A stretch of 64,000 nt of DNA, from assembly GCA_002127295.1 (NCBI GenBank), contig NFUV01000001.1:1922001-1986000 (forward strand). The letters run 5' to 3'. Each line of letters begins with the position of its first letter. Positions within the stretch are counted from its first letter, which is position 1. This DNA is from Chitinophagaceae bacterium IBVUCB2 (GTDB lineage Bacteria > Bacteroidota > Bacteroidia > Chitinophagales > Chitinophagaceae). Shown here in pieces: positions 1-64,000 of the stretch. Position numbers and translations under genes: made by a program. The notes beneath the pieces were generated by a model. The model had not been told where the DNA came from. It worked only from the letters and a program-made list of their open reading frames with translations, and did no database searches.

Positions 1-835
1 CGATGCGATAAGAATAATTGTAGTTGCCGAAAATATTCACTTTCTTATTCCGGTAATTGAACGTAGTGCCTGCATTTGTTTTGGGATAAACTCCCTGCCC
101 GTAGCCGGCAGTAAATGTTCCATTGGAACCGAAGCGTTGGTCTTTTTTCATTCGTATATCGATGATACCAGAATTTCCGGCAGCATCATATTTGGAAGAA
201 GGATTGGTGATCAGGTCAATTCGTTCAATAGCGGCTGACGGAAGTCCTTTTAAATAGTTTGCAAGATCTGCACCCGACATGGCTGTTGGCTTTCCATCGA
301 TCATAATAATAACACCACTTCGGCCACGAAGACTGATATTATCATTCTGGTCAACATTCACACCGGGAGATCGTTCCAGCACATCCATAGCAGAACTGCC
401 GGCACTAACTATACTATTTTCAACATTCACTACGATCCTGTCGCTCAGTTTTTGAATAAATGGTTTTTTAGCTGTTACAGTAATTCCACCTAACTGTGTG
501 GCCTTTTGTTGCAGGGTAATTGCAGGAACAGTAACATCGGCATTTTCCATGCTCAATGTAAAGGATGGGGAAAAATGAGTTGCATAGTTTACAACTGTTA
601 TGCGGAGCAGGTAGTACCCAAATTTTATATTCTCAAATTCAGCTACACCTGTTTTATCACTAAGCGATAATTTTACAATAGAAGAATCTTTACTGCGCAA
701 TAATTCAACCGTTGCATTTTCTATTGCTGCTTGCTGCTCGTTCACCACTATTGCCTTAATTTTTCCCTGTTGTGCATTTACTGCTACGCCAGTTAGTATA
801 GCCAAAACAAAAAATATTCTTCTCATGCTGTTCAT
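1..835 (-). CDS. TonB-dependent receptor-like outer membrane protein, N-terminal part only (runs off window start)
   Basis: The reading frame begins at ATG 835 and stays open to base 1, so only about 278 residues are seen. Residues 1-21 form a signal peptide ending in VNAQ. Residues 22-110 look like a carboxypeptidase-like regulatory (CarboxypepD_reg/CNA-B-like) domain. A plug-like domain follows with the motifs RSPGVNVDQND, LRGRSGVIIMIDGKP and GIIDIRMKK. The barrel would lie outside the window. Family members sit in the outer membrane, but this subgroup (outer membrane beta-barrel, OMP_b-brl_3 type) often lacks a known substrate, and I see no TonB box. It is divergent from the antiporter downstream. 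It shares its layout with the two large outer-membrane proteins at 52-59 kb. Confidence 0.85.
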   Translation of the reverse strand, partial: MNSMRRIFFVLAILTGVAVNAQQGKIKAIVVNEQQAAIENATVELLRSKDSSIVKLSLSDKTGVAEFENIKFGYYLLRITVVNYATHFSPSFTLSMENADVTVPAITLQQKATQLGGITVTAKKPFIQKLSDRIVVNVENSIVSAGSSAMDVLERSPGVNVDQNDNISLRGRSGVIIMIDGKPTAMSGADLANYLKGLPSAAIERIDLITNPSSKYDAAGNSGIIDIRMKKDQRFGSNGTFTAGYGQGVYPKTNAGTTFNYRNKKVNIFGNYNYSYRI

Positions 836-996
836 TTGCTCAAAAGTTGTTTAAAAACCGTTGTCATCCCAGCCAAACTATACTGTGGGTGGCAATACCT
901 GCATGAGTGGGTTATTACCAGTTAGCACATGTCGGATTTTTACATCGCTCCTTACTTTTAGGGCCATTTTCTATAAAAAGTTTATTTTACAAGCTT

Positions 997-2598
997 ATGT
1001 TACAAGAACAACTTTTAGTCGTGATATCGTTGCTGTTCGGCATTGCCATGCTGACCATGTTGAGTGAGAAATTAAAAATGTCGTACCCTATCTTATTAGT
1101 GATCAGCGGACTGCTGATAAGCCTGATACCCGGCATGCCGGTTATTACATTAGAACCCGATTTGGTCTTCCTGATTTTTCTTCCTCCTATATTATATGCG
1201 GCAGCGTGGAATACCTCCTGGAAAGATTTTTGGAAACTACGCCGACCCATCAGCTTGCTTGCTTTTGGACTGGTAATTTTTACATCGGCAGCTGTTGCTG
1301 TTGTATCGCATGCTATCATTCCGGAATTTTCGTTGGCCTTTGGCTTTTTATTAGGCGGTATCATTTCTCCACCCGATGCCGTTGCTGCTACTTCTGTTTT
1401 ACAAGGATTGAAAGTGCCAAAAAGAGTGGTTACTATTTTAGAAGGGGAGAGTTTGGTGAATGATGCATCGAGTTTGATCGTATTCCGGTTTGCATTGGCC
1501 GCTATTGTAACAGGACAGTTTGGAATGTGGGATGCTACCCGGCAATTTGCACTGGTTGCAGGAATGGGAATCGTTATCGGCGTAGTGATAGCCTTTATAG
1601 TTTATATCATTCATCGTTTCTTTCCTACCACCGCAAGTATCGATGCGGCCCTTACATTAATAACGCCTTATATTATGTACGTAGCAGCGGAACATTTTCA
1701 TTACTCCGGAGTGTTAGCCGTTGTAAGTGGAGGTTTGTTTCTTACGTATCGTTCTCATGATATTTTTAATTCAGAATCCCGTATTCAAATTGCTGGTCTT
1801 TGGGGTACGCTTATCTTTTTATTAAATGGATTTGTATTTATACTGATTGGTCTGCAGCTGCCGGGTATTGTAAATGGATTAGGGAACTATTCGGTATGGC
1901 AAGCGATTGGTTATGGTGTAGTAATAAGTATCGTAACGATCCTCGTACGTATTATCTGGATTTTCCCCGGAGCATACATACCCCGTTGGTTATTTAAAAG
2001 CATACGTACTTCTGAACCAAGGCCGAGTTGGAAAACAGTTTTCCTGATTGCGTGGAGTGGAATGCGGGGTGTGGTATCATTAGCTTCTGCATTAGCTATT
2101 CCACTTACATTAGCAGGGCAGGCATTTCCATATCGTAATCTAATTTTGTTTATCACATTTGTGGTTATTCTTATTACGTTGGTATTACAGGGGTTGAGCC
2201 TGAAACCATTGATACGAATATTGAGCATTGAAGAACCTGATAAAGAAGATGAACAATTTAAAATATTGGCATTACGGATACAATTGGCAGAGTCAGTACT
2301 ATCCTATTTAGATACGAATTATCCCGAAGAAACACAAAATAACGATACGTATAAAAGGGTAAGAGACCGCTATGAACGAATGATTGAAATTACGAAGCGA
2401 AAATTAGAAGGTGATAATGCTGATGATGAAAGCGCATCGTTCTTGCCACAATACCGGCAAATGTTATTAGAGCTGGTTCATATCCGTCGGAGAGAATTAA
2501 AATACTTCCGGCATAAAGGAGAATATAGTGAAGAACTGATAAGAGAAAGAGAGTGGGAGCTTGATTTGGAAGAAGCAAGGCTGCAACAAAGTTCATAA
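997..2598 (+). CDS. CPA1 family Na+/H+ antiporter (NhaP-like)
   Basis: Cation:proton antiporter of the inner membrane, exchanging Na+ (or K+) for H+ in pH and salt homeostasis. About twelve hydrophobic segments fill residues 5-420. The signature SPPDAVAA is at residues 124-131, and the ion-binding Asn-Asp pair lies in EGESLVNDA (N155, D156), as in the CPA1 family. A hydrophilic C-terminal tail of about 110 residues is rich in charged, helical sequence and probably faces the cytoplasm. The open frame reaches back to a codon at 907, but the extra 30 residues do not resemble the family, so ATG 997 is preferred. Length 533 aa fits bacterial NhaP/YjcE-like proteins. Na+ versus K+ preference cannot be read from the sequence. 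Confidence 0.93.
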   Translation: MLQEQLLVVISLLFGIAMLTMLSEKLKMSYPILLVISGLLISLIPGMPVITLEPDLVFLIFLPPILYAAAWNTSWKDFWKLRRPISLLAFGLVIFTSAAVAVVSHAIIPEFSLAFGFLLGGIISPPDAVAATSVLQGLKVPKRVVTILEGESLVNDASSLIVFRFALAAIVTGQFGMWDATRQFALVAGMGIVIGVVIAFIVYIIHRFFPTTASIDAALTLITPYIMYVAAEHFHYSGVLAVVSGGLFLTYRSHDIFNSESRIQIAGLWGTLIFLLNGFVFILIGLQLPGIVNGLGNYSVWQAIGYGVVISIVTILVRIIWIFPGAYIPRWLFKSIRTSEPRPSWKTVFLIAWSGMRGVVSLASALAIPLTLAGQAFPYRNLILFITFVVILITLVLQGLSLKPLIRILSIEEPDKEDEQFKILALRIQLAESVLSYLDTNYPEETQNNDTYKRVRDRYERMIEITKRKLEGDNADDESASFLPQYRQMLLELVHIRRRELKYFRHKGEYSEELIREREWELDLEEARLQQSS

Positions 2599-2600
2599 GT

Positions 2601-2632
2601 AAAAAAGCCCCGCAAATTGCTGGGGCTTTTTT
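2601..2632. terminator. Bidirectional intrinsic terminator
   Basis: The inverted repeat AAAAAAGCCCC / GGGGCTTTTTT has a short AT-rich loop and lies between two convergent genes (stops at 2598 and 2647). The A-run before and T-run after let it serve both strands. Confidence 0.85.
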
Positions 2633-2646
2633 ATACATAATTTCTA

Positions 2647-3540
2647 TTAATTAGTTTTCGTTTCCAATAACTGGAAGAATTGATCCAGTTGTGGAAGTAT
2701 TACAATTCTTGTTCTGCGGTTTGATGCTTTTCCATCTTTAGTACCGTTATCTGCAATTGGTTTGTACTCACCACGACCAGCGGCCGCCATTTTAGTCGGA
2801 TCTAATCCATATTGGTTTTGTAACACTCTAACCACTGCTGTTGCTCTTTTTACACTCAGGTCCCAGTTATCCAATATAGCTCCGCTTCCTTTCAGGGGTA
2901 CATTGTCCGTATGACCTTCTACCATAAATTCTATATCCGGTTGATTTTTTAATACGGTTGCTACCTTACCCAACACAGTCTTGGCCTGGTTAGTTATTTC
3001 ATATTTGCCTGTGGTGAAGAGTAGCTTGTCAGAGATATCAATATACACTACACCTTTATCTACTTTAATATTAATATCCTCATCATCTAAATTACCTATA
3101 GCTCCTTTCAAATTCATTACCAAAGCCATGTTCAATGAATCTTTATGCGCCATTTGTTGCTGCAATGTTTGTATGTATGAATCTTTAGCTCCGATATTCT
3201 CCATGGATTTTCTGATACTCTCTGCCTGTGTATTGGAAATTACTGACAAATCCTGCAGCTGCTTTAACGCCTGGTTATTATTTGCTTTTAAAAAATCTAC
3301 CTGCCCGTTCAAATCTTTTACCCGGGTATTCAGCAAGGCCATTTCTCTTTCCAGATCTGCTTTTTCACGGGCCAGGGTTGCCTTTTCGGTGCTGCAATCA
3401 GACATATCGCCTTCTAATGTTTTATATTTTGTTTCCAGTGTTACATAGTCAGCTTGCGCCGTTTTAAATTTTTTGCTGCTGACGCAGGAAAATAATACCA
3501 CTGAAGAAGATGCGATTAATACAAATTGACTCCATTTCAT
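2647..3540 (-). CDS. OmpA/MotB-domain lipoprotein with coiled coil
   Basis: Envelope protein that likely ties the outer membrane to peptidoglycan. Residues 1-19 are a lipoprotein signal with lipobox LFSC (Cys19). Residues 25-135 are strongly charged heptad-like sequence, predicted to form a coiled coil. Residues 165-285 form an OmpA C-terminal domain with the peptidoglycan-binding motifs EGHTDN, SVKRATAVVR and the closing SNRRTRIVI. There is no barrel and no membrane helix, so it is not a true MotB even though such proteins are often annotated as one. It is monocistronic, convergent with the antiporter, with a good -7 box upstream. Confidence 0.9.
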   Translation of the reverse strand: MKWSQFVLIASSSVVLFSCVSSKKFKTAQADYVTLETKYKTLEGDMSDCSTEKATLAREKADLEREMALLNTRVKDLNGQVDFLKANNNQALKQLQDLSVISNTQAESIRKSMENIGAKDSYIQTLQQQMAHKDSLNMALVMNLKGAIGNLDDEDINIKVDKGVVYIDISDKLLFTTGKYEITNQAKTVLGKVATVLKNQPDIEFMVEGHTDNVPLKGSGAILDNWDLSVKRATAVVRVLQNQYGLDPTKMAAAGRGEYKPIADNGTKDGKASNRRTRIVILPQLDQFFQLLETKTN

Positions 3541-3604
3541 GTTCTAGTATTTAAATGAAAAATTGATAATAGTGTCTCAACGATTATCCTGTTTTGAAGA
3601 GTTT

Positions 3605-3612
3605 CAAAGATA
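3605..3612 (-). promoter_or_regulatory. Candidate -7 box for the OmpA-like lipoprotein
   Basis: On the minus strand this reads TATCTTTG, an exact match to the Bacteroidota sigma -7 consensus TAnnTTTG. It lies about 65 nt upstream of the ATG at 3540. No clear TTG -33 element is visible. Confidence 0.4.
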
Positions 3613-3734
3613 TAAGCAACCCTATGAATTTTATTTTCAGCTTTGTTAAATGTTTTATTTCTAAAAACATGCCGAATGAGAAATTTTCATCATTTAATTT
3701 TAAAAAAACCATCTTTGACCGCTTAATTATTTTT

Positions 3735-5009
3735 ATGGCCAACAACCGCCAAGCTGCTATTGGCTTCATCTTTATTACATTACTGATTGATGTTATGGGT
3801 TGGGGACTTATCATTCCCGTAATGCCTAAATTAATATCAGATTTAAAAGGTATAGCAGTTAATGATGCCAGCTCTTATGGTGCATTACTTTTATCTGTGT
3901 ATGCAATTACCCAATTTGTTTTTGCTCCGCTTATTGGCAACCTGAGTGACAGGTTTGGACGACGTCCTGTTTTATTGAGTTCATTAATTGGTTTTGGTAT
4001 TGATTACATTTTTCTTGCCTTAGCACCAACATACGGTTGGCTGTTTGTGGGTCGCATTATTGCCGGAATAACGGGTGCAAGTTTTACCACTGCTGCCGCA
4101 TATATCGCTGATGTTAGTACGGCTGAAACAAGAGCCAAAAATTTTGGAATGATTGGCGCCGCATTCGGCCTTGGCTTTATCATTGGTCCTGCACTCGGTG
4201 GTTTATTAGCAGGATGGGGTGTTAGAGCTCCTTTTTATGCAGCTGCAGCACTTTGTTTATTAAATGCATTGTATGGATATTTTGTTTTACCCGAATCATT
4301 GAAAAAAGAAAACCGTCGTCCGTTTGAATGGAAAAGAGCAAATCCATTAGGTGCATTAAAGTTTTTAAAAAAATACCCGGACATTGGTGGATTGGCATTT
4401 TGTTTTTTTCTTATCTACTTCGCAGCGCAAGCGGTACAAGGCAACTGGAGTTTTTTTACTATCTATCAATTTCAATGGTCCGAAAAAATGGTGGGTATTT
4501 CGCTGGCTGTTGTTGGTTTATTAGTAGGATTGGTACAAGCAGGACTTATACGAATCGTTAACCCAATACTGGGAAACAAAAAAAGTATTTACCTGGGTTT
4601 GTTTTTATATTCCGTTGGTCTAACCCTGTTTGCATTTGCTACAGAAGGATGGATGATGTTTGCATTTTTAGTTCCTTATTGTTTAGGTGGTATTGCGGGA
4701 CCGGCATTACAATCAACATTGGCCGGACATGTACCACCAAACGAACAAGGCGAATTACAGGGAGCACTAACCAGTTTAATGAGTCTTACTACTATTATTG
4801 GTCCGCCCATTATGAATAATCTATTTGCTTACTTCACTAATAAAAAAGCGCCGATACATTTTCCCGGAGTATTCTTTTTGTTGGGGGCATTACTCATGCT
4901 GGCAAGTTTGCTGGTAGCATGGCTCCATTTACGCCACGAAAAACCTGTTTTCAAATCACAAGCCGAAGAATCACTAGACGAAGAATTACCAAAAGTTATT
5001 CCTCATTAA
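3735..5009 (+). CDS. MFS transporter, TetA/TCR-like drug:H+ antiporter family
   Basis: Inner-membrane exporter of the major facilitator superfamily with 12 predicted helices. The N-terminal helix motif [16 protein letters not shown] and motif A ([14 protein letters not shown], between helices 2 and 3) are typical of the TCR/TetA group. The second half carries the matching PxxxGxxxGP-type glycine/proline signatures ([22 protein letters not shown]). The frame is open from 3594, but the first 47 codons are Phe/Lys-rich and unlike the family; ATG 3735 gives a 424-residue protein starting just before helix 1. Whether it confers tetracycline resistance cannot be told: many chromosomal Bacteroidota members do not. 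Its stop is one base from the stop of the convergent ArsC-like gene. Confidence 0.9.
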
Positions 5010-5010
5010 T

Positions 5011-5364
5011 TTATTGAAGCTCTTTTTTTAATGCTGCCACGGTTTTCTTTTCACTCCCAATAAAAATATTATTGTTGTTGATTACAACCGGCCTTTTTAA
5101 GAATGTATATTCATCCAGTATAAAATCACGGTAATCTTTCTCGGTAAGTTTTTTATCTTTTAAACCCAGCTCTTTGTACTTCATAGCCCGGCGGCTGAAT
5201 AAGGCTTCATAAGTGCCCGCCATTTTTTTCATTTCTTCCAATTGTGCCGGTGTAATTTTCTCCACTTTGATATTCTGCATAGCAAATCCCTTTTTATCAA
5301 TAGCTGTTTCTTTGATAATGGCCTGGCAAGTAGTGCAGTTGCCAAGATGATATATTTTCTTCAT
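5011..5364 (-). CDS. ArsC/Spx-fold thioredoxin-like protein (arsenate reductase family)
   Basis: Small cytosolic protein of 117 residues with the ArsC fold. The N-terminus has a CxxC motif (NCTTCQ, Cys9 and Cys12), and the second half has the family pattern RRAMKYKELGL, then DEYTFLKRPVV, where the Arg near the Pro-Val corresponds to the third-arginine region of ArsC proteins. The family includes arsenate reductases, Spx regulators and YffB-like proteins of unknown role. No other arsenic gene is adjacent, so a true arsenate reductase is not supported by context. Convergent with the MFS gene. Confidence 0.8.
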   Translation of the reverse strand: MKKIYHLGNCTTCQAIIKETAIDKKGFAMQNIKVEKITPAQLEEMKKMAGTYEALFSRRAMKYKELGLKDKKLTEKDYRDFILDEYTFLKRPVVINNNNIFIGSEKKTVAALKKELQ

Positions 5365-5417
5365 ACATTATTGGTTAATGGTAGCAAAAGTATTTTGGTA
5401 TTCTTAGCTATGCTTTG

Positions 5418-5446
5418 TTGGTACAATAGTAAAAAATGTTACTTTG
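5418..5446 (+). promoter_or_regulatory. Candidate promoter for cmoA (TTG -33 and TTACTTTG -7)
   Basis: A TTG at 5418 and the -7-like box TTACTTTG at 5439-5446 are separated by 18 nt, close to the Bacteroidota spacing. The preferred cmoA start at 5466 lies 20 nt downstream. The longer open frame from 5436 would begin inside this promoter, which supports the later start. Confidence 0.45.
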
Positions 5447-5465
5447 TACCCACTTAATAATTACC

Positions 5466-6194
5466 ATGAGCAAAGATGAAGTTTTCCGGGATGAAATTGA
5501 GAAGGCCAGCGATTTTAAATTTGGTGCGAATGTGGCCAAAGTGTTTGATGATATGGTGAATCGATCAGTTCCTTTCTATGGAGAAATACAACGGATGATG
5601 GCTGAGTTAGCGGCTGACCATGCCAAAGAAGGTTCAGATGTATATGACCTGGGTTGTTCAACCGGCACCACACTGATCGGAATGGATACTATGGTAAATC
5701 AAAATATCCGGTTCGTGGGTGTAGATGATTCACAGGAAATGCTGGATAAATGCAAATCAAAATTATTAGAATTGGGTTTTTCCCGTCCTTACGAATTACG
5801 CTGTGCTGATTTAGGACAAGGAATAAAAATAGAAAATGCTTCTGTTGTTGTATTGTGCTTAACACTTCAATTTGTAAGACCCGTATACAGAGAGCAGGTA
5901 TTGAAAAATATTTATGATGGTCTTAATCCAGGTGGTGTGCTGATACTGGTAGAAAAAATATTGGCAGAAGAAAGCAACTTCAACCGAGACTTTATTAAAT
6001 ATTACTACAACTATAAACGCCGGAATAATTATAGCGAAATGGAGATCTCGCAAAAAAGAGAGGCGCTGGAAAATGTATTGGTTCCCTATAAACTCAGTGA
6101 GAATATAACCTTACTCCGTGACAAAGGTTTTAGTCATTGCGAAGTGTTTTTTAGGTGGTATAATTTTGCGGGGTTGATTGCCGTAAAAAAATAG
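5466..6194 (+). CDS. cmoA: Carboxy-S-adenosyl-L-methionine synthase CmoA
   Basis: CmoA converts SAM and prephenate to carboxy-SAM, the donor used by CmoB to make 5-carboxymethoxyuridine in the tRNA wobble position. The protein is 242 aa (E. coli 247). The SAM-binding motif I is at residues 59-67 (VYDLGCSTGT), followed by the acidic loop FVGVDDSQEML. The segment QKREALENVL matches the CmoA region whose Arg contacts the carboxylate of carboxy-SAM, and the tail FFRWYNFAGLIAVKK matches the family end. The start at 5466 removes ten residues of the longest frame and fits the family. CmoB is not in this window. The next gene is another methyltransferase on the same strand, 74 nt away. Confidence 0.88.
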   Translation: MSKDEVFRDEIEKASDFKFGANVAKVFDDMVNRSVPFYGEIQRMMAELAADHAKEGSDVYDLGCSTGTTLIGMDTMVNQNIRFVGVDDSQEMLDKCKSKLLELGFSRPYELRCADLGQGIKIENASVVVLCLTLQFVRPVYREQVLKNIYDGLNPGGVLILVEKILAEESNFNRDFIKYYYNYKRRNNYSEMEISQKREALENVLVPYKLSENITLLRDKGFSHCEVFFRWYNFAGLIAVKK

Positions 6195-6268
6195 TGTGCC
6201 AGATCACAAATTGAAATTTTAAGCTTTGGCCTGCTCAATTGTGATTTTGAATTTTAACTTTTGAATGT

Positions 6269-6991
6269 ATGATTAGTATCGGCAATTTCTTCTTTAAGTA
6301 CCGCAACTGGATCTTTATTCTTTTCTATGCGGCATTATTTATTCCTTCGTGGCCGTTGTTTTCTCCGTCGAAATTTGGAAGCTGTTATTATGTATGGCCA
6401 ATAGCCATTGGTTTGTTTGTTACCTGTTTGGGTCAGTTGATCCGGGGATTAACGATTGGGCTCGCCTACATCATCCGGGGTGGCAAAGAAGGAAAGCCAT
6501 ATGCAGAAGGATTAGTAACAGAAGGAATATTTAATCATTGCCGCAATCCATTGTATGTTGGAAATATTTTAATGTTGTTGGGTGTTGGCATCTTAGCCAA
6601 TTCATTAGTTTATGTAGCGATCGTTATTCCCATTTTTTTATTCATCTACCAGGCCATTGTATTAGCCGAAGAAAATTTCCTGCGGGGAAAATTCGGAGCC
6701 GGCTTTGACGAGTATTGTAAAAAAGTAAACAGGTGGTTTCCCAACTTGCGTGGCATCGGAAAAACCTTCGGCAGTATGCAGTTCAATTGGAAGCGATGGA
6801 TATTAAAAGAACATACCACCCAATTTATATGGCTGATCGGTATTACGCTGATCTTATTACTCAATTATCCTGAACTAACAGGATACAATGAAAACCGCAG
6901 GAATCTTCTGATTGGAGTGGTGCTGGGTACTTTACTCCTTATTTATATGCTGGTGCGGTATTTAAAAAAGACGGGAAAATTCAAAGAATAG
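6269..6991 (+). CDS. Isoprenylcysteine carboxyl methyltransferase-like (ICMT/PEMT) membrane methyltransferase
   Basis: Integral membrane SAM-dependent methyltransferase of the ICMT/phospholipid methyltransferase superfamily. Helices cover roughly residues 10-30, 45-70, 95-135 and 185-235. The family signature is present: TEGIFNHCRNPLYVGNIL (the RHPxY-like motif, here CRNPLY) and, after the next helix, EENFLRGKFGAGFDEYCKKV with RWFP, the conserved SAM/acceptor region. The extra pair of C-terminal helices (about 70 residues) goes beyond the minimal domain. The substrate is unknown; bacteria rarely have prenylated proteins, so a lipid or small molecule is more likely. Confidence 0.8.
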   Translation: MISIGNFFFKYRNWIFILFYAALFIPSWPLFSPSKFGSCYYVWPIAIGLFVTCLGQLIRGLTIGLAYIIRGGKEGKPYAEGLVTEGIFNHCRNPLYVGNILMLLGVGILANSLVYVAIVIPIFLFIYQAIVLAEENFLRGKFGAGFDEYCKKVNRWFPNLRGIGKTFGSMQFNWKRWILKEHTTQFIWLIGITLILLLNYPELTGYNENRRNLLIGVVLGTLLLIYMLVRYLKKTGKFKE

Positions 6992-7008
6992 ACTGAAAGT
7001 CAGCGGTC

Positions 7009-7082
7009 AGAAAGTCCGCAAGCCAATGGCCTTAAGCGAAATATTCATTCGGACTTCCCGAGGTATGGCCTTCCGGACTTCT
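7009..7082. repeat. Imperfect inverted repeat in the 6992-7151 intergenic space
   Basis: The arms AGAAAGTCCG (7009-7018) and CCGGACTTCT (7073-7082) are near-complementary. A further copy of CGGACTT lies at about 7050. It could be a weak transcription end for the methyltransferase gene or a remnant of a dispersed repeat. No T-run follows. Confidence 0.35.
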
Positions 7083-7124
7083 TAATCGTTCCTTCCTTCG
7101 TAAACATTCCCCAACAAATCTTGT

Positions 7125-7132
7125 TATTTTTG
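7125..7132 (+). promoter_or_regulatory. Candidate -7 box for the Nfu gene
   Basis: TATTTTTG matches TAnnTTTG and sits 19 nt before the ATG at 7152. A clear TTG at -33 is not seen. Confidence 0.4.
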
Positions 7133-7151
7133 TGTTCCTAATTCGAGCAAT

Positions 7152-7748
7152 ATGATCAAAACAGGTAATCCCGTAATCAGCATTTATACTGAAATGACTC
7201 CTAACCCGGAGACCATGAAGTTTGTGGCCAACAAGCTTTTATATCCAGGCAAGAGTATTGATTTTCCAGATGCTGAAAGTGCAAAACCCTCGCCGCTGGC
7301 AACAGAGCTGTTTGGTTTTCCCTTTATCAAAGCTGTATTTATCGCCAGCAATTTTGTAACGCTTACAAAAACTACGGAAACAGATTGGCAAGATGTAATT
7401 CCTTCTATTCGCCAGTTTTTAAAAGATTACCTGGAAGAAGGCAAAGCAGTGGTGAATGAAGAAGAGTTGGCGGCCGTAAAACAATCCAGCAGCAACGAAG
7501 TTTCTGCCGATGATGATGATGTAGTAAAACGCATTAAAGAATTGTTAGATAATTACGTTCGTCCGGCTGTAGAAATGGATGGCGGTGCAATTCAATTTAA
7601 AAGTTATGATTCCGGTACTGTAAATCTGTCAATGCAGGGAAGTTGCAGCGGATGTCCTTCCTCTATGATCACCTTGAAAGCAGGTATTGAAGGAATGATG
7701 AAACGTATGATACCGGAAGTGAAAGAAGTAGTAGCCGAAGCAGAATAA
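7152..7748 (+). CDS. Nfu/NifU-type iron-sulfur cluster carrier
   Basis: Cytosolic Fe-S carrier that receives an assembled cluster and passes it to client enzymes. Residues 10-95 match the Nfu N-terminal domain (starts TEMTPNPETMKFVANK). Residues 120-195 are the NifU C-terminal domain with Cys165 and Cys168 in GSCSGCPSS, the cluster-binding CxxC. A short acidic linker (SADDDDVVKR) joins them. At 198 aa it matches the usual two-domain Nfu of Bacteroidota and eukaryotic organelles. No suf or isc gene is adjacent. Confidence 0.93.
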   Translation: MIKTGNPVISIYTEMTPNPETMKFVANKLLYPGKSIDFPDAESAKPSPLATELFGFPFIKAVFIASNFVTLTKTTETDWQDVIPSIRQFLKDYLEEGKAVVNEEELAAVKQSSSNEVSADDDDVVKRIKELLDNYVRPAVEMDGGAIQFKSYDSGTVNLSMQGSCSGCPSSMITLKAGIEGMMKRMIPEVKEVVAEAE

Positions 7749-7772
7749 AATTCTTTTAAATAGTATTAAAAT

Positions 7773-7800
7773 AAAAAAGCAGTCCAAAGACTGCTTTTTT
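7773..7800. terminator. Bidirectional intrinsic terminator
   Basis: Perfect hairpin AAAAAAGCAGTC / GACTGCTTTTTT with a 4-nt loop, between the convergent nfu gene (stop 7748) and the lipoprotein gene (stop 7809). Confidence 0.9.
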
Positions 7801-7808
7801 ATTTTCTT

Positions 7809-8579
7809 TTACTTATAAGTGATCAAAATGCTGATTGTTTCTCCTCTTACTACATCAGTATAACTAATTTTTGTACAGTCTCCTTGCGAATTAAATTCGT
7901 AACTATATTTCCTGTCGTGTGTAAGCTGACCACTTGCGTTGTATATTTTAGTGTTGGCAATAGGATGTTTGTTTACTTTGCCCATCCAGTTTTCCTGTGG
8001 GTAAACCCGCCACTGTTGATTGTAGTTCTTTAATGTTTTACCAAGGTCATAAGTATATATCATCCGGTTTACCAGGTTACCATTTACAAATTGCCTTGAT
8101 TCCATCGCCATTCCATTTTGCAAATCATATTCGGTATAAGATAAATTCGGGTTATCCGCAGTTTCTGAAGCTGTTTTAATTATTACTCCTTCGGGGTTAT
8201 AATAATAATGTTCAATGAAATACAAAGTCCCGTTAGGATACTTGGTAATCTTCTTTGTAAGTGCCCCTTTTTCGTTAAAGATATACTCCGATGTTTTAAA
8301 GTCGTTGGGGTTATTTTTTAGAGAGATCTTAGAAAACATGCCGAGCCCATTAATATTATAGCTGTACTCATCATTAATATTGTCCCGCTCAGCCAACGTT
8401 AATTTTCCTGTTGCATCATAATTAAAAATTGTTTTTTCAGTATAAGATGGCTCGACATACTCTACAGAAGCCACTTGTACCGGACCAGGATCGGCAGGCT
8501 TACCTGTTTTTTCTTTTGTGCAGGAGGCTGCTGTAAATGCAAGTGCAACTCCTGCAGCTAAAAATTGAAATAATTTCAT
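7809..8579 (-). CDS. Hypothetical lipoprotein with YD-like repeats
   Basis: The first 20 residues are a lipoprotein signal with lipobox TAASC (Cys20). The body has repeated strands such as IFNYDATGKLTLAER, YIFNEKGALTKKIT, YYNPEGVIIKT and KYSYEFNSQGDCTKIS. They share the pattern [Y]xY[N/D]xxGxLTxxx, as in YD/Rhs-like repeats of Bacteroidota DUF4595-like lipoproteins. This suggests an elongated beta-sheet exposed in the periplasm or on the surface. No catalytic motif is seen and the function is unknown. It ends at the terminator shared with nfu. Confidence 0.75.
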   Translation of the reverse strand: MKLFQFLAAGVALAFTAASCTKEKTGKPADPGPVQVASVEYVEPSYTEKTIFNYDATGKLTLAERDNINDEYSYNINGLGMFSKISLKNNPNDFKTSEYIFNEKGALTKKITKYPNGTLYFIEHYYYNPEGVIIKTASETADNPNLSYTEYDLQNGMAMESRQFVNGNLVNRMIYTYDLGKTLKNYNQQWRVYPQENWMGKVNKHPIANTKIYNASGQLTHDRKYSYEFNSQGDCTKISYTDVVRGETISILITYK

Positions 8580-8746
8580 AATAAAAGGTTTAATGATTTT
8601 GATTTTTGATTGATGCTGTAAAAATGCATCCCCGATAGCAGGAGAAAAATTATAGCAGAACCAGCCGTAGCAGGTTTCTAATAAACCGGGTAATTAATTA
8701 AATGAGGCGGAGGGAGAAAAGTAATAAGGAAGGCTGTGGGCCTTTA

Positions 8747-9862
8747 TTATTGAATAGTAAATGATATGCTATGTACTTCTTTTGGGGTTGTTTTAGCTGA
8801 ACGGGTGATATCATTATCAAATAAGCGATTCAGGTTATTACCCGCAAGGTCTTCCAGTCTTGATTCAATCTCTATAATATAATTGCCAGGTTTCCATAAT
8901 TCAACAGGAGTAAAACGTAAAATGGTTTCTTCTTCGGCTGTTTCAATAACACCGGCAATAATATTTCCCATGCTGTTAATGATGCGAACTGTATTTTTTA
9001 ATAAGACATGGTCCAATGTTTCCTGTAAATGAATTGTAAGAGGTTGATTCGTTTTTGCATTGGGCGTTATTATACTCCAGGCAGATGGATCTGGAGATAC
9101 AGCATCTCTTGTACCTGCAAAAAATGTTTTCCTATAAGAAGATTCCAATGCCATGCCCTCTGCACTGCGCCAATCTTTTCCAATTAACACAGCATAGCGG
9201 GTTGCTTTTTGTAACGGTGTTCCTGATCTTTTATTCGGTTGTAAATCCCGTTTGATTCTTCCCGGATCGAGCCAGAGAGTAAGCAGGGTTCTTTCTTTAT
9301 TCCATAATTCATTTTCCAAATCAAGGAATATGGATGGAACAGTATCGGTATCGTTCTTAAGTATTGTAATGTTTTTTATCGCCTCACCTTCCTGCATCGG
9401 TTGGGAGAATTGGATATAAATTTTCAAGAGATTTTCCGGTACTGTATCACTGGTAGGATAAATAGCTACTACAGTTGGTGCTTTTGAAAGTGTATCCAAT
9501 GGTATTTCAAATTGGCTGACTACTTGCTTTTTATAATACACCTCATACTGTAATCCACGGGTAAATGGAATAAGCGGTTGAAAAGTTATTACTTCGCCTC
9601 TTCTTATATAGTCGCCGATCACAGGAACATTTGTATGCTTTAGTTGTACCTCTATCTGTGAGTTGAGTGAATTTTCTGTAAGCCCCGGAAAAAGTTGTTG
9701 CGATATCAGTATGGCTTCCGCCTTGTTATCTTTCCATTGAATGATCACTTCCTGGTGACTATGTTTGTTTTTTTCAACACAGCCGATCAGTAAAAAAGAA
9801 AAAATCAGGCTCCATATACAATGAAGCCTGATCCTGTTATTATAAAATATGTACTTGCTCAT
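8747..9862 (-). CDS. Lipoprotein with bacterial Ig-like (SbsA-type) domains
   Basis: After an unusually long n-region, the lipobox LIGC lies near residue 28. The mature part has two or more Ig-like SbsA-type domains, with the pattern PTVVAIYPTSDTVPENL...IYIQFSQPMQEG and a second unit ending in RLEDLAGNNLNRLF. Such domains are found in surface-layer and secreted Bacteroidota proteins and have no enzyme activity of their own. The longest frame starts with GTG at 9871, but ATG 9862 overlaps the upstream gene's TAA by one base (TAATG), a typical coupled start. An intrinsic-terminator-like hairpin lies inside the signal-peptide codons. Confidence 0.75.
   Translation of the reverse strand: MSKYIFYNNRIRLHCIWSLIFSFLLIGCVEKNKHSHQEVIIQWKDNKAEAILISQQLFPGLTENSLNSQIEVQLKHTNVPVIGDYIRRGEVITFQPLIPFTRGLQYEVYYKKQVVSQFEIPLDTLSKAPTVVAIYPTSDTVPENLLKIYIQFSQPMQEGEAIKNITILKNDTDTVPSIFLDLENELWNKERTLLTLWLDPGRIKRDLQPNKRSGTPLQKATRYAVLIGKDWRSAEGMALESSYRKTFFAGTRDAVSPDPSAWSIITPNAKTNQPLTIHLQETLDHVLLKNTVRIINSMGNIIAGVIETAEEETILRFTPVELWKPGNYIIEIESRLEDLAGNNLNRLFDNDITRSAKTTPKEVHSISFTIQ
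9804..9832 (-). promoter_or_regulatory. Terminator-like hairpin inside a coding region (possible attenuator)
   Basis: Read on the minus strand, ATCAGGCT (9832-9825) pairs with AGCCTGAT (9811-9804) across a 13-nt loop and is followed directly by TTTTTTCTTTTTT (9803-9791). It falls about 30-70 nt into the Ig-like lipoprotein gene, downstream of the stop of the first gene of the operon. It could end part of the transcription after the first gene. Confidence 0.5.
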
Positions 9863-10974
9863 TACATCCACCGGTCGGCTCTTGCAGTATAGAGATCAAG
9901 GTCGCCATTGGCCCTGCGTTGTAATACCAGCACCTGTGTTTCATCAAGCTTATCCATTTGCAACACATTCACAGCAGGTAGGTTTGTAAAACTTACACCA
10001 GCCGTTCCATAACTTTCTTTGATGGGTTCTGTAAGAGTGCCTTCATACGATTCGATATTCTTATAATTGATTCGCATCACCGGACGGTTGGTATTGGCCA
10101 TGAACAAATAGGAGATGCCATCTTTCTTTAAGGTGATCATATCAACCGGTGAATTACCGGCGCCAAATTCAGCAACTGTTCTTCCTTTTACATGCTTGCC
10201 GGGTTTCAGTTCATCCAATGGAAATAAAACCAGCGGTGTACAAGTATAACTGGCCACTAAATATTTTTTGCCGTTCAATTCCGCTGTTGTAAAAGTGCGG
10301 ATCGGTGCATTCGTTTCAAATTTACCATGTGCAGCATGATAAATCTCTAATGATGCCTGCTCTTGTTTATCTGAAAAAGGAAAACTGATCTTTCTGAAAG
10401 TAGAACCAAACTCCTGGTTAGAAAGTCCGCTTAACATTACACTACCATCTGCATAATTAAGATCAGAAATAGATTGATCCCTCAATGGACGACCATTCCT
10501 GTCTTTCATATCATCTCCCGGCACATTAGCAATAGAGATACTGCTGTGTGAAATATCTTTTAAGTTAACCGGAACTATTTTATCGCCTTCCAGTGTAAGC
10601 AGCAACGGCGTACCATCATTGCTTTGCACAGCGATATATACTTTTTTAGAAATGGGGTTCACCGCTATGTCCTGTATCCGTACATTTTTTGCTTCAGTAC
10701 CTAATGCTGCCGCAATCTTTTGATCTATGTTTTTTACTTCTGTTGCCGTTGCTTTTTCTACCATCGTTTTGTCTTTGGTATCAATGGCAAACACCATAGC
10801 GGATTTAGAATCGCCGATAAAAAGAATTCCATCCGGCCCAAAAGAGATAGCACTGATGGATTTTATTTCCGCTGCTCCCTGTTTCAATCCATAAGGATTT
10901 GGTATGGGTCTGTTAGCAGAAAGCAGGATAATGAAAGCTGCACCGATTGCAGTAAAAAAATATATCTTTTTCAT
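9862..10974 (-). CDS. Secreted protein of unknown function, propeller-like
   Basis: A signal peptide covers about residues 1-20. The mature protein has repeated short beta-strand units with D/N-G turns (FGPDGILFIGDSKSAMVFAID; VNPISKKVYIAVQS; KKDGISYLFMANTNRP), suggesting a beta-propeller of the NHL/YVTN kind. No conserved catalytic residues are recognised. It is the first gene of a two-gene unit with the Ig-like lipoprotein, sharing one base with its start, so the two products probably work together at the cell envelope. Confidence 0.65.
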   Translation of the reverse strand: MKKIYFFTAIGAAFIILLSANRPIPNPYGLKQGAAEIKSISAISFGPDGILFIGDSKSAMVFAIDTKDKTMVEKATATEVKNIDQKIAAALGTEAKNVRIQDIAVNPISKKVYIAVQSNDGTPLLLTLEGDKIVPVNLKDISHSSISIANVPGDDMKDRNGRPLRDQSISDLNYADGSVMLSGLSNQEFGSTFRKISFPFSDKQEQASLEIYHAAHGKFETNAPIRTFTTAELNGKKYLVASYTCTPLVLFPLDELKPGKHVKGRTVAEFGAGNSPVDMITLKKDGISYLFMANTNRPVMRINYKNIESYEGTLTEPIKESYGTAGVSFTNLPAVNVLQMDKLDETQVLVLQRRANGDLDLYTARADRWM

Positions 10975-11027
10975 AACTGGTAATTTAGTAAGCTGAATAA
11001 TTATGTGGGATGTGTAATTTAAAAAAT

Positions 11028-12149
11028 TTAATGCTTATTTACCGTTTTTTTCCAATTCACTTTTCTCTCCTGCAGGTAATTCAACACAAATTCAAAACAG
11101 TTTTTATGCTTGCCTACCAATTCCGGGGGAAAAACTCCTTTTTCCATAAACAACCCTTTGCCAATTAAGTTCACCGCAGCGTTGCAGGTATACCCTGTTG
11201 TTCTGGCCATCGAAGATATTTTGGTTGCTGCGTCATATTCATCGTATAGTTCATACGTAACTGTTTCTTCTTTACTTGATATGATCACTTTCATTACGGT
11301 AAACTCTTCTTCTTCGGGACCCAGTTTCCATTGGTTCACTAATATTTTTGAAGTGAAGTCTAATGGCGATATATCAACTTCTTTTATTCTTAATGGTGTG
11401 CTGTCAAAAAATCCGGCTTGTTGCATGGCGATAATTAAATCAATATGACCGGGATAACGCAAGGTCTTTTCTTTCATATCCGGAATATGACCCATGGTAT
11501 AAAGAAGGGACCGGAGACCATCGGTATTAAAAGCTTCCAGTTCTCCTGCTTTATCAAAAGTTAGTATCTCCCTATCGCTTAATGCATGCTTCACCACAAT
11601 AGTTCCATCCTCTACCAATCTTGCAGGGCGGATGTATTCCTGTATCACATCAACCGGGGAGAAAGGTGCTTTGTATTGAAAGGGTGGTTTTCTTTCTTTG
11701 GGTAATCCGCCTACATAACAGGCAATCGATTCAATTTTCATTTCTTCGTTGTAGCGGCCTATGATGAAATTACTCATCCCCGGTGCCACACCACAATCAG
11801 TAATTACCGTTACATTTTTTTCTTTGGCCAACTCGTCCAACTGCAATACATCTTCAGGAAAAAAAGAAATGTCCACTACGTTTTTGCCGGCATGGATAAC
11901 GGCTTCCAATGTTTTGTAACCCATAAACCCGGGTACTGCTGTTACTACTACATCAAAAGGTAATAGCATTTCGGGATAACTGTTGAAATCCGATAGGTCG
12001 GCGGCGGCGGCATGTATATCATGGTTCCTGCTTTTTACCTCCTCGAGATGTGTGGCATTGAGGTCGAAAGTGGTAACAGCATGTTCTTTTGCTAAGTCAA
12101 GGGCGATGGCACTGCCGATCATGCCGGTACCTAATACTGCGATTGTCAT
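11028..12149 (-). CDS. Saccharopine dehydrogenase-family NAD(P)-dependent oxidoreductase
   Basis: Cytosolic enzyme of 373 residues. The N-terminal Rossmann fold starts at once with GTGMIGSAIALDL (residues 7-19), followed by an acidic residue after strand 2 (TFDLN), which favours NAD. The motif DCGVAPGMSNFIIG (around residue 117) is characteristic of the saccharopine dehydrogenase/lysine 6-dehydrogenase group, as is the C-terminal half with the ARTTGYTCNAAVNLI segment. Members act on lysine-derived or related amino acids. The neighbours give no pathway hint, so the substrate is left open. Confidence 0.85.
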   Translation of the reverse strand: MTIAVLGTGMIGSAIALDLAKEHAVTTFDLNATHLEEVKSRNHDIHAAAADLSDFNSYPEMLLPFDVVVTAVPGFMGYKTLEAVIHAGKNVVDISFFPEDVLQLDELAKEKNVTVITDCGVAPGMSNFIIGRYNEEMKIESIACYVGGLPKERKPPFQYKAPFSPVDVIQEYIRPARLVEDGTIVVKHALSDREILTFDKAGELEAFNTDGLRSLLYTMGHIPDMKEKTLRYPGHIDLIIAMQQAGFFDSTPLRIKEVDISPLDFTSKILVNQWKLGPEEEEFTVMKVIISSKEETVTYELYDEYDAATKISSMARTTGYTCNAAVNLIGKGLFMEKGVFPPELVGKHKNCFEFVLNYLQERKVNWKKTVNKH

Positions 12150-12333
12150 ATGGCTATTTTAATTGAGAAAGCAAATTTACGACAGTGAAAATTGAGGGTA
12201 CAAACAAAGACCATTCTACCAATGGCCAATTAAAAGACAGTTGCACAGAACAAAAGCGTAAAAAGGATCCATCTGGGAAAAACTCTTACCCGGCAATAGA
12301 AAAACTACTTACCAAAAAAGAGTAAATATGTGA

Positions 12334-12597
12334 TTGCAGAAGCAGAAAAAAAATTATTCTTTTGCTCTATCCAATATCCAACTTATGCAACTTATGATGT
12401 ACATAGGCAATGACCTTATAGAGTCTGTTGCCATCAACGTAAAAGACCTCCGTGTGCCCGGTTACCTGGGCAAATTCAAAAGAACCTTAAAAGACAAATA
12501 CCGTGAACTGGTACTATCAGACCCGGAAGCTGTTGAGTTCCTCGTTTTTAACCCGGAAATAAAACCTGACGGGTTGAATGCGAATCAACAACATTAA
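12334..12597 (+). CDS. Hypothetical protein, 87 aa or shorter
   Basis: An uncharacterised cytosolic protein. The sequence from about residue 20 (MMYIGNDLIESVAINVKDLR to PDGLNANQQH) has a natural, mixed composition. The start is unsure: TTG 12334 directly follows an in-frame TGA, and ATG 12385 or 12394 are alternatives. Its TAA overlaps the stop of convergent htpG. Upstream, 12185-12325 holds a 46-codon GTG-started frame rich in Lys and Ser that I do not call. Confidence 0.5.
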   Translation: MQKQKKNYSFALSNIQLMQLMMYIGNDLIESVAINVKDLRVPGYLGKFKRTLKDKYRELVLSDPEAVEFLVFNPEIKPDGLNANQQH

Positions 12598-14483
12598 ATG
12601 GTTTCAACACTGCGTTCTACAAATGCAGTAAGATCGGCACCTTTTAATAATCCCTGCGCCAGCATTGCCAAATCAAAAGCCTGCTTTGCCATGGCTGTTT
12701 GTTGGCCTTCTTCTGCATTCAATATTTTGCTGATGATCTTATGATTGGCATTGATGGCCACTTTATAATTATCCGGCATGGCTCCATAAAAGTTCATGCC
12801 GCCGGCACCGCCCATTTTACTCATGTCCTTCATACGGCGCATCCACTCTTCCATAGTAATTGTTACGGGCATGGCTTCCGCATGCTGACTTTCAATTTCC
12901 ACTTTCATAGCAGGATTGCTGATGGCTTTCTCAAAAATATTTTTGAGGCGGGTGGTTTCATCTTCTGTTAGCTGGTGTGCAGCAGTATCTTCTTTTACTA
13001 TCAGTTTATCAATTGTATCTGCATCCACTCTTTTCAGTGATGTTTTTTCCAGCTTCGTTTCAAGATGATGAATGAAATGCGTATCTATTGGTGAATTCAT
13101 CAATAATACATCGTATTCTTTTTTCCGGGCGGCTTGTATGTAGCTGTGCTGACGTTCCGGATCGTTGGTGTACAGGTAAACGAGCTGTTGTTCTTTATCG
13201 GTTTGAAAATCTTTTACCTTGATGCTGTATTCTTCCAGTGTATAATTTTCTTTGGTGGTATTGGTGAGTAATAAGAACTCTTTGGCTTTGTCGTAAAACT
13301 TTTCATCGGACAATGCACCATACTTAACAAAAATGCCGATATCGTCCCATTTCTCTTCGTAGCTTTTGCGGTCTTTCTTAAACAGTTCGCTGAGTTTATC
13401 TGCTACTTTACGGGAGATATAACTATTGATCTTTTTTACATTGCTATCGGCTTGTAAAAAAGAACGGCTAACGTTCAATGGAATATCCGGTGAGTCAATA
13501 ACACCGTGCAACAACAATAAAAATTCTGGTACGATGTCTTTTACTTCATCCGTAATAAATACCTGCCGGCTGAAAAGTTTTATTTTATTCTTCTGTACTT
13601 CAAAATCATTTTTCAGTTTAGGGAAATACAAAACACCGGTAAGGTTGAACGGATAATCAACATTGAGATGTATCCAGAAGAGCGGCTCTTCGCTAAAGGG
13701 ATACAATTCCCGGTAGAAAAATAAATAGTCTTCGTCTTTCAGATCTGCAGGAGATTTTGTCCAGATGGGGTGAGTGTTGTTGATGATATTATCAACTTCT
13801 ACCGATTTATATTTTGTTTTACCTTCTTCATCTACTCCATCTTCTATGGATTCTGTTTTGGTGCCGAACTGTACCGGCACGGGTAAGAACTTTGCATACT
13901 TGTTCAATATTTCGGCGAGGCGGTTCTCCTGCAAAAATTCTTCTGACTCTGCATTTACATACAAGATCACATCCGTACCTCTTTCTGTTTTGCTGCCTTC
14001 GCTTATTTCAAAACTGGTGCTGCCATCGCAGATCCAGCGGGCAGGCTCTGCACCCTCCTGGTAACTTAATGTTTGTATCTCTACTTTATCCGCCACCATA
14101 AAGGCCGAATAAAAACCAAGACCGAAGCGGCCGATGATCTCATTGGCATCTTTAGCTTCTTTGAATTTTTCCATGAACTCGGTAGCACCGGAGAAAGCCA
14201 CCTGGTTGATGTATTTTTTTATTTCTTCCGCCGTCATACCAATACCATTATCAGAAATGGTGATGGTTTTTGCTTCTGCATCCACTGCCACTTTTACTTT
14301 CAGGTCGCCGGTGGGTTGATTATAATGCCCGAGGGTGGAAAGACGTTTTATTTTTTGTGTAGCATCTACAGCGTTGCTCACTAATTCCCGCAGGAAAATT
14401 TCATTATCACTATAAAGGAATTTTTTTATGATGGGGAAGATGTTCTCGGTGTTGATGGAGATCGTTCCTTTTTCTTGTACCAT
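12594..14483 (-). CDS. htpG: Molecular chaperone HtpG (Hsp90)
   Basis: ATP-dependent cytosolic chaperone, 629 aa (E. coli 624). The GHKL ATPase domain shows LRELVSNAVDATQKIK, the ATP-lid residues in ISDNGIGMT, and GRFGLGFYSAFMVADKVEI. The middle domain includes LNVSRSFLQAD with the catalytic Arg, and a helical dimerisation domain follows (residues 500-629). It is monocistronic, with a TATCTTTG -7 box about 50 nt upstream of the start. No CIRCE element was seen. Confidence 0.98.
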   Translation of the reverse strand: MVQEKGTISINTENIFPIIKKFLYSDNEIFLRELVSNAVDATQKIKRLSTLGHYNQPTGDLKVKVAVDAEAKTITISDNGIGMTAEEIKKYINQVAFSGATEFMEKFKEAKDANEIIGRFGLGFYSAFMVADKVEIQTLSYQEGAEPARWICDGSTSFEISEGSKTERGTDVILYVNAESEEFLQENRLAEILNKYAKFLPVPVQFGTKTESIEDGVDEEGKTKYKSVEVDNIINNTHPIWTKSPADLKDEDYLFFYRELYPFSEEPLFWIHLNVDYPFNLTGVLYFPKLKNDFEVQKNKIKLFSRQVFITDEVKDIVPEFLLLLHGVIDSPDIPLNVSRSFLQADSNVKKINSYISRKVADKLSELFKKDRKSYEEKWDDIGIFVKYGALSDEKFYDKAKEFLLLTNTTKENYTLEEYSIKVKDFQTDKEQQLVYLYTNDPERQHSYIQAARKKEYDVLLMNSPIDTHFIHHLETKLEKTSLKRVDADTIDKLIVKEDTAAHQLTEDETTRLKNIFEKAISNPAMKVEIESQHAEAMPVTITMEEWMRRMKDMSKMGGAGGMNFYGAMPDNYKVAINANHKIISKILNAEEGQQTAMAKQAFDLAMLAQGLLKGADLTAFVERSVETI

Positions 14484-14534
14484 GGTCTGTTTGTTTTTTT
14501 AGAAATGTTTTACCCGTCCACTTGTTTCGGGCGG

Positions 14535-14542
14535 CAAAGATA
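14535..14542 (-). promoter_or_regulatory. Candidate -7 box for htpG
   Basis: The minus strand reads TATCTTTG, an exact TAnnTTTG match, about 52 nt upstream of the htpG ATG at 14483. The -33 element is unclear. Confidence 0.45.
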
Positions 14543-14621
14543 TGCAAGGGCTGTTCCAAAGCGGAATGATTTGCCAGATTGACAGGCAGGAAGGTTGGTT
14601 AGAGATGTAAGCGGAACAAAT

Positions 14622-14664
14622 AGAAAAAGAGCCGGAGAGATTGCCAGTGGTTGCTCTGCGGCTC
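14622..14664 (-). terminator. Intrinsic terminator after the SnoaL-like lipoprotein
   Basis: On the minus strand GAGCCGCAGAGCAACC pairs, with a few mismatches, with GGCAATCTCTCCGGCTC and is followed by TTTTTCT. It lies just after the stop at 14691. Confidence 0.7.
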
Positions 14665-14690
14665 CTTATGATATACTAATGGTGAATATA

Positions 14691-15176
14691 TTAATTAGCA
14701 GCGGGGGCTGGTGTGGTGTCGCTGTTCCAGATATCACGGTGCATTTTCCATTTGCCGTTCTCTTCTTTCCACATCACAATGTATTTTCCTTTTTCATACG
14801 ATACACCACCTTCACCCAATACTTCATATTTACCTGTTTCAATCACTCCTTCTTTTCCGCCCAGTACTTCTTCGGTGGTTAATGCGATATTCTTAAACCC
14901 GGCTTTTACTCCTTCATTAAAGAATGCAGTAATGCCTGTTGCTCCACAAATCTTAGGCATGCCTTGCGGACTCATACAACCATCAGTAGTATATAAAGCG
15001 GCAAATGCTGCGGAATCGGCTTTGCCAAAGCTTGATCCGAAAATGATATTACTCGCAGCGATCTGTATTCTTACCGAATCAATATTAAAACTGCTTGCTT
15101 CGGTTGTTGCTGTTTTACTTTCGCAGGAAGTGAAGAAGATGGCTGAAGCGGCAAAAAGGATAACTAAATATTTCAT
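14691..15176 (-). CDS. SnoaL/DUF4440-like lipoprotein (NTF2 fold)
   Basis: The signal has lipobox FTSC (Cys18). The mature 140 residues match the NTF2-like fold of the DUF4440/SnoaL group: an N-terminal helix (IDSVRIQIAASNIIFGSSF), the AALYTTDGCMSPQGMP strand-turn, then a curved sheet ending in GKWKMHRDIWNSD. Such proteins bind small hydrophobic molecules or act as isomerases, but most Bacteroidota lipoprotein members have no known activity. It is followed by its own terminator. The RDD gene lies 55 nt upstream on the same strand. Confidence 0.8.
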   Translation of the reverse strand: MKYLVILFAASAIFFTSCESKTATTEASSFNIDSVRIQIAASNIIFGSSFGKADSAAFAALYTTDGCMSPQGMPKICGATGITAFFNEGVKAGFKNIALTTEEVLGGKEGVIETGKYEVLGEGGVSYEKGKYIVMWKEENGKWKMHRDIWNSDTTPAPAAN

Positions 15177-15231
15177 GTGTTCATTTTTGTTTGGGGAAGG
15201 TAGTTTGTTTTTGCGGATGCAGCTACCGTTT

Positions 15232-15717
15232 CTATGAACGGTTGATGTCTTTATAATTTACCACCCATGTTTTGCTCCACTTGTCGTGCCAGGGATGTGC
15301 CGGATTGCCCAAGGCACTAAAGGCATTGAAGGGAACGGCTCTTATTAATCCACGAAGTAAGGCAGTATCTCCTTTGATGCGGCTGCCATTTTCATAAACG
15401 GCAATGGTGCCGGTAATCAATTTACCAAGTGAACGGCCTTTGAATACTGCTTCCAGTAAACCCATGTACATACCATATAGTAAGAGAAATACAAGACGGC
15501 CCAACAAATTAAAACCTTCATGTTCTCCATAGAGAAGAATAGCGAGGTCCCAACTAATTTCCACCACTATATAACTGAAGAAATACATGAACACATAAAA
15601 GCCAACGAGATCAATTAAATAATTAGCGAGGCGTTTGCCCTGGCTGGCCTGTGTTACTTTACTAAAATCATCAAAGAGATGTTGCTCCTGCGGGGGTTGT
15701 GGTTGTGTTTCTTCCAT
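15232..15717 (-). CDS. RDD family membrane protein
   Basis: Inner-membrane protein with three or so helices. The RDD signature Arg and Asp residues occur in KRLANYLIDLVGFY, and the family's second motif FKGRSLGKLITGTIAV follows a helix pair. The C-terminal part (RGLIRAVPF, then a Trp-rich WHDKWSKTWVV tail) also fits the family. Some RDD proteins have been linked to Na+/H+ exchange, but the general role is unclear. ATG 15717 (MEETQPQ) is preferred to the longer frame from 15753. Confidence 0.85.
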   Translation of the reverse strand: MEETQPQPPQEQHLFDDFSKVTQASQGKRLANYLIDLVGFYVFMYFFSYIVVEISWDLAILLYGEHEGFNLLGRLVFLLLYGMYMGLLEAVFKGRSLGKLITGTIAVYENGSRIKGDTALLRGLIRAVPFNAFSALGNPAHPWHDKWSKTWVVNYKDINRS

Positions 15718-16008
15718 GGGGTGTTTTTGTTGGAATGAAAATAAGAGAAACAATATTAGTATGAAAAGGGATTGGGTAATAAAATAAATTTGAATGCGCC
15801 TGCTGATGCATTGCTAGAGCAATGAATTTTGGAAAACAAGTGCATGGAAGTTTTGAAATGGCTGTTGTTATTTTCCCGGTGATGGGTGGTTTCTTTTACA
15901 AGGCTTTCAATTTACCTGTAGCGGCTGACCGATGTGTGGCTAATGGAAATAAAAGAGGTAGTGCTGGTTGTAATTTGAGCGGTTAAGCTATTGGTTTTAG
16001 TCCAAAAA
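15718..16008. other. Intergenic DNA without a recognised gene
   Basis: This stretch lies between the RDD start and the 21-bp array. I find no convincing coding frame, RNA or hairpin with a T-run. Confidence 0.5.
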
Positions 16009-16281
16009 TTGACAAATTTGTAAGAACAGTTGACAATTGCATCAGGATAGTTGACAATTGTTTTGGAACAGATTGCACTTGCATTAGAGCAGCTAACAAT
16101 TGCATTAGCTCAGCTAGCATTTGCATTATTGCAGATAACAATTAGTTTTGTGCAGGTGACAATTGTATTAGAGCCAGTGACAATTGCATTAGCGCAGCTA
16201 GCAGTTGTTTTAGAGCAGATGGCAGTTGCAGTGCAGCAGATTGCAATTGCAGCAAGGCAGATGGGCGTTGTTTTGCTGCCA
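16009..16281. repeat. Array of 13 degenerate 21-bp tandem repeats
   Basis: Thirteen consecutive 21-bp units fit a consensus near TTGACAATTGCATTAGAGCAG, with a partial fourteenth to about 16296. The phase is kept without a single indel. Several units hold the palindrome CAATTG and some the string TTGACA. The unit length is a multiple of three, so a frame from 16051 to 16296 is open and would encode heptads like TIALAQL, but it has no ATG start (it begins at TTG after TAG). The repeat DNA therefore explains the frame. The array ends about 40 bp before an HTH gene. Confidence 0.85.
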
Positions 16282-16323
16282 ATGGCTGTTTTTTAAATTA
16301 CAACATCTAAAAACCAATACGTT

Positions 16324-16677
16324 ATGCTTAGTTTGAATGTAGCCCGCCTTTTACAGAGCCGTGGCATTGACAATGTGAGCCGGTACCTGGTGGAAAAGGG
16401 TATGAAGTACCATACGGTGAACCGGTTGCTGAGCGGAAAGACGGATAGCCTCACTTATGCGACCATTGAACAGCTTTGCATTTTGTGTACCTGTGCGCCG
16501 AATGAACTGTTTGTATGGCGGGATGATGGCAGCCATGCTTTGGCCAAGGACCACCCGCTGCATACACTAAAAGCAAAGGATGAAGTGGTGAACCCGGTGG
16601 AGCGGATCAAAAAATTATCAGTAAGTAAACTGGAGAAGCTGAAAGAGTTTATGGATGGGTTGGAGAAGGAGGGGTGA
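16324..16677 (+). CDS. Helix-turn-helix (XRE/HTH_26-like) DNA-binding protein
   Basis: Residues 1-65 match a Cro/CI-type helix-turn-helix of the HTH_26 kind. The pattern is NVARLLQSRGI, a recognition region KYHTVNRLLSGKT, then LTYATIEQLCILCTCAPNELF, which resembles the LCxxLxCxPxDL ending of this family. The C-terminal 40 residues are charged and helical (PVERIKKLSVSKLEKLKEFM). It is 117 aa and probably a transcription regulator. Its position directly after the 21-bp array makes the array a natural candidate operator. The base composition still resembles the host, unlike the following genes. Confidence 0.75.
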   Translation: MLSLNVARLLQSRGIDNVSRYLVEKGMKYHTVNRLLSGKTDSLTYATIEQLCILCTCAPNELFVWRDDGSHALAKDHPLHTLKAKDEVVNPVERIKKLSVSKLEKLKEFMDGLEKEG

Positions 16678-16726
16678 GTTGGATGTAAATCCTTCTATGT
16701 ATTATAGCATTCGCTGATTCTAATCA

Positions 16727-16993
16727 TTATGAAAAGTCATATTTATAGAATGCACCTCTCTCAATAGCTATTACGATATGTGTATCATTAATTAATTGCT
16801 CTTCTGTCAAATCTTCCTCATAAGAATCATCAATTTCATTATGCACATCAAATGTATTTGTGTCGGGATAATAAATGATTCGCTTACTACTCCTAAGATT
16901 AAAGTTTAAAAGAATAAAAAATTCCGCCCATCCTCTTCTATCGTCATAGATAGCCTCCTTTTTCAATTCCTCTATGGAGGTAATTTTTTTCAT
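16727..16993 (-). CDS. Hypothetical small acidic protein
   Basis: 88 residues, not recognised. It begins MKKITSIEELKKEAIYDD, then a hydrophobic strand-like segment (WAEFFILLNFNLRSSKRIIYY), then a very acidic stretch (EIDDSYEEDLTEEQL) and a closing IVIAIERGAFYKYDF. There is no signal or membrane helix. It is AT-rich like the nuclease-helicase operon and points away from it. Size and acidity would fit an anti-toxin, immunity or anti-repressor protein, but nothing specific supports that. Confidence 0.6.
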   Translation of the reverse strand: MKKITSIEELKKEAIYDDRRGWAEFFILLNFNLRSSKRIIYYPDTNTFDVHNEIDDSYEEDLTEEQLINDTHIVIAIERGAFYKYDFS

Positions 16994-17007
16994 CGCTTAG
17001 TTTTTTA

Positions 17008-17015
17008 CAAAAATA
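17008..17015 (-). promoter_or_regulatory. Candidate -7 box for the 88-aa gene
   Basis: The minus strand reads TATTTTTG (TAnnTTTG), 14 nt upstream of the ATG at 16993. Confidence 0.35.
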
Positions 17016-17071
17016 AATAATGACCCTTAAAGTCCGTTGACTTAAAAGCCACAATAGCTGATCTTCCTGGT

Positions 17072-17293
17072 ATGGACATAAAACTAAGAGTGGGGCAACG
17101 AATTAAGCAGCTTCGAAAAAATCTTGAGTTGTCGCAAGAGGCTCTTGCTTTGAAAGCAGAGGTTGATAGAACCTATGTGACAGATGTTGAAAATGGAAGG
17201 AGGAATGTGTCTATGGAAATATTGGAAAGGTTAGTTAAAGGTTTAGGAGTTTCCTTTTCTGAATTTTTTAATGCTAAAGAGTTCAAAAAATAA
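17072..17293 (+). CDS. XRE-family regulator (small Cro/CI repressor)
   Basis: 73 residues, almost entirely one helix-turn-helix domain: VGQRIKQLRKNLELSQEALALKAEVDRTYVTDVENGRRNVSMEIL is typical, with the recognition helix around DRTYVTDVENG. It closely resembles restriction-modification controller (C) proteins and short phage repressors. It ends 8 nt before the nuclease-helicase gene and is surely co-transcribed. The likely role is timing or repression of that gene. Confidence 0.88.
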   Translation: MDIKLRVGQRIKQLRKNLELSQEALALKAEVDRTYVTDVENGRRNVSMEILERLVKGLGVSFSEFFNAKEFKK

Positions 17294-17301
17294 TATCCTA
17301 C

Positions 17302-19269
17302 ATGACTAGAAGTTACTATTCAAATTCCATCTCAGATTTTATTACCGACAACGAAACAAAAATTCTTGGAGAATTAAGTTTACGTCATGGCTTTGCTCTG
17401 GAGAGTCTACAAAAAAATGCTTGGGTAAGACAAATTCAAATTTTAAAAAAATCTTTAGAACCGTTTAGAGATGGCCAAATCTATTTTGAGTTTGCTATCC
17501 CAAGAATGGGGAAAAGAGTCGATAATATATTAATAATTAACGACCTCATTTTTGTATTAGAATTTAAAATTGGTGAATCGCAATATCCAAAATATGCTAC
17601 AGAGCAGGTTGTTGATTACTGCTTAGATTTGAAAAACTTTCATCAAGGTAGCCACTATGAAAAGCTAATACCGATTTTGATCTCAACGAATGCATTAGCT
17701 ATTGAAAATATTATTGAAATAGATGATAATTTATTTGAACCAATTTATTCAAATCAAGAAAATCTTAGTAGTACAATTTCTTTATTAGTCAACCAGTTTT
17801 CCTCAAAAAAAATAAACACTATTGATTGGGAGACCTCTATATACAAACCGACACCAACAATAATAGAAGCCGCTCAAGCTTTGTATAAAGGTCATGACGT
17901 AAAAGAAATCTCTAGACATGACGCCGGTGCTATTAATCTTTCCCGAACAACAAGCTGTATTAACAAGATTATCGATAGTTCAAAAGAAAATAAAAGAAAA
18001 TCTATTTGTTTTTTAACTGGTGTTCCGGGAGCTGGGAAAACTCTTGCAGGCTTAAATATTGCAAACGAACGGCTCAAAGCTGATAAAGATGAGCATGCTG
18101 TATTTTTATCTGGAAACGGACCATTAGTAGATGTTCTTAGAGAAGCGTTGACAAGAGATGAAGTACTATCAGCAAAAGAAAGGGGACAAATTATAACAAA
18201 GAAAAATGTTGCAACGAAAACACATGCTTTTATACAAAATATTCATCATTTTAGAGATGACAACTTAATCATTGATTCCGCTCCAACTGAAAAAGTTATA
18301 GTGTACGATGAAGCACAAAGAGCTTGGGCAAAAGAACAAGTAAGCTCTTTTATGAAACGAAAAAAGGGAATCGAAGATTTTAATATGTCTGAACCAGAAT
18401 ATTTAATAGGTCTTATGGATAGGCATGACGATTGGTGCACAATAGTATGCTTAATTGGTGGTGGTCAAGAAATAAATACTGGGGAAGCAGGAGTTTCTGA
18501 ATGGCTTAAAGCTTTAAAAAATACAAATAGCAATTGGGATGCTTATTATTCAAACCTTTTTTTAACCGACGAAAGTTATTTATCTGATCAAACTTTAAGG
18601 AAATGGATAAGTGATTCTGGAAAAATGGAACTGCATTTACATCTTTCGGTATGTGTACGTTCATTTAGATCGGAGAAAATCTCCGAACTAATGCATAATA
18701 TTCTTGAAAGCAAAACCCAAGTAGTAAAAGATCTATTTTTAGAAGTAAGAAATGAATTTCCTATTTATTTGACAAGAAGTCTTGCAACTGCAAAAAATTG
18801 GCTTAGAGAAAAAGCTAAAGGAAGTGAAAGATTTGGAATAATTGCGAGTTCAGGAGGCAAAAGACTTCGTCCTTGTGGGATAGATGTAAATAACCAGCTT
18901 GATGCACCAAACTGGTTTTTAAATAATTCTGATGATGTTCGATCATCTAATCATTTAGAAGATGTTGCAACCGAGTTTGATATCCAAGGCTTAGAAATTG
19001 ATTGGGTATGCTTAGCATGGGATATTAATTTTTATAATAAAGAGGGAAAGTGGTTTTATCAAAGTTTCAAAGGAACAAAATGGCAACGAGTTAAGCAATT
19101 AGATGATCTAGCTTTTTTAAAAAACACATATCGGGTTTTAATGACAAGAGCTAGACAGGGTCTTATTATTTATCTCCCACATGGCGATGACCTTGATATA
19201 ACTAGACCAAAAGAGCTTTATGATGCTACTTTTAAATATTTCATTTCTTGTGGCTTTACTGAAATTTAA
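17302..19269 (+). CDS. Putative PD-(D/E)XK nuclease fused to DUF2075-like SF1 helicase
   Basis: A 655-aa cytosolic protein. The N-terminal 110 residues fit a RecB-like PD-(D/E)XK nuclease: Asp74 in KRVDNILI, Glu87-x-Lys89 in VLEFKIG, and a Q-x3-Y motif (Gln102, Tyr106). The rest resembles the DUF2075/SF1 ATPase family: Walker A GVPGAGKT (240-247), Walker B VIVYDEAQR (332-340), the GGGQEINTGE segment (386-395, motif III-like), VCVRSFRS (450-457, motif IV-like), EFDIQGLEIDW (558-568, motif V-like), and YRVLMTRARQG (610-620, motif VI). DUF2075 proteins appear in phage-defence settings. The DNA is clearly AT-richer than its neighbours, so transfer is likely. Confidence 0.8.
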   Translation: MTRSYYSNSISDFITDNETKILGELSLRHGFALESLQKNAWVRQIQILKKSLEPFRDGQIYFEFAIPRMGKRVDNILIINDLIFVLEFKIGESQYPKYATEQVVDYCLDLKNFHQGSHYEKLIPILISTNALAIENIIEIDDNLFEPIYSNQENLSSTISLLVNQFSSKKINTIDWETSIYKPTPTIIEAAQALYKGHDVKEISRHDAGAINLSRTTSCINKIIDSSKENKRKSICFLTGVPGAGKTLAGLNIANERLKADKDEHAVFLSGNGPLVDVLREALTRDEVLSAKERGQIITKKNVATKTHAFIQNIHHFRDDNLIIDSAPTEKVIVYDEAQRAWAKEQVSSFMKRKKGIEDFNMSEPEYLIGLMDRHDDWCTIVCLIGGGQEINTGEAGVSEWLKALKNTNSNWDAYYSNLFLTDESYLSDQTLRKWISDSGKMELHLHLSVCVRSFRSEKISELMHNILESKTQVVKDLFLEVRNEFPIYLTRSLATAKNWLREKAKGSERFGIIASSGGKRLRPCGIDVNNQLDAPNWFLNNSDDVRSSNHLEDVATEFDIQGLEIDWVCLAWDINFYNKEGKWFYQSFKGTKWQRVKQLDDLAFLKNTYRVLMTRARQGLIIYLPHGDDLDITRPKELYDATFKYFISCGFTEI

Positions 19270-19278
19270 TTCTCATAA

Positions 19279-20052
19279 TTGCTATTTTATAGATGTCTTC
19301 AAATTGCTCCCTTGAAATACTCCTTATCTATTATATTATCATTCTTTCTCTTTCATTCTTCCGCTCAACCCTTCATCCATTCCCACAACGATTACCAGCA
19401 GGCCAAACCATTAACCAATGCCATCAGGCATAAAGTGTTTGCCCTGGAGGCAGATGTGTTCTTAACCAACCGTGGGCTGGTGGTGGCGCATGATAAAAAA
19501 GATACGGCCACTGCTGCTACCCTGGAAGCCTTGTACCTGCAACCGATCATCCGCCTGTTTAAAAAACATAAAGGCCGCATCAGCAAGAACAAAACCTATA
19601 GCCCGGTGCTGATGATTGATATAAAAGAAAATGCTGCTGCAGCTATCACTGCTTTATTGGAATTAATTATGCTGCACCCGGCGGTGTTCAACCGTTCGGT
19701 GAATCCGAAGGCGGTGCAACTTGTTATCAGTGGTGACCGGGGAAAAATTGCTGACTGGCTTACTTACCCGTACCCGATTTTTTTTGATGGCCGCCCTACA
19801 GAAATATATACTGATGCTACGCTGCAGCGGGTGGCATTTATCAGTGCATCGTACAGCAACTATGTAACTGCGAAAGACAGTGCCACCCGTATACAGGAAC
19901 TGGCTAATAAAGTACATGCACAAAATAAACTGTTGCGGCTATGGGCCATACCGGATACCGCTGCGCATTGGAAACAGTTGCATGAACTGGGTGTTGATAT
20001 TATTAATACGGATAAGGTGGAGGAGTGCCGGAAGTTTTTTATGAAACAGTAA
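19279..20052 (+). CDS. PLC-like phosphodiesterase (GDPD/PI-PLC superfamily), secreted
   Basis: Contains the family start HSHNDYQQ after a signal peptide (about residues 12-30, KYSLSIILSFFLFHSSAQ), then ALEADVFLTNRGLVVAHD, where His and the Glu/Asp pair form the metal-acid/base site of the TIM-barrel phosphodiesterases. The C-terminal DIINTDKVEE matches the closing strand. Related proteins (AIM6-like) are annotated as PI-PLC/glycerophosphodiester phosphodiesterases; the substrate is unknown. No ATG precedes the signal peptide. TTG 19279 or TTG 19312 must serve, and the helicase gene ends just 9 nt before, so the original start may have been lost where foreign DNA joined. Confidence 0.75.
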   Translation: MLFYRCLQIAPLKYSLSIILSFFLFHSSAQPFIHSHNDYQQAKPLTNAIRHKVFALEADVFLTNRGLVVAHDKKDTATAATLEALYLQPIIRLFKKHKGRISKNKTYSPVLMIDIKENAAAAITALLELIMLHPAVFNRSVNPKAVQLVISGDRGKIADWLTYPYPIFFDGRPTEIYTDATLQRVAFISASYSNYVTAKDSATRIQELANKVHAQNKLLRLWAIPDTAAHWKQLHELGVDIINTDKVEECRKFFMKQ

Positions 20053-20093
20053 ACAGCACCTGAGCATTCCGCTGTTTGTTTGAAGGCATTTAA

Positions 20094-20627
20094 TTATTTA
20101 AAGAACCTTACTTCATTTTTATCATCCTTTAATGCTACAACCATTACAACACCTGTTGTAATTGCCAGGCCTATATATGTTGCGTCTTTTGCCTGGATAA
20201 CACTGCTGCCTGATTTATCGAACTGGTATTTACTGCTGAGGTATTTCATTATCTCTGCGCCGTTCAGTTTTGCTTTTGTATGGGGAATAAAACTGATGGT
20301 ATATACAAGACCAGTTTTAGCGGCCACCACCAACATTAATGAGCCACATCCTGTTCCAATTACAATGGTCTTGCTGGCATCCATTGAATTTCTTGACGAA
20401 GCTTTGATAATATCTGTTTTCCATTCATCTCCCCCCACTAAAGATGCAGGGCGGCCTGCAGCAATGATTGCAGAATCTGTTTTTCCAAGAAACTCCAGCG
20501 GGTTGGCAATGAGGCTGTCTATTTCCTGCAAGGTTTTTTCCTGCAAGGTTTTTTCCTGCAAGGTTTTTTTCTGCGCAAGGGCTGTCATGCTAAATAAAAC
20601 AGCAACAAGAAAAAGAAACTTTTTCAT
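20094..20627 (-). CDS. Hypothetical secreted protein with a triple KTLQE repeat
   Basis: Residues 1-18 are a signal peptide (MKKFLFLVAVLFSMTALAQ). Right after the cleavage site come three identical KTLQE pentapeptides, encoded by perfect 15-bp DNA repeats. The remaining 140 residues have alternating strands and a Gly-rich turn (IGTGCGSLMLVVAAKTGLVY) but match no family I know. A small lipid-binding or envelope protein is possible. Confidence 0.65.
   Translation of the reverse strand: MKKFLFLVAVLFSMTALAQKKTLQEKTLQEKTLQEIDSLIANPLEFLGKTDSAIIAAGRPASLVGGDEWKTDIIKASSRNSMDASKTIVIGTGCGSLMLVVAAKTGLVYTISFIPHTKAKLNGAEIMKYLSSKYQFDKSGSSVIQAKDATYIGLAITTGVVMVVALKDDKNEVRFFK
20525..20569. repeat. Three perfect 15-bp tandem repeats within a gene
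   Basis: The unit CCTGCAAGGTTTTTT occurs three times without change, inside the codons for KTLQE repeats. Unit length is a multiple of three, so copy number can change without a frameshift. Confidence 0.9.
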
Positions 20628-20934
20628 ACCCGCCTGTTTTAGTAAATGAGATACTGAATTTACAACTCTTTTGTAACAGTGCTTTTAGGGGAAATATGTT
20701 GGGGTTTGTATTTTCTTATGGTGGATGTCGCACCTAACCTGAAGGTGTTTATGATTAGCGTTTGAGATGGCTCCTTCGTCGGTATGACAAGACTCCAAAT
20801 GTTGTGAGCAACAAAAAATTTCTCCCGGCGAATGAACTACCACTACCGGTGAATGATACATTAACATTCCATACATTAAACTGGTGCCTGCTTTGCATAT
20901 CTACCATTATTATTCACTTTAAAAATTTGGAACT
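20628..20934. other. Intergenic space with a possible dispersed element
   Basis: About 300 bp without a gene. It contains a small hairpin (CACCT...AGGTG, 20731-20747) and a stretch at 20764-20790 that reads on the minus strand TTGTCATACCGACGAAGGAG followed by CCATCTC, a sequence type often found scattered between bacterial genes. Confidence 0.4.
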
Positions 20935-21363
20935 ATGAAAAGAACTTTTACTTTGGTTTTTGCTTTAGGCCTTTTAACAGCCGCACAGGCACAGAACCGC
21001 AACGGTGACAACCGTGACAACCGCCAGCCCGACCGGCCGGTAGTTATTCAACATGATCAACGGGATTGGGATAATGATTATAGCAACGATCAGTATGACC
21101 GTGATGTTCGCTATATGAAAAGCAATCCTGGTAAGGACAGAAAAATGGCCAAACAAATTGATGCCATTAACCGGGAGTTTGATTTTAAGATGCAGCAATT
21201 GCAAAGAAACCGCTACATGAGTCGCTTTGACAAGCAACGCCAAATGCGTTTTCTGCAAGAGCAACGCCAACGGGAAATAAGAATGGTGTATGCCCGTAAT
21301 TATAAGAACAAGCATAAAAATAAATACGATGACCGTGATGATCGCTACGGTAACCGTTTTTAA
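20935..21363 (+). CDS. Small secreted, highly charged protein of unknown function
   Basis: A signal peptide (residues 1-19, ends AAQAQ) precedes a low-complexity Asn/Asp/Arg region (NRNGDNRDNRQPDRP) and then a helical Gln/Arg/Met-rich stretch (INREFDFKMQQLQRNRYMSR to REIRMVYARN), ending in a Lys/Asp/Arg-rich tail. Similar short, basic, Met/Gln-rich secreted proteins are common in Chitinophagaceae and resemble Spy/CpxP-like helical proteins, but no family motif is clear. A strong terminator follows. Confidence 0.7.
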   Translation: MKRTFTLVFALGLLTAAQAQNRNGDNRDNRQPDRPVVIQHDQRDWDNDYSNDQYDRDVRYMKSNPGKDRKMAKQIDAINREFDFKMQQLQRNRYMSRFDKQRQMRFLQEQRQREIRMVYARNYKNKHKNKYDDRDDRYGNRF

Positions 21364-21383
21364 CGTCCTGTGAAATACAAATG

Positions 21384-21418
21384 CCCCGTCTCGTTTTATA
21401 CGAGGCGGGTTTTTTTTA
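21384..21418 (+). terminator. Intrinsic terminator
   Basis: CCCGTCTCG / CGAGGCGGG hairpin (one G-T pair) with a short AT loop, followed by eight T; just after the stop at 21363. Confidence 0.9.
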
Positions 21419-21565
21419 TTGCATAGCCGGGGAGAGAAAAATAAATACAGCTCGCAGAGAGGGAAAAGAGAGAAAGAGAAATGCTTCTCATTTTGTTTTC
21501 TTTTATTTTTTCCAATATAGAAAACCCGTACGCAGTTTCCCCGCCATTATTGAACTTTAAAAGAT

Positions 21566-21573
21566 TAAGTTTG
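21566..21573 (+). promoter_or_regulatory. Candidate -7 box for the alcohol dehydrogenase
   Basis: TAAGTTTG matches TAnnTTTG, 24 nt before the ATG at 21598. The nearest TTG (21550) is 13 nt upstream, shorter than the usual spacing. Confidence 0.4.
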
Positions 21574-21597
21574 TTCCTACATTAAAATAAACCAACT

Positions 21598-22644
21598 ATG
21601 ACTGCAACTAAAGCTTACGGCGCACAATCCGCCACCTCACCAATAGCTCCTTTAACCATTGACAGAAGAGCACCGAAACCACATGATGTACAAATTGAAA
21701 TTAAATACTGCGGCGTTTGCCACAGTGATCTGCATACTGCCCGCAACGAATGGAACAATGCTATTTATCCCTGTGTACCGGGACATGAAATAGTAGGCAT
21801 TGTAACAGCAGTTGGCAGCCATGTTACAAAATTTAAAGTGGGTGACCGGGCCGGTGTTGGTTGCCTGGTGGATAGCTGCCGTGATTGTGAGAATTGCAAA
21901 GACGGATTGGAACAATACTGTGCTAACGGTGCTACGTTCAGTTATGGCAGCCCGGAAAGAGATGGCAGTGGTGTGATTACCCATGGTGGCTACAGCCAGT
22001 CCATTGTATCACACGAAGATTTTGTATTGCATATTGCGGATAATCTTCCGCTGGATGCCGTGGCACCTTTGCTTTGTGCCGGCATTACTACTTACTCTCC
22101 GTTGAAACACTGGAAGGTTGGAAAAGGTACTAAGGTGGGTGTGCTGGGTTTAGGCGGATTGGGACATATGGGTGTAAAGATCGCCGTGGCGATGGGTGCT
22201 GAAGTAACGATGCTGAGTCACTCGCCATCCAAAGAAAAAGATGCGAAGAAATTAGGTGCGCACAAATTTGTATTGACAAGTGATGAAGCACAAACAAAAG
22301 CAGTGACCGGTTATTTTGATTTTATACTGGATACCGTGTCTGCTAATCATGATTATAATTTTTATTTAGGATTGCTGCGCACCAATGGTACGATGGTATG
22401 TGTGGGTGTGCCTCCTACACCACAGCCATTACATGCTTTCTCTATTATTTTTGGCCGTAAGAGTTTGGCTGGTTCATTGATCGGCGGACTTCCTGAAACA
22501 CAGGAGATGCTTGATTTTTGTGCAGAACATAATATTGTAAGTGAAATTGAACTGATCCGCATGGATGAAATCAATGAAGCGTACGAAAGAATGATAAAGG
22601 GTGATGTGCGGTACAGGTTTGTGATAGATATGGCGACGATATAG
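21598..22644 (+). CDS. Zinc-dependent NAD(P) alcohol dehydrogenase (YahK/CAD-like)
   Basis: Medium-chain dehydrogenase/reductase, 348 aa, interconverting aldehydes and alcohols, usually with NADPH. Catalytic zinc ligands are Cys41, His63-Glu64 (PGHE) and Cys160. The structural zinc loop has Cys94, Cys97, Cys100 and Cys108. The dinucleotide motif GLGGLG lies at residues 184-189. The KYCGVCHSDLH and ERDGSGVITHGGYS sequences place it with the YahK/cinnamyl-alcohol-type group. It is monocistronic with its own -7 box and terminator; the natural substrate is unknown. Confidence 0.93.
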   Translation: MTATKAYGAQSATSPIAPLTIDRRAPKPHDVQIEIKYCGVCHSDLHTARNEWNNAIYPCVPGHEIVGIVTAVGSHVTKFKVGDRAGVGCLVDSCRDCENCKDGLEQYCANGATFSYGSPERDGSGVITHGGYSQSIVSHEDFVLHIADNLPLDAVAPLLCAGITTYSPLKHWKVGKGTKVGVLGLGGLGHMGVKIAVAMGAEVTMLSHSPSKEKDAKKLGAHKFVLTSDEAQTKAVTGYFDFILDTVSANHDYNFYLGLLRTNGTMVCVGVPPTPQPLHAFSIIFGRKSLAGSLIGGLPETQEMLDFCAEHNIVSEIELIRMDEINEAYERMIKGDVRYRFVIDMATI

Positions 22645-22647
22645 GGA

Positions 22648-22679
22648 GAGTCGGGAGTCTTTAGTTAGGAGTCGGGAGT
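22648..22679. repeat. Direct repeat GAGTCGGGAGT (two copies)
   Basis: GAGTCGGGAGT occurs at 22648-22658 and 22669-22679, with TTAGTTAG between. The same word, extended, forms the arms of the inverted repeat at 55061-55134, so it is a dispersed intergenic element. Confidence 0.7.
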
Positions 22680-22696
22680 GAGTCCTTTAAATAATT

Positions 22697-22725
22697 AGCT
22701 GTCTTTTATTAGACGGCTTTTTTTA
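22697..22725 (+). terminator. Intrinsic terminator
   Basis: AGCTGTCT / AGACGGCT hairpin (one G-T pair) followed by seven T, after the alcohol dehydrogenase. Confidence 0.75.
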
Positions 22726-22814
22726 TTGTTTATAGTTCGGTAACAGTTTGTTCATGTTGTAGTAACAATGATGCGGTTAGTTGCAGTCCCTTAACTAAAA
22801 ACAACTCATCGCTT

Positions 22815-24305
22815 ATGAACCTGAAACAATTGTTGCCGCTGATGGCTATTCTTACACTGGCGGCCTGCAACCCTTCCGATCTACCGAATAACAATGAAGA
22901 TGCCTCTACCTTTAATTTGATCAACACTACTACTATTGGTGGTGAGGGTGCGGCTGAAATTTCTGCATTCGATCCTATTACAAAAAAATTATTTGTGGTA
23001 ACCAATACGGGTGTTACACAGATTGATGTTTTAGATCTCAATAATCCTGCTGCCCCAGTTTCAATAGGTACTATTGACATCAGCCCTTATGGTGGTGGTG
23101 TAAACAGTGTATCGGTACATGATGGTAAACTGGCGGCGGCTATTGAAGGTTTTGTAAAAACCGATAATGGCAAAGTGGTAGTATTTAAAACTACAGACTA
23201 CTCAGTTGTAAAACAGGTAACAGTTGGTGCATTGCCCGATATGATCACTTACACTCATGATGGTAAATATATACTTACTGCCAATGAAGGTGAACCGAAC
23301 GATAGCTATACGATAGATCCTTTAGGTACTGTTTCTATTATTGCTGTATGGAATAATTATGCAGTGAACACTATTGACTTTAGTTCTTATGCTGACCAGG
23401 AAGCCGTGTTAAAAACAAAAGGCCTTCGCAAGTTTGGCCCCGGTGCCAGCTTTGCACAGGATATGGAACCTGAATACCTGACCGTTTCTCATGATTCCAA
23501 AACGGCATGGGTGACATTACAGGAAAATAATGCGATCGCTAAAATTGATATCTCTTCCAAAACGATCACCAAAATTTTTCCGCTGGGCTTTAAAAACTAT
23601 AATACTGAAGCGACAAAAATTGATCCAAGCGACAAAGACGGTGGGCCCTTACAAAATGTATGGCCGCTAAAAGGAATGTACCAGCCCGATGCAATTGCTG
23701 TACTGGAAGATCGTGGAAGTCCTTTCTTGTTTACCGCCAACGAAGGTGATGTGAGAGAGTGGCCAGCGTATGCCGAGAACAAACGCATTAAAGACCTTAC
23801 ACTGGATGCTGTTGCTTTTCCGGATGCAACTTTAAAACAAGATGCAAAACTGGGTCGCCTGAATGTTACCAATACATTGGGTAATACCGATGGCGATAGT
23901 GATTATGATGAATTGTATTCTTTTGGTGCCCGTTCCTTTAGTGTATGGAATGGACAAAGTGGTAATCTTGTTTTTGACAGTAAAAATGAATTAGAAAATA
24001 AATGTATCGCTGCCGGAATCTATGATGATGGAAGAAGTGATGATAAAGGTGTGGAACCGGAAGGCATAACGCTGGGAGTGGTAGGCAGAAAAGCAATTGC
24101 CTTTGTAGGAATGGAAAGAGCTGATGCGGTGGCCATTTATGATGTGACCAATCCTACGCATCCAAAATTTATTAAATTATTAGCGGCAGGTGATGGTCCG
24201 GAAGGTTTGTTATTTATTCCTTCTACACAAAGCCCATCAGGAAAAAGCCTGCTGGTGGTAAGCAGCGAAAATGACGGTACGATAAAAGTATACCAGGTGA
24301 ATTAA
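22815..24305 (+). CDS. Choice-of-anchor I family lipoprotein (beta-propeller)
   Basis: Lipoprotein with lipobox LAAC (Cys18). The mature part is a propeller-like repeat protein of the choice-of-anchor I family, recognised by GGEGAAEISAFDPITKKLFV at the start, the conserved LPDMITYTHDGKYILTANEGEP and the late GVEPEGITLGVVGRKAIAFV and DGPEGLLFIPS motifs. Members are surface proteins of Bacteroidota and others; some resemble alkaline-phosphatase-associated or phytase-like domains, but the activity is unproven. Length 496 aa is typical. Confidence 0.9.
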   Translation: MNLKQLLPLMAILTLAACNPSDLPNNNEDASTFNLINTTTIGGEGAAEISAFDPITKKLFVVTNTGVTQIDVLDLNNPAAPVSIGTIDISPYGGGVNSVSVHDGKLAAAIEGFVKTDNGKVVVFKTTDYSVVKQVTVGALPDMITYTHDGKYILTANEGEPNDSYTIDPLGTVSIIAVWNNYAVNTIDFSSYADQEAVLKTKGLRKFGPGASFAQDMEPEYLTVSHDSKTAWVTLQENNAIAKIDISSKTITKIFPLGFKNYNTEATKIDPSDKDGGPLQNVWPLKGMYQPDAIAVLEDRGSPFLFTANEGDVREWPAYAENKRIKDLTLDAVAFPDATLKQDAKLGRLNVTNTLGNTDGDSDYDELYSFGARSFSVWNGQSGNLVFDSKNELENKCIAAGIYDDGRSDDKGVEPEGITLGVVGRKAIAFVGMERADAVAIYDVTNPTHPKFIKLLAAGDGPEGLLFIPSTQSPSGKSLLVVSSENDGTIKVYQVN

Positions 24306-24324
24306 TTGCAGAATGTTTGTTACA

Positions 24325-24352
24325 AAAGCCCTTCCTGACGGAGGGGTTTTTT
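24325..24352 (+). terminator. Intrinsic terminator
   Basis: AAGCCCTTCC / GGAGGGGTTT hairpin with a T-run, 20 nt after the stop at 24305. The longest frame of the next gene begins before it, which is another reason to prefer ATG 24422 there. Confidence 0.7.
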
Positions 24353-24421
24353 GTTGGTACTCTTCAACGAACTATTTTGAGTGCGGAGGAATGGTTAACT
24401 TGCCAGTATCAAAATTTACCA

Positions 24422-25705
24422 ATGAAAAAACTGGTTAGTGTATTTATTTTTTTGGCAATAGTTGTTGCCGGTTCTTCTCAGGCTCTTTCTAAAGTGGAGC
24501 AGCAATTAATAAATTCCGTAGAAGCAGATATGAAGGCGACGATCGATTTGCTGAAAGAATCAGTGAATATCAACAGCGGTACTTATAATATTGCCGGTGT
24601 AAAACAAGTGGGTGATCTATACGGTAAAGAATTGGCGGCTTTAGGTTTTACTGTTGAGTGGATCAGCTTGCCAGATTCATTGAAGAGAGCCGGTCATTTA
24701 GTAGCGCATAGAAAAGGAAAGAAAGGAAAGAAATTGTTTTTGATCGGGCACCTGGATACGGTGTTTGAACCGGATATGCCAGCGAATCCTTTTACGATGC
24801 TGACTGATACTACTGCGACAGGGCAAGGTGTGCAGGATATGAAAGGTGGTGATGTAATGGTGATAGCTGCATTGAAAGCGATGCACAAACATGGCTTGCT
24901 GAATGATGTTAGCATCACCGTTTATTTTACAGGTGATGAAGAAAATGCGGGGCGGCCAAGAGATATTAGTCGTGGCGATTTTATAGAACGGGCCAAACAG
25001 CATGATATAGCATTAGCCTTTGAAGGTGGCAGCCTGAACCAGGTTGCTACAGCCCGCCGTGGTGCCAGCGAATGGACATTAGAAGTGGAAGGCAAACAGG
25101 CTCATTCATCGGGTATATTTGGTACGGTTGGCTATGGTTCCATCTTTGAAGCGTCCCGCATCATTAATGAGTTCCGTGAAAAATTAGGGAATGAACAATA
25201 CCTCACTTTTAACCCGGGTTTATTTATTGGCGGCTCGGAAGTAAATTATGATCATGAAAAACAACAGGGTGATGTATCCGGCAAAACAAATATCATTTCT
25301 CCCCGCACCGTGGTGATCGGTGACCTGCGTTTTTTAACCGAAGCACAAAAAGAAAAAGCAAGGGCAAATATGCGGGAGATCGTTGCGAAGAATTTAGCCG
25401 GTGCTAAAGCTTCTATCAGTTTTAAAGATGGTATCCCTTCCATGCCACCAACAGCAGGTAATGATTCGCTGGTAAAAATTTTGAATGTTGTTAATCTTGC
25501 CCTTGGCTTTGGTGAAGTGAAAGCCGGTAATCCCGGAGCAAGGGGTGCTGGTGATATTTCTTATATCGCCGCCTATGTAGATTGCCTGGATGGATTGGGA
25601 GCGGAAGGCAAAGGTGCTCATGCACCGGGTGAAGTGATCAATTTAAAAGAGTATCCGAAACTAATTAAACGAACAGCGTTGTTTCTTTACCGCCTAACAA
25701 GATGA
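24422..25705 (+). CDS. M20 family zinc peptidase (glutamate carboxypeptidase-like), secreted
   Basis: Exported metallopeptidase, 427 aa, with a signal peptide of about 20 residues (MKKLVSVFIFLAIVVAGSSQ). The two-zinc site is visible: His110 and Asp112 (GHLDT), bridging Asp139 (GVQDMKGG), base Glu173 and ligand Glu174 (GDEEN), Glu201-type ligand (AFEGG), and His400 in GKGAHAPGE. The inserted dimerisation domain includes EVEGKQAHSSG. This is the pattern of Pseudomonas carboxypeptidase G2. It likely cleaves C-terminal Glu or related N-acyl amino acids in the periplasm. Confidence 0.9.
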   Translation: MKKLVSVFIFLAIVVAGSSQALSKVEQQLINSVEADMKATIDLLKESVNINSGTYNIAGVKQVGDLYGKELAALGFTVEWISLPDSLKRAGHLVAHRKGKKGKKLFLIGHLDTVFEPDMPANPFTMLTDTTATGQGVQDMKGGDVMVIAALKAMHKHGLLNDVSITVYFTGDEENAGRPRDISRGDFIERAKQHDIALAFEGGSLNQVATARRGASEWTLEVEGKQAHSSGIFGTVGYGSIFEASRIINEFREKLGNEQYLTFNPGLFIGGSEVNYDHEKQQGDVSGKTNIISPRTVVIGDLRFLTEAQKEKARANMREIVAKNLAGAKASISFKDGIPSMPPTAGNDSLVKILNVVNLALGFGEVKAGNPGARGAGDISYIAAYVDCLDGLGAEGKGAHAPGEVINLKEYPKLIKRTALFLYRLTR

Positions 25706-25751
25706 CCACAGATTACCGGATTGAAATGATTCTCACCAATTTTTTACTTCC

Positions 25752-26591
25752 TTACAATTTTTTACCCGTGGCCAAAAAATTTTCCAGCTCTAAAAATTGC
25801 TGATAGATTTTTCTTGTATATACACCAGGTTTACCATCTCCAACTTGCTTACCGTTTAGTTTTACTATTGGAATAATTTTTTTAGTAGTGGCCGTTAAAA
25901 ATATTTCTTTCGCTGTCAACAATTCTTCCAGTGGAATATCTCTTTCTATTACAGGCATCATCGGCCCGGCCAGTGCTAATACATTTTTCCGGGTAATGCC
26001 AAACAGCATATTACGGACCGGCGTTACCAATTTATTGTTATGTGTTACTATAAATACATTGCAGCGGGGAAACTCCGACACACTTTCTTTTGTATAATAC
26101 AATACATCATCAGCTTGTTTTTCTTTGAGTAAGGGTTGCAGCCATACAGCCATTAAATAGTTGATGCTTTTTATATGCGGCAGTTCTCTTTGATGTTCTT
26201 TGGTGATGACAGCAAACCCTTTTTCAAAATCTGCCGGTGTGGTTGTTTTAGCAGCATTGCAGGTAATGATAAGATTGGGTTCAGCCAATTGGTATCCATC
26301 TACAGAATACCCGCCGGTAAGCATCAATCTTATTCCGGCTTCAGGCAAGGCCGCTTCTTTTATTAATTCCTGCGCAATAGTTTTTATTTCTTCCCTGCTT
26401 TTATTCAACTTTAAATGCATGGCTGCTGCAGATGCATAAAAACGATCGAGGTGCTCGTCTATAAAAAGCGGAACACCGTTCACTGTTCTGAAAAAATCAA
26501 ATACGGCATAGCCTCTCTGTATAGACAGATCTTTTACCTGCAGTACTGCGTCTTCGCTATTTACAAATTGGTTATTGAGATAGGCTTGCAT
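25752..26591 (-). CDS. Class IV (branched-chain/D-alanine type) aminotransferase
   Basis: PLP-dependent fold-type IV enzyme, 279 aa. The catalytic lysine is Lys141 in PHIKSINYL. Other family marks are QRGYAVFDFFRT (residues 25-36), EHLDRFYASA, the Glu/Phe region ESVSEFPRCNVFIV and the phosphate-binding turn FGITRKNVLALA. Members include BCAT, D-amino-acid aminotransferase and aminodeoxychorismate lyase, and I cannot separate these by eye. It starts one base after the stop of the peptidase gene upstream on the minus strand, so the two are one operon. Confidence 0.87.
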   Translation of the reverse strand: MQAYLNNQFVNSEDAVLQVKDLSIQRGYAVFDFFRTVNGVPLFIDEHLDRFYASAAAMHLKLNKSREEIKTIAQELIKEAALPEAGIRLMLTGGYSVDGYQLAEPNLIITCNAAKTTTPADFEKGFAVITKEHQRELPHIKSINYLMAVWLQPLLKEKQADDVLYYTKESVSEFPRCNVFIVTHNNKLVTPVRNMLFGITRKNVLALAGPMMPVIERDIPLEELLTAKEIFLTATTKKIIPIVKLNGKQVGDGKPGVYTRKIYQQFLELENFLATGKKL

Positions 26592-26592
26592 A

Positions 26593-27735
26593 TTAATTAA
26601 TACTACGATTATATTTTTTTAATATCTCCTTCAGTTTTTCCTTTGGTAATGCTTCTATTATTCTTCCATTCTTGCCTTTCATTGTTTCTGCCGCCAGCAA
26701 TGAATTGATGATGGCTTCTTCTGTGGCTTCAATAGCCGCCATAAACAAAGGCGACATTGCATCATTACTTAATACCGTTTGTGTTAGTTTTTCGGTACTG
26801 TTGGATGGTATACGCAATGTACTATCGGTTGAAAAAGCAATTACATAATCACCGCTGCCATTGCTGGCAATGCCACCGGTTTTTGCTAATCCCATAAAAG
26901 CTCTCTTTGCCAGGCGTTCCAAATTTCGGGCATCCAACGGTGCATCTGTTGCCACCACTATCATACAGCTTCCATCGGGTGCTTCATTCAACTGATCCTG
27001 CAAGTAATATTTTTTTAATTCTTTACCCACCGGTACTCCATCCACTTGTAATACTCCGCCAAAATTTGTTTGCACCAGCACACCTACTGTATAACCTCCT
27101 GATCTTTTAGGTAATACTCTTGATGCTGTTCCAATACCACCTTTAAAACCAAAACAAACAGTGCCGGTTCCGGCCCCTATATTTCCTTCTGCCAGTTTTC
27201 CGGAAGTGACACTATTAATAGCACCCAGCACATCCAACTCTTTTACATGTCTTCCCCGAATATCATTGAGATAGCCATCATTAGTTTCTCCTATCACTGC
27301 ATTTACTGATTGCACATTCTCATTCCCTTTTTGTGATAAGGTATAACTAACTACTGCATTCATGGCGGTAGCAACACTTAATGTGTTAGTCAGCACAATG
27401 GGAGATTCAATATTTCCTAATTCTTTTATTTGTGTAGTGCCGGCTAATTTTCCAAAGCCATTGCCAGTGTAAACGGCGGCAGGTACTTTTTGCTGAAACA
27501 TGTTTCCGCTATGTGGCAGAATAGCAGTAACACCAGTTCGTATGGAGTCAGCTTTTATTATAGTAGTATGTCCCACCATTACGCCGCTAACATCGGTAAT
27601 ACTATTCCACTTTCCTGCGGGCAGTACTCCAATACGGATGTTTGTGCCTGTTGCTTTTTCTTTTGCTTGTGCTGTACTGTGTATGGGAATAAACCACAGG
27701 GCGATGAAGATTGCCAACCAATGCATTTTTTTCAT
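26593..27735 (-). CDS. P1 (S58/DmpA-like) family peptidase, secreted
   Basis: 380 aa with a signal peptide (residues 1-23, ends STAQA). Matches the DmpA/BapA family of self-cleaving aminopeptidases: NIRIGVLPAGKWNSITDVSGVMVGHTT at the start (split here by no insert), GETNDGYLNDIRG, GAGTGTVCFGFKGGIGTASR, and SNGSGDYVIAFST, where the Ser after Gly is the presumed nucleophile made by autocleavage. Members cut beta-peptides or N-terminal residues. Lies between the THEP1-fusion gene (25 nt upstream) and the aminotransferase (1 nt downstream), suggesting a three-gene operon. Confidence 0.88.
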   Translation of the reverse strand: MKKMHWLAIFIALWFIPIHSTAQAKEKATGTNIRIGVLPAGKWNSITDVSGVMVGHTTIIKADSIRTGVTAILPHSGNMFQQKVPAAVYTGNGFGKLAGTTQIKELGNIESPIVLTNTLSVATAMNAVVSYTLSQKGNENVQSVNAVIGETNDGYLNDIRGRHVKELDVLGAINSVTSGKLAEGNIGAGTGTVCFGFKGGIGTASRVLPKRSGGYTVGVLVQTNFGGVLQVDGVPVGKELKKYYLQDQLNEAPDGSCMIVVATDAPLDARNLERLAKRAFMGLAKTGGIASNGSGDYVIAFSTDSTLRIPSNSTEKLTQTVLSNDAMSPLFMAAIEATEEAIINSLLAAETMKGKNGRIIEALPKEKLKEILKKYNRSIN

Positions 27736-27760
27736 GAAAGATACTATTTATCAGTAAAGA

Positions 27761-29227
27761 CTACTCTATCGATCCTATACTCTTAATCATAGTTACTGCC
27801 CCGGTTTGAAAAAATTCCTGCACTTTTTCAGGCATATTATCTTTATCCCGTACTACGAGTAATATTTTTCCTGTTCGCCTGGCTATTACCTCTTTCAAAA
27901 CAGCACTAAATCCTTCGCCTTGTAATTCCATCGGGCCAATTTCATCGATCACCAACCAGCCTTCTTTTTCTATGCTATCCCGGATTATTTGAATGGCAAT
28001 ATCAAAGTTGTTTTTACTGAAAACAAACCGGCCAATTTTCATTACTTCCGTTTCTCCCCCTTTGGCTTCCATTAAAAATAATTGGCGGCTGTGTGCATTC
28101 ATAAACATTCTTTTCCCATTTACCACCGGTGTAAGTATTCCAAACACATCCTTTCTTTTTTCAGACCATTGCAGCAAAGAAGTTGTTTTGCCCGATTGAA
28201 TAGGGGCGGTGAGTATATAAATTTTTCGTTCGGAGAAAGCTGAGCTTTCAAGTGCATTCACCAACACCATCTTAGTCCAGTTATTTATTCTCTTCCAACC
28301 TTTATGGACAGATGATTGTTTCCAGGTTTGGATAATTAGTTGCTGTGTTGCCGGCAAGAGCAGCAGCACTTCCTGTACTTCCTGTTGCGACTGGCTTTGT
28401 TTTTTTTGCAGCCAACGATGCAGCAGTTTTTTTAATAACGGACCAATAATGAATATCCACCCCATTACAATTATGAGTGAACGTAATAATATTTTCAACG
28501 ATATATGAGATGGCAACAGGGGTGTACCGATTTTAAAATAGGATTGTATATACAAGGCTATTAATACAAACCAGATGATCAGTAATCCTGTCTTTAACCG
28601 TTTACGTTTTCTTTTAACAGCAGGAGAAAAAGCAGTGGGCTCTTCTATAATGATCGTATAATTTTTTTCACTGCGCCATTTTTCAATCCGTTTGGGTAAA
28701 AGAGATGCCCACCAGCCAATTATTATACCCGTAATAAAATGTAAAGCCACATAACCCGTACCGATCCACAAACTATAATTGGCAGATACTTTTTGCTTTG
28801 TTAACCCGTTGATGAAATTGTTGATCACTTTCCAGAGATCGTTGCCATATACAATGGTGAGCATAAGGATACGCTGCAACCCAGACTCTAATAAACCCAA
28901 TACTGCTAACAGAATGCAGGAAAGTTTAAAGTATCGTTTATTCCAGAATAACGATTCGCCTGCCACACCCTGGAAAAAAACAGCAATATAGGCTGGTGGC
29001 GGAGCCTGCGGACTCAACATCATTTTAAATATGGCAACAATAATGGTGGCTTTAATGATAGCCCCTTTGGTGGGAACATACCATGCAATCAAACAAATAC
29101 AAATAATAGCACAGCTGCCAACTACTAAACCGGAGACGGGGACCTTAAATCCATGAATAACCCCACCGAGCATCGCTTCGCAGAGAACCCATAGAGCAAT
29201 GAGGCGGTAATACACTTGTTTATTCAT
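27761..29227 (-). CDS. Membrane protein fused to THEP1-like nucleoside-triphosphatase
   Basis: 488 aa. Residues 1-265 hold about seven hydrophobic segments, with short polar loops rich in Pro (SPQAPPPAY), then a basic linker (KRKRKRLK) and two more helices near residues 213-262. The C-terminal 155 residues match the THEP1/NTPase-1 P-loop family: Walker A APIQSGKTT (341-349), the GILTPVVNGKRMF segment and Walker B WLVIDEIGPMEL (424-435). Free THEP1 hydrolyses NTPs; the fusion to a membrane part resembling an ECF-type permease is unusual. It faces the xanthine dehydrogenase operon across 109 bp. Confidence 0.75.
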   Translation of the reverse strand: MNKQVYYRLIALWVLCEAMLGGVIHGFKVPVSGLVVGSCAIICICLIAWYVPTKGAIIKATIIVAIFKMMLSPQAPPPAYIAVFFQGVAGESLFWNKRYFKLSCILLAVLGLLESGLQRILMLTIVYGNDLWKVINNFINGLTKQKVSANYSLWIGTGYVALHFITGIIIGWWASLLPKRIEKWRSEKNYTIIIEEPTAFSPAVKRKRKRLKTGLLIIWFVLIALYIQSYFKIGTPLLPSHISLKILLRSLIIVMGWIFIIGPLLKKLLHRWLQKKQSQSQQEVQEVLLLLPATQQLIIQTWKQSSVHKGWKRINNWTKMVLVNALESSAFSERKIYILTAPIQSGKTTSLLQWSEKRKDVFGILTPVVNGKRMFMNAHSRQLFLMEAKGGETEVMKIGRFVFSKNNFDIAIQIIRDSIEKEGWLVIDEIGPMELQGEGFSAVLKEVIARRTGKILLVVRDKDNMPEKVQEFFQTGAVTMIKSIGSIE

Positions 29228-29336
29228 AGATACAGTTCATCAATACATATAAGAAGAGAAAATAGTAAAAGATAATAATTATATCTGTCCGGCGCTTTCA
29301 ATTTATTAACTTTAAAACACCAATTATAAAGATAGT

Positions 29337-30746
29337 TTGATACGATTTATTTTAAATGAAAAAACGATTGCAACTGAGCTGCCGCCGGGTATGGTTATGC
29401 TCGACTTTATCCGCTACCAGCAACATTTAACAGGAACCAAGATCGGTTGCCGGGAAGGTGATTGTGGTGCCTGCACAATATTAGTGGGTGAATTAGTGAA
29501 CGACGAGATACATTATCAATCTATGACTAGTTGTCTGATGCCGATCGGTAATGCAGCCGGGAAACATATTGTAAGTATTGAAGGAATAAATTTTAAAGAC
29601 CAACTAAACCCGATTCAACAAGCCATGGCTGATGAAGGTGCTACCCAATGTGGTTTTTGTACACCGGGTTTTGTCATGTCGCTGGCAGGTTATTGTTTGA
29701 GCAAAGGAGAATTTGACCAGGGAACTGCTATTGCCTCTATTGATGGAAATATTTGCCGGTGCACCGGGTATAAACCTATTGAAAGAGCGGCTGGAAAAAT
29801 GGCTACGATATTAAAAGAAAGGAATGGAGAAGATGAAATAGCATTTGTTACCCGAAAAAAAATACTGCCTGATTATTTTACCGGTATAAAAAATCGTTTG
29901 CTGGAAATGAATACAGCCGCAAGAGGAAGATCAGTACCCGACCCCGCTGGTTTAAAAGCAAGACCACATATAATGGGTGGTGGAACAGATTTATATGTGC
30001 AGCATCATGAAACCATGAGCAGCGCTGATATTCATTTTGTATTCGACCATCCGGAACTAAACGGTATCCATAAAGAAGGCAACAAATGCATACTTGGGTC
30101 TTCTGTTACCGTGAGTGACTTAAAAAGATCACCGATCATTAATGATGCGTTTCCCGGGTTTCAACAGGTTGCTAAATTAATTTCATCTACTCCGATAAGA
30201 AATATGGCAACGATAGCGGGAAATTTTATCAATGCTTCACCTATTGGTGACTTTACCATTTTCTTTTTGGCATTAGATGCCCAATTGATCTTAACGGATG
30301 GTATAACAACAAGAGAATTACCATTAAGAAAATTATACAAAGGTTATAAAACATTAGATAAAAGACCGGAAGAGCAAATTGAAAAGATTTGGTTTGAGAC
30401 ACCCGGCAAGGACAGTTATTTCCATTTTGAAAAAGTAAGCAAGCGTACACACCTGGATATCGCCAGTGTAAATACAGCGATACATTTAAAATTGAATGGA
30501 AACACCATTGAGCAAGCCAGTCTATCTGCCGGTGGTGTAGGGCCGGTACCTATGTATTTGCAAAAAACATCGGATTTTTTAAAGGGTAAAGAAATAAGTG
30601 ATGCGTTAATTGGAGATAGTGTTGAAATAATGAAAACGGAAATATCACCGATCAGTGATGCAAGAGGATCGAAGGAATATAAAACATTGTTATTAGCACA
30701 ATTGATAAAGGCACATTTTATGGAACGAAGATTATTATCATCATGA
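29337..30746 (+). CDS. xdhA: Xanthine dehydrogenase small subunit (2Fe-2S and FAD)
   Basis: Electron-transfer subunit of the molybdenum hydroxylase that turns hypoxanthine and xanthine to urate. The ferredoxin-type cluster uses Cys38, Cys43, Cys46 and Cys66. The helical [2Fe-2S] domain uses Cys105, Cys108 (QCGFCTPGF), Cys140 and Cys142 (NICRCTGYKP). Residues 190-360 bind FAD (IMGGGTDLYVQ; ISSTPIRNMATIAGNFINASPIGD). The start is TTG 29337: a stop lies in frame at 29313 and no ATG is close. 469 aa fits the bacterial small subunit. It is 51 nt from xdhB. Confidence 0.93.
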   Translation: MIRFILNEKTIATELPPGMVMLDFIRYQQHLTGTKIGCREGDCGACTILVGELVNDEIHYQSMTSCLMPIGNAAGKHIVSIEGINFKDQLNPIQQAMADEGATQCGFCTPGFVMSLAGYCLSKGEFDQGTAIASIDGNICRCTGYKPIERAAGKMATILKERNGEDEIAFVTRKKILPDYFTGIKNRLLEMNTAARGRSVPDPAGLKARPHIMGGGTDLYVQHHETMSSADIHFVFDHPELNGIHKEGNKCILGSSVTVSDLKRSPIINDAFPGFQQVAKLISSTPIRNMATIAGNFINASPIGDFTIFFLALDAQLILTDGITTRELPLRKLYKGYKTLDKRPEEQIEKIWFETPGKDSYFHFEKVSKRTHLDIASVNTAIHLKLNGNTIEQASLSAGGVGPVPMYLQKTSDFLKGKEISDALIGDSVEIMKTEISPISDARGSKEYKTLLLAQLIKAHFMERRLLSS

Positions 30747-30797
30747 TGAACAGCACAGATACTAACTACCTCAGAAATCAGCGTTCCTGTATTTAAT

Positions 30798-33065
30798 ATG
30801 ATGAATATAGATTCATATACCCATGTTCGTGGCGAGTCGGTTTATCTGGATGATATTCCGTTGGTGAACGGAACGTTGTTTGCATCGGTATTTGATTCAC
30901 CGGTGGCGCATGGAAAAATTAAATCATTAGATATTGATGCCGCAATGAAAATGCCGGGTGTAGTAAGAATTTTTACAGCGGCTGATATTCCCGGGGAAAA
31001 TCAAATTGGAGGTATCATTGCCGATGAAGAATTATTGGCTTCAACACATGTTCATTTTTGTGGAATGCCGGTAGCATTGGTAGTTGCCACATCAGATGAA
31101 GCCGCCAAAGCAGCAGTAAAAAAAATAAAAATAGAAATTGATCCGTTGCCTGTTATTACTGACCCGAGAGAGGCTAAAGAAAAAAATGAATTGATCATAC
31201 CGCCCAGAACATTTCAATTAGGCGATACAACTGCTGCGTGGACACAATGCGATTATATTATTGAAGGAAGTACTGCAACAAACGGGCAAGAGCATTTATA
31301 TATTGAAACACAGGGTGCTTATGCCGTACCGCAAGAAAATTCAGCCATAAGGATCTATTCATCTACACAAGGGCCAACACAAGTACAACGAACAACAGCC
31401 AGGGTACTGAATATCCCTATGAATTTTATTGAAGTAGATACTACAAGACTGGGTGGCGGCTTTGGTGGTAAAGAAGACCAGGCATCAGCATGGGGAGCAA
31501 TGTGTGCATTAGCAGCCTGGCATCTAAAAAAGCCGGTCAAATATTCCTTGCATCGCATGGAAGATATGCGGATGACTGGTAAACGGCATCCTTATTCATC
31601 TGACTTTAAAATTGGATTGAATAAGGATTATAAAATTGTAGCCTACGAAGTAACCTTTTTCCAGAATGCAGGTGCTGCGGCTGATCTTTCTCCTGCCGTG
31701 ATGGAACGAACATTATTTCATTGCACTAATTCCTATTTTATACCCAACGTAAAAGCAACGGCTTATAGTTGTAAAACCAATTTACCTCCTAATACTGCCT
31801 TCCGTGGTTTTGGCGGACCGCAGGGAATGTTTGTGATCGAAGCAGCGATTGCCGAAGCTGCTGCTGCATTAAACGTTTCTCCAATTCTTATTCAGCAAAA
31901 GAATTTATTAAAAACAGGCGATGAATTTCCGTATGGACAAATTGCACAAAGCGAAGCCAATGAATGCTGGGATAAGGCAGTTAACCTGTACGATCTACAA
32001 AAATTGCAACAAGAAGTTGATGCGTACAATAACAACAATAAACTTTCAAAAAAAGGATTAGCGTTAATGCCTATTTGTTTTGGTATTTCTTTTACTAAAA
32101 CCTTAATGAACCAGGCAAGAGCATTGGTGCATGTGTACACCGATGGAAGTGTGGGGGTAAGCACTGCCGGCGTAGAAATGGGGCAGGGATTAAATACTAA
32201 AATTTTACAGGTAGCCGCATCCATATTTTCTATTAACCCGGAAAGAATAAAAGTAAATACTACTAATACATATCGTGTAGCTAATACTTCACCTACTGCC
32301 GCCAGTGCCTCTTCTGACCTGAATGGAAAAGCAACAGAAATTGCCTGCGTTGCCATCTTGCAGCGGCTAAAAGAAGTAGCCGCTGAAGAGTTTACCGCTG
32401 ATATAAGTTCCATAGAAGTAAAAGAAGACTGCGTTTTTGTAAATGGAAAACAAACTGATTGGAGTTGGAACAAATTGGTACAAGCTGCTTTTGTAAAAAG
32501 AGTAAGCCTTTCCGAGCATGCACATTATGCACCTCCGGGTATCTGGTTTGATACAACAAAGGAAAAGGGGCATCCTTTTACCTATCATGTATATGGAACT
32601 GCTATCACCACTGTAACTATTGATTGTCTTCGGGGTATTTATGAAGTTGATTCAGTAAAAATTGTACATGACTTTGGAAAAAGTATGAACCCTATCATTG
32701 ACATTGGCCAATGCGAAGGCGCATTGGTTCAAGGCATTGGCTGGATGACGATGGAAGAAATGCTGTACGATAAGGAAGGCAAATTAAAATCAAATGCATT
32801 GAGCACTTACAAAGTGCCGGATATCTATTCTGTACCCAAAGAAATTACCATTCACTTTTTAGAAACTGAAAAAGAGAATCTTGCCATTTTCAGAAGCAAA
32901 GCTGTTGGTGAGCCGCCATTAATGTACGGGATAGGGGCCTACTTTGCATTATTCAATGCAATTAAAGCTTTTAATCCTGCTGCCAATATTCCTTATGATG
33001 CGCCGATGACACCGGAGAAAGTATTGATGAGCCTGTACCCTCAAACACTAAAGGAGAATAAATAA
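30798..33065 (+). CDS. xdhB: Xanthine dehydrogenase molybdopterin-binding subunit
   Basis: Catalytic subunit, 755 aa. The Mo-pterin and substrate site motifs are present: GGGFGGKEDQ (Glu that binds purine in the bovine enzyme), NTAFRGFGGPQGM (substrate Arg), VEMGQGLNTK, and the catalytic base Glu705 in GEPPLMYGIG. The region RGESVYLDDI near residue 11 is the typical start of the xanthine dehydrogenase group rather than the CO dehydrogenase or nicotinate group. Moco is probably inserted by an XdhC-like helper, which is not seen here. The M23 peptidase gene follows after 10 nt. Confidence 0.95.
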   Translation: MMNIDSYTHVRGESVYLDDIPLVNGTLFASVFDSPVAHGKIKSLDIDAAMKMPGVVRIFTAADIPGENQIGGIIADEELLASTHVHFCGMPVALVVATSDEAAKAAVKKIKIEIDPLPVITDPREAKEKNELIIPPRTFQLGDTTAAWTQCDYIIEGSTATNGQEHLYIETQGAYAVPQENSAIRIYSSTQGPTQVQRTTARVLNIPMNFIEVDTTRLGGGFGGKEDQASAWGAMCALAAWHLKKPVKYSLHRMEDMRMTGKRHPYSSDFKIGLNKDYKIVAYEVTFFQNAGAAADLSPAVMERTLFHCTNSYFIPNVKATAYSCKTNLPPNTAFRGFGGPQGMFVIEAAIAEAAAALNVSPILIQQKNLLKTGDEFPYGQIAQSEANECWDKAVNLYDLQKLQQEVDAYNNNNKLSKKGLALMPICFGISFTKTLMNQARALVHVYTDGSVGVSTAGVEMGQGLNTKILQVAASIFSINPERIKVNTTNTYRVANTSPTAASASSDLNGKATEIACVAILQRLKEVAAEEFTADISSIEVKEDCVFVNGKQTDWSWNKLVQAAFVKRVSLSEHAHYAPPGIWFDTTKEKGHPFTYHVYGTAITTVTIDCLRGIYEVDSVKIVHDFGKSMNPIIDIGQCEGALVQGIGWMTMEEMLYDKEGKLKSNALSTYKVPDIYSVPKEITIHFLETEKENLAIFRSKAVGEPPLMYGIGAYFALFNAIKAFNPAANIPYDAPMTPEKVLMSLYPQTLKENK

Positions 33066-33075
33066 ACTTTTTACC

Positions 33076-33663
33076 ATGAAAAAGTGTGCATTGTTTATGG
33101 CATTGCTTCCCCTCGCTGTCTTTTCACAACAGCCATACTCAACCAATGATTTAAAAAATGGAAAATTTAAAGAAGATAGCAGCTTTATCTACAACCTCCC
33201 TTTTGAAAATAAAAAGAAAGTATTCCTGGTGCAGGGTTATGAAAGTATATTTAGTCACTCTGGAGAAAAGGCATTGGATTTTAAAGTAAAAACGGGAACC
33301 AAAATTTGTGCGGCAAGAGGCGGCGTAGTAACCAGCACCCGCAAGGATTCTGATAAAGGTGGATTAAAGAAAGCGAATCTTGCTGATGGAAATTATGTCG
33401 TCGTTGAGCACAGCGATGGTTCTTCTGCGTGGTACTGGCACTTTAAAAAAGATGGAGTATTAGTTAATATTGGAGATACAGTAACAACAGGCCAGCGAAT
33501 AGGATTTAGTGGCAACACGGGATTCTCCGCTTTTCCGCATTTACATTTTGAGGTACAGGGCTATGATGCGAGTGGAAAATATACACAACTACCAACCCGT
33601 TTTTATACACAGAAAGGTATTATCTATTTAAGGCCGGGAAGATTTTATAAAACCTTTCATTAA
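33076..33663 (+). CDS. M23 family (LytM-like) metallopeptidase, secreted
   Basis: 195 aa with a signal peptide (ends FSQQ). The zinc site of the M23 fold shows in HSGEKALDF (His-x6-Asp, the subfamily variant of HxxxD), YWHFKKDGV and PHLHF (HxH). Family members cut peptidoglycan cross-links or act as wall-remodelling factors. It lies 10 nt after xdhB and probably rides on that transcript, though a functional link is not obvious. A paralog is at 37803. Confidence 0.88.
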   Translation: MKKCALFMALLPLAVFSQQPYSTNDLKNGKFKEDSSFIYNLPFENKKKVFLVQGYESIFSHSGEKALDFKVKTGTKICAARGGVVTSTRKDSDKGGLKKANLADGNYVVVEHSDGSSAWYWHFKKDGVLVNIGDTVTTGQRIGFSGNTGFSAFPHLHFEVQGYDASGKYTQLPTRFYTQKGIIYLRPGRFYKTFH

Positions 33664-33670
33664 AGTAGTT

Positions 33671-33692
33671 TTCACATTCTTCGTAATGTGAA
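33671..33692. other. Small hairpin between convergent genes
   Basis: TTCACATT / AATGTGAA with a 6-nt loop between stops at 33663 and 33700. No T-run on either strand, so terminator function is doubtful. Confidence 0.35.
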
Positions 33693-33699
33693 CTTGAAC

Positions 33700-34917
33700 T
33701 TAATCCATCACTTTCAGTTTTGATACCATCACTGTGATCAGCAACCCCAATAGCGAAACAACCGCAAAGGAATATCGCAGGTTAGCTAATTCTGCGATAT
33801 AACCTATTAAGGGTGGACCTAATAAAAACCCAAGAAAACTGATACTTGAAACGGCTGCAATAGCCATACCCGGTGACAGCTTTGTAGCCTTTGCTGCCGT
33901 ACTATATATTGTTGGCACTACTGACGAAACACCAAAGCCAACAATTAAAAATCCAAGTGTAGCGGTTACCAGGTATGGAAATAAAACAGCAACCATTAAT
34001 CCACCTAAAATGAGAAGACCGCTTAGTTGCAGCATTTTTTTTCTGCCTATCCTTGCAATGATCCTGTCTGCTGAAAAACGTCCGGCTGCCATCATAATCA
34101 TAAAAGAAACATAGCCTACAATTACCAATGACTCCGGAACCTTGACTACTTCTTTAAAATAAACTCCGCTCCAGTCAAACATCGTTCCTTCTGCCGCCAT
34201 ACAACAAAAAGAAATGATTCCTAATTTCACCAGTACTTTATCTGGCTTAGAAAAGAATTTTTTCTTCATTGCGATTTCAGGTACACCCGGTATAAGATAC
34301 TTTCTTGCCAGCACCACGATAATTACTACCGCTGCAATTACTATAAAAAAATGAGGCCGTGGGGATACATTTAAATTCATCATTAAAAGCCCGATCAATC
34401 CACCCGTAAAACCTGCTATGCTCCACGCACCGTGAAAAGAAGCCATGATAGGGCGTTCATAAATTTTTTCTGCCAACACACCCTGAGTGTTTACAGCTAT
34501 ATTGCTCATGTTTCCAACCACACCAAAAATAAATAACGCCAAGGCTAACTGCCATGGAGCTGAAGCCCATCCGATATTGGTCAGCTCTATTGCATATAAT
34601 AAAATAGCAATGGTTAATACAGAACGGCTTCCATATTTAGTTACCAATCTTCCTGATATGGGCATCATAAGTAATTGCCCAATTGGTAATGCTAATAGTA
34701 TGCTCCCCAGTTCAGCTTCGCTGAGTTGTAATTTTGTTTTTATATCCGGTATGCGGCTGGCCCACGAAGCAAAACACAATCCCTGGCAAAAATAAAAGGC
34801 AGCAATGGCAAGCCGCATAGCCCGTCTGCTTACTACAGGTAAAGATGTGGTTACAAATGTATTGATGACGACTTGTTTGAGGGGTGTTCGCCGGGATGCC
34901 GCTATTTCATTATGCAT
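33700..34917 (-). CDS. MFS transporter (YbjJ-like)
   Basis: 405 aa with about 12 helices from residue 33 on. Loop 2-3 reads SGRLVTKYGSRSVL, the motif A of this group. FHGAWSIAGFTGGLIG and SADRIIARIGRKKML are other family marks. It resembles the E. coli YbjJ group, whose substrates are unknown. The first 32 residues are polar and may be an extension; a later start at Met33 is possible. Confidence 0.85.
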   Translation of the reverse strand: MHNEIAASRRTPLKQVVINTFVTTSLPVVSRRAMRLAIAAFYFCQGLCFASWASRIPDIKTKLQLSEAELGSILLALPIGQLLMMPISGRLVTKYGSRSVLTIAILLYAIELTNIGWASAPWQLALALFIFGVVGNMSNIAVNTQGVLAEKIYERPIMASFHGAWSIAGFTGGLIGLLMMNLNVSPRPHFFIVIAAVVIIVVLARKYLIPGVPEIAMKKKFFSKPDKVLVKLGIISFCCMAAEGTMFDWSGVYFKEVVKVPESLVIVGYVSFMIMMAAGRFSADRIIARIGRKKMLQLSGLLILGGLMVAVLFPYLVTATLGFLIVGFGVSSVVPTIYSTAAKATKLSPGMAIAAVSSISFLGFLLGPPLIGYIAELANLRYSFAVVSLLGLLITVMVSKLKVMD

Positions 34918-35106
34918 ACTATCATATTAGATTAGTACAATAATGGTAACATACGGCCCGCAGGAAAAACAAAGATAATTCTTCGCACCTTTTTGAGTTT
35001 ACCCAATTAGGAAAAATTCATCTTGCTTAAAAAGGATTTTATATATACATGAAAGGTTTGTATGACCCCTTTCAAATGACTACCTTACCATTCTAAAATT
35101 CCTGTC

Positions 35107-35625
35107 ATGATCTTCGTATATATTTTTATTGGAATGATCGCAACGCTGCTGATAATTGCAGCGCTATTACCCAAGACCTTTAATATTGAAAAAAATATTG
35201 TGATTGCAAAACCAGTGCCTGCCGTGATGGCTAACGTGGGGGACCTGAACCGCTACAGTGAATGGAATCCCTGGCAGCAAACCGACCCAACAACACAAAA
35301 ATACATTACCGGCACACCCAATACTCCCGGTCATAAATATGCATGGGAAGGTAAAAAAGTTGGCATGGGCAGTTTAACACTGAATAGCATCGATGACAAA
35401 CACATTCACTTTGATTTGCAATTTCTAAAACCATGGAAGAGCCACGCAAAAGATAATTGGCTTTTTGAGCAATGGGGAAATGGCGAAACAAAAGTAACCT
35501 GGCAAAATAGCGGCAGTTTACCCTGGCCCATTGCCCGCTTAATGGGGCCCATGTTAAATAAAAGTCTGAGCAAACAGTTTGAACAAGGACTTGGTAATTT
35601 GAAGAAAATGGTGGAAGGTAGCTGA
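35107..35625 (+). CDS. SRPBCC/polyketide-cyclase-like protein with membrane anchor
   Basis: 172 aa. Residues 1-22 form one membrane helix, and residues 25-170 the START/SRPBCC fold: IEKNIVIAKPVPAVMANVGDLNRYSEWNPW is the standard opening, and the C-terminal helix LSKQFEQGLGNLKKMV closes the pocket. Such proteins bind hydrophobic ligands, with no catalytic residues to name here. Convergent with the cupin gene, 4 nt apart. Confidence 0.83.
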   Translation: MIFVYIFIGMIATLLIIAALLPKTFNIEKNIVIAKPVPAVMANVGDLNRYSEWNPWQQTDPTTQKYITGTPNTPGHKYAWEGKKVGMGSLTLNSIDDKHIHFDLQFLKPWKSHAKDNWLFEQWGNGETKVTWQNSGSLPWPIARLMGPMLNKSLSKQFEQGLGNLKKMVEGS

Positions 35626-35629
35626 TCGT

Positions 35630-35998
35630 TTATATCTTTTTTAATGCTGTTCTGGTCAGCTCACTATCTGTAATATTTCCGGTGTTCAAGGTTGTTGCGG
35701 GTTCAAACAACATGATCTCTACTTCATCAATTGCAACAGGTTTATGCTCTACACCTCTTGGCATAATTAAAAACTCCCCGGCGTTTACAGTTATTATTTT
35801 ATCCCGCAGGTGCATATCAAAACTTCCTTTCACCACATAAAATAATTCATCCTCATGGTCATGATGGTGCCATACAAATTCTCCTTTGAACTTAACCAGT
35901 TTAACTTGCTGGCCGTTCAGTTCTCCTGCAATCCTCGGATTGAAGTAATCACTAAAGGTTGATAGTTTCTCTGCTACGTTAATTTTTTTCATGTGCAT
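35630..35998 (-). CDS. Cupin-domain protein
   Basis: Single-domain cupin, about 123 aa. The metal-binding pattern is FVWHHHDHEDELFYVVKG (two His and a Glu) and, later, MPRGVEHKP (His). Starts at ATG 35998 one base after the purT stop, or ATG 35992; a TTG at 36007 that overlaps purT is less likely. Small cupins of this kind bind divalent metals and may act as dioxygenases or sugar isomerases. The function is unknown. Confidence 0.85.
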   Translation of the reverse strand: MHMKKINVAEKLSTFSDYFNPRIAGELNGQQVKLVKFKGEFVWHHHDHEDELFYVVKGSFDMHLRDKIITVNAGEFLIMPRGVEHKPVAIDEVEIMLFEPATTLNTGNITDSELTRTALKKI

Positions 35999-35999
35999 A

Positions 36000-37163
36000 T
36001 TATTCAATAGAAATAGAATCGGCTGTGGTTTTTGCTTTTTGTCTTAAAATATTCATATCCGTATTCACTACATCATTCACTAATGCAACAGCCATTCTTC
36101 TGTAAGGCCTTGTAGTAGGTTTTCCAAATATGCGAACATCTGTATTCAGTTGTTCCAATGCTTTTTCAATTCCTGTGATGGAAAACTGTTCCAGTGTTTT
36201 ATTCGCTAATACTACCGCACTAACACCAGCTTTTTCCAATTTTATTTCAGGAATAGGTAATCCTAAAATTGTTCTTGCATGCAATTCAAATTCGGAAAGA
36301 TTTTGTGTGCCCGCTAATGTTACCATCCCGGTATCATGTGGCCGTGGACTTAACTCAGAAAAGTAAACTCCTTTGTCAGTCAGAAAAAATTCTACACCCC
36401 ATAATCCGGCTCCCGTTAATGCTGTGGTTACTTTCTCCGCCATTGCACAAGCATCGGTATAATCTTTTTCACTGATAGCAACAGGTTGCCAGCTTTCCTG
36501 GTAATCACCTCTTTCTTGCCGGTGTCCTATTGGCGGGCAGAATAATGTTATTCCATTCTTTTGTGTAACCGTTAATAAAGTAATCTCTGTATGAAAAGAA
36601 ATAAACTCTTCAATTATTACTTCTTTAATATCGCCTCTTGAATTATGGATGGCATATTCAAATACTGTCTGCTGATCGGCATCATTCCTCAATACGCTTT
36701 GCCCTTTCCCAGATGATGACATCAATGGCTTTACCACACAAGGCAATCCGATTTGTTTTACTGCAGCTGTAAATTCTTCAAACGTAGTTGCATAAAAATA
36801 ATTCGCTGTTCGTAAGCCAAGTTCTTTACTGGCCAAATCCCTGATCAACTTTCGGTTCATCGTAAAGTTAGCAGCTTTAGCACTGGGCACTACCTGCATC
36901 CCCTGTTTTTCATAGTCATAAAAACGTTCTGTTCGTATCGCTTCTATTTCGGGAACAATTAAATCGGGTTGATGTTTTGCAACAACTGCATCAAGTTCTT
37001 TTCCATTCAGCATATCTATTACTTCAAAGCCATCTGCCACTTGCATAGCAGGTGCGCCAGTATAGCTGTCTATTGCTATTACTGTTTGCCCCAATCTTTT
37101 TAAAGAGATAACTAACTCTTTGCCCAGTTCACCGCTGCCGAGTAATATTATTTTTTTGTGCAT
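36000..37163 (-). CDS. purT: Formate-dependent GAR transformylase PurT
   Basis: Makes formylglycinamide ribotide from GAR, formate and ATP in purine synthesis, replacing the folate-dependent PurN step. 387 aa, as in E. coli (392). ATP-grasp architecture: pre[14 protein letters not shown] (residues 8-18), Asp31, PEIEAIRTE, the ATP lid [10 protein letters not shown] and catalytic acidic residues in [28 protein letters not shown]. The cupin gene lies directly downstream on the same strand. Cytosolic. Confidence 0.96.
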
Positions 37164-37173
37164 AGCACAATGT

Positions 37174-37208
37174 AAAAAGAAAAAGCGATTCCATTGATTG
37201 GAATCGCT
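37174..37208 (-). terminator. Intrinsic terminator between the SnoaL-like gene and purT
   Basis: On the minus strand, AGCGATTCCA / TGGAATCGCT hairpin (10-bp perfect stem) followed by TTTTTCTTTTT. It lies 20 nt after the stop at 37229, just before the purT start. Confidence 0.85.
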
Positions 37209-37228
37209 GACTAACCCAAATCGTTTTT

Positions 37229-37588
37229 TTAATTAAAGAAGAATTGTTCTTTTACAATTTTCCCGTCTTTTACTTCATACACAGCAATCTCCTGCATATT
37301 AATACGGCCCATACCTTTGAAGGTGCAGTCCATACCCATACCGACACTAAAGAAATCACCGCCGACTACGGGTGCTGTTGTGTAACCGCCATGCATTTCT
37401 TCTACCGATTCGTTAAATTCTTTCCCTTTTTGCCGGATCGCATCCATACCTTTTACAGATTTCAGTCCCTGTGAGCCGGGTGGCTCAATGCTTTCTGCAT
37501 CTTTAGCATATAATTCTTCCTGGATTTTGTCGAATTGTCCAGTTTGAGCCATTTCGTTGAACCTATCGGCTACTTGTTGTGTTGTCAT
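37229..37588 (-). CDS. SnoaL-like NTF2-fold protein
   Basis: 119 aa, no signal peptide. The sheet-helix order fits SnoaL/NTF2: helix [17 protein letters not shown], strand [17 protein letters not shown], a helix and then four strands ending in [19 protein letters not shown]. Close to the DUF/SnoaL-2 type cytosolic proteins in Bacteroidota, with unknown ligands. Confidence 0.8.
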
Positions 37589-37802
37589 CTGATTAGATTT
37601 AAATTAAAAAATGGAGAGAAAAGCTACACTGTTCTTTTTTGGCAAACAATTAAATAATTATGAAGCCGGAAATTTTCAGGATGAGTTATTTTTACCGATG
37701 GCTTTGATGCCATGAAAATGGACCGATGAATGGAGCGACGCAAGATACGATGCTCAAAGAACCGGAGGCTGGTAAACAAAATATTTAATTCAACTACACA
37801 TT
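37589..37802. other. Intergenic space, nothing recognised
   Basis: Divergent space between the SnoaL-like gene and the M23 lipoprotein gene. No clear promoter box, hairpin or coding frame seen. Confidence 0.4.
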
Positions 37803-38405
37803 GTGCTAAAATTTATACCGATTATATTCTTTTTATTTCTTGCTGGCTGCTCTGTTAGTAATAACCCCATGCGAAAAGAAGTAAAACAGTTGTTAGATGG
37901 AACTATCGTTGACGATACAAGTTATGTGTATGCCCTGCCGTATGAAGAAGGAAAAAGCTTTCGGGTGATACAAGGTTATTTCAGCCATTTTACTCATAAA
38001 GAAAGAGCGGCACTTGATTTTAATATGAAACAGGGTGCTAAAATTACTGCGGCGAGAGAAGGTGTAGTAACAAGAGTAAAAGAAGATGGTACAAAAGGTG
38101 GCTTGAAAAGTAAATTCAGGTCGCACGGCAATAATATTGTTATTCAACATGCCGATGGATCAAGAGCCGGCTACTGGCACTTGCAACATAATGGAGCATT
38201 GGTAAATGTTGGTGACACAGTAAAAAGAGGACAAGTAATTGCATTGAGCGGAAAAACCGGTTATGCATTGGTGCCTCATCTTCATTTTTTAGTATGGACT
38301 TCCCGGAATGGCAAATGGAACCAGGTAGCCACCCGTTTCCAAACAGCTAAGGGCCCCAAATATCTTCGTAGCTGGGGAAAGTATAAGAATGTAAGTCCGG
38401 AGTGA
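37803..38405 (+). CDS. M23 family metallopeptidase lipoprotein (paralog of 33076)
   Basis: 200 aa. Starts at GTG 37803; the lipobox LAGC lies at about Cys16. The peptidase site is HFTHKERAALDF, GYWHLQHNGALVN and PHLHFLV. Compared with the protein at 33076, the two share the same spacing of motifs (YWHxxxxGxLVNxGDTVxxGQxI) and are paralogs. One is a lipoprotein, the other secreted, so they may act on different sides of the wall. It stands alone, divergent from the SnoaL gene. Confidence 0.87.
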   Translation: MLKFIPIIFFLFLAGCSVSNNPMRKEVKQLLDGTIVDDTSYVYALPYEEGKSFRVIQGYFSHFTHKERAALDFNMKQGAKITAAREGVVTRVKEDGTKGGLKSKFRSHGNNIVIQHADGSRAGYWHLQHNGALVNVGDTVKRGQVIALSGKTGYALVPHLHFLVWTSRNGKWNQVATRFQTAKGPKYLRSWGKYKNVSPE

Positions 38406-38437
38406 GAAACACAAAGTAATTCTCCAGGTAATTCTTA

Positions 38438-38468
38438 TTAAAACAAGGCTATCGTACCTATACCTTTG
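38438..38468 (+). promoter_or_regulatory. Candidate promoter abutting pnuC
   Basis: TACCTTTG (38461-38468) is an exact TAnnTTTG box, with TTA at 38438 as a possible -33 (20-nt gap). The box ends 3 nt before the ATG at 38472, so the transcript would have almost no leader, or translation begins later (ATG 38511). Confidence 0.45.
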
Positions 38469-38471
38469 CGC

Positions 38472-39098
38472 ATGTCTTTCCAGGAAATTTATCAGCAATT
38501 TATCAGTGGTATGCAGGCAACTACCTGGCTGGAGTATGTAGCAGTAATTGCGGGCATTGTAAGTGTATGGTTCAGCAGAAAAGAAAATATTCTTGTATAT
38601 CCAATTGGGTTGATCAATACGATTGTCTTTGTTTATTTAAGTTTCAAATATCATTTACCGGGAGAAGCCAGTGTAAATTTCTATTACACAGTAATGAGTT
38701 TATATGGTTGGTATGTCTGGGCAAAGAAAAATACAGCACAAGAAAAAGTTCTGCATATAACTTTTTCAAATAAGCAAATGTGGTTAAACCAGGTATTGTT
38801 TTTTCTTTTCTTTTATGTCACTATATATTTCTGCCTACTATACCTCAAAGGCAATTTTTTTCCCGGTGCTATCCCATGGGCAGATGCATTTGCTTCCGCA
38901 TCTGCATTTACAGGCATGTGGCTAATGACAAGAAAAAAAGTAGAGAGCTGGTATTGGTGGATCATTACCAATATAGCTTCTATTCCTTTGTATTTTGTAA
39001 AGGGATTGGTGTTTACAAGTGTATATTATTGTATTTTATTTATACTGGCCATCTTTGGATTAATTGAATGGAAAAAAAGAGCAAATCAACATGCTTAA
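38472..39098 (+). CDS. pnuC: Nicotinamide riboside/mononucleotide transporter PnuC
   Basis: Inner-membrane facilitator that lets nicotinamide riboside in, with phosphorylation by a NadR kinase trapping it. About seven helices in 208 aa; the family marks are the WFSRKENILVYPIGLINTI helix, WVYWAKKN-like loop (here YGWYVWAKKN), and the late ESWYWWIITNIASIPLYFVKG segment. It overlaps the next gene by 8 nt, which encodes that kinase. NAD salvage is the clear role. Confidence 0.92.
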   Translation: MSFQEIYQQFISGMQATTWLEYVAVIAGIVSVWFSRKENILVYPIGLINTIVFVYLSFKYHLPGEASVNFYYTVMSLYGWYVWAKKNTAQEKVLHITFSNKQMWLNQVLFFLFFYVTIYFCLLYLKGNFFPGAIPWADAFASASAFTGMWLMTRKKVESWYWWIITNIASIPLYFVKGLVFTSVYYCILFILAIFGLIEWKKRANQHA

Positions 39099-39645
39099 AA
39101 AAATCGTCATCATAGGACCAGAAAGCACCGGCAAAAGTGTATTGAGCCAGCAACTGGCTAGTCATTATGAAACTACCTGGTGCCCGGAGTTTGCCAGAGA
39201 ATATTTACTTACCAACGGAACAAATTATGATTATGATGATCTGCTGACCATTGCGAAAGGGCAATTGGCATTGGAAGATGAGTATGCGACTACGCTGGAA
39301 AACCAATCCCAAACCATGCTGGAGAACGGGGAGCATCTTCCTTTGTTTATTGATACTGATATGTATGTAATGAAAGTGTGGTGTGAATTTGTTTTTGAAA
39401 AATGCCATCGCTTTATACTGGACGAAATTGTTCGCCGGCAATATGACCTTTACCTTCTTTGTAATATTGATCTGCCCTGGGTAAAAGATGAGCTGCGGGA
39501 ATATCCGGACATTGAAAGTCGTAGAAAACTCTACCGCATTTATAAAGACTTAATGACTAATCAGCATACTCCGTGGGTGGATATTAGTGGCGATTATGAG
39601 GAACGACTTAAAAAAGCAATTACAGCAGTTGACCAATTGATGTAA
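39091..39645 (+). CDS. NadR-type nicotinamide riboside kinase (single domain)
   Basis: 184 aa, cytosolic P-loop kinase: Walker A GPESTGKS (residues 9-16), ETTWCPEFAREYL, and a lid with the RRKLYRIYKDL pattern. This is the RNK domain of NadR without the NMN adenylyltransferase or repressor parts. It overlaps pnuC by 8 nt (ATG 39091); the longer frame from TTG 39064 would overlap more. It phosphorylates imported nicotinamide riboside to NMN. Confidence 0.88.
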   Translation: MLKKIVIIGPESTGKSVLSQQLASHYETTWCPEFAREYLLTNGTNYDYDDLLTIAKGQLALEDEYATTLENQSQTMLENGEHLPLFIDTDMYVMKVWCEFVFEKCHRFILDEIVRRQYDLYLLCNIDLPWVKDELREYPDIESRRKLYRIYKDLMTNQHTPWVDISGDYEERLKKAITAVDQLM

Positions 39646-39671
39646 TTATTGTTGTTACTTTCGTTACCTGC

Positions 39672-41354
39672 ATGAAGGCTTTACAAAAACATCATCGTAT
39701 ACTTTTCTATGGCCTTTGGTTATTCCTTGGCCTTATTCAAGCCGGTCTTACAGAATTACAGGATGACGAAGCGTACTATTGGGTGTACAGCCAATATCTC
39801 GACTGGGGTTATTTTGATCATCCGCCAATGATTGGACTGCTGGTGAAAATGGGCTACGCAATTTTTCCTAATGAATTGGGTGTTCGCTTTTTTCCATTAC
39901 TGCTAAACATCTTTTCCTTTGTCATAATAGAAAAACTAATTGACAAGAAAAATCCATTGCTTTTTTATACCATTCTTTTATCCATTGCTGTATTGCAGCT
40001 AAGCGGTTTTGCAGCCGTGCCAGATACACCGCTGATATTTTTTACGGCCTTATTCTTTTTATGTTACAAACGATTTACGGCAAACAATTCGCTGCTCAAT
40101 ACCTTTCTATTAGGACTTGCCGTTGCCCTACTGCTTTATAGTAAGTATCATGCGGTGCTGATTGTATTTTTTGTATTACTCTCGAATCTACGTTTGTTTA
40201 CAAAATATCAAACCTACCTGGCTGGTCTTATTGCATTGTTATTGTTTGCACCCCATCTGTGGTGGCAATACCAGCATAATTGGGTGAGCTTTCGTTATCA
40301 TTTGTTTGAAAGCAATGTCAACGCATACAAATTTTCATTTACTACAGAATACTTATTGGGCCAGTTATTACTGGCAGGCCCTATTGCCGGTTTTATATTA
40401 TTACCGGCAGCATTTTTATATAAGCCAACCACAACAACAGAAAAGGCTTTACGTTTTTCTATGCTTGGTATTTATGTATTTTTTCTACTTAGTTCGTTGC
40501 GGGGAAAAGTGGAAGCCAACTGGACCTCGCCTGCATTAGTAGCAGTAATTGTTCTGGCGCATCAATATTTACAAAACCAACAAACCATTTTTTCCCGTAA
40601 AGGCTTAAAAGTTTTGGCTGGTCTTCTACCCATTACATTATTGCTTATTACTGCCGTAAGAATTATTATGATCGCAGATATCGTTCCTGTAAAAGCAATT
40701 GAAAAGAGATACCATGCCTGGAAAGAATGGCCTGCCGTTATGAAGGAGAAAACTAAAGGATTGCCTGTTGTATTCAGCAATTCATACCAACGGGCATCTA
40801 AGTATTGGTTTTACTCCGGGCAAATTACCTATTCGCAAAACTGGTTGGGTGAGCATCGTAACAATTACAATTTCTGGCCGGTGGAAGATTCGCTATTGGG
40901 TAAATCCGTATATTTTATGGATGTTTACCAGCTTTATCGCTTTACCGATTCTTTACAAACGCCGATTGGATGGGTGGGATATCAATATGATTCTTCGCTG
41001 GCTTCATTTGCCAAAATAAGAATAGAAACAGCGCAACAAAAAATGGTAGTAAAAAAAGAAAATCAATCGGTTCAGTTAAACTGTACATTTTCAATTCCAA
41101 AACAATACGCTGCATTTATTTCGAAAAATAAAAATCTTGCCGATACTGTTAGGGCAGGAATTTTTAATAGAGAACGATGGATCAAAGATGTGTACACCGA
41201 TCTTAACTTGCAGAAAATCCTGACTAGAAAAACGGAGATTGTTTCTTTTGATCCGCAATTACAGCCAGGTACTTACTATTTCATTTTAGGAATTAATAGC
41301 AGGCACAATAATGCAACACACAATAGTGAAAAGATAAAATTGATAATTGAATAA
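39672..41354 (+). CDS. GT39-family (ArnT-like) membrane glycosyltransferase
   Basis: 560 aa. The first third shows the GT39/ArnT signature: DDEAYYW (31-37) with the catalytic Asp, then DWGYFDHPPMIG. About ten membrane helices fill residues 10-340, and a C-terminal periplasmic domain (370-560) follows. The family moves sugars from polyprenyl-phosphate carriers to lipids or proteins. Substrate unknown. It is 26 nt after the NadR-type kinase gene and likely shares its transcript. Confidence 0.87.
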   Translation: MKALQKHHRILFYGLWLFLGLIQAGLTELQDDEAYYWVYSQYLDWGYFDHPPMIGLLVKMGYAIFPNELGVRFFPLLLNIFSFVIIEKLIDKKNPLLFYTILLSIAVLQLSGFAAVPDTPLIFFTALFFLCYKRFTANNSLLNTFLLGLAVALLLYSKYHAVLIVFFVLLSNLRLFTKYQTYLAGLIALLLFAPHLWWQYQHNWVSFRYHLFESNVNAYKFSFTTEYLLGQLLLAGPIAGFILLPAAFLYKPTTTTEKALRFSMLGIYVFFLLSSLRGKVEANWTSPALVAVIVLAHQYLQNQQTIFSRKGLKVLAGLLPITLLLITAVRIIMIADIVPVKAIEKRYHAWKEWPAVMKEKTKGLPVVFSNSYQRASKYWFYSGQITYSQNWLGEHRNNYNFWPVEDSLLGKSVYFMDVYQLYRFTDSLQTPIGWVGYQYDSSLASFAKIRIETAQQKMVVKKENQSVQLNCTFSIPKQYAAFISKNKNLADTVRAGIFNRERWIKDVYTDLNLQKILTRKTEIVSFDPQLQPGTYYFILGINSRHNNATHNSEKIKLIIE

Positions 41355-42065
41355 TTACGGCGGGCCGGTACCGATCACTTTTTGTATGTCCGGATCAGTT
41401 GATAGATTATTCATTTGCTGCGCAATTCTTCTTGCCCGGGAAGCAACATACGAAGATGGGGGGTTTACTTTATAACGCTTGGGATTAGGCAAACAGGCTG
41501 CTATTAATGCAGCTTCCTGTCTCGATAAACTTTTTGCCGGTTTATTAAAATAGGACTGTGCAGCTGCTTCAATCCCAAATATGCCGTCACCCATTTCAAT
41601 CACATTCAGGTACACTTGCATGATTCGTTTTTTACTCCAGAGTAACTCAATCATAAAAGTGAAATATGTTTCAAGTCCTTTCCTGATCCAACTTCTGCCC
41701 TGCCATAGAAAAACATTCTTAGCCACCTGTTGGCTAATGGTACTGCCACCACGAATACGGCCTGGTTTCTTTTCATTGTACTTCATAGCTTTTTTAATGC
41801 TCTTCCAGTCGAAACCATTGTGATCGGAGAACAGTTGGTCTTCTGAAGCAATTACTGCCAGTTTTGCATTTGGTGAAATAGCATTGCGGCTCACATAATC
41901 TCTTTTCAACCCATGTCCGCTTACCCAACTTACCAATTGCGTTACTGTAATAGGAGGGTTGACCCATTTTAGTAAAATGATATAAACTAATTGGGCTATG
42001 AAAAGAATTATGAATATCTTTTTTGTCCATCGCCAAAGCCGGGGAAAAAGTCCTTTTGTTGTCAT
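41355..42065 (-). CDS. mtgA: Monofunctional peptidoglycan transglycosylase MtgA
   Basis: GT51 enzyme, 236 aa, one N-terminal membrane helix (15-34). The catalytic Glu75 is in IASEDQLF, and the donor-site motif RGGSTISQQVAKN lies at 105-117. KKRIMQVYLNVIEMG matches the later GT51 motif. It polymerises lipid II into glycan strands. ATG 42065 (MTTKGLF) is taken over the longer frame from 42134, which would overlap the upstream gene. Convergent with the GT39 gene, with adjoining stops. Confidence 0.92.
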   Translation of the reverse strand: MTTKGLFPRLWRWTKKIFIILFIAQLVYIILLKWVNPPITVTQLVSWVSGHGLKRDYVSRNAISPNAKLAVIASEDQLFSDHNGFDWKSIKKAMKYNEKKPGRIRGGSTISQQVAKNVFLWQGRSWIRKGLETYFTFMIELLWSKKRIMQVYLNVIEMGDGIFGIEAAAQSYFNKPAKSLSRQEAALIAACLPNPKRYKVNPPSSYVASRARRIAQQMNNLSTDPDIQKVIGTGPP

Positions 42066-42099
42066 TGTGTGCTGCAATATTAAAAAGAAACGGCTGTAT

Positions 42100-42618
42100 T
42101 CAAAATCCCCGTTGCGGCGGAACGTATAGATCAAAAACTTGTAAGCGAAATCGTTTTCCCATCCTGAATTGCTTGCGGGAAATGGTAAACATAAAACGAC
42201 TGGTTAGATGTTTCACCAGGATTGGTCCATAGCCAATTACGGCAGCTGCTATCAATGCATCTTTTGGCTCATTGGCATCATTAAGTGAAAGCCCGAGAGT
42301 GGTAAGTGCAACACCGCCGCCAATGGCCAACATTGTTTTTAGATCGGCGGGAAATGGTTTTTTCTTTTTCTCATTAAGAACCACAGCGGCTACCTGTGTA
42401 CTGGGAATGGGTGTATCGTTTATATAAATGGTATCGTTTCTCAGCAAGGTGATTGCTCCCTTTTTCTCCAGGCCGTTCGTTAATACAACATGAATACGAT
42501 CCCCTTCGCTATAAGTTCTTTTTTTATGAATGCCTTTTTTAATAAAAAGATGATTGGGTTGCTGGTAAGAAGTGAAAGATGCGAGCAATAAAGTCAGCAG
42601 CAGAAGTAGCCGGTTCAT
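42100..42618 (-). CDS. Hypothetical secreted or membrane protein
   Basis: 172 aa with a signal peptide (residues 1-18). A beta-rich domain follows (YSEGDRIHVVLTNGLEKKGAITLLRNDTIYINDTPIP), like an SH3-type fold, then two weakly hydrophobic segments (LKTMLAIGGGVALTTLGLS; ALIAAAVIGYGPILVKH) and a short basic tail. Not recognised as a family. It lies 35 nt upstream of mtgA on the same strand. Confidence 0.65.
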   Translation of the reverse strand: MNRLLLLLTLLLASFTSYQQPNHLFIKKGIHKKRTYSEGDRIHVVLTNGLEKKGAITLLRNDTIYINDTPIPSTQVAAVVLNEKKKKPFPADLKTMLAIGGGVALTTLGLSLNDANEPKDALIAAAVIGYGPILVKHLTSRFMFTISRKQFRMGKRFRLQVFDLYVPPQRGF

Positions 42619-42662
42619 CCGTCAAACATACAAAGTGGAGTTGCTTTGTTTTGTTAAGAAAA

Positions 42663-43295
42663 TCAGAACTTATCAGCATAGAAGAGCAATCCCCAGATCA
42701 ATGCTAAACCAAATACAATTAAAATAATTCCATTAACCCGGTTGATGATATGGATATTATGAGGAGTAAGCCGGTTACGTATTTTACCGGCCATGAATAC
42801 TTTGGCAATATCCGCCAGTAAAACAATGACAAGGCAGGTTGTATAAATAATAATTCTATGCCGGATCGAATACGTAATGAGTGTTGTAGAAATAGTAATC
42901 CAAAAAATGATCACTCCGGGATTTAGTAGGTTCATAAAAAAACCAGATAAAGAAATTTTAGCCAGGTCTCGTTTGCGATGATTAAAAACCTGTTTTCCGG
43001 ATTCGTTTACTTTTACTTTTTTAAAGAACAGAAAAAAAATTCCCATCGTAATAAGAAAAACGCTGCCAGTAATGCCGATTTGTTTTTCGTACAACTGGAG
43101 GCTTTTAAAAAGTTCAGTAAATACATTGGAGATTAAAACCAACGCAATGTCGCTGGCAGAAACACCAATGGCAAAGGCCATTCCGCCCCTATGTCCATTA
43201 TTGAGACTTTGCTTGATGACAGAAAACAATGCCGGGCCAACTGAGATACTCAGCAGCAAACCGATGGTAATTCCTTTAAGCAAAGCTTCTGTCAT
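42663..43295 (-). CDS. LysE family exporter
   Basis: 210 aa with six helices. The family opening GITIGLLLSISVGPALFSVI and the FAIGVSASDIALVLIS helix are typical of LysE/RhtB amino-acid exporters, as is ISLSGFFMNLLNPGVIIFW. ATG 43295 is chosen because the upstream part of the frame (to 43391) crosses a terminator and runs into the GH3 gene. Confidence 0.88.
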   Translation of the reverse strand: MTEALLKGITIGLLLSISVGPALFSVIKQSLNNGHRGGMAFAIGVSASDIALVLISNVFTELFKSLQLYEKQIGITGSVFLITMGIFFLFFKKVKVNESGKQVFNHRKRDLAKISLSGFFMNLLNPGVIIFWITISTTLITYSIRHRIIIYTTCLVIVLLADIAKVFMAGKIRNRLTPHNIHIINRVNGIILIVFGLALIWGLLFYADKF

Positions 43296-43316
43296 AGCAA
43301 GCGATTCATCATAAAA

Positions 43317-43342
43317 GTAAAAAACCTCTGAGAAAGAGGTTT
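43317..43342 (-). terminator. Intrinsic terminator after GH3
   Basis: On the minus strand AAACCTCT / AGAGGTTT with a 5-nt loop, then a T-run. It lies 16 nt after the GH3 stop at 43358. Confidence 0.8.
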
Positions 43343-43357
43343 CTAAATATTCGGGTG

Positions 43358-44890
43358 CTAAATTTTTCCTGTTTCCAGGAATCGGTTCCACTCTTCCAGC
43401 ATTTTCCCTTTCATGACCCTCGGAAATTTATGCTGGCTACCTAACTTACCCTTTAGCTCCATAAACTTCATAAACTTTTTTTCAGATAGTACTTCCAGGA
43501 AAACTTCTTTTAATGCGCTGTCTCTTTCGGTAGCATAGTCATCATTCAGTTCCCGTAAGCAGCCATCAATTCGTTTACGAAGTTTTTCTATATCTACTTT
43601 ATCATCGGTAGCAATATACCAGCGATGCGCAAAAAAGTTCTCGTAGGGAAAACCAACCACTGTATATTCTGGAATGCTAACATTAAACTCTTCACTTACC
43701 AGCTCTATGGCTTTATTCATGTTCTCCACACTCAGGTGTTCGCCGGTAAGGCTTAAAAAATGTTTGGTACGGCCGGTGATGACAACTTCGCTTTTTTCGA
43801 GGTCAACGAATTTTATTGTGTCGCCAATAAGATAACGCCAGGATCCGGCATTCGTACTCATCAGTAATGCATACTCTTTTCCTTCCTCTACTTCATGTAT
43901 CATTTTTGCATCCGGATTGTCAACTATTTTGCCTTCACTGTCAAAATTTTTATCGTCAAAGGGTACAAATTCAAAAAAGATATTATTGTTTAATATCAGC
44001 TGCATGCCCTTTGCATGTTCTCTTGTTTTATAACCAATAAACCCTTCGCTGGATAAATAATTCTCGATGTAAACGATCGGCTTTCCTAATAATTTTTCAA
44101 AGCCTTTTTTGTAGGGCTCAAAAGCCACGCCACCATGTACAAAAAAGCTAAAGTTTGGCCACACTTCATGGATATTCTTGGCTCCATACTGCTGCATCAC
44201 CATTTCCATACACATCTGGCACCAGGCAGGTACACCTACTATATAACCAATGTCCCATTCTTTTGCATGCTCTACTATTTCATTGAGTTTTTGATTCCAG
44301 TCACTCATAGCAGCAATGCGGCCGCCGGGTTTATAAAAACTCTGAAACCAGAAAGGTCTTTTCTTTGCAAGTATACCACTCAGATCGCCGGCATACCATC
44401 CGGCTTTTCCTTTTTGTAAATCGGTAGCACCTCCAATCATTAAAAAGCCTTTCGTCATGGCTCTTTTATTAGCCTCCTCATATTTTATAAGACTCAATAA
44501 CTGGCGCAGGTAATTAACAGTATTGCTTCTTAGCAACTCTCTTGTTACGGGTATATATTTACTGGCGGCTTCCGATGTACCTGAGCTAAGCGCATAATAT
44601 TTTATTTTTCCCGGCCAGGTTACATCCGGCACTCCTTCTAAGGTTTTCTTCCACCACTCTTCATATATCTTATTATAATCATGCACCGGCACTAACTCCT
44701 GGAATTTTTTTGCAGGATGCTTGCTTAATAAAGCATCATCAAAACGGTAATGCTGGCCGAATTCGGTAAACCGGGCTTTCTTCAATAATTTTTTCAACAC
44801 CCGTAATTGCTGGCGGCGGGGATCGTTCGGCGGGATACGCAGTGCGGCTGCAATTGCCTTCGGTAATTTAATATCAATAATTGTTGCCAT
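43358..44890 (-). CDS. GH3-family acyl-acid amido synthetase
   Basis: 510 aa of the GH3 auxin-responsive promoter family, an acyl-adenylate-forming fold. Motifs: ALSSGTSEAASKYIPVT (the ATP P-loop motif SSGTS), GGVAFEPYKKGFEKLLG, ENYLSSEGFIGYK (adenine/acid site) and YALLMSTNAGSWRYLIGDTIKF (motif with YxxxxGD). GH3 enzymes join amino acids to carboxylic acids in plants; bacterial versions are seen in Bacteroidota with unknown acid substrates. Alone on its strand, ended by its own terminator. Confidence 0.92.
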   Translation of the reverse strand: MATIIDIKLPKAIAAALRIPPNDPRRQQLRVLKKLLKKARFTEFGQHYRFDDALLSKHPAKKFQELVPVHDYNKIYEEWWKKTLEGVPDVTWPGKIKYYALSSGTSEAASKYIPVTRELLRSNTVNYLRQLLSLIKYEEANKRAMTKGFLMIGGATDLQKGKAGWYAGDLSGILAKKRPFWFQSFYKPGGRIAAMSDWNQKLNEIVEHAKEWDIGYIVGVPAWCQMCMEMVMQQYGAKNIHEVWPNFSFFVHGGVAFEPYKKGFEKLLGKPIVYIENYLSSEGFIGYKTREHAKGMQLILNNNIFFEFVPFDDKNFDSEGKIVDNPDAKMIHEVEEGKEYALLMSTNAGSWRYLIGDTIKFVDLEKSEVVITGRTKHFLSLTGEHLSVENMNKAIELVSEEFNVSIPEYTVVGFPYENFFAHRWYIATDDKVDIEKLRKRIDGCLRELNDDYATERDSALKEVFLEVLSEKKFMKFMELKGKLGSQHKFPRVMKGKMLEEWNRFLETGKI

Positions 44891-45014
44891 CCAGCTGAAG
44901 TAAGTATGTATTAAAGTTACGCAATGTTGGTTTGTAAAGCTGCGAATATATAAAGGGCTTTCTTAAAAAACTATCCTTTTAAAAAATCTACCGGTCAGCG
45001 ATAACTTAACTTTA

Positions 45015-46958
45015 TTAACTACCCAAATTCCTATATACTCTCCATAATAATTTTAGGTCAGTTGCCGGCTCATAGTCACGGGCATACCAGTAATCCATCA
45101 TATATAAACTTTCTTTTGGCAATTGCTGGCTGGCAGAAACCGGTACTCCATTACAAGCTATCACAGCAGCATGTAAGTACGGGAGATTTTTTTGATGACT
45201 GGTATACCCAACCCATGTTTTGCTTGCAAAAAGCACAAGCACACAATTTTTAAAGAACGACAATGGTTTTTTTATTACAAATAATTGTACAGGAAAAGTG
45301 AGAATGCCAAAAAAAGAAATTACTACATCCGTCAATCTCTTCAAGCGGCGATTGTAGGGATCCGCTAACTTGTATCCATTTTCTTTTGATACAGATTCGC
45401 CGGATGTATCTTTTGAATCACTGCCCACAATACTGCTGCTGCCAGCTGCGTGGATTCTTGCACCGATATTTTTTGGTAACTGTTGAATACTTGTAATTAT
45501 TTCTGCAAACGATAAAGAACCCTGGCAATAGATTAATTCCCGGTATGGAACAGCAGCTGAAACGGCTTGCATTTTTTTAAACGAACCCAGAGAGCTCTCT
45601 TCATCACCATTTACAGATAGTCTGCCTAACACCCGTTGATGTTGTCCCGCATCTTTTAACAGATCTATGGTTTGAGCATACTCTGTTGCAGAAGCAACAA
45701 TGATTGTATTATATCGCTCCTCTTTATCCTTGTTGCTATTCAATACATTTGTTATCACCAGTATCCAACGTAAAATGCCAATCAGCACAAATGCCAACAA
45801 AGCTCCAAACAAAATGATAGCTCTTGAAAAACGATACTGCTCGGGTAATAATGCATAGGCCGCCAGTAATACAATCGTTGCTATAACGGAAGAACGTATT
45901 AATTCAGTTCGTTTGTACCACCGGTCATATAACCCGGCATAGTAGGCTGTGATCAAATAGAAAATGGTATATGCAGGAATAGCGATCCACAATAATTTAG
46001 TTTCATATTGTATATCTGGTCTTACATATTCGCTCCATATATTTTTTATGGCCCAAAATGATAGCATAATCAGTCCTGCATCAATCAAAGGCAAACCAAT
46101 TTTTCTTATGAAGCCTGACAAAGCCGTTAGTATTGCTTTGAACCAGATGGCGGTATGAATCAGGAAATTAAATATGCCCGCCTTACTTCCTCCATAATGT
46201 TTGCGTACAAAAATGCTCATAGCATTGTAAAACATCTTTACATAGTTCATGCTGCCTTTTCTTGTACTCTCCCCTTTAAAATGTATAATGCTGGTGTCGG
46301 CGAAATAATAGTTCTTATACCCGGCCTTTTGTATTCGATAACTCAGATCCACATCTTCACCATACATAAAAAAATCTTCATCAAAACATCCAACTTTATC
46401 CAGTACTTCTTTTTTGATCATCATAAATGCACCGGCTAATACATCTACTTCGTTGTTTTTATTTTCCTCCAAATGACCTAAATGATATTTTGAAAAAATA
46501 GCAGAGTGAGGAAAAAGTTTTGACAGACCAAAGAGTTTGAACAAAGAAGTAGCAGGTGATGGAAAAGATCTTTTAGATTCTTTTAAAAAACGGCCGCTGC
46601 CATCCATCATCTTTACCCCCAAAGCACCTGCATCCGGATGCGATCCAAAAAAAGCAATACATTTCCTGAAACAATCTTCCGGAACGATCGTATCAGGGTT
46701 CAAAAACAAAATATATTTTCCGGACGACTGTGTAAATCCCTGATTACAGGCTTTTCCAAATCCAACATTATTTGTATTTGCTATAAACCGGAAGTTTTTA
46801 AATTTTGGTTGCAGGTAAGCGAGGCTATTATCGGTAGAGTTATTATCGATTACAATCACTTCGGCCTGCATACCTGCAATAGCCGCCTGCACCGAAAAGA
46901 GACATTGCTCTAAAAAGTGCTTCACATTGTAATTGACTATAATAATTGATAAATCCAT
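45015..46958 (-). CDS. GT2 glycosyltransferase fused to WcaJ-like polyprenyl-phosphate transferase module
   Basis: 647 aa. Residues 1-270 are a GT2 rhamnosyltransferase-like domain: [17 protein letters not shown] (38-45) and the metal-binding NPDT (87-90). Four helices lie around residues 270-400, followed by a Rossmann-like part ([18 protein letters not shown]), as in the N-terminal half of WcaJ/WbaP enzymes. The last 110 residues look like the polyisoprenyl-phosphate sugar-phosphate transferase domain ([12 protein letters not shown] ... [12 protein letters not shown]) but are shortened and lack the usual catalytic Asp-Glu and RPG-type loops. The fusion would couple two steps of polysaccharide assembly, or the tail may be structural. 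Confidence 0.8.
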
Positions 46959-46965
46959 ACCCCGG

Positions 46966-46983
46966 CTCCGCCAGGTGGCGAAG
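46966..46983. repeat. Short palindromic dispersed repeat, copy 1
   Basis: CTCCGCCAGGTGGCGAAG, a near-palindrome, lies just upstream of the GT2 start. It differs by one base from the copy at 50482-50499. Confidence 0.65.
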
Positions 46984-47000
46984 TGTAATTATGATTTTCT

Positions 47001-47008
47001 CAAAAATA
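47001..47008 (-). promoter_or_regulatory. Candidate -7 box for the GT2 fusion gene
   Basis: The minus strand reads TATTTTTG (TAnnTTTG) about 42 nt upstream of the ATG at 46958; a TTG at 47024-47026 is a possible but closely spaced -33 element. Confidence 0.4.
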
Positions 47009-47068
47009 GTAGTTCTCTTACAGCAAAAGAGATTTTCTTAATTCCCTTTCAGGCGGTTAGGGGTTTAT

Positions 47069-47076
47069 TATCTTTG
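47069..47076 (+). promoter_or_regulatory. Candidate -7 box for the inositol monophosphatase
   Basis: TATCTTTG, an exact TAnnTTTG match, ends 3 nt before ATG 47080. Like pnuC this suggests a leaderless or very short leader transcript. No convincing TTG -33 is seen. Confidence 0.4.
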
Positions 47077-47079
47077 CCA

Positions 47080-47859
47080 ATGCTTAAACCTGTTCTACTA
47101 GAAGCTACAAAAGCTGGTGCAGCCGAAATTGTACGTTTTTTTAATAGCGATTTTAAAATCAGTAATAAAGAAGGTGTAAACAACCTTGTAACTGAAGCCG
47201 ACCATGCCGCTGAAAAAGCCATCCTGGAAGTTATAAAATCTGCCTTTCCCGATCACCAGATATTAGCAGAAGAAACCGGAGAAATTGTACAAGATTCATC
47301 CTATAAATGGATTATTGATCCGATTGACGGTACGGTAAATTTTGCACACGGCATTCCGTTGAATTGCGTTTCCATTGGTATTGAACATAACGACGAGATC
47401 GTAATGGCTGCCGTGTATAATCCGCATATGAATGAATTTTTCTTTGCCGAAAAAGGGAAAGGTGCCACATTAAATGATAAATCTATTCGTGTAAGCGAAC
47501 AAACAGAAACGATTAAAGCCTGTTTGGTTACCGGTTTCCCTTACACCTATATTAATATGCCTGACGGGCCATTAGAAATATTTGAACGTTTCATTCGTAA
47601 AGGTGTTCCTGTTCGTCGTCTGGGCTCTGCTGCAATTGATCTGTGTTGGGTAGCTGCCGGTAGATTTGATGGTTTTTACGAACACAAGCTTGAGCCATGG
47701 GATAGTGCGGCTGGATATTTAATAGTGGAAGAAGCTGGTGGCAAAGTAACAGATTTAAAAGGTGATAAATTTTCTGTCTACCAACACAAAATCTTAGCAA
47801 CGAATGGTAAAATACATGATGAAATGGTAGCCGTGATTAACAATAAAAAAGAATTATGA
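47080..47859 (+). CDS. Inositol monophosphatase family protein
   Basis: 259 aa, cytosolic Mg2+-dependent sugar phosphatase. Metal-binding motifs are AEETG (63-67), WIIDPIDGTVNFAHG (77-91; Asp80, Asp83) and EPWDSAAGYLIVEEAGG near the end. ATG 47080 is preferred to the longer frame from 46933, which would cross the divergent GT2 start. It overlaps thiL by 4 nt (ATGA), so the two are translated together. The family includes SuhB, IMPases and FBPase-like enzymes; exact substrate unknown. Confidence 0.93.
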   Translation: MLKPVLLEATKAGAAEIVRFFNSDFKISNKEGVNNLVTEADHAAEKAILEVIKSAFPDHQILAEETGEIVQDSSYKWIIDPIDGTVNFAHGIPLNCVSIGIEHNDEIVMAAVYNPHMNEFFFAEKGKGATLNDKSIRVSEQTETIKACLVTGFPYTYINMPDGPLEIFERFIRKGVPVRRLGSAAIDLCWVAAGRFDGFYEHKLEPWDSAAGYLIVEEAGGKVTDLKGDKFSVYQHKILATNGKIHDEMVAVINNKKEL

Positions 47860-48887
47860 GTAACGAACGTACAGAAATAGGTTCTCTCGGAGAATTTGGT
47901 TTAATAGAGCATTTGACAAAGAATATTGAAATACAAAATGCATCTACTGTTCTTGGCGTAGGAGATGATGCTGCGGTGATTGACCATTTCGGCAAACAAA
48001 CAGTTATTTCAACCGATTTATTGCTTGAAGGTGTTCACTTTGACCTTTCTTATACTCCATTAAAACATCTTGGATATAAAAGTGTAATTGTAAACCTGAG
48101 TGATATATACGCCATGAATGCAGTGCCAACTCAAATAACCTTGAGTCTTGGTATCAGCAATCGTTTTAGCGTTGAATCGCTGGATGAATTTTATGAAGGC
48201 GTTTATGCTGCCTGCGAAAAATATGATGTTGATTTGATTGGCGGCGATACCACTTCTTCTCAAAAAGGGTTTATTATTTCTGTAACAGCCCTTGGGGAAG
48301 TTGCCCCTGACAAATTTGTAAAGAGAAGTACGGCTCAAAAAGGGGATCTGCTTTGCGTAAGTGGCTTTCTTGGTTCAGCCTATGTTGGCTTATTGTTTTT
48401 AGAAAGGGAAAAGAAAATTTTCATGGAAAGTCCCGGTGTACAACCTGACCTGGAAGGCGAAACCTATGTAATTGGTAAATTGTTAAAACCTGAAGCAAGA
48501 AAAGATGTAGTAGAGTTTTTTGCCAAACAAGAAATTACTCCTACAGCCATGATGGACATCAGCGATGGGCTTAGTTCCGAAGCCTTGCATATTTGCAGGC
48601 AAAGCAATCTTGGCTGTGTGATATATGAGGAAAAGCTACCCGTTGCTGATGAAATGAAGAAGGCTGCCTACAAATTTGAAATCGATCCCACAGCCTGTGC
48701 ATTGAGCGGAGGAGAAGATTATGAACTTTTATTTACCATTCCTCAATCCGAGTACGACAAATTGGTATTAAATGAAGATATTAGTGTAGTGGGATATATG
48801 ACCGAGCCGGAAGCCGGAAGTCATATCATTACAAAAGGCGGCAGCAAACATGCACTTACCGCACAAGGTTGGAATCATTTAAAATAA
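47856..48887 (+). CDS. thiL: Thiamine-monophosphate kinase ThiL
   Basis: Makes thiamine pyrophosphate, the active cofactor, from thiamine monophosphate and ATP. 343 aa. The AIR-synthase-like fold shows the ATP/metal motifs GVGDDAAVI (near residue 35), STDLLLEGVHFD, the second metal loop LIGGDTTSS, MDISDGLSSEALHI, and LSGGEDYELLFT. These are diagnostic of ThiL. It starts within the stop of the phosphatase gene (4-nt overlap). Confidence 0.96.
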   Translation: MSNERTEIGSLGEFGLIEHLTKNIEIQNASTVLGVGDDAAVIDHFGKQTVISTDLLLEGVHFDLSYTPLKHLGYKSVIVNLSDIYAMNAVPTQITLSLGISNRFSVESLDEFYEGVYAACEKYDVDLIGGDTTSSQKGFIISVTALGEVAPDKFVKRSTAQKGDLLCVSGFLGSAYVGLLFLEREKKIFMESPGVQPDLEGETYVIGKLLKPEARKDVVEFFAKQEITPTAMMDISDGLSSEALHICRQSNLGCVIYEEKLPVADEMKKAAYKFEIDPTACALSGGEDYELLFTIPQSEYDKLVLNEDISVVGYMTEPEAGSHIITKGGSKHALTAQGWNHLK

Positions 48888-48921
48888 ACTCCGCATTTTT
48901 GGAGAACGATTAATAGGATTT

Positions 48922-50448
48922 ATGAGGATCATGAGGAGCTTACTGGTTTTCTGGATATCGTCAATCATCATAACGGGTTGTGCTGTCAACCAGTCATCGT
49001 TTTCACCCAACAAAAAATATTCACTGCAACAAGTACAACAGGATTATTTTGTTTACCAAAATGTTTTAGAAAAACATCATCCAAGTATTTATTGGTATAC
49101 TCCTAAAGACAGCATGGATTATTATTTCAATTGGGGTAAAGAACATTTGAAAGATTCCATGACGGAACCAGAATTTCGCAAAGTACTTAGCTATGTTACT
49201 TCTAAAATAAATTGCGGACATACATCAGTTCGTTCTTCCAAAGCTGCTGCAAAGTTTACTGACACAACCCGGTTGGCAAAAATGTTTCCGTTAAGTTTTA
49301 AGGCATGGGATAGTGGGATGGTGGTAACAACCAACTTTAATCGCCGTGATAGTATTTTAAAAAGAGGAACTGTAATCACCAGCATCAACAACAAACCTAC
49401 CGCTGCAATTATTGATACCCTGTTTGATTATATTTCTACTGATGGATATAATCGTACTCATAAATACCAAACGCTTAGTAACCGGGGGTATTTTGGTTCT
49501 TTATACACGTCTTTATTTGGTTTATCTCAAAAATATACAGTGGGCTATATTGATAGCACCGGCCACGAAAGATCATTGGTAATTCCTGTTTACAATGCAG
49601 CAACAGATACCATGTTCCGGGTTGGAACCCGTCCTTTTCGTCCTGCTCCACAGCCATCAAAAAAAGAAAGAAGACAAATACAGTTAAATAGTACCCGGTT
49701 ATTAAAAATTGACACGGTAAACCAGACTGCCATGATGGACCTTGCCACATTTACCCGGGGATATGGGCTTCGAAAATTTTTTCGCAACTCTTTTAAAGCA
49801 CTGAAGAAAAATAATATTGGTCATCTTATTATTGACGTACGTAGTAATGGTGGTGGCAGTGTGACAAATTCAACAGCACTCACCCGATACATTGCAAAGC
49901 AAAAATTTAAAATTGCGGATTCTTTATTCGCCGTCCGTAGAAAAAGCAACTACGATGGTTATATCCAGAATCATTTTTGGAATAAATTGTTTATCACTTT
50001 TTTTACTAAAAAGCATCGTGACGGGTTTTATCATTTTGGGTATTTCGAACGGCACTATTTCAAACCGAAAAATATTAACCGTTATGATGGAAAAGTTTAT
50101 ATCCTTACAGGGGGTAATTCGTTTTCCGCTACTACTTTATTTGCATCGGCATTAGTAAAACAAGACAACGTAACAGTAGTTGGTGAAGAAACTGGTGGTG
50201 GCGCCTATGGAAATTCTGCCTGGTTAATACCTGATATAACATTGCCCATTACAGGAGTTCGTATTCGTTTGCCGTTGTTCAGATTGGTGGTAGATAAAAA
50301 CATTCCTAAAATTGGGAGGGGGGTGCAGCCTGAAGTGCCTTCTCTACCTACCGTAGATGCGATAAAAAGAAATGCAGATTTTAAAGTGGAAAAAACATTA
50401 GAGCTAATAAAGAAAGATAAAGAAAACCCTCTAAATCTTCTTTATTAG
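48922..50448 (+). CDS. S41 family peptidase lipoprotein
   Basis: 508 aa. Signal with lipobox ITGC (Cys20). The S41 (C-terminal processing) fold appears in the second half: LIIDVRSNGGGSVTN, then GGNSFSATTLFASALV, where the Ser is the nucleophile, and VVGEETGGGAYGNSAW. The N-terminal 250 residues hold a helical domain and a PDZ-like region (KRGTVITSINNKPT). Bacteroidota members degrade or process periplasmic proteins. No operon partner: thiL ends 34 nt upstream and no gene follows closely. Confidence 0.88.
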   Translation: MRIMRSLLVFWISSIIITGCAVNQSSFSPNKKYSLQQVQQDYFVYQNVLEKHHPSIYWYTPKDSMDYYFNWGKEHLKDSMTEPEFRKVLSYVTSKINCGHTSVRSSKAAAKFTDTTRLAKMFPLSFKAWDSGMVVTTNFNRRDSILKRGTVITSINNKPTAAIIDTLFDYISTDGYNRTHKYQTLSNRGYFGSLYTSLFGLSQKYTVGYIDSTGHERSLVIPVYNAATDTMFRVGTRPFRPAPQPSKKERRQIQLNSTRLLKIDTVNQTAMMDLATFTRGYGLRKFFRNSFKALKKNNIGHLIIDVRSNGGGSVTNSTALTRYIAKQKFKIADSLFAVRRKSNYDGYIQNHFWNKLFITFFTKKHRDGFYHFGYFERHYFKPKNINRYDGKVYILTGGNSFSATTLFASALVKQDNVTVVGEETGGGAYGNSAWLIPDITLPITGVRIRLPLFRLVVDKNIPKIGRGVQPEVPSLPTVDAIKRNADFKVEKTLELIKKDKENPLNLLY

Positions 50449-50481
50449 GAGACTTTCTTCGCAAAAACCTTGACTAAGAAT

Positions 50482-50499
50482 CTCCGCCAGTTGGCGAAG
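50482..50499. repeat. Short palindromic dispersed repeat, copy 2
   Basis: CTCCGCCAGTTGGCGAAG, between the convergent S41 peptidase and omega-amidase genes, just after the latter's stop codon. One base differs from the copy at 46966. Confidence 0.65.
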
Positions 50500-50500
50500 G

Positions 50501-51292
50501 TCAGGGGTTGATCTGAAATCCGTCTGCATCTTTTAAGAATGGTAATTTCTCCCGGATTGCTTGCAGATGATTTTTATCCAGCACAGTGGTAAAGATATCT
50601 TCATCATCTTTTTTGCTGTATAGTACTTCTCCCATTGGATCTATCACCATACTATCTCCACTATGATAAATACTGTTACCATCATTACCTACTCGGTTTA
50701 CACCCACGACATAACATTGGTTTTCGATAGCCCTTGCCTGTAACAATATTTTCCAGGCATGGGTTCTTCTTTCCGGCCAGTTGGCTACATAGATCAATAC
50801 ATCATACTCTGGTCCATCTGGTTGAGACTGTTGTCTTGACCAAACAGGAAAACGTAAATCATAACAAACCTGTAAATTAATTTTCCATCCTTTTACGGAA
50901 GCAATTAATCGTTTGGAACCTGCTGTATAATAATTGTCTTCCCCTGCAAAAGCAAAGCGATGTCGTTTATCATATACACCATATTGTCCATTGGGCAACA
51001 TCCATACCAGCCGGTTGAAATAATCATCTCCCTCTTTTATGATCACACTACCTGTAAGGATAATTTTTTTTTGCGCAGATACTCGTTTCAACCATTGTAC
51101 GGTTTCTCCGTCCATTGTTTCAGCTAACAATTCCGGCTTCATACTAAAACCGGTGCTGAACATTTCCGGCAACACAACTATTTCCGTTTTCTCCTGTATG
51201 CTGTTGATCTTTTCTTCCAGCATTTTTAAGTTAGCGGCCTTGTCTTCCCAATGAAGATTTGTTTGTATCGTAGTGATGGATAATGTTGACAT
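50501..51292 (-). CDS. Nitrilase-superfamily omega-amidase (YafV-like)
   Basis: 263 aa. The catalytic triad is Glu43 (VLPEMFSTGF), Lys109 (YDKRHRF) and Cys143 (QVCYDLRFPVW). The YafV/Nit2 group hydrolyses alpha-ketoglutaramate and related omega-amides, a metabolite-repair role. Cytosolic. Convergent with the S41 gene. Confidence 0.92.
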   Translation of the reverse strand: MSTLSITTIQTNLHWEDKAANLKMLEEKINSIQEKTEIVVLPEMFSTGFSMKPELLAETMDGETVQWLKRVSAQKKIILTGSVIIKEGDDYFNRLVWMLPNGQYGVYDKRHRFAFAGEDNYYTAGSKRLIASVKGWKINLQVCYDLRFPVWSRQQSQPDGPEYDVLIYVANWPERRTHAWKILLQARAIENQCYVVGVNRVGNDGNSIYHSGDSMVIDPMGEVLYSKKDDEDIFTTVLDKNHLQAIREKLPFLKDADGFQINP

Positions 51293-51560
51293 AATAATTA
51301 CTGTACAGGTGAGGTAAAATTAGTTGTATTGCTGCAAACAAAAGGGATAGAGAAAAATCTAACCTATAACTGTAGCTATTTTATTTACATTTAAAAAAAT
51401 GGTTATAAACGAAGAATCTTTGCACCTGGCTTACCTTTACTCTTCCAATTGAAGCACTCATTTAACCAATACATTACAGCCAAATAACAAGCCAGCTACT
51501 TCCACTTTCAGGAGCAACTATCATTATTTAGTTTCACTTAATAATTAAAAATCGAACACC
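51293..51560. other. Divergent intergenic space, no gene seen
   Basis: Space between the omega-amidase and cupin genes. Nothing beyond AT-rich sequence was recognised; no exact TAnnTTTG box was noted near the cupin start. Confidence 0.4.
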
Positions 51561-52115
51561 ATGAATATTACCTATCCACACATTATCGAAAATTCTATCG
51601 GCGAGAAAATCATATTCCTCGGGGTGCAAAGCGAACCGGATGGTGACAGGGTTTTGGTGGAAAACTATGTAAGACCGGGAAGCGGTCCGCTTATGCATAC
51701 GCATTTTTTACAGGATGAAGGATTTACCGTGATCAATGGAAAAATTGGTTATGAAATTCAAGGCCAACCAAAACAATATGCCGGTGAAGGAGAAACGGTT
51801 GTGTTTACAAGAGGAACGCCGCATCGTTTCTGGAATGACGGACAGGAGGTTTTGCACTGCAAAGGCTGGATCAAACCAGCTAATACCATAGTTTACTTTT
51901 TAAGTGCTATTTACGCTGCACAAAATAAATCCGGAAATGAAAGACCGGAACAATTTGATGCTGCTTACCTGATGAAACGTTATGCCAGTGAATATGACCT
52001 GCCGGAGATCCCCAAATTTGTAAAGAAGGTGATCATTCCCATTACCTACCAGATTGGAAAGCTGTTGGGCAAGTACAAACATTTTAAGGATGCACCTGAA
52101 CCTGTCAGGAAATAA
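51561..52115 (+). CDS. Cupin-domain protein with C-terminal extension
   Basis: 184 aa. The cupin core (residues 25-115) has the metal pattern HTHFLQDEGFTVINGKIGY and the second motif FTRGTPHRFWND. The extra 65 residues are helical and may form a membrane-associated or dimer segment (VVYFLSAIYAAQNKSG-like; IPKFVKKVIIPITYQIGKLLG). Unknown ligand. Convergent with the large OMP gene 3 nt away. Confidence 0.82.
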   Translation: MNITYPHIIENSIGEKIIFLGVQSEPDGDRVLVENYVRPGSGPLMHTHFLQDEGFTVINGKIGYEIQGQPKQYAGEGETVVFTRGTPHRFWNDGQEVLHCKGWIKPANTIVYFLSAIYAAQNKSGNERPEQFDAAYLMKRYASEYDLPEIPKFVKKVIIPITYQIGKLLGKYKHFKDAPEPVRK

Positions 52116-52117
52116 AT

Positions 52118-54958
52118 CTACCTCGTTATAATTCTCATTCCTCCACTACCGGCATTATTCAATCCAGTTTTACTTAAACTATACGTAAAGCTGAGTAAGA
52201 AAAAACGGCGCAGGGTTAACACTCTTGCATCTTCAATATAGTTGTTGCTCGTATTACGGCTGATGCCAATATTTTTATTGAGTAAATCTCTTGCACTAAA
52301 TTTTATTTCACCGCGGTTATATTTTAATATTTGCTTGCTGATACTCGCATTCCACAAGGGCACTTTCACATTAAATCCAGCGGCCCGCTGGCTGTTCACG
52401 GTATACATAAAATCGGTAGCCACAAAGAATCCTTTGGGTAGTTCCCAATCCACAGATGCGCTATACTCTTGCGATAAAAAATTAACATCCGGCACTGATT
52501 GTACAGTATATTTTGTTTTATTATAGTTAACGCCTGCGCCTAATGTAAGGCTTAGTTTGTCCGTAGGGTTTATATCTAACCGTACATCCGGACCCAGGGT
52601 GAGTGTTTTAATAGTATTGATCACAATGTTACCGGCCTGGTCATTGAGCAATTGTTTATTCTGGTTAAAACCAGAGTTACTGCTTATTTCAATATTCCCT
52701 TTCAGAAAATGCAGCGGCATACTATAACTGACAGAACTGTTCAAACTATACACTCCATTTACATTTACGGGTTTGGTTTTTCTTACGCCTGTTTGCAGGT
52801 TGATAGAATCGTAATTGGATATCCTGTTTTCCGTAGCTCTTGCAGATAGATTTACGAACAAGTTTTTATTCTTATAAGGACTTATCAATTGCAAATTTGC
52901 CTGAACCACATGATTAAATTCCTGTTTTAAATCTGGATTACCTTCCCGTATATTCAGTGGGTTGCTGTTATCGGGCACCGGTTGTAATTGCGACATATTG
53001 GGCTGATTGGTAGAGCTGCTGTAGTTAAAGATCAGGCTTTTGAACTTTGTAAAATTGTACTGCACTCTTGCCGTGGGTAATATATTCGTAAACGTTTTTC
53101 CGATAATTGAATCCTTAAATCCATTGATAATTTTTCCTTCCAAAGCTGCCCGTTGCCATGTAGCACCAAAAGAGTAGTTAAATTTTTTTCGTTGTGTACG
53201 CATCCGAACGCCAGCTGTTGTATAACCGTATGTATTTTCAAAATCATTCGTCAGTTGGTTATTTACCTTGTCAAACTCGCCGCTTCCTTTATTATAATCC
53301 CATGTTTCTTTTTTGGATGTGCTTATGCTATTGCTTTTGCCAAAGCTAAGTTCGAGTAATGAACGTCTCCAGAGAGGTTCTGTATAAACTGCTCTTGCAG
53401 TATACCCTTTTAAATCACCAGTGGTAATGCTTTGTTGGTTTAAAGTATCTCTTCGTAAAACAGAACCACCGGGATTATATAAACTATTAACCGATGAAAG
53501 GCTTCCTTCTCCATCACTTTCATTTAAACTTGTTTGTAATGAAAGTGAAAATGTTCTTCCCCGGCGGGCAAATTTCTTTCGCCATATAACTTCATTGCGA
53601 AAATTATATCCTTCTGAAGCGGAAGAAGTATTACTAAATCCATCATTGGTCAATGCTCCTTCTTCTGACATCATTTGAAAATCAGTAGTAGACCTGTTAT
53701 TTGTTTTTTGATAACTAAATGAAGGGATAATCCGAATTGAATTCATCGAATCTACCTGGTACAAAGTGTTCAGGTTAAGACGGTGACTATTACTCAGGTT
53801 ATCGCTATAGGAATTTTGATTGTAGAAATAGGAAGTATCGGGCAAATTATATTGGCGTTGGATATGGCTTTCCTGTTTTGGATTAAAGCGGTTGTAAAAA
53901 TAATTGCTCTGGAAATCCAGCTTAGTACCAATGATATTATTATAATTCAATCCGCCACCCAATGCCGTGTTGATACCGCTATTTCGTCCGCCCATATTAA
54001 GTCCCATGGCTGCGGCTTCATCACCAGACATATTAATATTGATATTACCTCCACCGCCTCCACGCTGCATTCTTGCCAGCTCCCCGGTAAAATTCAGAAT
54101 ATCCATAAATGAAAATCCTTCTGCATTTGTATTGTTGCCCATGCCAATGGCAGAAAACTGCCGGGCTCCTTTAAATGAGTTGACATTGAACTTACCTTCA
54201 TATCTTTCTTTGTTTCCAACACTGGCATTTACTTTTCCAAACAATCCCTTCTTCTTATCTTTTTTTAGTTTGAGGTTGATAGTCTTTTCAGAATTGCCAT
54301 CTTCAAAACCTGTAAGCTGGGCCTGGTCGCTTTGCTTGTCATACACTTGTACTTTATCTATCGCATCCGCCGGTAAATTTTTGGTGGCAATCTTCGGATC
54401 ATTGCCAAAAAACTCTTTTCCATCCACCAGTACTTTGGTTACTTTTTCCCCCTGTGCTTTAATGGTTCCGTCTTTGTCAACTTTCACCCCGGGTAGTTTT
54501 TTTAATAGTTGCTCTACGCTGGCATTAGGCTGTGTTTTAAAGGAACCGGCATTGTATTGAACCGTATCGCCGATCAATGTAACAGGTGGTGCTTCATTTT
54601 CAAGCACCACTTCTTCCAGCACTTTGGTCTTATCATTCATTACTATATTACCAAGTTCTGCTGTTTTGGTACTATCGCTGATGCTAAAAAAAGTATTACT
54701 ATTATGATAATTAACATGGCTAAGGAGGAGGCGGTACTCTCCATTGGCAATTCCTCTTAATTCAAAACGTCCATCATTTCCTGTCATTGAAAAAGTAACA
54801 AGTGAAGAATCCTTTTTTTCTAACACTGAAATAGTAGCCCCACTTACGGGTTGCTTACTGATGGTGTCAAAGGCAAGACCTTTTATAATACCATTTCTTT
54901 GTGCCTGTACAATTGCTACGGTGCACATTAATACAAATAAGAGGAAAATTTTTCTCAT
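52118..54958 (-). CDS. Outer membrane beta-barrel protein with carboxypeptidase-like regulatory domain (TonB-receptor-like), paralog 1
   Basis: 946 aa. Signal peptide (1-19), CarboxypepD_reg domain (22-110), plug-like segment ([39 protein letters not shown]), a Gly-rich loop (RGGGGGNININMSGDE) and a long beta-strand region to the C-terminus. The plug section shows clear parallels with the protein at 56092. No TonB box was seen. Families of this layout are common in Chitinophagaceae; their substrates are unknown. The C-terminus (TYSLSKTGLNNAGSGGMRII) is atypical for SusC because it does not end in an aromatic residue. Confidence 0.87.
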   Translation of the reverse strand: MRKIFLLFVLMCTVAIVQAQRNGIIKGLAFDTISKQPVSGATISVLEKKDSSLVTFSMTGNDGRFELRGIANGEYRLLLSHVNYHNSNTFFSISDSTKTAELGNIVMNDKTKVLEEVVLENEAPPVTLIGDTVQYNAGSFKTQPNASVEQLLKKLPGVKVDKDGTIKAQGEKVTKVLVDGKEFFGNDPKIATKNLPADAIDKVQVYDKQSDQAQLTGFEDGNSEKTINLKLKKDKKKGLFGKVNASVGNKERYEGKFNVNSFKGARQFSAIGMGNNTNAEGFSFMDILNFTGELARMQRGGGGGNININMSGDEAAAMGLNMGGRNSGINTALGGGLNYNNIIGTKLDFQSNYFYNRFNPKQESHIQRQYNLPDTSYFYNQNSYSDNLSNSHRLNLNTLYQVDSMNSIRIIPSFSYQKTNNRSTTDFQMMSEEGALTNDGFSNTSSASEGYNFRNEVIWRKKFARRGRTFSLSLQTSLNESDGEGSLSSVNSLYNPGGSVLRRDTLNQQSITTGDLKGYTARAVYTEPLWRRSLLELSFGKSNSISTSKKETWDYNKGSGEFDKVNNQLTNDFENTYGYTTAGVRMRTQRKKFNYSFGATWQRAALEGKIINGFKDSIIGKTFTNILPTARVQYNFTKFKSLIFNYSSSTNQPNMSQLQPVPDNSNPLNIREGNPDLKQEFNHVVQANLQLISPYKNKNLFVNLSARATENRISNYDSINLQTGVRKTKPVNVNGVYSLNSSVSYSMPLHFLKGNIEISSNSGFNQNKQLLNDQAGNIVINTIKTLTLGPDVRLDINPTDKLSLTLGAGVNYNKTKYTVQSVPDVNFLSQEYSASVDWELPKGFFVATDFMYTVNSQRAAGFNVKVPLWNASISKQILKYNRGEIKFSARDLLNKNIGISRNTSNNYIEDARVLTLRRFFLLSFTYSLSKTGLNNAGSGGMRIITR

Positions 54959-55060
54959 AGCTAATCCATTTCTGCTACGAAAATATTCTTACCGGGTTGC
55001 AATGTGGGTTAAAGGGGCTTTGTTTAATGTTAATGAAGGTTAATGTTTGAGTCGGAATAA

Positions 55061-55134
55061 GAGTCGGGAGTTAGGAGTGGATAGTCAGGACTGACTCTGC
55101 TATGAAAGTTTTTCCTACTCCTGACTCCCGACTA
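55061..55134. repeat. Inverted repeat of the GAGTCGGGAGT element
   Basis: Arms GAGTCGGGAGTTAGGAGT (55061-55078) and ACTCCTGACTCCCGACT (55118-55134) pair with one mismatch around a 39-nt loop. Related words lie at the edges (GAGTCGGAATAAG; AATGACTC). The same core occurs at 22648-22679. Confidence 0.75.
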
Positions 55135-55145
55135 ATGACTCAAGA

Positions 55146-55730
55146 CTATTCCTTAATAGCGCCTCTTTCATCATCTTCTCTATCACGGTCGTAGATCAAC
55201 ACTTTTACTTTCCACTCCATGGGTTCTATATACTGCATGGAGATCTCTACTTTCAATTTTTTCACTGACTCATTGGCCGGCTCAAAAGAAAATAAAATAC
55301 TGGTAAATTTTTTTGATTCTTCCGGGGATTCGTAATCAGCTTTTAATTTAAATGTTCCGGTACCGGCCTTTACAGATAGATTATTAAGCTGGTTAAACAG
55401 TAATTTGAATTTTTGCCTGGCCTTGTCAAAATTATCGGTTGTTAGCATTACAGCCTGCCAGCTGCATATTTCCTTTTTAGCAGGGTAACGTGTAATGAAT
55501 GCTTCTTCGGCACCATTCACTGTAAAGTTGCAGTGATAGTCGGTTGACTGGGTGTTCTGCATCTGCACTTCTCCCATTAAATTAATGAAGCGATTGGGAT
55601 AATCTTCAATTACCTTCTTAATATCATTTGCCACACTATTGAGGCCCGGTAATTTTAATTGTGCGTTGGAAAAGGTTGTAAATAGAAAGCTGATAGTAAT
55701 AAGGGCAAGTGTTTTTACGGATTTTTTCAT
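55146..55730 (-). CDS. Hypothetical secreted protein between two paralogous OMPs
   Basis: 195 aa from ATG 55730, with a signal peptide (MKKSVKTLALITISFLFTTFSNAQ). The frame is open to 55766 but the first 12 residues are not needed. The mature part alternates strands and helices: VIEDYPNRFINLMGEV, TRYPAKKEICSWQAVML, ILFSFEPANESVKKLKVEIS. Not recognised. It lies between the two large OMP genes on the same strand, so the product may be an accessory protein of that locus, but this is inference. Confidence 0.65.
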   Translation of the reverse strand: MKKSVKTLALITISFLFTTFSNAQLKLPGLNSVANDIKKVIEDYPNRFINLMGEVQMQNTQSTDYHCNFTVNGAEEAFITRYPAKKEICSWQAVMLTTDNFDKARQKFKLLFNQLNNLSVKAGTGTFKLKADYESPEESKKFTSILFSFEPANESVKKLKVEISMQYIEPMEWKVKVLIYDRDREDDERGAIKE

Positions 55731-56032
55731 GCAGTATGGATTTATAGGGTTGGTATTGAGGGCCAATATTATAAAATTTAGATTTTATTATATACTTTTA
55801 AATAGACACATACGTTAATAACTTTGAAAAATATCCAAGTATGAAAAACAGAAACCTCGTTCACTCGCATCAATCGGCTAAAATTTATCGCCACTATTAC
55901 AAATCTTCTTTTAATGTTTTACGCTTGTTTAAATCGGTATTGTCCGTTATAATTTCAGGTTCATCTCCGGCAGCAGCGTCTCATTATAGAAGAAAATAGT
56001 TTGTTCGCTTTTTTTACTAACCCACACACTAT
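55731..56032. other. Intergenic space
   Basis: About 300 bp between the secreted-protein gene and the terminator of the second OMP gene. No coding frame, RNA or repeat was recognised. Confidence 0.4.
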
Positions 56033-56062
56033 AAAAAATGTCCTTCAAATTGAAGGACATTT
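56033..56062 (-). terminator. Intrinsic terminator after the second OMP gene
   Basis: AAATGTCCTTCAA / TTGAAGGACATTT is a 13-bp perfect inverted repeat; on the minus strand it ends in a T-run. It lies 30 nt after the stop at 56092. Confidence 0.85.
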
Positions 56063-56091
56063 CTATTTTATATTATTAATGGAACTACTTA

Positions 56092-58983
56092 CTAGTACAT
56101 TCTTACATCCCGCATATTTCTTTCCATCATTCTTGGCATACCCGGTGTAGTTGCCGCTTTCCCACCCATTTTATTCAAGTTAAATAGGAAGCTTAGCATA
56201 AAGTATCTTTTCAATACCATGCTTCTGGTATCCTGTATATAGTTATCGCCGGTAGTACGGGCAATACTCTGATTTTGGTTCAGTATATCATTCACCGATA
56301 ATTTCAACTCACCGTTTTTCTTTTTAAATAGCTGCTTGCTAACACTGGCATTCCATAAAGGAATACTCTGGTTAAATCCTTCTGCCCGGCCGCTATTAAT
56401 TAAATAGTCAAAGTTTGTAGCAAGAATAAAGTTTTTAGGGAAGGTATAAGCGATATCACCAGAATAAGTTTGGGTGATATAATCTTCATTTAACATGGAG
56501 TTGATGCTATACTTTACATTGTTGTATGCAAGATTTGCTTTAATACCAAAATCAATTTTGTCTTTATTGATATTAACGCCTGCGCCTTGTGACAAAGTAA
56601 TTGTTTTGGTCAGATTCTTTTTAAGGTTAACAAGGCTTATATCATTTGAATAAGACATGTTGTTGGTAAAATTCAGGCTTGATCCTTTCAGCTTTATATT
56701 TTTGAATGGGAGACCCAGTGTTACAAAAGAAGAAGCTCTGAAATATCCATTTACGTTCTCATAATTGGTTATTTGTAGCGGACCCTGTGTAGTAATACTG
56801 TTTACAATTTTATTTTGTGTAGTGCTTAAGCTAATGTTTGCGGCGATGTATTTAAATGTAAGAACATTAAATGTGTTAAAGCCGATATTAAAATTGTGAT
56901 TGAATTCCTGGTTCAGCTCCGGGTTACCTATTCGGATATTCAGCGTATCGCTGGCATCCGGTACATTTTGTAACTGGTTTACGCTGGGCTGGTTTGTACG
57001 GCCATTATAAGAAATACGCAGGTTTTTACTTCTTGTTGGAGTAAAATTGAAATTGGCAGTAGGGAAAATATTGGTATACGTCTGGCTTGTTACAGTAGTT
57101 TTATCTGTCATTGCCTGGAAGCTCTCACTCCCTAATGTTGCTCTTTGTACGCCAATACCAAACTGGTAATTGTATTTTTTCTCCTGCACCCGGAAATTAG
57201 CACCAACTCTATGCGCCAGGAAGGTGTTTACAAAATCATTTGTTTGTAACAGGTTGGGCTTATCATATTCATCTGTTGCTCCATTGTAGTTAAATGTTTC
57301 TCTTCTTGATTCACTTTTATTATTGGTATAAGCGTAGTTCAACTCCAATAATTTATTCAGCCCAAAAGGTTCTGTATAAGAAGTGCTGATAACATTATTG
57401 TTTGTTTCTGTTTTTTGTTTTGAATTTTGGTTTTGTTCAAATGAATTGTACTGTGTGCCATCTTCCCGGTAAAAATTATTGGTAGAAAGTGTAAGCCCAT
57501 CACTCTGGCTATTACCAATTGTATTGTTCCAGCCAAGCGTTAATGTTCTTCCGGTTTTTCTAAACTTATGTCGAAATAAAAAGTTGTTGCCAATATTTAC
57601 ACCGTTCCGTTTATTGGTATTTTGCGAATTACCATCTATAGCTAAAAATTCTTTGCCCGGGATCGCAGACCGTGTAGAGGAAATACTTTGACTGAAATTA
57701 TCCGAATGCTGCATGGTTACCGAAGGTGTATATAAAATAGAATTAGCAGAGTCTATCTGGTATTCTAACCGCATATTCAAGCGATGATTCTGATTCAGGT
57801 TGTTCGACATTGTTTGTCTGCTAAGGCTTGCTGTTGAGTCATTCGCAAAAAATGTTTGGCGGAAAATGCTTTGCTCTTGTTCGGGCTTTGAATCAGAAAA
57901 GAAATAACTACCGCTCACTTTTATTTTGCTACCCCACATGTCAGAGTAGTTCAATCCTACTGAAGTTGATTTGATAATACCAGTGCTGCCTGTTCCGCCA
58001 AAGCCACCGCTAAAACCTCCGCCTCCACCACCACGGGTTGACATCATTTGCATACCACCCCCACCAGCTTGTCCGCCCTGGCCACCACCAAATCCGCTAA
58101 AGCCGCCCATCGAACTAATGATGTCTGAAAAAGAGAAGCCTTGCTTATTAATATTGTTAGAGTTGAATAAAAGTGAAATACGCTGATCGCCATTAAATTT
58201 ATTGACCATAGCGTTGCCTTCATACCTTCCCTGGTCACCGATACCTAACAATGCCCTGGCAAAATATCCCTTGTTACGATCTTTCTTTAATTTGATGTTG
58301 ATGGTTTTGCTTCTGCTGCCATCATCAATTTTGGTAAACTTGGCCTGGTCACTCATATCATCAAACACCTGCACACTCTCTATCATATCGGCAGTAAGAT
58401 TTTTTGTTGCCAGCTTTGGATCGTTACCAAAAAACTCTTTACCGTCTACTAATACTTTTTGCACCTGCTCACCTTGTGCTTTTACATTACCATCTTTATC
58501 TACTTCCACACCCGGTAATTTTTTCAGCAGATCTTCAGCTGTGGCATTCGGTTGTGTTTTAAAACCACTGGCATTAAATTGTACCGTATCGTTCTTTACT
58601 TGTATCGGTGATTCGCTGGTGATAGTAACTCCTTCGAGGGTTTTATAATCCTTTTCTACTGCAATGCTGCCAAAGTCAATTGCTTTTTCCGTTGGAGTCA
58701 GAGAGACTATTTTCTTGATCTCCACAAATCCTTTACTTGAAATAACAACCCGGTAATCGCCTTCTGCCAGTCCTTTTACTTCAAAAGCGCCTTGCTTATT
58801 AGAGAGGGTAAAAGTGGCGAGAGAGGAATCTTTTGCGTTCAATACTGAAACAGTAGCGTCGCTAACGGGTAATTTGGTGGCCGTGTCAACCAGTTTTCCT
58901 TTTATACTGCCGTCTGCTTTTTGAGCCTGTGCGGTGATAAAAAGGCTGAAAATCAACAGGGATAAGGTAAAAATCTTCTTCAT
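56092..58983 (-). CDS. Outer membrane beta-barrel protein with carboxypeptidase-like regulatory domain (TonB-receptor-like), paralog 2
   Basis: About 963 aa from ATG 58983, where [21 protein letters not shown] forms a signal peptide; the longer frame from 59142 is not needed. Regulatory domain (25-110), plug-like section with [20 protein letters not shown] and [19 protein letters not shown] as in the gene at 52118, a long Gly-rich loop ([18 protein letters not shown] then [13 protein letters not shown]), and a beta-barrel. The tail is not the usual aromatic end. The two proteins share ordered plug motifs and a Gly-rich loop in the same place, so they arose by duplication. Cargo unknown. Confidence 0.88.
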
Positions 58984-59095
58984 AAATGGTTTGTGTAGTG
59001 TACGAAAATAGACGTAATAAGGCAGAACAACCTTCGGAAAGAGGGTATATTTTGGCAAAAACCCGATGAATTGCACTAATAGTCGATAAACGGCG

Positions 59096-59524
59096 CTAAC
59101 GACCGGGAAAAAGAAGCTCCCGGTTGCGGATTTGAATGGCACGGTCTAAACCTGTGGTTGACTTGTCTTGAAAAGACCGGCTTAATGCCAGCGTTACAAA
59201 CTGCCCCGCCAAAAAACCATAGGTAAGATTGCGGTTATTATCACTGGCTCCTTTTGCTACACCAATAAAAGCAAGTAATGAAACATAACGTAAAACACTA
59301 CTGATGGTTTTATCCTTCTTTGCTTTAGCATATAAATCAAAGGAAATAGAAGGGTTTATAAACTCTTCTCGTAATGCACTAAAAGAAACTTTATTACCGC
59401 CTTTCATAAAATGGCTTCCATAGCGGTAGAGGAGTTGCTGGTCGTATTTTTTGAGGAGTGAGTCTGATTGCGAAAAGCTGTGGAAACTGATCAGCAGGGT
59501 AGTTAAAAGAATTATTATTTTCAT
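59096..59524 (-). CDS. Hypothetical secreted protein, coupled to the gene upstream
   Basis: 142 aa with a signal peptide (1-18). A hydrophobic stretch near residues 78-110 ([32 protein letters not shown]) could be membrane-associated or fold-stabilising. Not recognised. The start overlaps the upstream stop by 4 nt (ATGA), so both are translated together. Confidence 0.6.
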
Positions 59525-60090
59525 TTGATGACGGATTGAAGGGTTAACGATTCCATGATTCGGCTTACGAATTGATTTAGAGATTCCGATTCTCCAATAA
59601 AAAAATTCCAGTTCTTATATTTTTTCCCATTAGGGGAATTAACCCTTTTGACGGCTATACAATCATTTGTGGGAGAGTTACATACAGCAATTTCTATAAT
59701 CTGTAAATAAGGATGGGCTAATTCCATTTCTTTAATAAAATAGTCTTTATTCTTTTTTACATTTTCTATATTATCCAGCATTCGTTGTTTATTGTTTACA
59801 CCAAATAAATTTTCGAAGAATTTTTTAGAAAGATCTGAAGCTTCTTCATAATTAAGAACTTCAAATTTTTTTGCTTTTAAGCTATCCCTAAGCAGTATTT
59901 GCAAATCCATTCTAAAAAGCGAATCTTTTGCTGTAATTCTTACCGGCATTGACCGAACCAATAAAAGTGAATCAATATTTTTTTGCTCCTGCTTTCTTTC
60001 TGTCTTAGTTAGCTTTACAGATTGAGCTGTTATTACTATTTGGGATAAACAAAAAACGGAGATCAATATTATTACAGTCCAACTTTTCAT
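59521..60090 (-). CDS. Hypothetical secreted protein
   Basis: 189 aa from ATG 60090 (the frame extends to TTG 60102). Signal peptide about residues 1-22 (ending ITAQS), then a Lys/Glu-rich helical region (TKTERKQEQKNIDSLLLVRS), later LAHPYLQIIEIAVCNSPTND and NGKKYKNWNFFIGESES. No family recognised. Upstream partner of the gene at 59096; the pair looks like an envelope module of unknown role. Confidence 0.6.
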   Translation of the reverse strand: MKSWTVIILISVFCLSQIVITAQSVKLTKTERKQEQKNIDSLLLVRSMPVRITAKDSLFRMDLQILLRDSLKAKKFEVLNYEEASDLSKKFFENLFGVNNKQRMLDNIENVKKNKDYFIKEMELAHPYLQIIEIAVCNSPTNDCIAVKRVNSPNGKKYKNWNFFIGESESLNQFVSRIMESLTLQSVIK

Positions 60091-60214
60091 ACTATACGCC
60101 AATTTTAAGAAATATTCTGCCAGTCATCTTTCAAAATAAACAATTATTAGGCAATTATCTATTCTCAAATATTATCGGGAAAATAAAAACCGTTCAGTTA
60201 TGTATATTTATAAA

Positions 60215-60658
60215 ATGAAAAAAGCACTGCTTGCTGTTTTATTACTTTGCAATTCAATTGTGCTTTTTGCTCAATCCTCACTTCCTAAAGACAGCATACT
60301 TATTAACCCCGATTCTATATATGTTGATGTAGATATAAAAGCGGAGTATCCCGGTGGCCATAAAGGATGGAGTGATTTTATAGAAAAGAAAATTAATGGA
60401 CAAGTTGCCACCGATAATGGTGCGCCGGCCGGCACCTATACAGTAGTTATTGCTTGTATTATTGGTACCGATGGAAAATTGATAGCCGCCGCTCCGCTAA
60501 CAAGCCATGGCTATGGAATGGAAAGAGAAATGCTGCGGGTGCTTAATAAAATTCCAAAAGCATTTATCCCTGCTTATAAAAACGGAATACCTGTAAAATC
60601 AAAACTAAAATTTCCGCTAACATTTAGTGTTGGCAATACGAAGGCAACACGATTTTAA
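60215..60658 (+). CDS. Secreted TonB C-terminal-like protein
   Basis: 147 aa from ATG 60215. Signal peptide (MKKALLAVLLLCNSIVLFAQ), then a TonB-C-like fold: KAEYPGGHKGWSDFIEKKI opens many Bacteroidota 'energy transducer TonB' proteins, and GTYTVVIACIIGTDGKLIAA and PAFIPAYKNG-like elements (here PKAFIPAYKNGIPVKSKLKFPLTFSV) match the rest. It has no membrane anchor or Pro-rich spacer, so it is not an energy transducer itself. It may act as a partner or a scaffold. Convergent with the SNF2 gene, 15 nt between stops. Confidence 0.78.
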   Translation: MKKALLAVLLLCNSIVLFAQSSLPKDSILINPDSIYVDVDIKAEYPGGHKGWSDFIEKKINGQVATDNGAPAGTYTVVIACIIGTDGKLIAAAPLTSHGYGMEREMLRVLNKIPKAFIPAYKNGIPVKSKLKFPLTFSVGNTKATRF

Positions 60659-60673
60659 AATTACCAGCATTAT

Positions 60674-63600
60674 TTAACTAAACAAATATTCCACATCTTC
60701 CCTCGTCAATGATTTTACAAAAGTGGCATCATCAGAAATAATGTCTTTGGCCAATGCTCTTTTCTTTTCCTGTAGTTGCAGTATTTTATCTTCAATGGTG
60801 TCTTTACAGATCATGCGGTAAGCAAAAATGTTTTTTGTCTGCCCAATACGGTGTGTACGGTCAATGGCTTGTTGCTCAACCGCCGGGTTCCACCAGGGAT
60901 CAACAATATATACATAGTCGGCCGCAGTAAGGTTCAACCCCACACCACCGGCTTTTAATGAAATCAGGAACACTCTTACTTCATCATTGTTCTGAAAACT
61001 TTGAATAGCTTTTTCTCTATCTGGTGCAGATGTGCTTCCATCAAAATATTCGTACTTCACTCCTAACTCTTCAAGCTTGGCTCTTATCAATGCCAGCATG
61101 CCTAAAAACTGAGAAAAGATCAACGCTTTGTGGTTACCGATGTTCTCTGTAATCTCTCTTGCCAGTTCATCTAATTTGATAGAATGATTTTCAAACTTCT
61201 CTTGCTCATTTAATATCGCCGGCGAATCGCATATCTGTCGCAACTTCATCAACCCCTGTAAAATGGTTAACTGCGATTTTTGAATTCCCTGTGTTTCAAT
61301 AGTACCGAGTATCTGGTTACGGAAATCATTTCTATAAGCATCATAAATATTACGCTGCTCATCTTCCATTTCGCAGAATAAGATCATTTCCTGCTTTTCA
61401 GGAAGATCTTTTGCTACCTGTTCTTTTGTTCTTCTTAAAATAAATGGATAAAGAATTTTTCTGAGATGGTCTTTTCTATCCTGTTCTCCAAACTTATCAA
61501 TGGGTATGGCAAACTCCTGGCGGAAAAATTCCATGGTTCCCAACATACCGGGATTCAAAAAGTTCATCTGTGCAAAAATGTCAAACGTATTATTCTGCAA
61601 CGGTGTACCGCTCATACACAAACGATGCTTTGCATTCAGCAACGAAGCGGCTTTGGTTACTTTACTGGCCGGGTTTTTTATCGCCTGGCTTTCATCCAGG
61701 ATCACATAATCCAGCTCTACACTCATCAACAATTTTATATCACTGCGTAATGTTCCGTAGGTAGTGATAGTAACATCATGATCGGTCAGTTCTTCCTTTG
61801 TTCTTGTCCGGGTGCCCCCATGATGTATTTTATAGGTTAGCGACGGAGTGAATTTTTTTATTTCATTCTCCCAGTTATAGATCAATGTGGTGGGGCAAAC
61901 AACCAATGCTTTCAATGTGCCCTGCTCTTTTTTAAAATACTCCATAAAGGAGAGGGCCTGCACCGTTTTACCCAATCCCATATCATCTGCTAATATGCCT
62001 CCCCACTTAATATCTTTCAAATAATTCAGCCATTGATAACCGGCCACCTGGTAAGGCCGCAATATCATTTTTAAATGATACGATGGATCAATCTCTTTTA
62101 TTTTATTGAACTCCCGCAGCTTTTCATATTTTTCTTCCAGTTGTACGATCAGCTCCTCCTCGTCTCTTGTTTCATACAACTCATCCACCACACTTAAATG
62201 ATAGCGGGACAATTTTAATGAATCCGTTTTGCCTTCACCTACTCTAAAGAGTAATGAATATTTTTTCAACCACTCTTCCGGTAAAATACCCAACGTTCCA
62301 TCATTCAATTGCACAAACTGTTGCTTGTTGGCCAATGCTCTTTTTACTTCGGCCACCGTTACCTGCTGATCTCCGAAAAGAATATCCACTTTGGCATCAA
62401 ACCAATCTGTATTACTGCTGATGAAGATCTTTGTTTGTGGCTTGGCCGTATTGAAACGAAAATTTTTCAGCGCTTCAAATCCAAATACCGGTGTTTTCAT
62501 TTCCTTCATCGCATCAACAAATAAAAAGAACCAGTTATTCTTTAAAACATCTGCTCCTTTCAATGCCAATGTTCCGGAATCTTCATTGTACACAAAACTT
62601 GAATGTAAGTTTTGCAGCTTCTGAATAAACTCTCCTTCTTTCTCCCTGTTGCGATGCACCACCAATACTTTATCGCCCTGCGGTACAATCATTTCATCTC
62701 TATCTCTCGTTTTTGTTTCATACCCCTTGTAAGAAAACGAAGGCTGAAAAACGAGATACTCCCCTTTTTCCATCAGGAACAATTTCACTTCCGGATTGCC
62801 ATCTTTAATTTCCTGCACCAGCGATTTGTCAAAATCCACTTTATGTTCTTTCGCCAGCGGCATGATAAATTCATTCAATGTTTTATTCCACTCCTCTGTT
62901 GCCACACTCATTTTACCGCTTGGTAAAAATTTCTCTACCAGATGAATTACTTCATTATTTCTCCACAAGTGCGCCTGGTTATTATATAAGAAGAAGAGGG
63001 GTGTTGCGGCTTCGTTATCGCCAAGGTCAAACTCCAATGGACCCGTTTTTACCCTGCATTGAATGGTATAATGAGAATTTTTCTTAATAATAAAATGTGG
63101 TCTTGCTTCTTCTGCCTGTAATTGAAGTGGCTCCAGGTTATTTGTTTTGAACGGCTTTTTATCGGGTAATAAAAAAACAAATGGGCTACCCGATGTTTCA
63201 ATAAATATCTTTTTCAGTTTAGGTAAAAGATATTCTGCCATCAGCTCTTTGGTTTCCTCTGGCAGATCATCATCTTCATGATGAATTATATTTTCCCAGA
63301 TGCCGGAAAAAGGAGAGTTGCGGCTTACATATTTATTTATTTCGGATTCCTGCAGCTTTCGAAGCATCGTTAGCAATTCCCGGTCTCCTTCAGATAAATT
63401 ATCGGCATTTACATAGCGGCTGATGTCTAATTTTTCAACAGTTCCTGCAAAAGCATCATTGTTTTCATTGGGCTCGCCAATCACCACATCAACCGTAAAC
63501 TGGGGATAATTCTTTTTATTAAAATTAAAAACCACACCGAGTCGTTGCGAAGGTAATATTGCTGTTTCCTCCACTACCTGCGGCGCTTCGGTTATTTCCT

Positions 63601-64000
63601 TTTCCTTCATGGGAAGCAATACGGGTTTTGGTGCTACCGCAACCATTGCTACTCTTTTTATATTGGCATCCAACACTCTTAAAAAAGGTTTCCCATCCTT
63701 ATAGGCAAATTCAAACTTTCCTTTTAAATCATCGCTTAGTGAATATCCATACGCTTCCAGGAGTTTATTTTTTTCTTTATCCCAGTTACGGATACTTTCA
63801 AAATAATTTGCACCGTGTTTATTCAGCAATTGTAATAAAACAATTATTTTAGGAAGACATAGCGGATGACTTTCATCTTCATAATCGCAGCTGGTATCAA
63901 AGTTCTTTTCTTCGTTTTTTCGAATAATAACTTTGTATTCTTTGCCATCCAGTTTTACAGTTGCTTTTACCGTTTCATTCTCTGCAAAATCTATAATGGC
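60674..64000 (-). CDS. SNF2-family helicase (DEAD/DEAH-like ATPase), 5' part beyond the window
   Basis: The frame stays open through base 64000, so the true start lies outside; the seen part is about 1108 aa. The first residues seen (TSCDYEDESHPLCLPKIIVLLQ) resemble the end of a SWIM zinc finger found at the start of these Bacteroidota proteins. ATPase motifs: DDMGLGKTVQALSF (61.97 kb region, Walker A), LDESQAIKNP (Walker B), CMSGTPLQNN, SQFLGMLALI and the SF2 arginine fingers in QAIDRTHRIGQ near the C-terminus. A double-stranded DNA translocase that remodels nucleoprotein complexes; RapA-like or repair roles are possible. No neighbour shows its pathway. Confidence 0.93.
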   Translation of the reverse strand, partial: AIIDFAENETVKATVKLDGKEYKVIIRKNEEKNFDTSCDYEDESHPLCLPKIIVLLQLLNKHGANYFESIRNWDKEKNKLLEAYGYSLSDDLKGKFEFAYKDGKPFLRVLDANIKRVAMVAVAPKPVLLPMKEKEITEAPQVVEETAILPSQRLGVVFNFNKKNYPQFTVDVVIGEPNENNDAFAGTVEKLDISRYVNADNLSEGDRELLTMLRKLQESEINKYVSRNSPFSGIWENIIHHEDDDLPEETKELMAEYLLPKLKKIFIETSGSPFVFLLPDKKPFKTNNLEPLQLQAEEARPHFIIKKNSHYTIQCRVKTGPLEFDLGDNEAATPLFFLYNNQAHLWRNNEVIHLVEKFLPSGKMSVATEEWNKTLNEFIMPLAKEHKVDFDKSLVQEIKDGNPEVKLFLMEKGEYLVFQPSFSYKGYETKTRDRDEMIVPQGDKVLVVHRNREKEGEFIQKLQNLHSSFVYNEDSGTLALKGADVLKNNWFFLFVDAMKEMKTPVFGFEALKNFRFNTAKPQTKIFISSNTDWFDAKVDILFGDQQVTVAEVKRALANKQQFVQLNDGTLGILPEEWLKKYSLLFRVGEGKTDSLKLSRYHLSVVDELYETRDEEELIVQLEEKYEKLREFNKIKEIDPSYHLKMILRPYQVAGYQWLNYLKDIKWGGILADDMGLGKTVQALSFMEYFKKEQGTLKALVVCPTTLIYNWENEIKKFTPSLTYKIHHGGTRTRTKEELTDHDVTITTYGTLRSDIKLLMSVELDYVILDESQAIKNPASKVTKAASLLNAKHRLCMSGTPLQNNTFDIFAQMNFLNPGMLGTMEFFRQEFAIPIDKFGEQDRKDHLRKILYPFILRRTKEQVAKDLPEKQEMILFCEMEDEQRNIYDAYRNDFRNQILGTIETQGIQKSQLTILQGLMKLRQICDSPAILNEQEKFENHSIKLDELAREITENIGNHKALIFSQFLGMLALIRAKLEELGVKYEYFDGSTSAPDREKAIQSFQNNDEVRVFLISLKAGGVGLNLTAADYVYIVDPWWNPAVEQQAIDRTHRIGQTKNIFAYRMICKDTIEDKILQLQEKKRALAKDIISDDATFVKSLTREDVEYLFS

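Follow-up and report, generated by a model that had tools for sequence, protein, structure and literature searches.

A restriction-type controller cassette ahead of a candidate PDC-S41 nuclease-helicase gene in a Chitinophagaceae genome

A controller gene and a putative operator at the locus

The 64,000-nt stretch of the Chitinophagaceae bacterium IBVUCB2 genome (4.0 Mb, 3 contigs) analysed here, referred to as the window, carries on its forward strand a gene for a 73-aa XRE regulator (17072-17293), followed after 8 nt by a gene for a 655-aa protein (17302-19269). The original prediction had picked out this closely spaced pair and called it AT-rich; both ORFs were confirmed, and the GC content of the pair was 0.331 against 0.390 for the window, with 7 of 1,237 overlapping segments of the same length equal or lower. 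On the reverse strand a divergent gene (16727-16993) encodes an 88-aa protein that gave no Pfam match above cut-off and no PDB match at E ≤ 1. A scan for sigma-70 promoters and terminators returned 15 promoter-like sites against 10.9 expected, and no terminators. The GDPD-like gene located 9 nt downstream of the 655-aa gene (19279-20052) was considered as a third partner but found no support, its GC content being 0.448 and its relatives (34% identity) occurring in two other genomes of the genus (3 of 42 with its own), on contigs other than those of the matches to the 655-aa protein.

The 73-aa protein matched the PADLOC Control_protein profile (E 2.8e-23), and its relatives of solved structure included the restriction-modification controller 4fn3/3clc, C.BclI and C.AhdI (E 2e-9 to 7e-9), with a chain of unrelated name, DBP48, at rank 2. 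By this kinship the 73-aa protein is a restriction-type controller (C) protein. It belongs to the same protein family as C.PvuII, C.Esp1396I, C.AhdI and C.BclI, and as with these its gene stands directly upstream of a nuclease gene. The likeness to these controllers may extend to a two-box operator-like site with GT in its centre just upstream of the C gene (17021-17054, forward strand), in which half boxes at 17024-17034 and 17039-17049 are separated by CGTT. Each half box matched the C.PvuII-type box at only 8 of 11 positions, a level that 2 of 300 single-base shuffles also reached. All 34 nt were identical in another locus (L104). The site is treated here as a putative C-box-like operator of the C gene. 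Neither this site, which falls between 16993 and 17072, nor the divergent 88-aa gene featured in the original prediction. At homolog loci with an Algoriphagus-type XRE gene the C-boxes were not significant for several (shuffles as good: 224 of 300 for L012, 79 for L018, 89 for L022, 26 for L019 and 22 for L014), and the operator is therefore claimed for the window type only.

Unlike the loci of type II restriction-modification controllers, the window locus has no methyltransferase gene, and a small gene lies across the operator. No methyltransferase profile matched any of the 52 window ORFs at E ≤ 1e-15, and a search of the window genome for a C5 methylase gave 0 matches where 10 of 14 controls matched. 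Judged by its sequence, the locus lacks the cognate methyltransferase that marks type II restriction-modification. The XRE gene was also assessed as an obligate partner of the 655-aa gene, and this was rejected: among the best 80 of 324 homolog loci, 76 had more than 400 nt upstream, and an adjacent XRE gene was present at 15 of these and absent at 61, so the effector in general needs no such controller. The pairing that had been proposed thus stands as adjacency in the window and not as a fixed partnership.

A catalogued defence candidate with nuclease and helicase domains

The 655-aa protein matched the PADLOC profile PDC-S41 over its full length (E 6.1e-281, 931.5 bits, residues 1-655 against profile positions 1-653 of 657), and on this match it is an already catalogued phage-defence candidate. 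We rejected the gene as a first find because PADLOC already has PDC-S41. PADLOC lists PDC-S41 as a single-gene candidate; to that listing the window adds the C gene, the operator-like site and the divergent small gene. A sequence search of the PDB returned no meaningful relatives of the effector.

The N-terminal domain (residues 1-200; 17302-17901, forward strand) was modelled with AlphaFold2 from 38 sequences at a mean pLDDT of 91.6 and a pTM of 0.87. The predicted core runs alpha-beta-beta-beta-alpha-beta (H35-51, E59-66, E71-79, E82-89, H97-113, E121-128), in which strand two carries D74, strand three E87 and K89, and the next helix Q102 and Y106. The pattern D74...E87-x-K89...Q102-x3-Y106, on which a RecB-like PD-(D/E)XK nuclease had been proposed, was found at exactly these positions, and its five residues were invariant in 57 of 57 aligned rows (the window and 56 of the best 80 of 324 loci) and retained in all 9 rows of another set, which counts the window and reaches down to about 27% identity. 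Such conservation, shown by the main helicase residues as well in the first set, exceeds what chance would give. The domain's best Foldseek matches were Can2, Cdn1, McrC (from McrBC) and a repair endonuclease of archaeal origin; EcoO109I ranked further down. All are PD-(D/E)XK nucleases, and the best act mainly on DNA. The best E value was 1.5e-3 (probability 0.96), none being ≤ 0.001; probabilities were 0.93-0.99 for the first eight matches, and TM-scores 0.32-0.41, which makes for modest support. With the core fold and with D and E-x-K on its strands, the domain is predicted to belong to the PD-(D/E)XK nucleases, as had been proposed. In helicase-nucleases of this fold that bind an Fe-S cluster (Dna2, AddB, Cas4), four cysteines surround the nuclease; residues 1-205 here contain C107 alone, which argues against a cluster of that kind.

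The C-terminal part of the protein matched Pfam PF09848 (SLFN-g3_helicase) over residues 233-626 (17998-19179, forward strand; E 1.1e-74). This family, which we take to be the former DUF2075, now bears the name 'Schlafen group 3, DNA/RNA helicase domain', so that the DUF2075-like C-terminus of the original prediction stands as a family assignment under an outdated name. The Walker A motif GVPGAGKT (240-247, with K246), the Walker B motif VIVYDEAQR (332-340) and the motif VI YRVLMTRARQG (610) lay where they had been placed, joined by GGGQE (386) and QGLE (562), and K246, D336, E337, Q389, Q562, R616 and R618 were invariant in 57 of 57 rows drawn as above from the best 80 of 324 loci. With Walker A, a DExQ Walker B and motifs III, V and VI, the domain is by sequence an SF1 helicase. 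The whole-chain model (pLDDT 82.1) matched human SLFN11 (E 4e-8) and SLFN14 (5e-8) best, then Upf1 (2.6e-6) and Dna2 (5eaw, 7.3e-6), at TM-scores of about 0.26-0.32 and rmsd of 12-20. Pfam searches at E ≤ 1 gave no match to the Schlafen (AlbA_2-like) RNase core and none to SRA, EVE or similar domains.

One type of controller ahead of several effectors, and an exchangeable site

The operator pattern was searched with up to 3 mismatches in 394 genomes of the family, with the reversed pattern as control. The results showed the pattern in 17 genomes, once in each, and the reversed pattern in none; among 396 genomes of the order 4 were found, all from the same family as the window. A C gene directly followed the operator at 17 of 17 sites (68-85% identical to that of the window at the 15 sites other than the window and G388), and the effector began -4 to +8 nt after the C gene at 15 of the 17. 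The exceptions were G304, whose called ORF starts 41 nt on, and G446, in which the PDC-S41 copy is interrupted near its start and the open piece begins 203 nt on. The effector was PDC-S41 at 7 sites (G000, G388, G305, G099, G135, G402 and G446, G388 being placed here since it coincides with L008 in contig and position), SRA-HNH proteins of 220-238 aa at 7, HNH_2 at 1 (G425), a small HNH protein at 1 (G207, exactly at the HNH cut-off), and at 1 (G373) an AAA_5 ATPase, presumably McrB-like, with a second unnamed gene also behind the controller. Two of the seven SRA-HNH proteins were scanned, and in both HNH passed the Pfam cut-off and SAD_SRA fell slightly short (30.2 and 27.8 bits, cut-off 30.7; E 4.4e-7 and 2.4e-6); the other five were assigned by inspection of their sequences. 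No methyltransferase was noticed by eye among the downstream ORFs listed for the 17 sites. Three further sites in the genus (G023, G041 and G027) carried a small HNH gene, an SRA-HNH gene and PDC-S41, respectively, the first followed by a C5 methylase gene. The genus also contained XRE homologs without the operator: one was followed by a C5 methylase gene (G033, 51% identity), one had no gene within 1.2 kb downstream on the same strand (G030, 51%), and a third was 41% identical (G012).

Across the operator, 14 of these 20 sites have a small divergent gene, which belongs to one or the other of two families; the remaining 6 have neither. The 88-aa family was found at 5 (an additional 27-residue match at L128 being discarded), namely the window and, in the same place and with 56-84% identity, four other C cassettes: L008 (PDC-S41), L113 (HNH), and L128 and L129 (both SRA-HNH); the other family, YRDG, was found at 9. 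The window copy was 84% identical to that of L113, beside an HNH nuclease, and 65% identical to that of L008, the nearest PDC-S41 relative with a C gene, which points to exchange behind the controller. On a C-gene tree of 20 rows and 219 columns, in which 3 of 17 inner branches were starred, the effector type required 11 changes against a shuffled mean of 9.6, with shuffles as low in 198 of 200, so that nothing here suggests that effector and controller descended together; if the starred branches only are counted, PDC-S41 needs 2 changes, SRA-HNH 3 and small HNH 2. Given that effector types do not cluster on this weakly resolved tree, the C gene with its operator resembles a plug-in control unit that takes interchangeable effectors, PDC-S41 among them, here with no methyltransferase gene nearby. 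G304 and G402, considered as a clean allelic swap, were weakened as an example, since they have the right flank (which we take to be the rplM side) and the C cassette in common and their left flanks not.

The chromosomal site was compared by blastn and tblastn of its flanks in six fetched relatives, and cargo exchange was seen in two, the other four showing left-flank genes only (G023 also the C gene). In both G026 and G001 the left flank is kept, comprising an RDD gene and a 117-aa XRE gene (16324-16677; its last 44 residues only in G001), as is a 142-aa gene on the right (20935-21363), with the alcohol dehydrogenase gene also kept in G026. The 4.1 kb with the window genes, which we delimit approximately as 16690-20810, is replaced by other cargo: in G026 a 1,611-aa helicase fusion, a C5 methylase and a PDC-S36 protein (E 1.9e-92), and in G001, by ORF sequence, the same methylase, a PDC-S36-like gene and a PLD-type protein weakly matching DrmC (E 8.7e-9). 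The 117-aa XRE gene had been a candidate member of the unit and was rejected because it belongs to this conserved flank.

Neighbours of the homologs were taken from the best 80 of 324 loci, 11 of which were dropped as near-duplicates, broken or cut off; from the resulting 253 ORFs 11 more were removed as near-duplicates, all four of L065 among them. The scan of the 242 remaining ORFs at E ≤ 1e-15 gave matches to 74 and 38 PADLOC families, among them type I restriction, Drt2, SoFic, GajA, GajB, AriA, Old, Mad3 and PDC-S07 (5 members). The 52 window ORFs, as control, matched 25 families, apparently through one SNF2-type helicase and one MotB-like gene. Broad helicase profiles may match housekeeping genes, and because the scan counts families and not members no rate of defence enrichment is claimed. 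An HsdR gene lies directly upstream of PDC-S41 in L021 and, by position and sequence start, in L024, and a 27%-identical homolog on an Exiguobacterium plasmid adjoins an McrC gene and an AAA ATPase gene. The site and its neighbours thus carry restriction and defence-type genes. Neither of the findings named beforehand as fatal to the defence reading was made: the N-terminal domain is predicted to take the PD-(D/E)XK fold, and homologs were not stably kept in housekeeping contexts across related genomes. PDC-S41 was patchy, occurring in 3 of 42 genus genomes (the window's own and two at 49% and 42% identity) and, at E ≤ 1e-100, in 18 of the 294 family genomes (again counting the window's own), which represent 17 of 101 genera.

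In the GTDB collection 324 stretches encode relatives. The nearest named homologs come from Chitinophagaceae and other Bacteroidota, and the best 80 of the 324, several of them metagenome bins, are mostly Bacteroidota, with Campylobacterota, Acinetobacter, Patescibacteria-type and other records besides. Collections of phages, plasmids and viral contigs rarely contain the gene (1 record, 4 records and 1 locus, respectively). In a quick tree of 77 rows (the window and 76 of the best 80 of 324 loci, 4 with internal stops being left out) phyla are interleaved, for which bin contamination is possible, and an adjacent XRE gene must have been gained or lost 8 times or more.

A probable restriction-like module and its alternatives

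Taking these observations together, we regard the locus as probably a restriction-like module against phage that does without a methyltransferase, and for it we infer a role in phage defence, DNA as the target, a choice between self and non-self, and the binding and direction of regulation set out here. The C-type regulator would bind the operator at 17021-17054, at low level switch on its own gene and that of the nuclease-helicase, and then limit their level, by analogy with studied C proteins. In this way little of a dangerous nuclease would be made on arrival of the cassette in a new cell, and its dose would be fixed afterwards. The SF1 motor may load on DNA exposed by phage replication or on DNA ends and travel along it, and the PD-(D/E)XK domain may cut the DNA so travelled. 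The nuclease-helicase immune unit of the original prediction is largely borne out in its domains, patchy spread and defence-type context, with the corrections that the large protein was already catalogued, that the XRE is no obligate partner and that the controller is common to other effectors. C proteins are known for timing, in that they let a methyltransferase get ahead of its restriction enzyme; with no methyltransferase profile in the 52 window ORFs and no C5 methylase in the genome, the controller's use here is likely, by that analogy, to be dose control. According to PMC12707154 and PMC3874152, the C proteins that have been studied turn their own operon up when they are scarce and down when they are abundant, and they hold back the nuclease for a time after entry into a new cell. 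Some also repress the methylase gene, and C proteins can keep out an incoming system whose operator is the same. PMC12707154 also cites a C gene at a type I locus.

Other readings of the effector were weighed. One, which we regard as possible though doubtful, makes it an Nhi/AbiO-like single-gene nuclease-helicase that responds to phage SSB or to intermediates of replication by nicking and unwinding the DNA of the phage, with the controller as a dosage device only; the mechanism on which this draws is that of Nhi (PMC12904381). Nhi and AbiO likewise have an N-terminal nuclease and a C-terminal helicase in one protein (the Nhi order by profile coordinates and PMC12904381), the PADLOC Nhi and AbiO profiles weakly match several PDC-S41 proteins over the helicase start, and in L142 the Nhi match also covers the nuclease domain (E 1.7e-7, residues 53-187). 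The window protein itself, however, matched Nhi only at residues 220-361 (E 0.001) and at 15.8 bits against 931.5 for PDC-S41, far below family level, and Nhi membership was rejected; a search for Nhi, with 0 of 97 relatives and 0 of 14 controls matched, was uninformative since the controls were silent. That the protein is a modification-dependent restriction enzyme, attacking DNA whose bases carry foreign modifications as the products of the SRA-HNH and perhaps also the AAA_5 genes would, we consider unlikely. It would fit the 7 of 17 operator sites that precede SRA-HNH genes and the 1 that precedes an AAA_5 gene, and also the absence of C5 methylase matches from the window genome; but no SRA, EVE or similar domain was matched in PDC-S41 at E ≤ 1, common regulation is no proof of common specificity, and two small-HNH genes also stand behind the controller, that of G023 preceding a C5 methylase gene.

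The helicase half raises the further question of an RNA substrate. PF09848 and the fold matches are held in common with the group 3 Schlafens SLFN11 and SLFN14, which head the whole-chain matches (one of them bound to dsRNA) ahead of Upf1, and this Schlafen and Upf1 kinship makes RNA a possible target, which counts against the preferred reading. An abortive-infection RNase, in which a Schlafen-type helicase half is joined to a nuclease that attacks RNA and the infected cell is killed, nevertheless seems quite improbable: in contrast to the Schlafens, the window protein has no matched RNase core and a PD-(D/E)XK domain in its place, with complete ATPase motifs; the best fold matches of that domain are nucleases acting mainly on DNA; and the controller's other effectors resemble restriction-type DNases. 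Least probable is a DNA repair or recombination enzyme of Dna2/AddAB type that sits in a variable region by chance. Dna2 and other Upf1-like nuclease-helicases combine PD-(D/E)XK and SF1 activities, as does our protein, and Dna2 is among its fold matches, yet the Fe-S cysteines are lacking, the distribution is patchy and accessory, cargo is exchanged at the site, and the controller is one common to restriction-type genes.

Our preferred reading, the restriction-like module, was set against published work. 'PDC-S41' by name was not found in the literature searched (bioRxiv lay outside its scope), and we have seen no mechanism for it in print. By title and start of abstract, no 'DUF2075' paper dealt with defence; the term was absent from the main text of PMC9519451, as were 'DUF2075' and 'Schlafen' from that of PMC13092281, and a preprint on bacterial Schlafens is cited in PMC12839542. 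PDCs were found by guilt-by-embedding and are mostly unvalidated, according to PMC12988326, where PDC-S01 and PDC-S27 have a similar general make-up of ATPase and PD-(D/E)XK nuclease; these are separate PADLOC families, and neither was among the matches of the window protein. No description of a controller shared among effectors was found in the accessible portions of the C-protein literature, including PMC12707154, PMC3874152, PMC12255303 and PMC3850674. The addition made here is what looks, from sequence comparison, like a restriction-type controller cassette serving interchangeable effectors, PDC-S41 being one of them.

A wider proposal, which we put forward tentatively and which may well not hold, is that in this bacterial family the small divergent gene, the C-box operator and the C gene make up a mobile controller that is neutral towards its effector, and that at least five unrelated kinds of effector, most apparently without a methyltransferase, have been swapped in behind it. 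Because a C protein can activate the incoming nuclease of another system that has the same operator, unrelated defence systems with this operator would fall into one incompatibility group. The divergent gene, which occupies a position that a methyltransferase gene under C control can take, would act in immunity or as a sensor.

A C-type device here stands ahead of the candidate nuclease-helicase PDC-S41 without a nearby methyltransferase gene, and ahead of several other effectors. This ties PDC-S41 to restriction-type enzymes by regulation, beyond neighbourhood alone, and offers a testable reason for the switch, namely dose and not a head start. The operator, a short DNA motif, may also serve as a handle for finding new effectors.

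Alternative cargo of the hotspot and its left flank

The hotspot that holds the XRE/PDC-S41 pair in the window carries other cargo in the related genome G026, where a gene at positions 9011-13846 of the fetched locus L100 encodes a 1,611-aa protein in which DpdF-like and GajB/UvrD-like helicase parts are joined. By eye, the N-terminal start of this protein is exonuclease-like in appearance. On the left flank, a repetitive open frame (LEQIALALEQLTIALAQ...) at window positions 16051-16296 separates the RDD gene from the 117-aa XRE gene, and a repetitive frame was also found at the corresponding place in L100. Analysis of GC content showed a second low-GC stretch at window positions 59501-60500, with a value of 0.322 that is the same as the minimum at the pair.

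Variation among PDC-S41 homologs and their neighbors

Five flavobacterial homologs (L020, L021, L024, L036, and L038), which form a single clade, have in common a C-terminal domain of ~100 aa past homolog residue 655, with 52-71% identity to the L020 copy; in L020, this domain is additionally preceded by a GreA/GreB-like domain. In five marine flavobacteria (L042, L045, L049, L051, and L053), a small gene of ~128 aa adjoins the 3′ end of the homolog on the minus strand, at about 9963-10352 of the locus. The PDC-S07 profile was matched by five members of the neighbor-ORF set containing these genes, and we infer that the five genes are the five matches. Visual examination also indicated an inverted repeat of ~14 bp (ATACTTATTGTATG ... 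CATACAATAAGTAT) upstream of the XRE gene in L042, L049, L051, L065, and L070, and a similar one in L045 and L075; the XRE behind this repeat, which adjoins PDC-S41, is of a different subtype.

A small-protein family beside C cassettes

A family of small proteins, labeled YRDG, is encoded on the opposite side of the operator from the C gene in L104, L119, L121, L123, L124, L125, L126, L127, and L131. A PDB search with one family member gave no meaningful relative. The family accompanies C cassettes irrespective of the effector.

Plasmid context and insertion sites

On an Exiguobacterium plasmid (L155, 5989-11412), one gene beside the PDC-S41 homolog is annotated as an McrC family protein and another as an AAA family ATPase. 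In Acinetobacter, the same 778-792-aa gene, which we take to be Tex-like, lies upstream of the homologs in L059, L068, L072, L074, and L077; the L068 and L077 copies are interrupted. This common upstream gene suggests that the Acinetobacter PDC-S41 homologs occupy a common insertion site.
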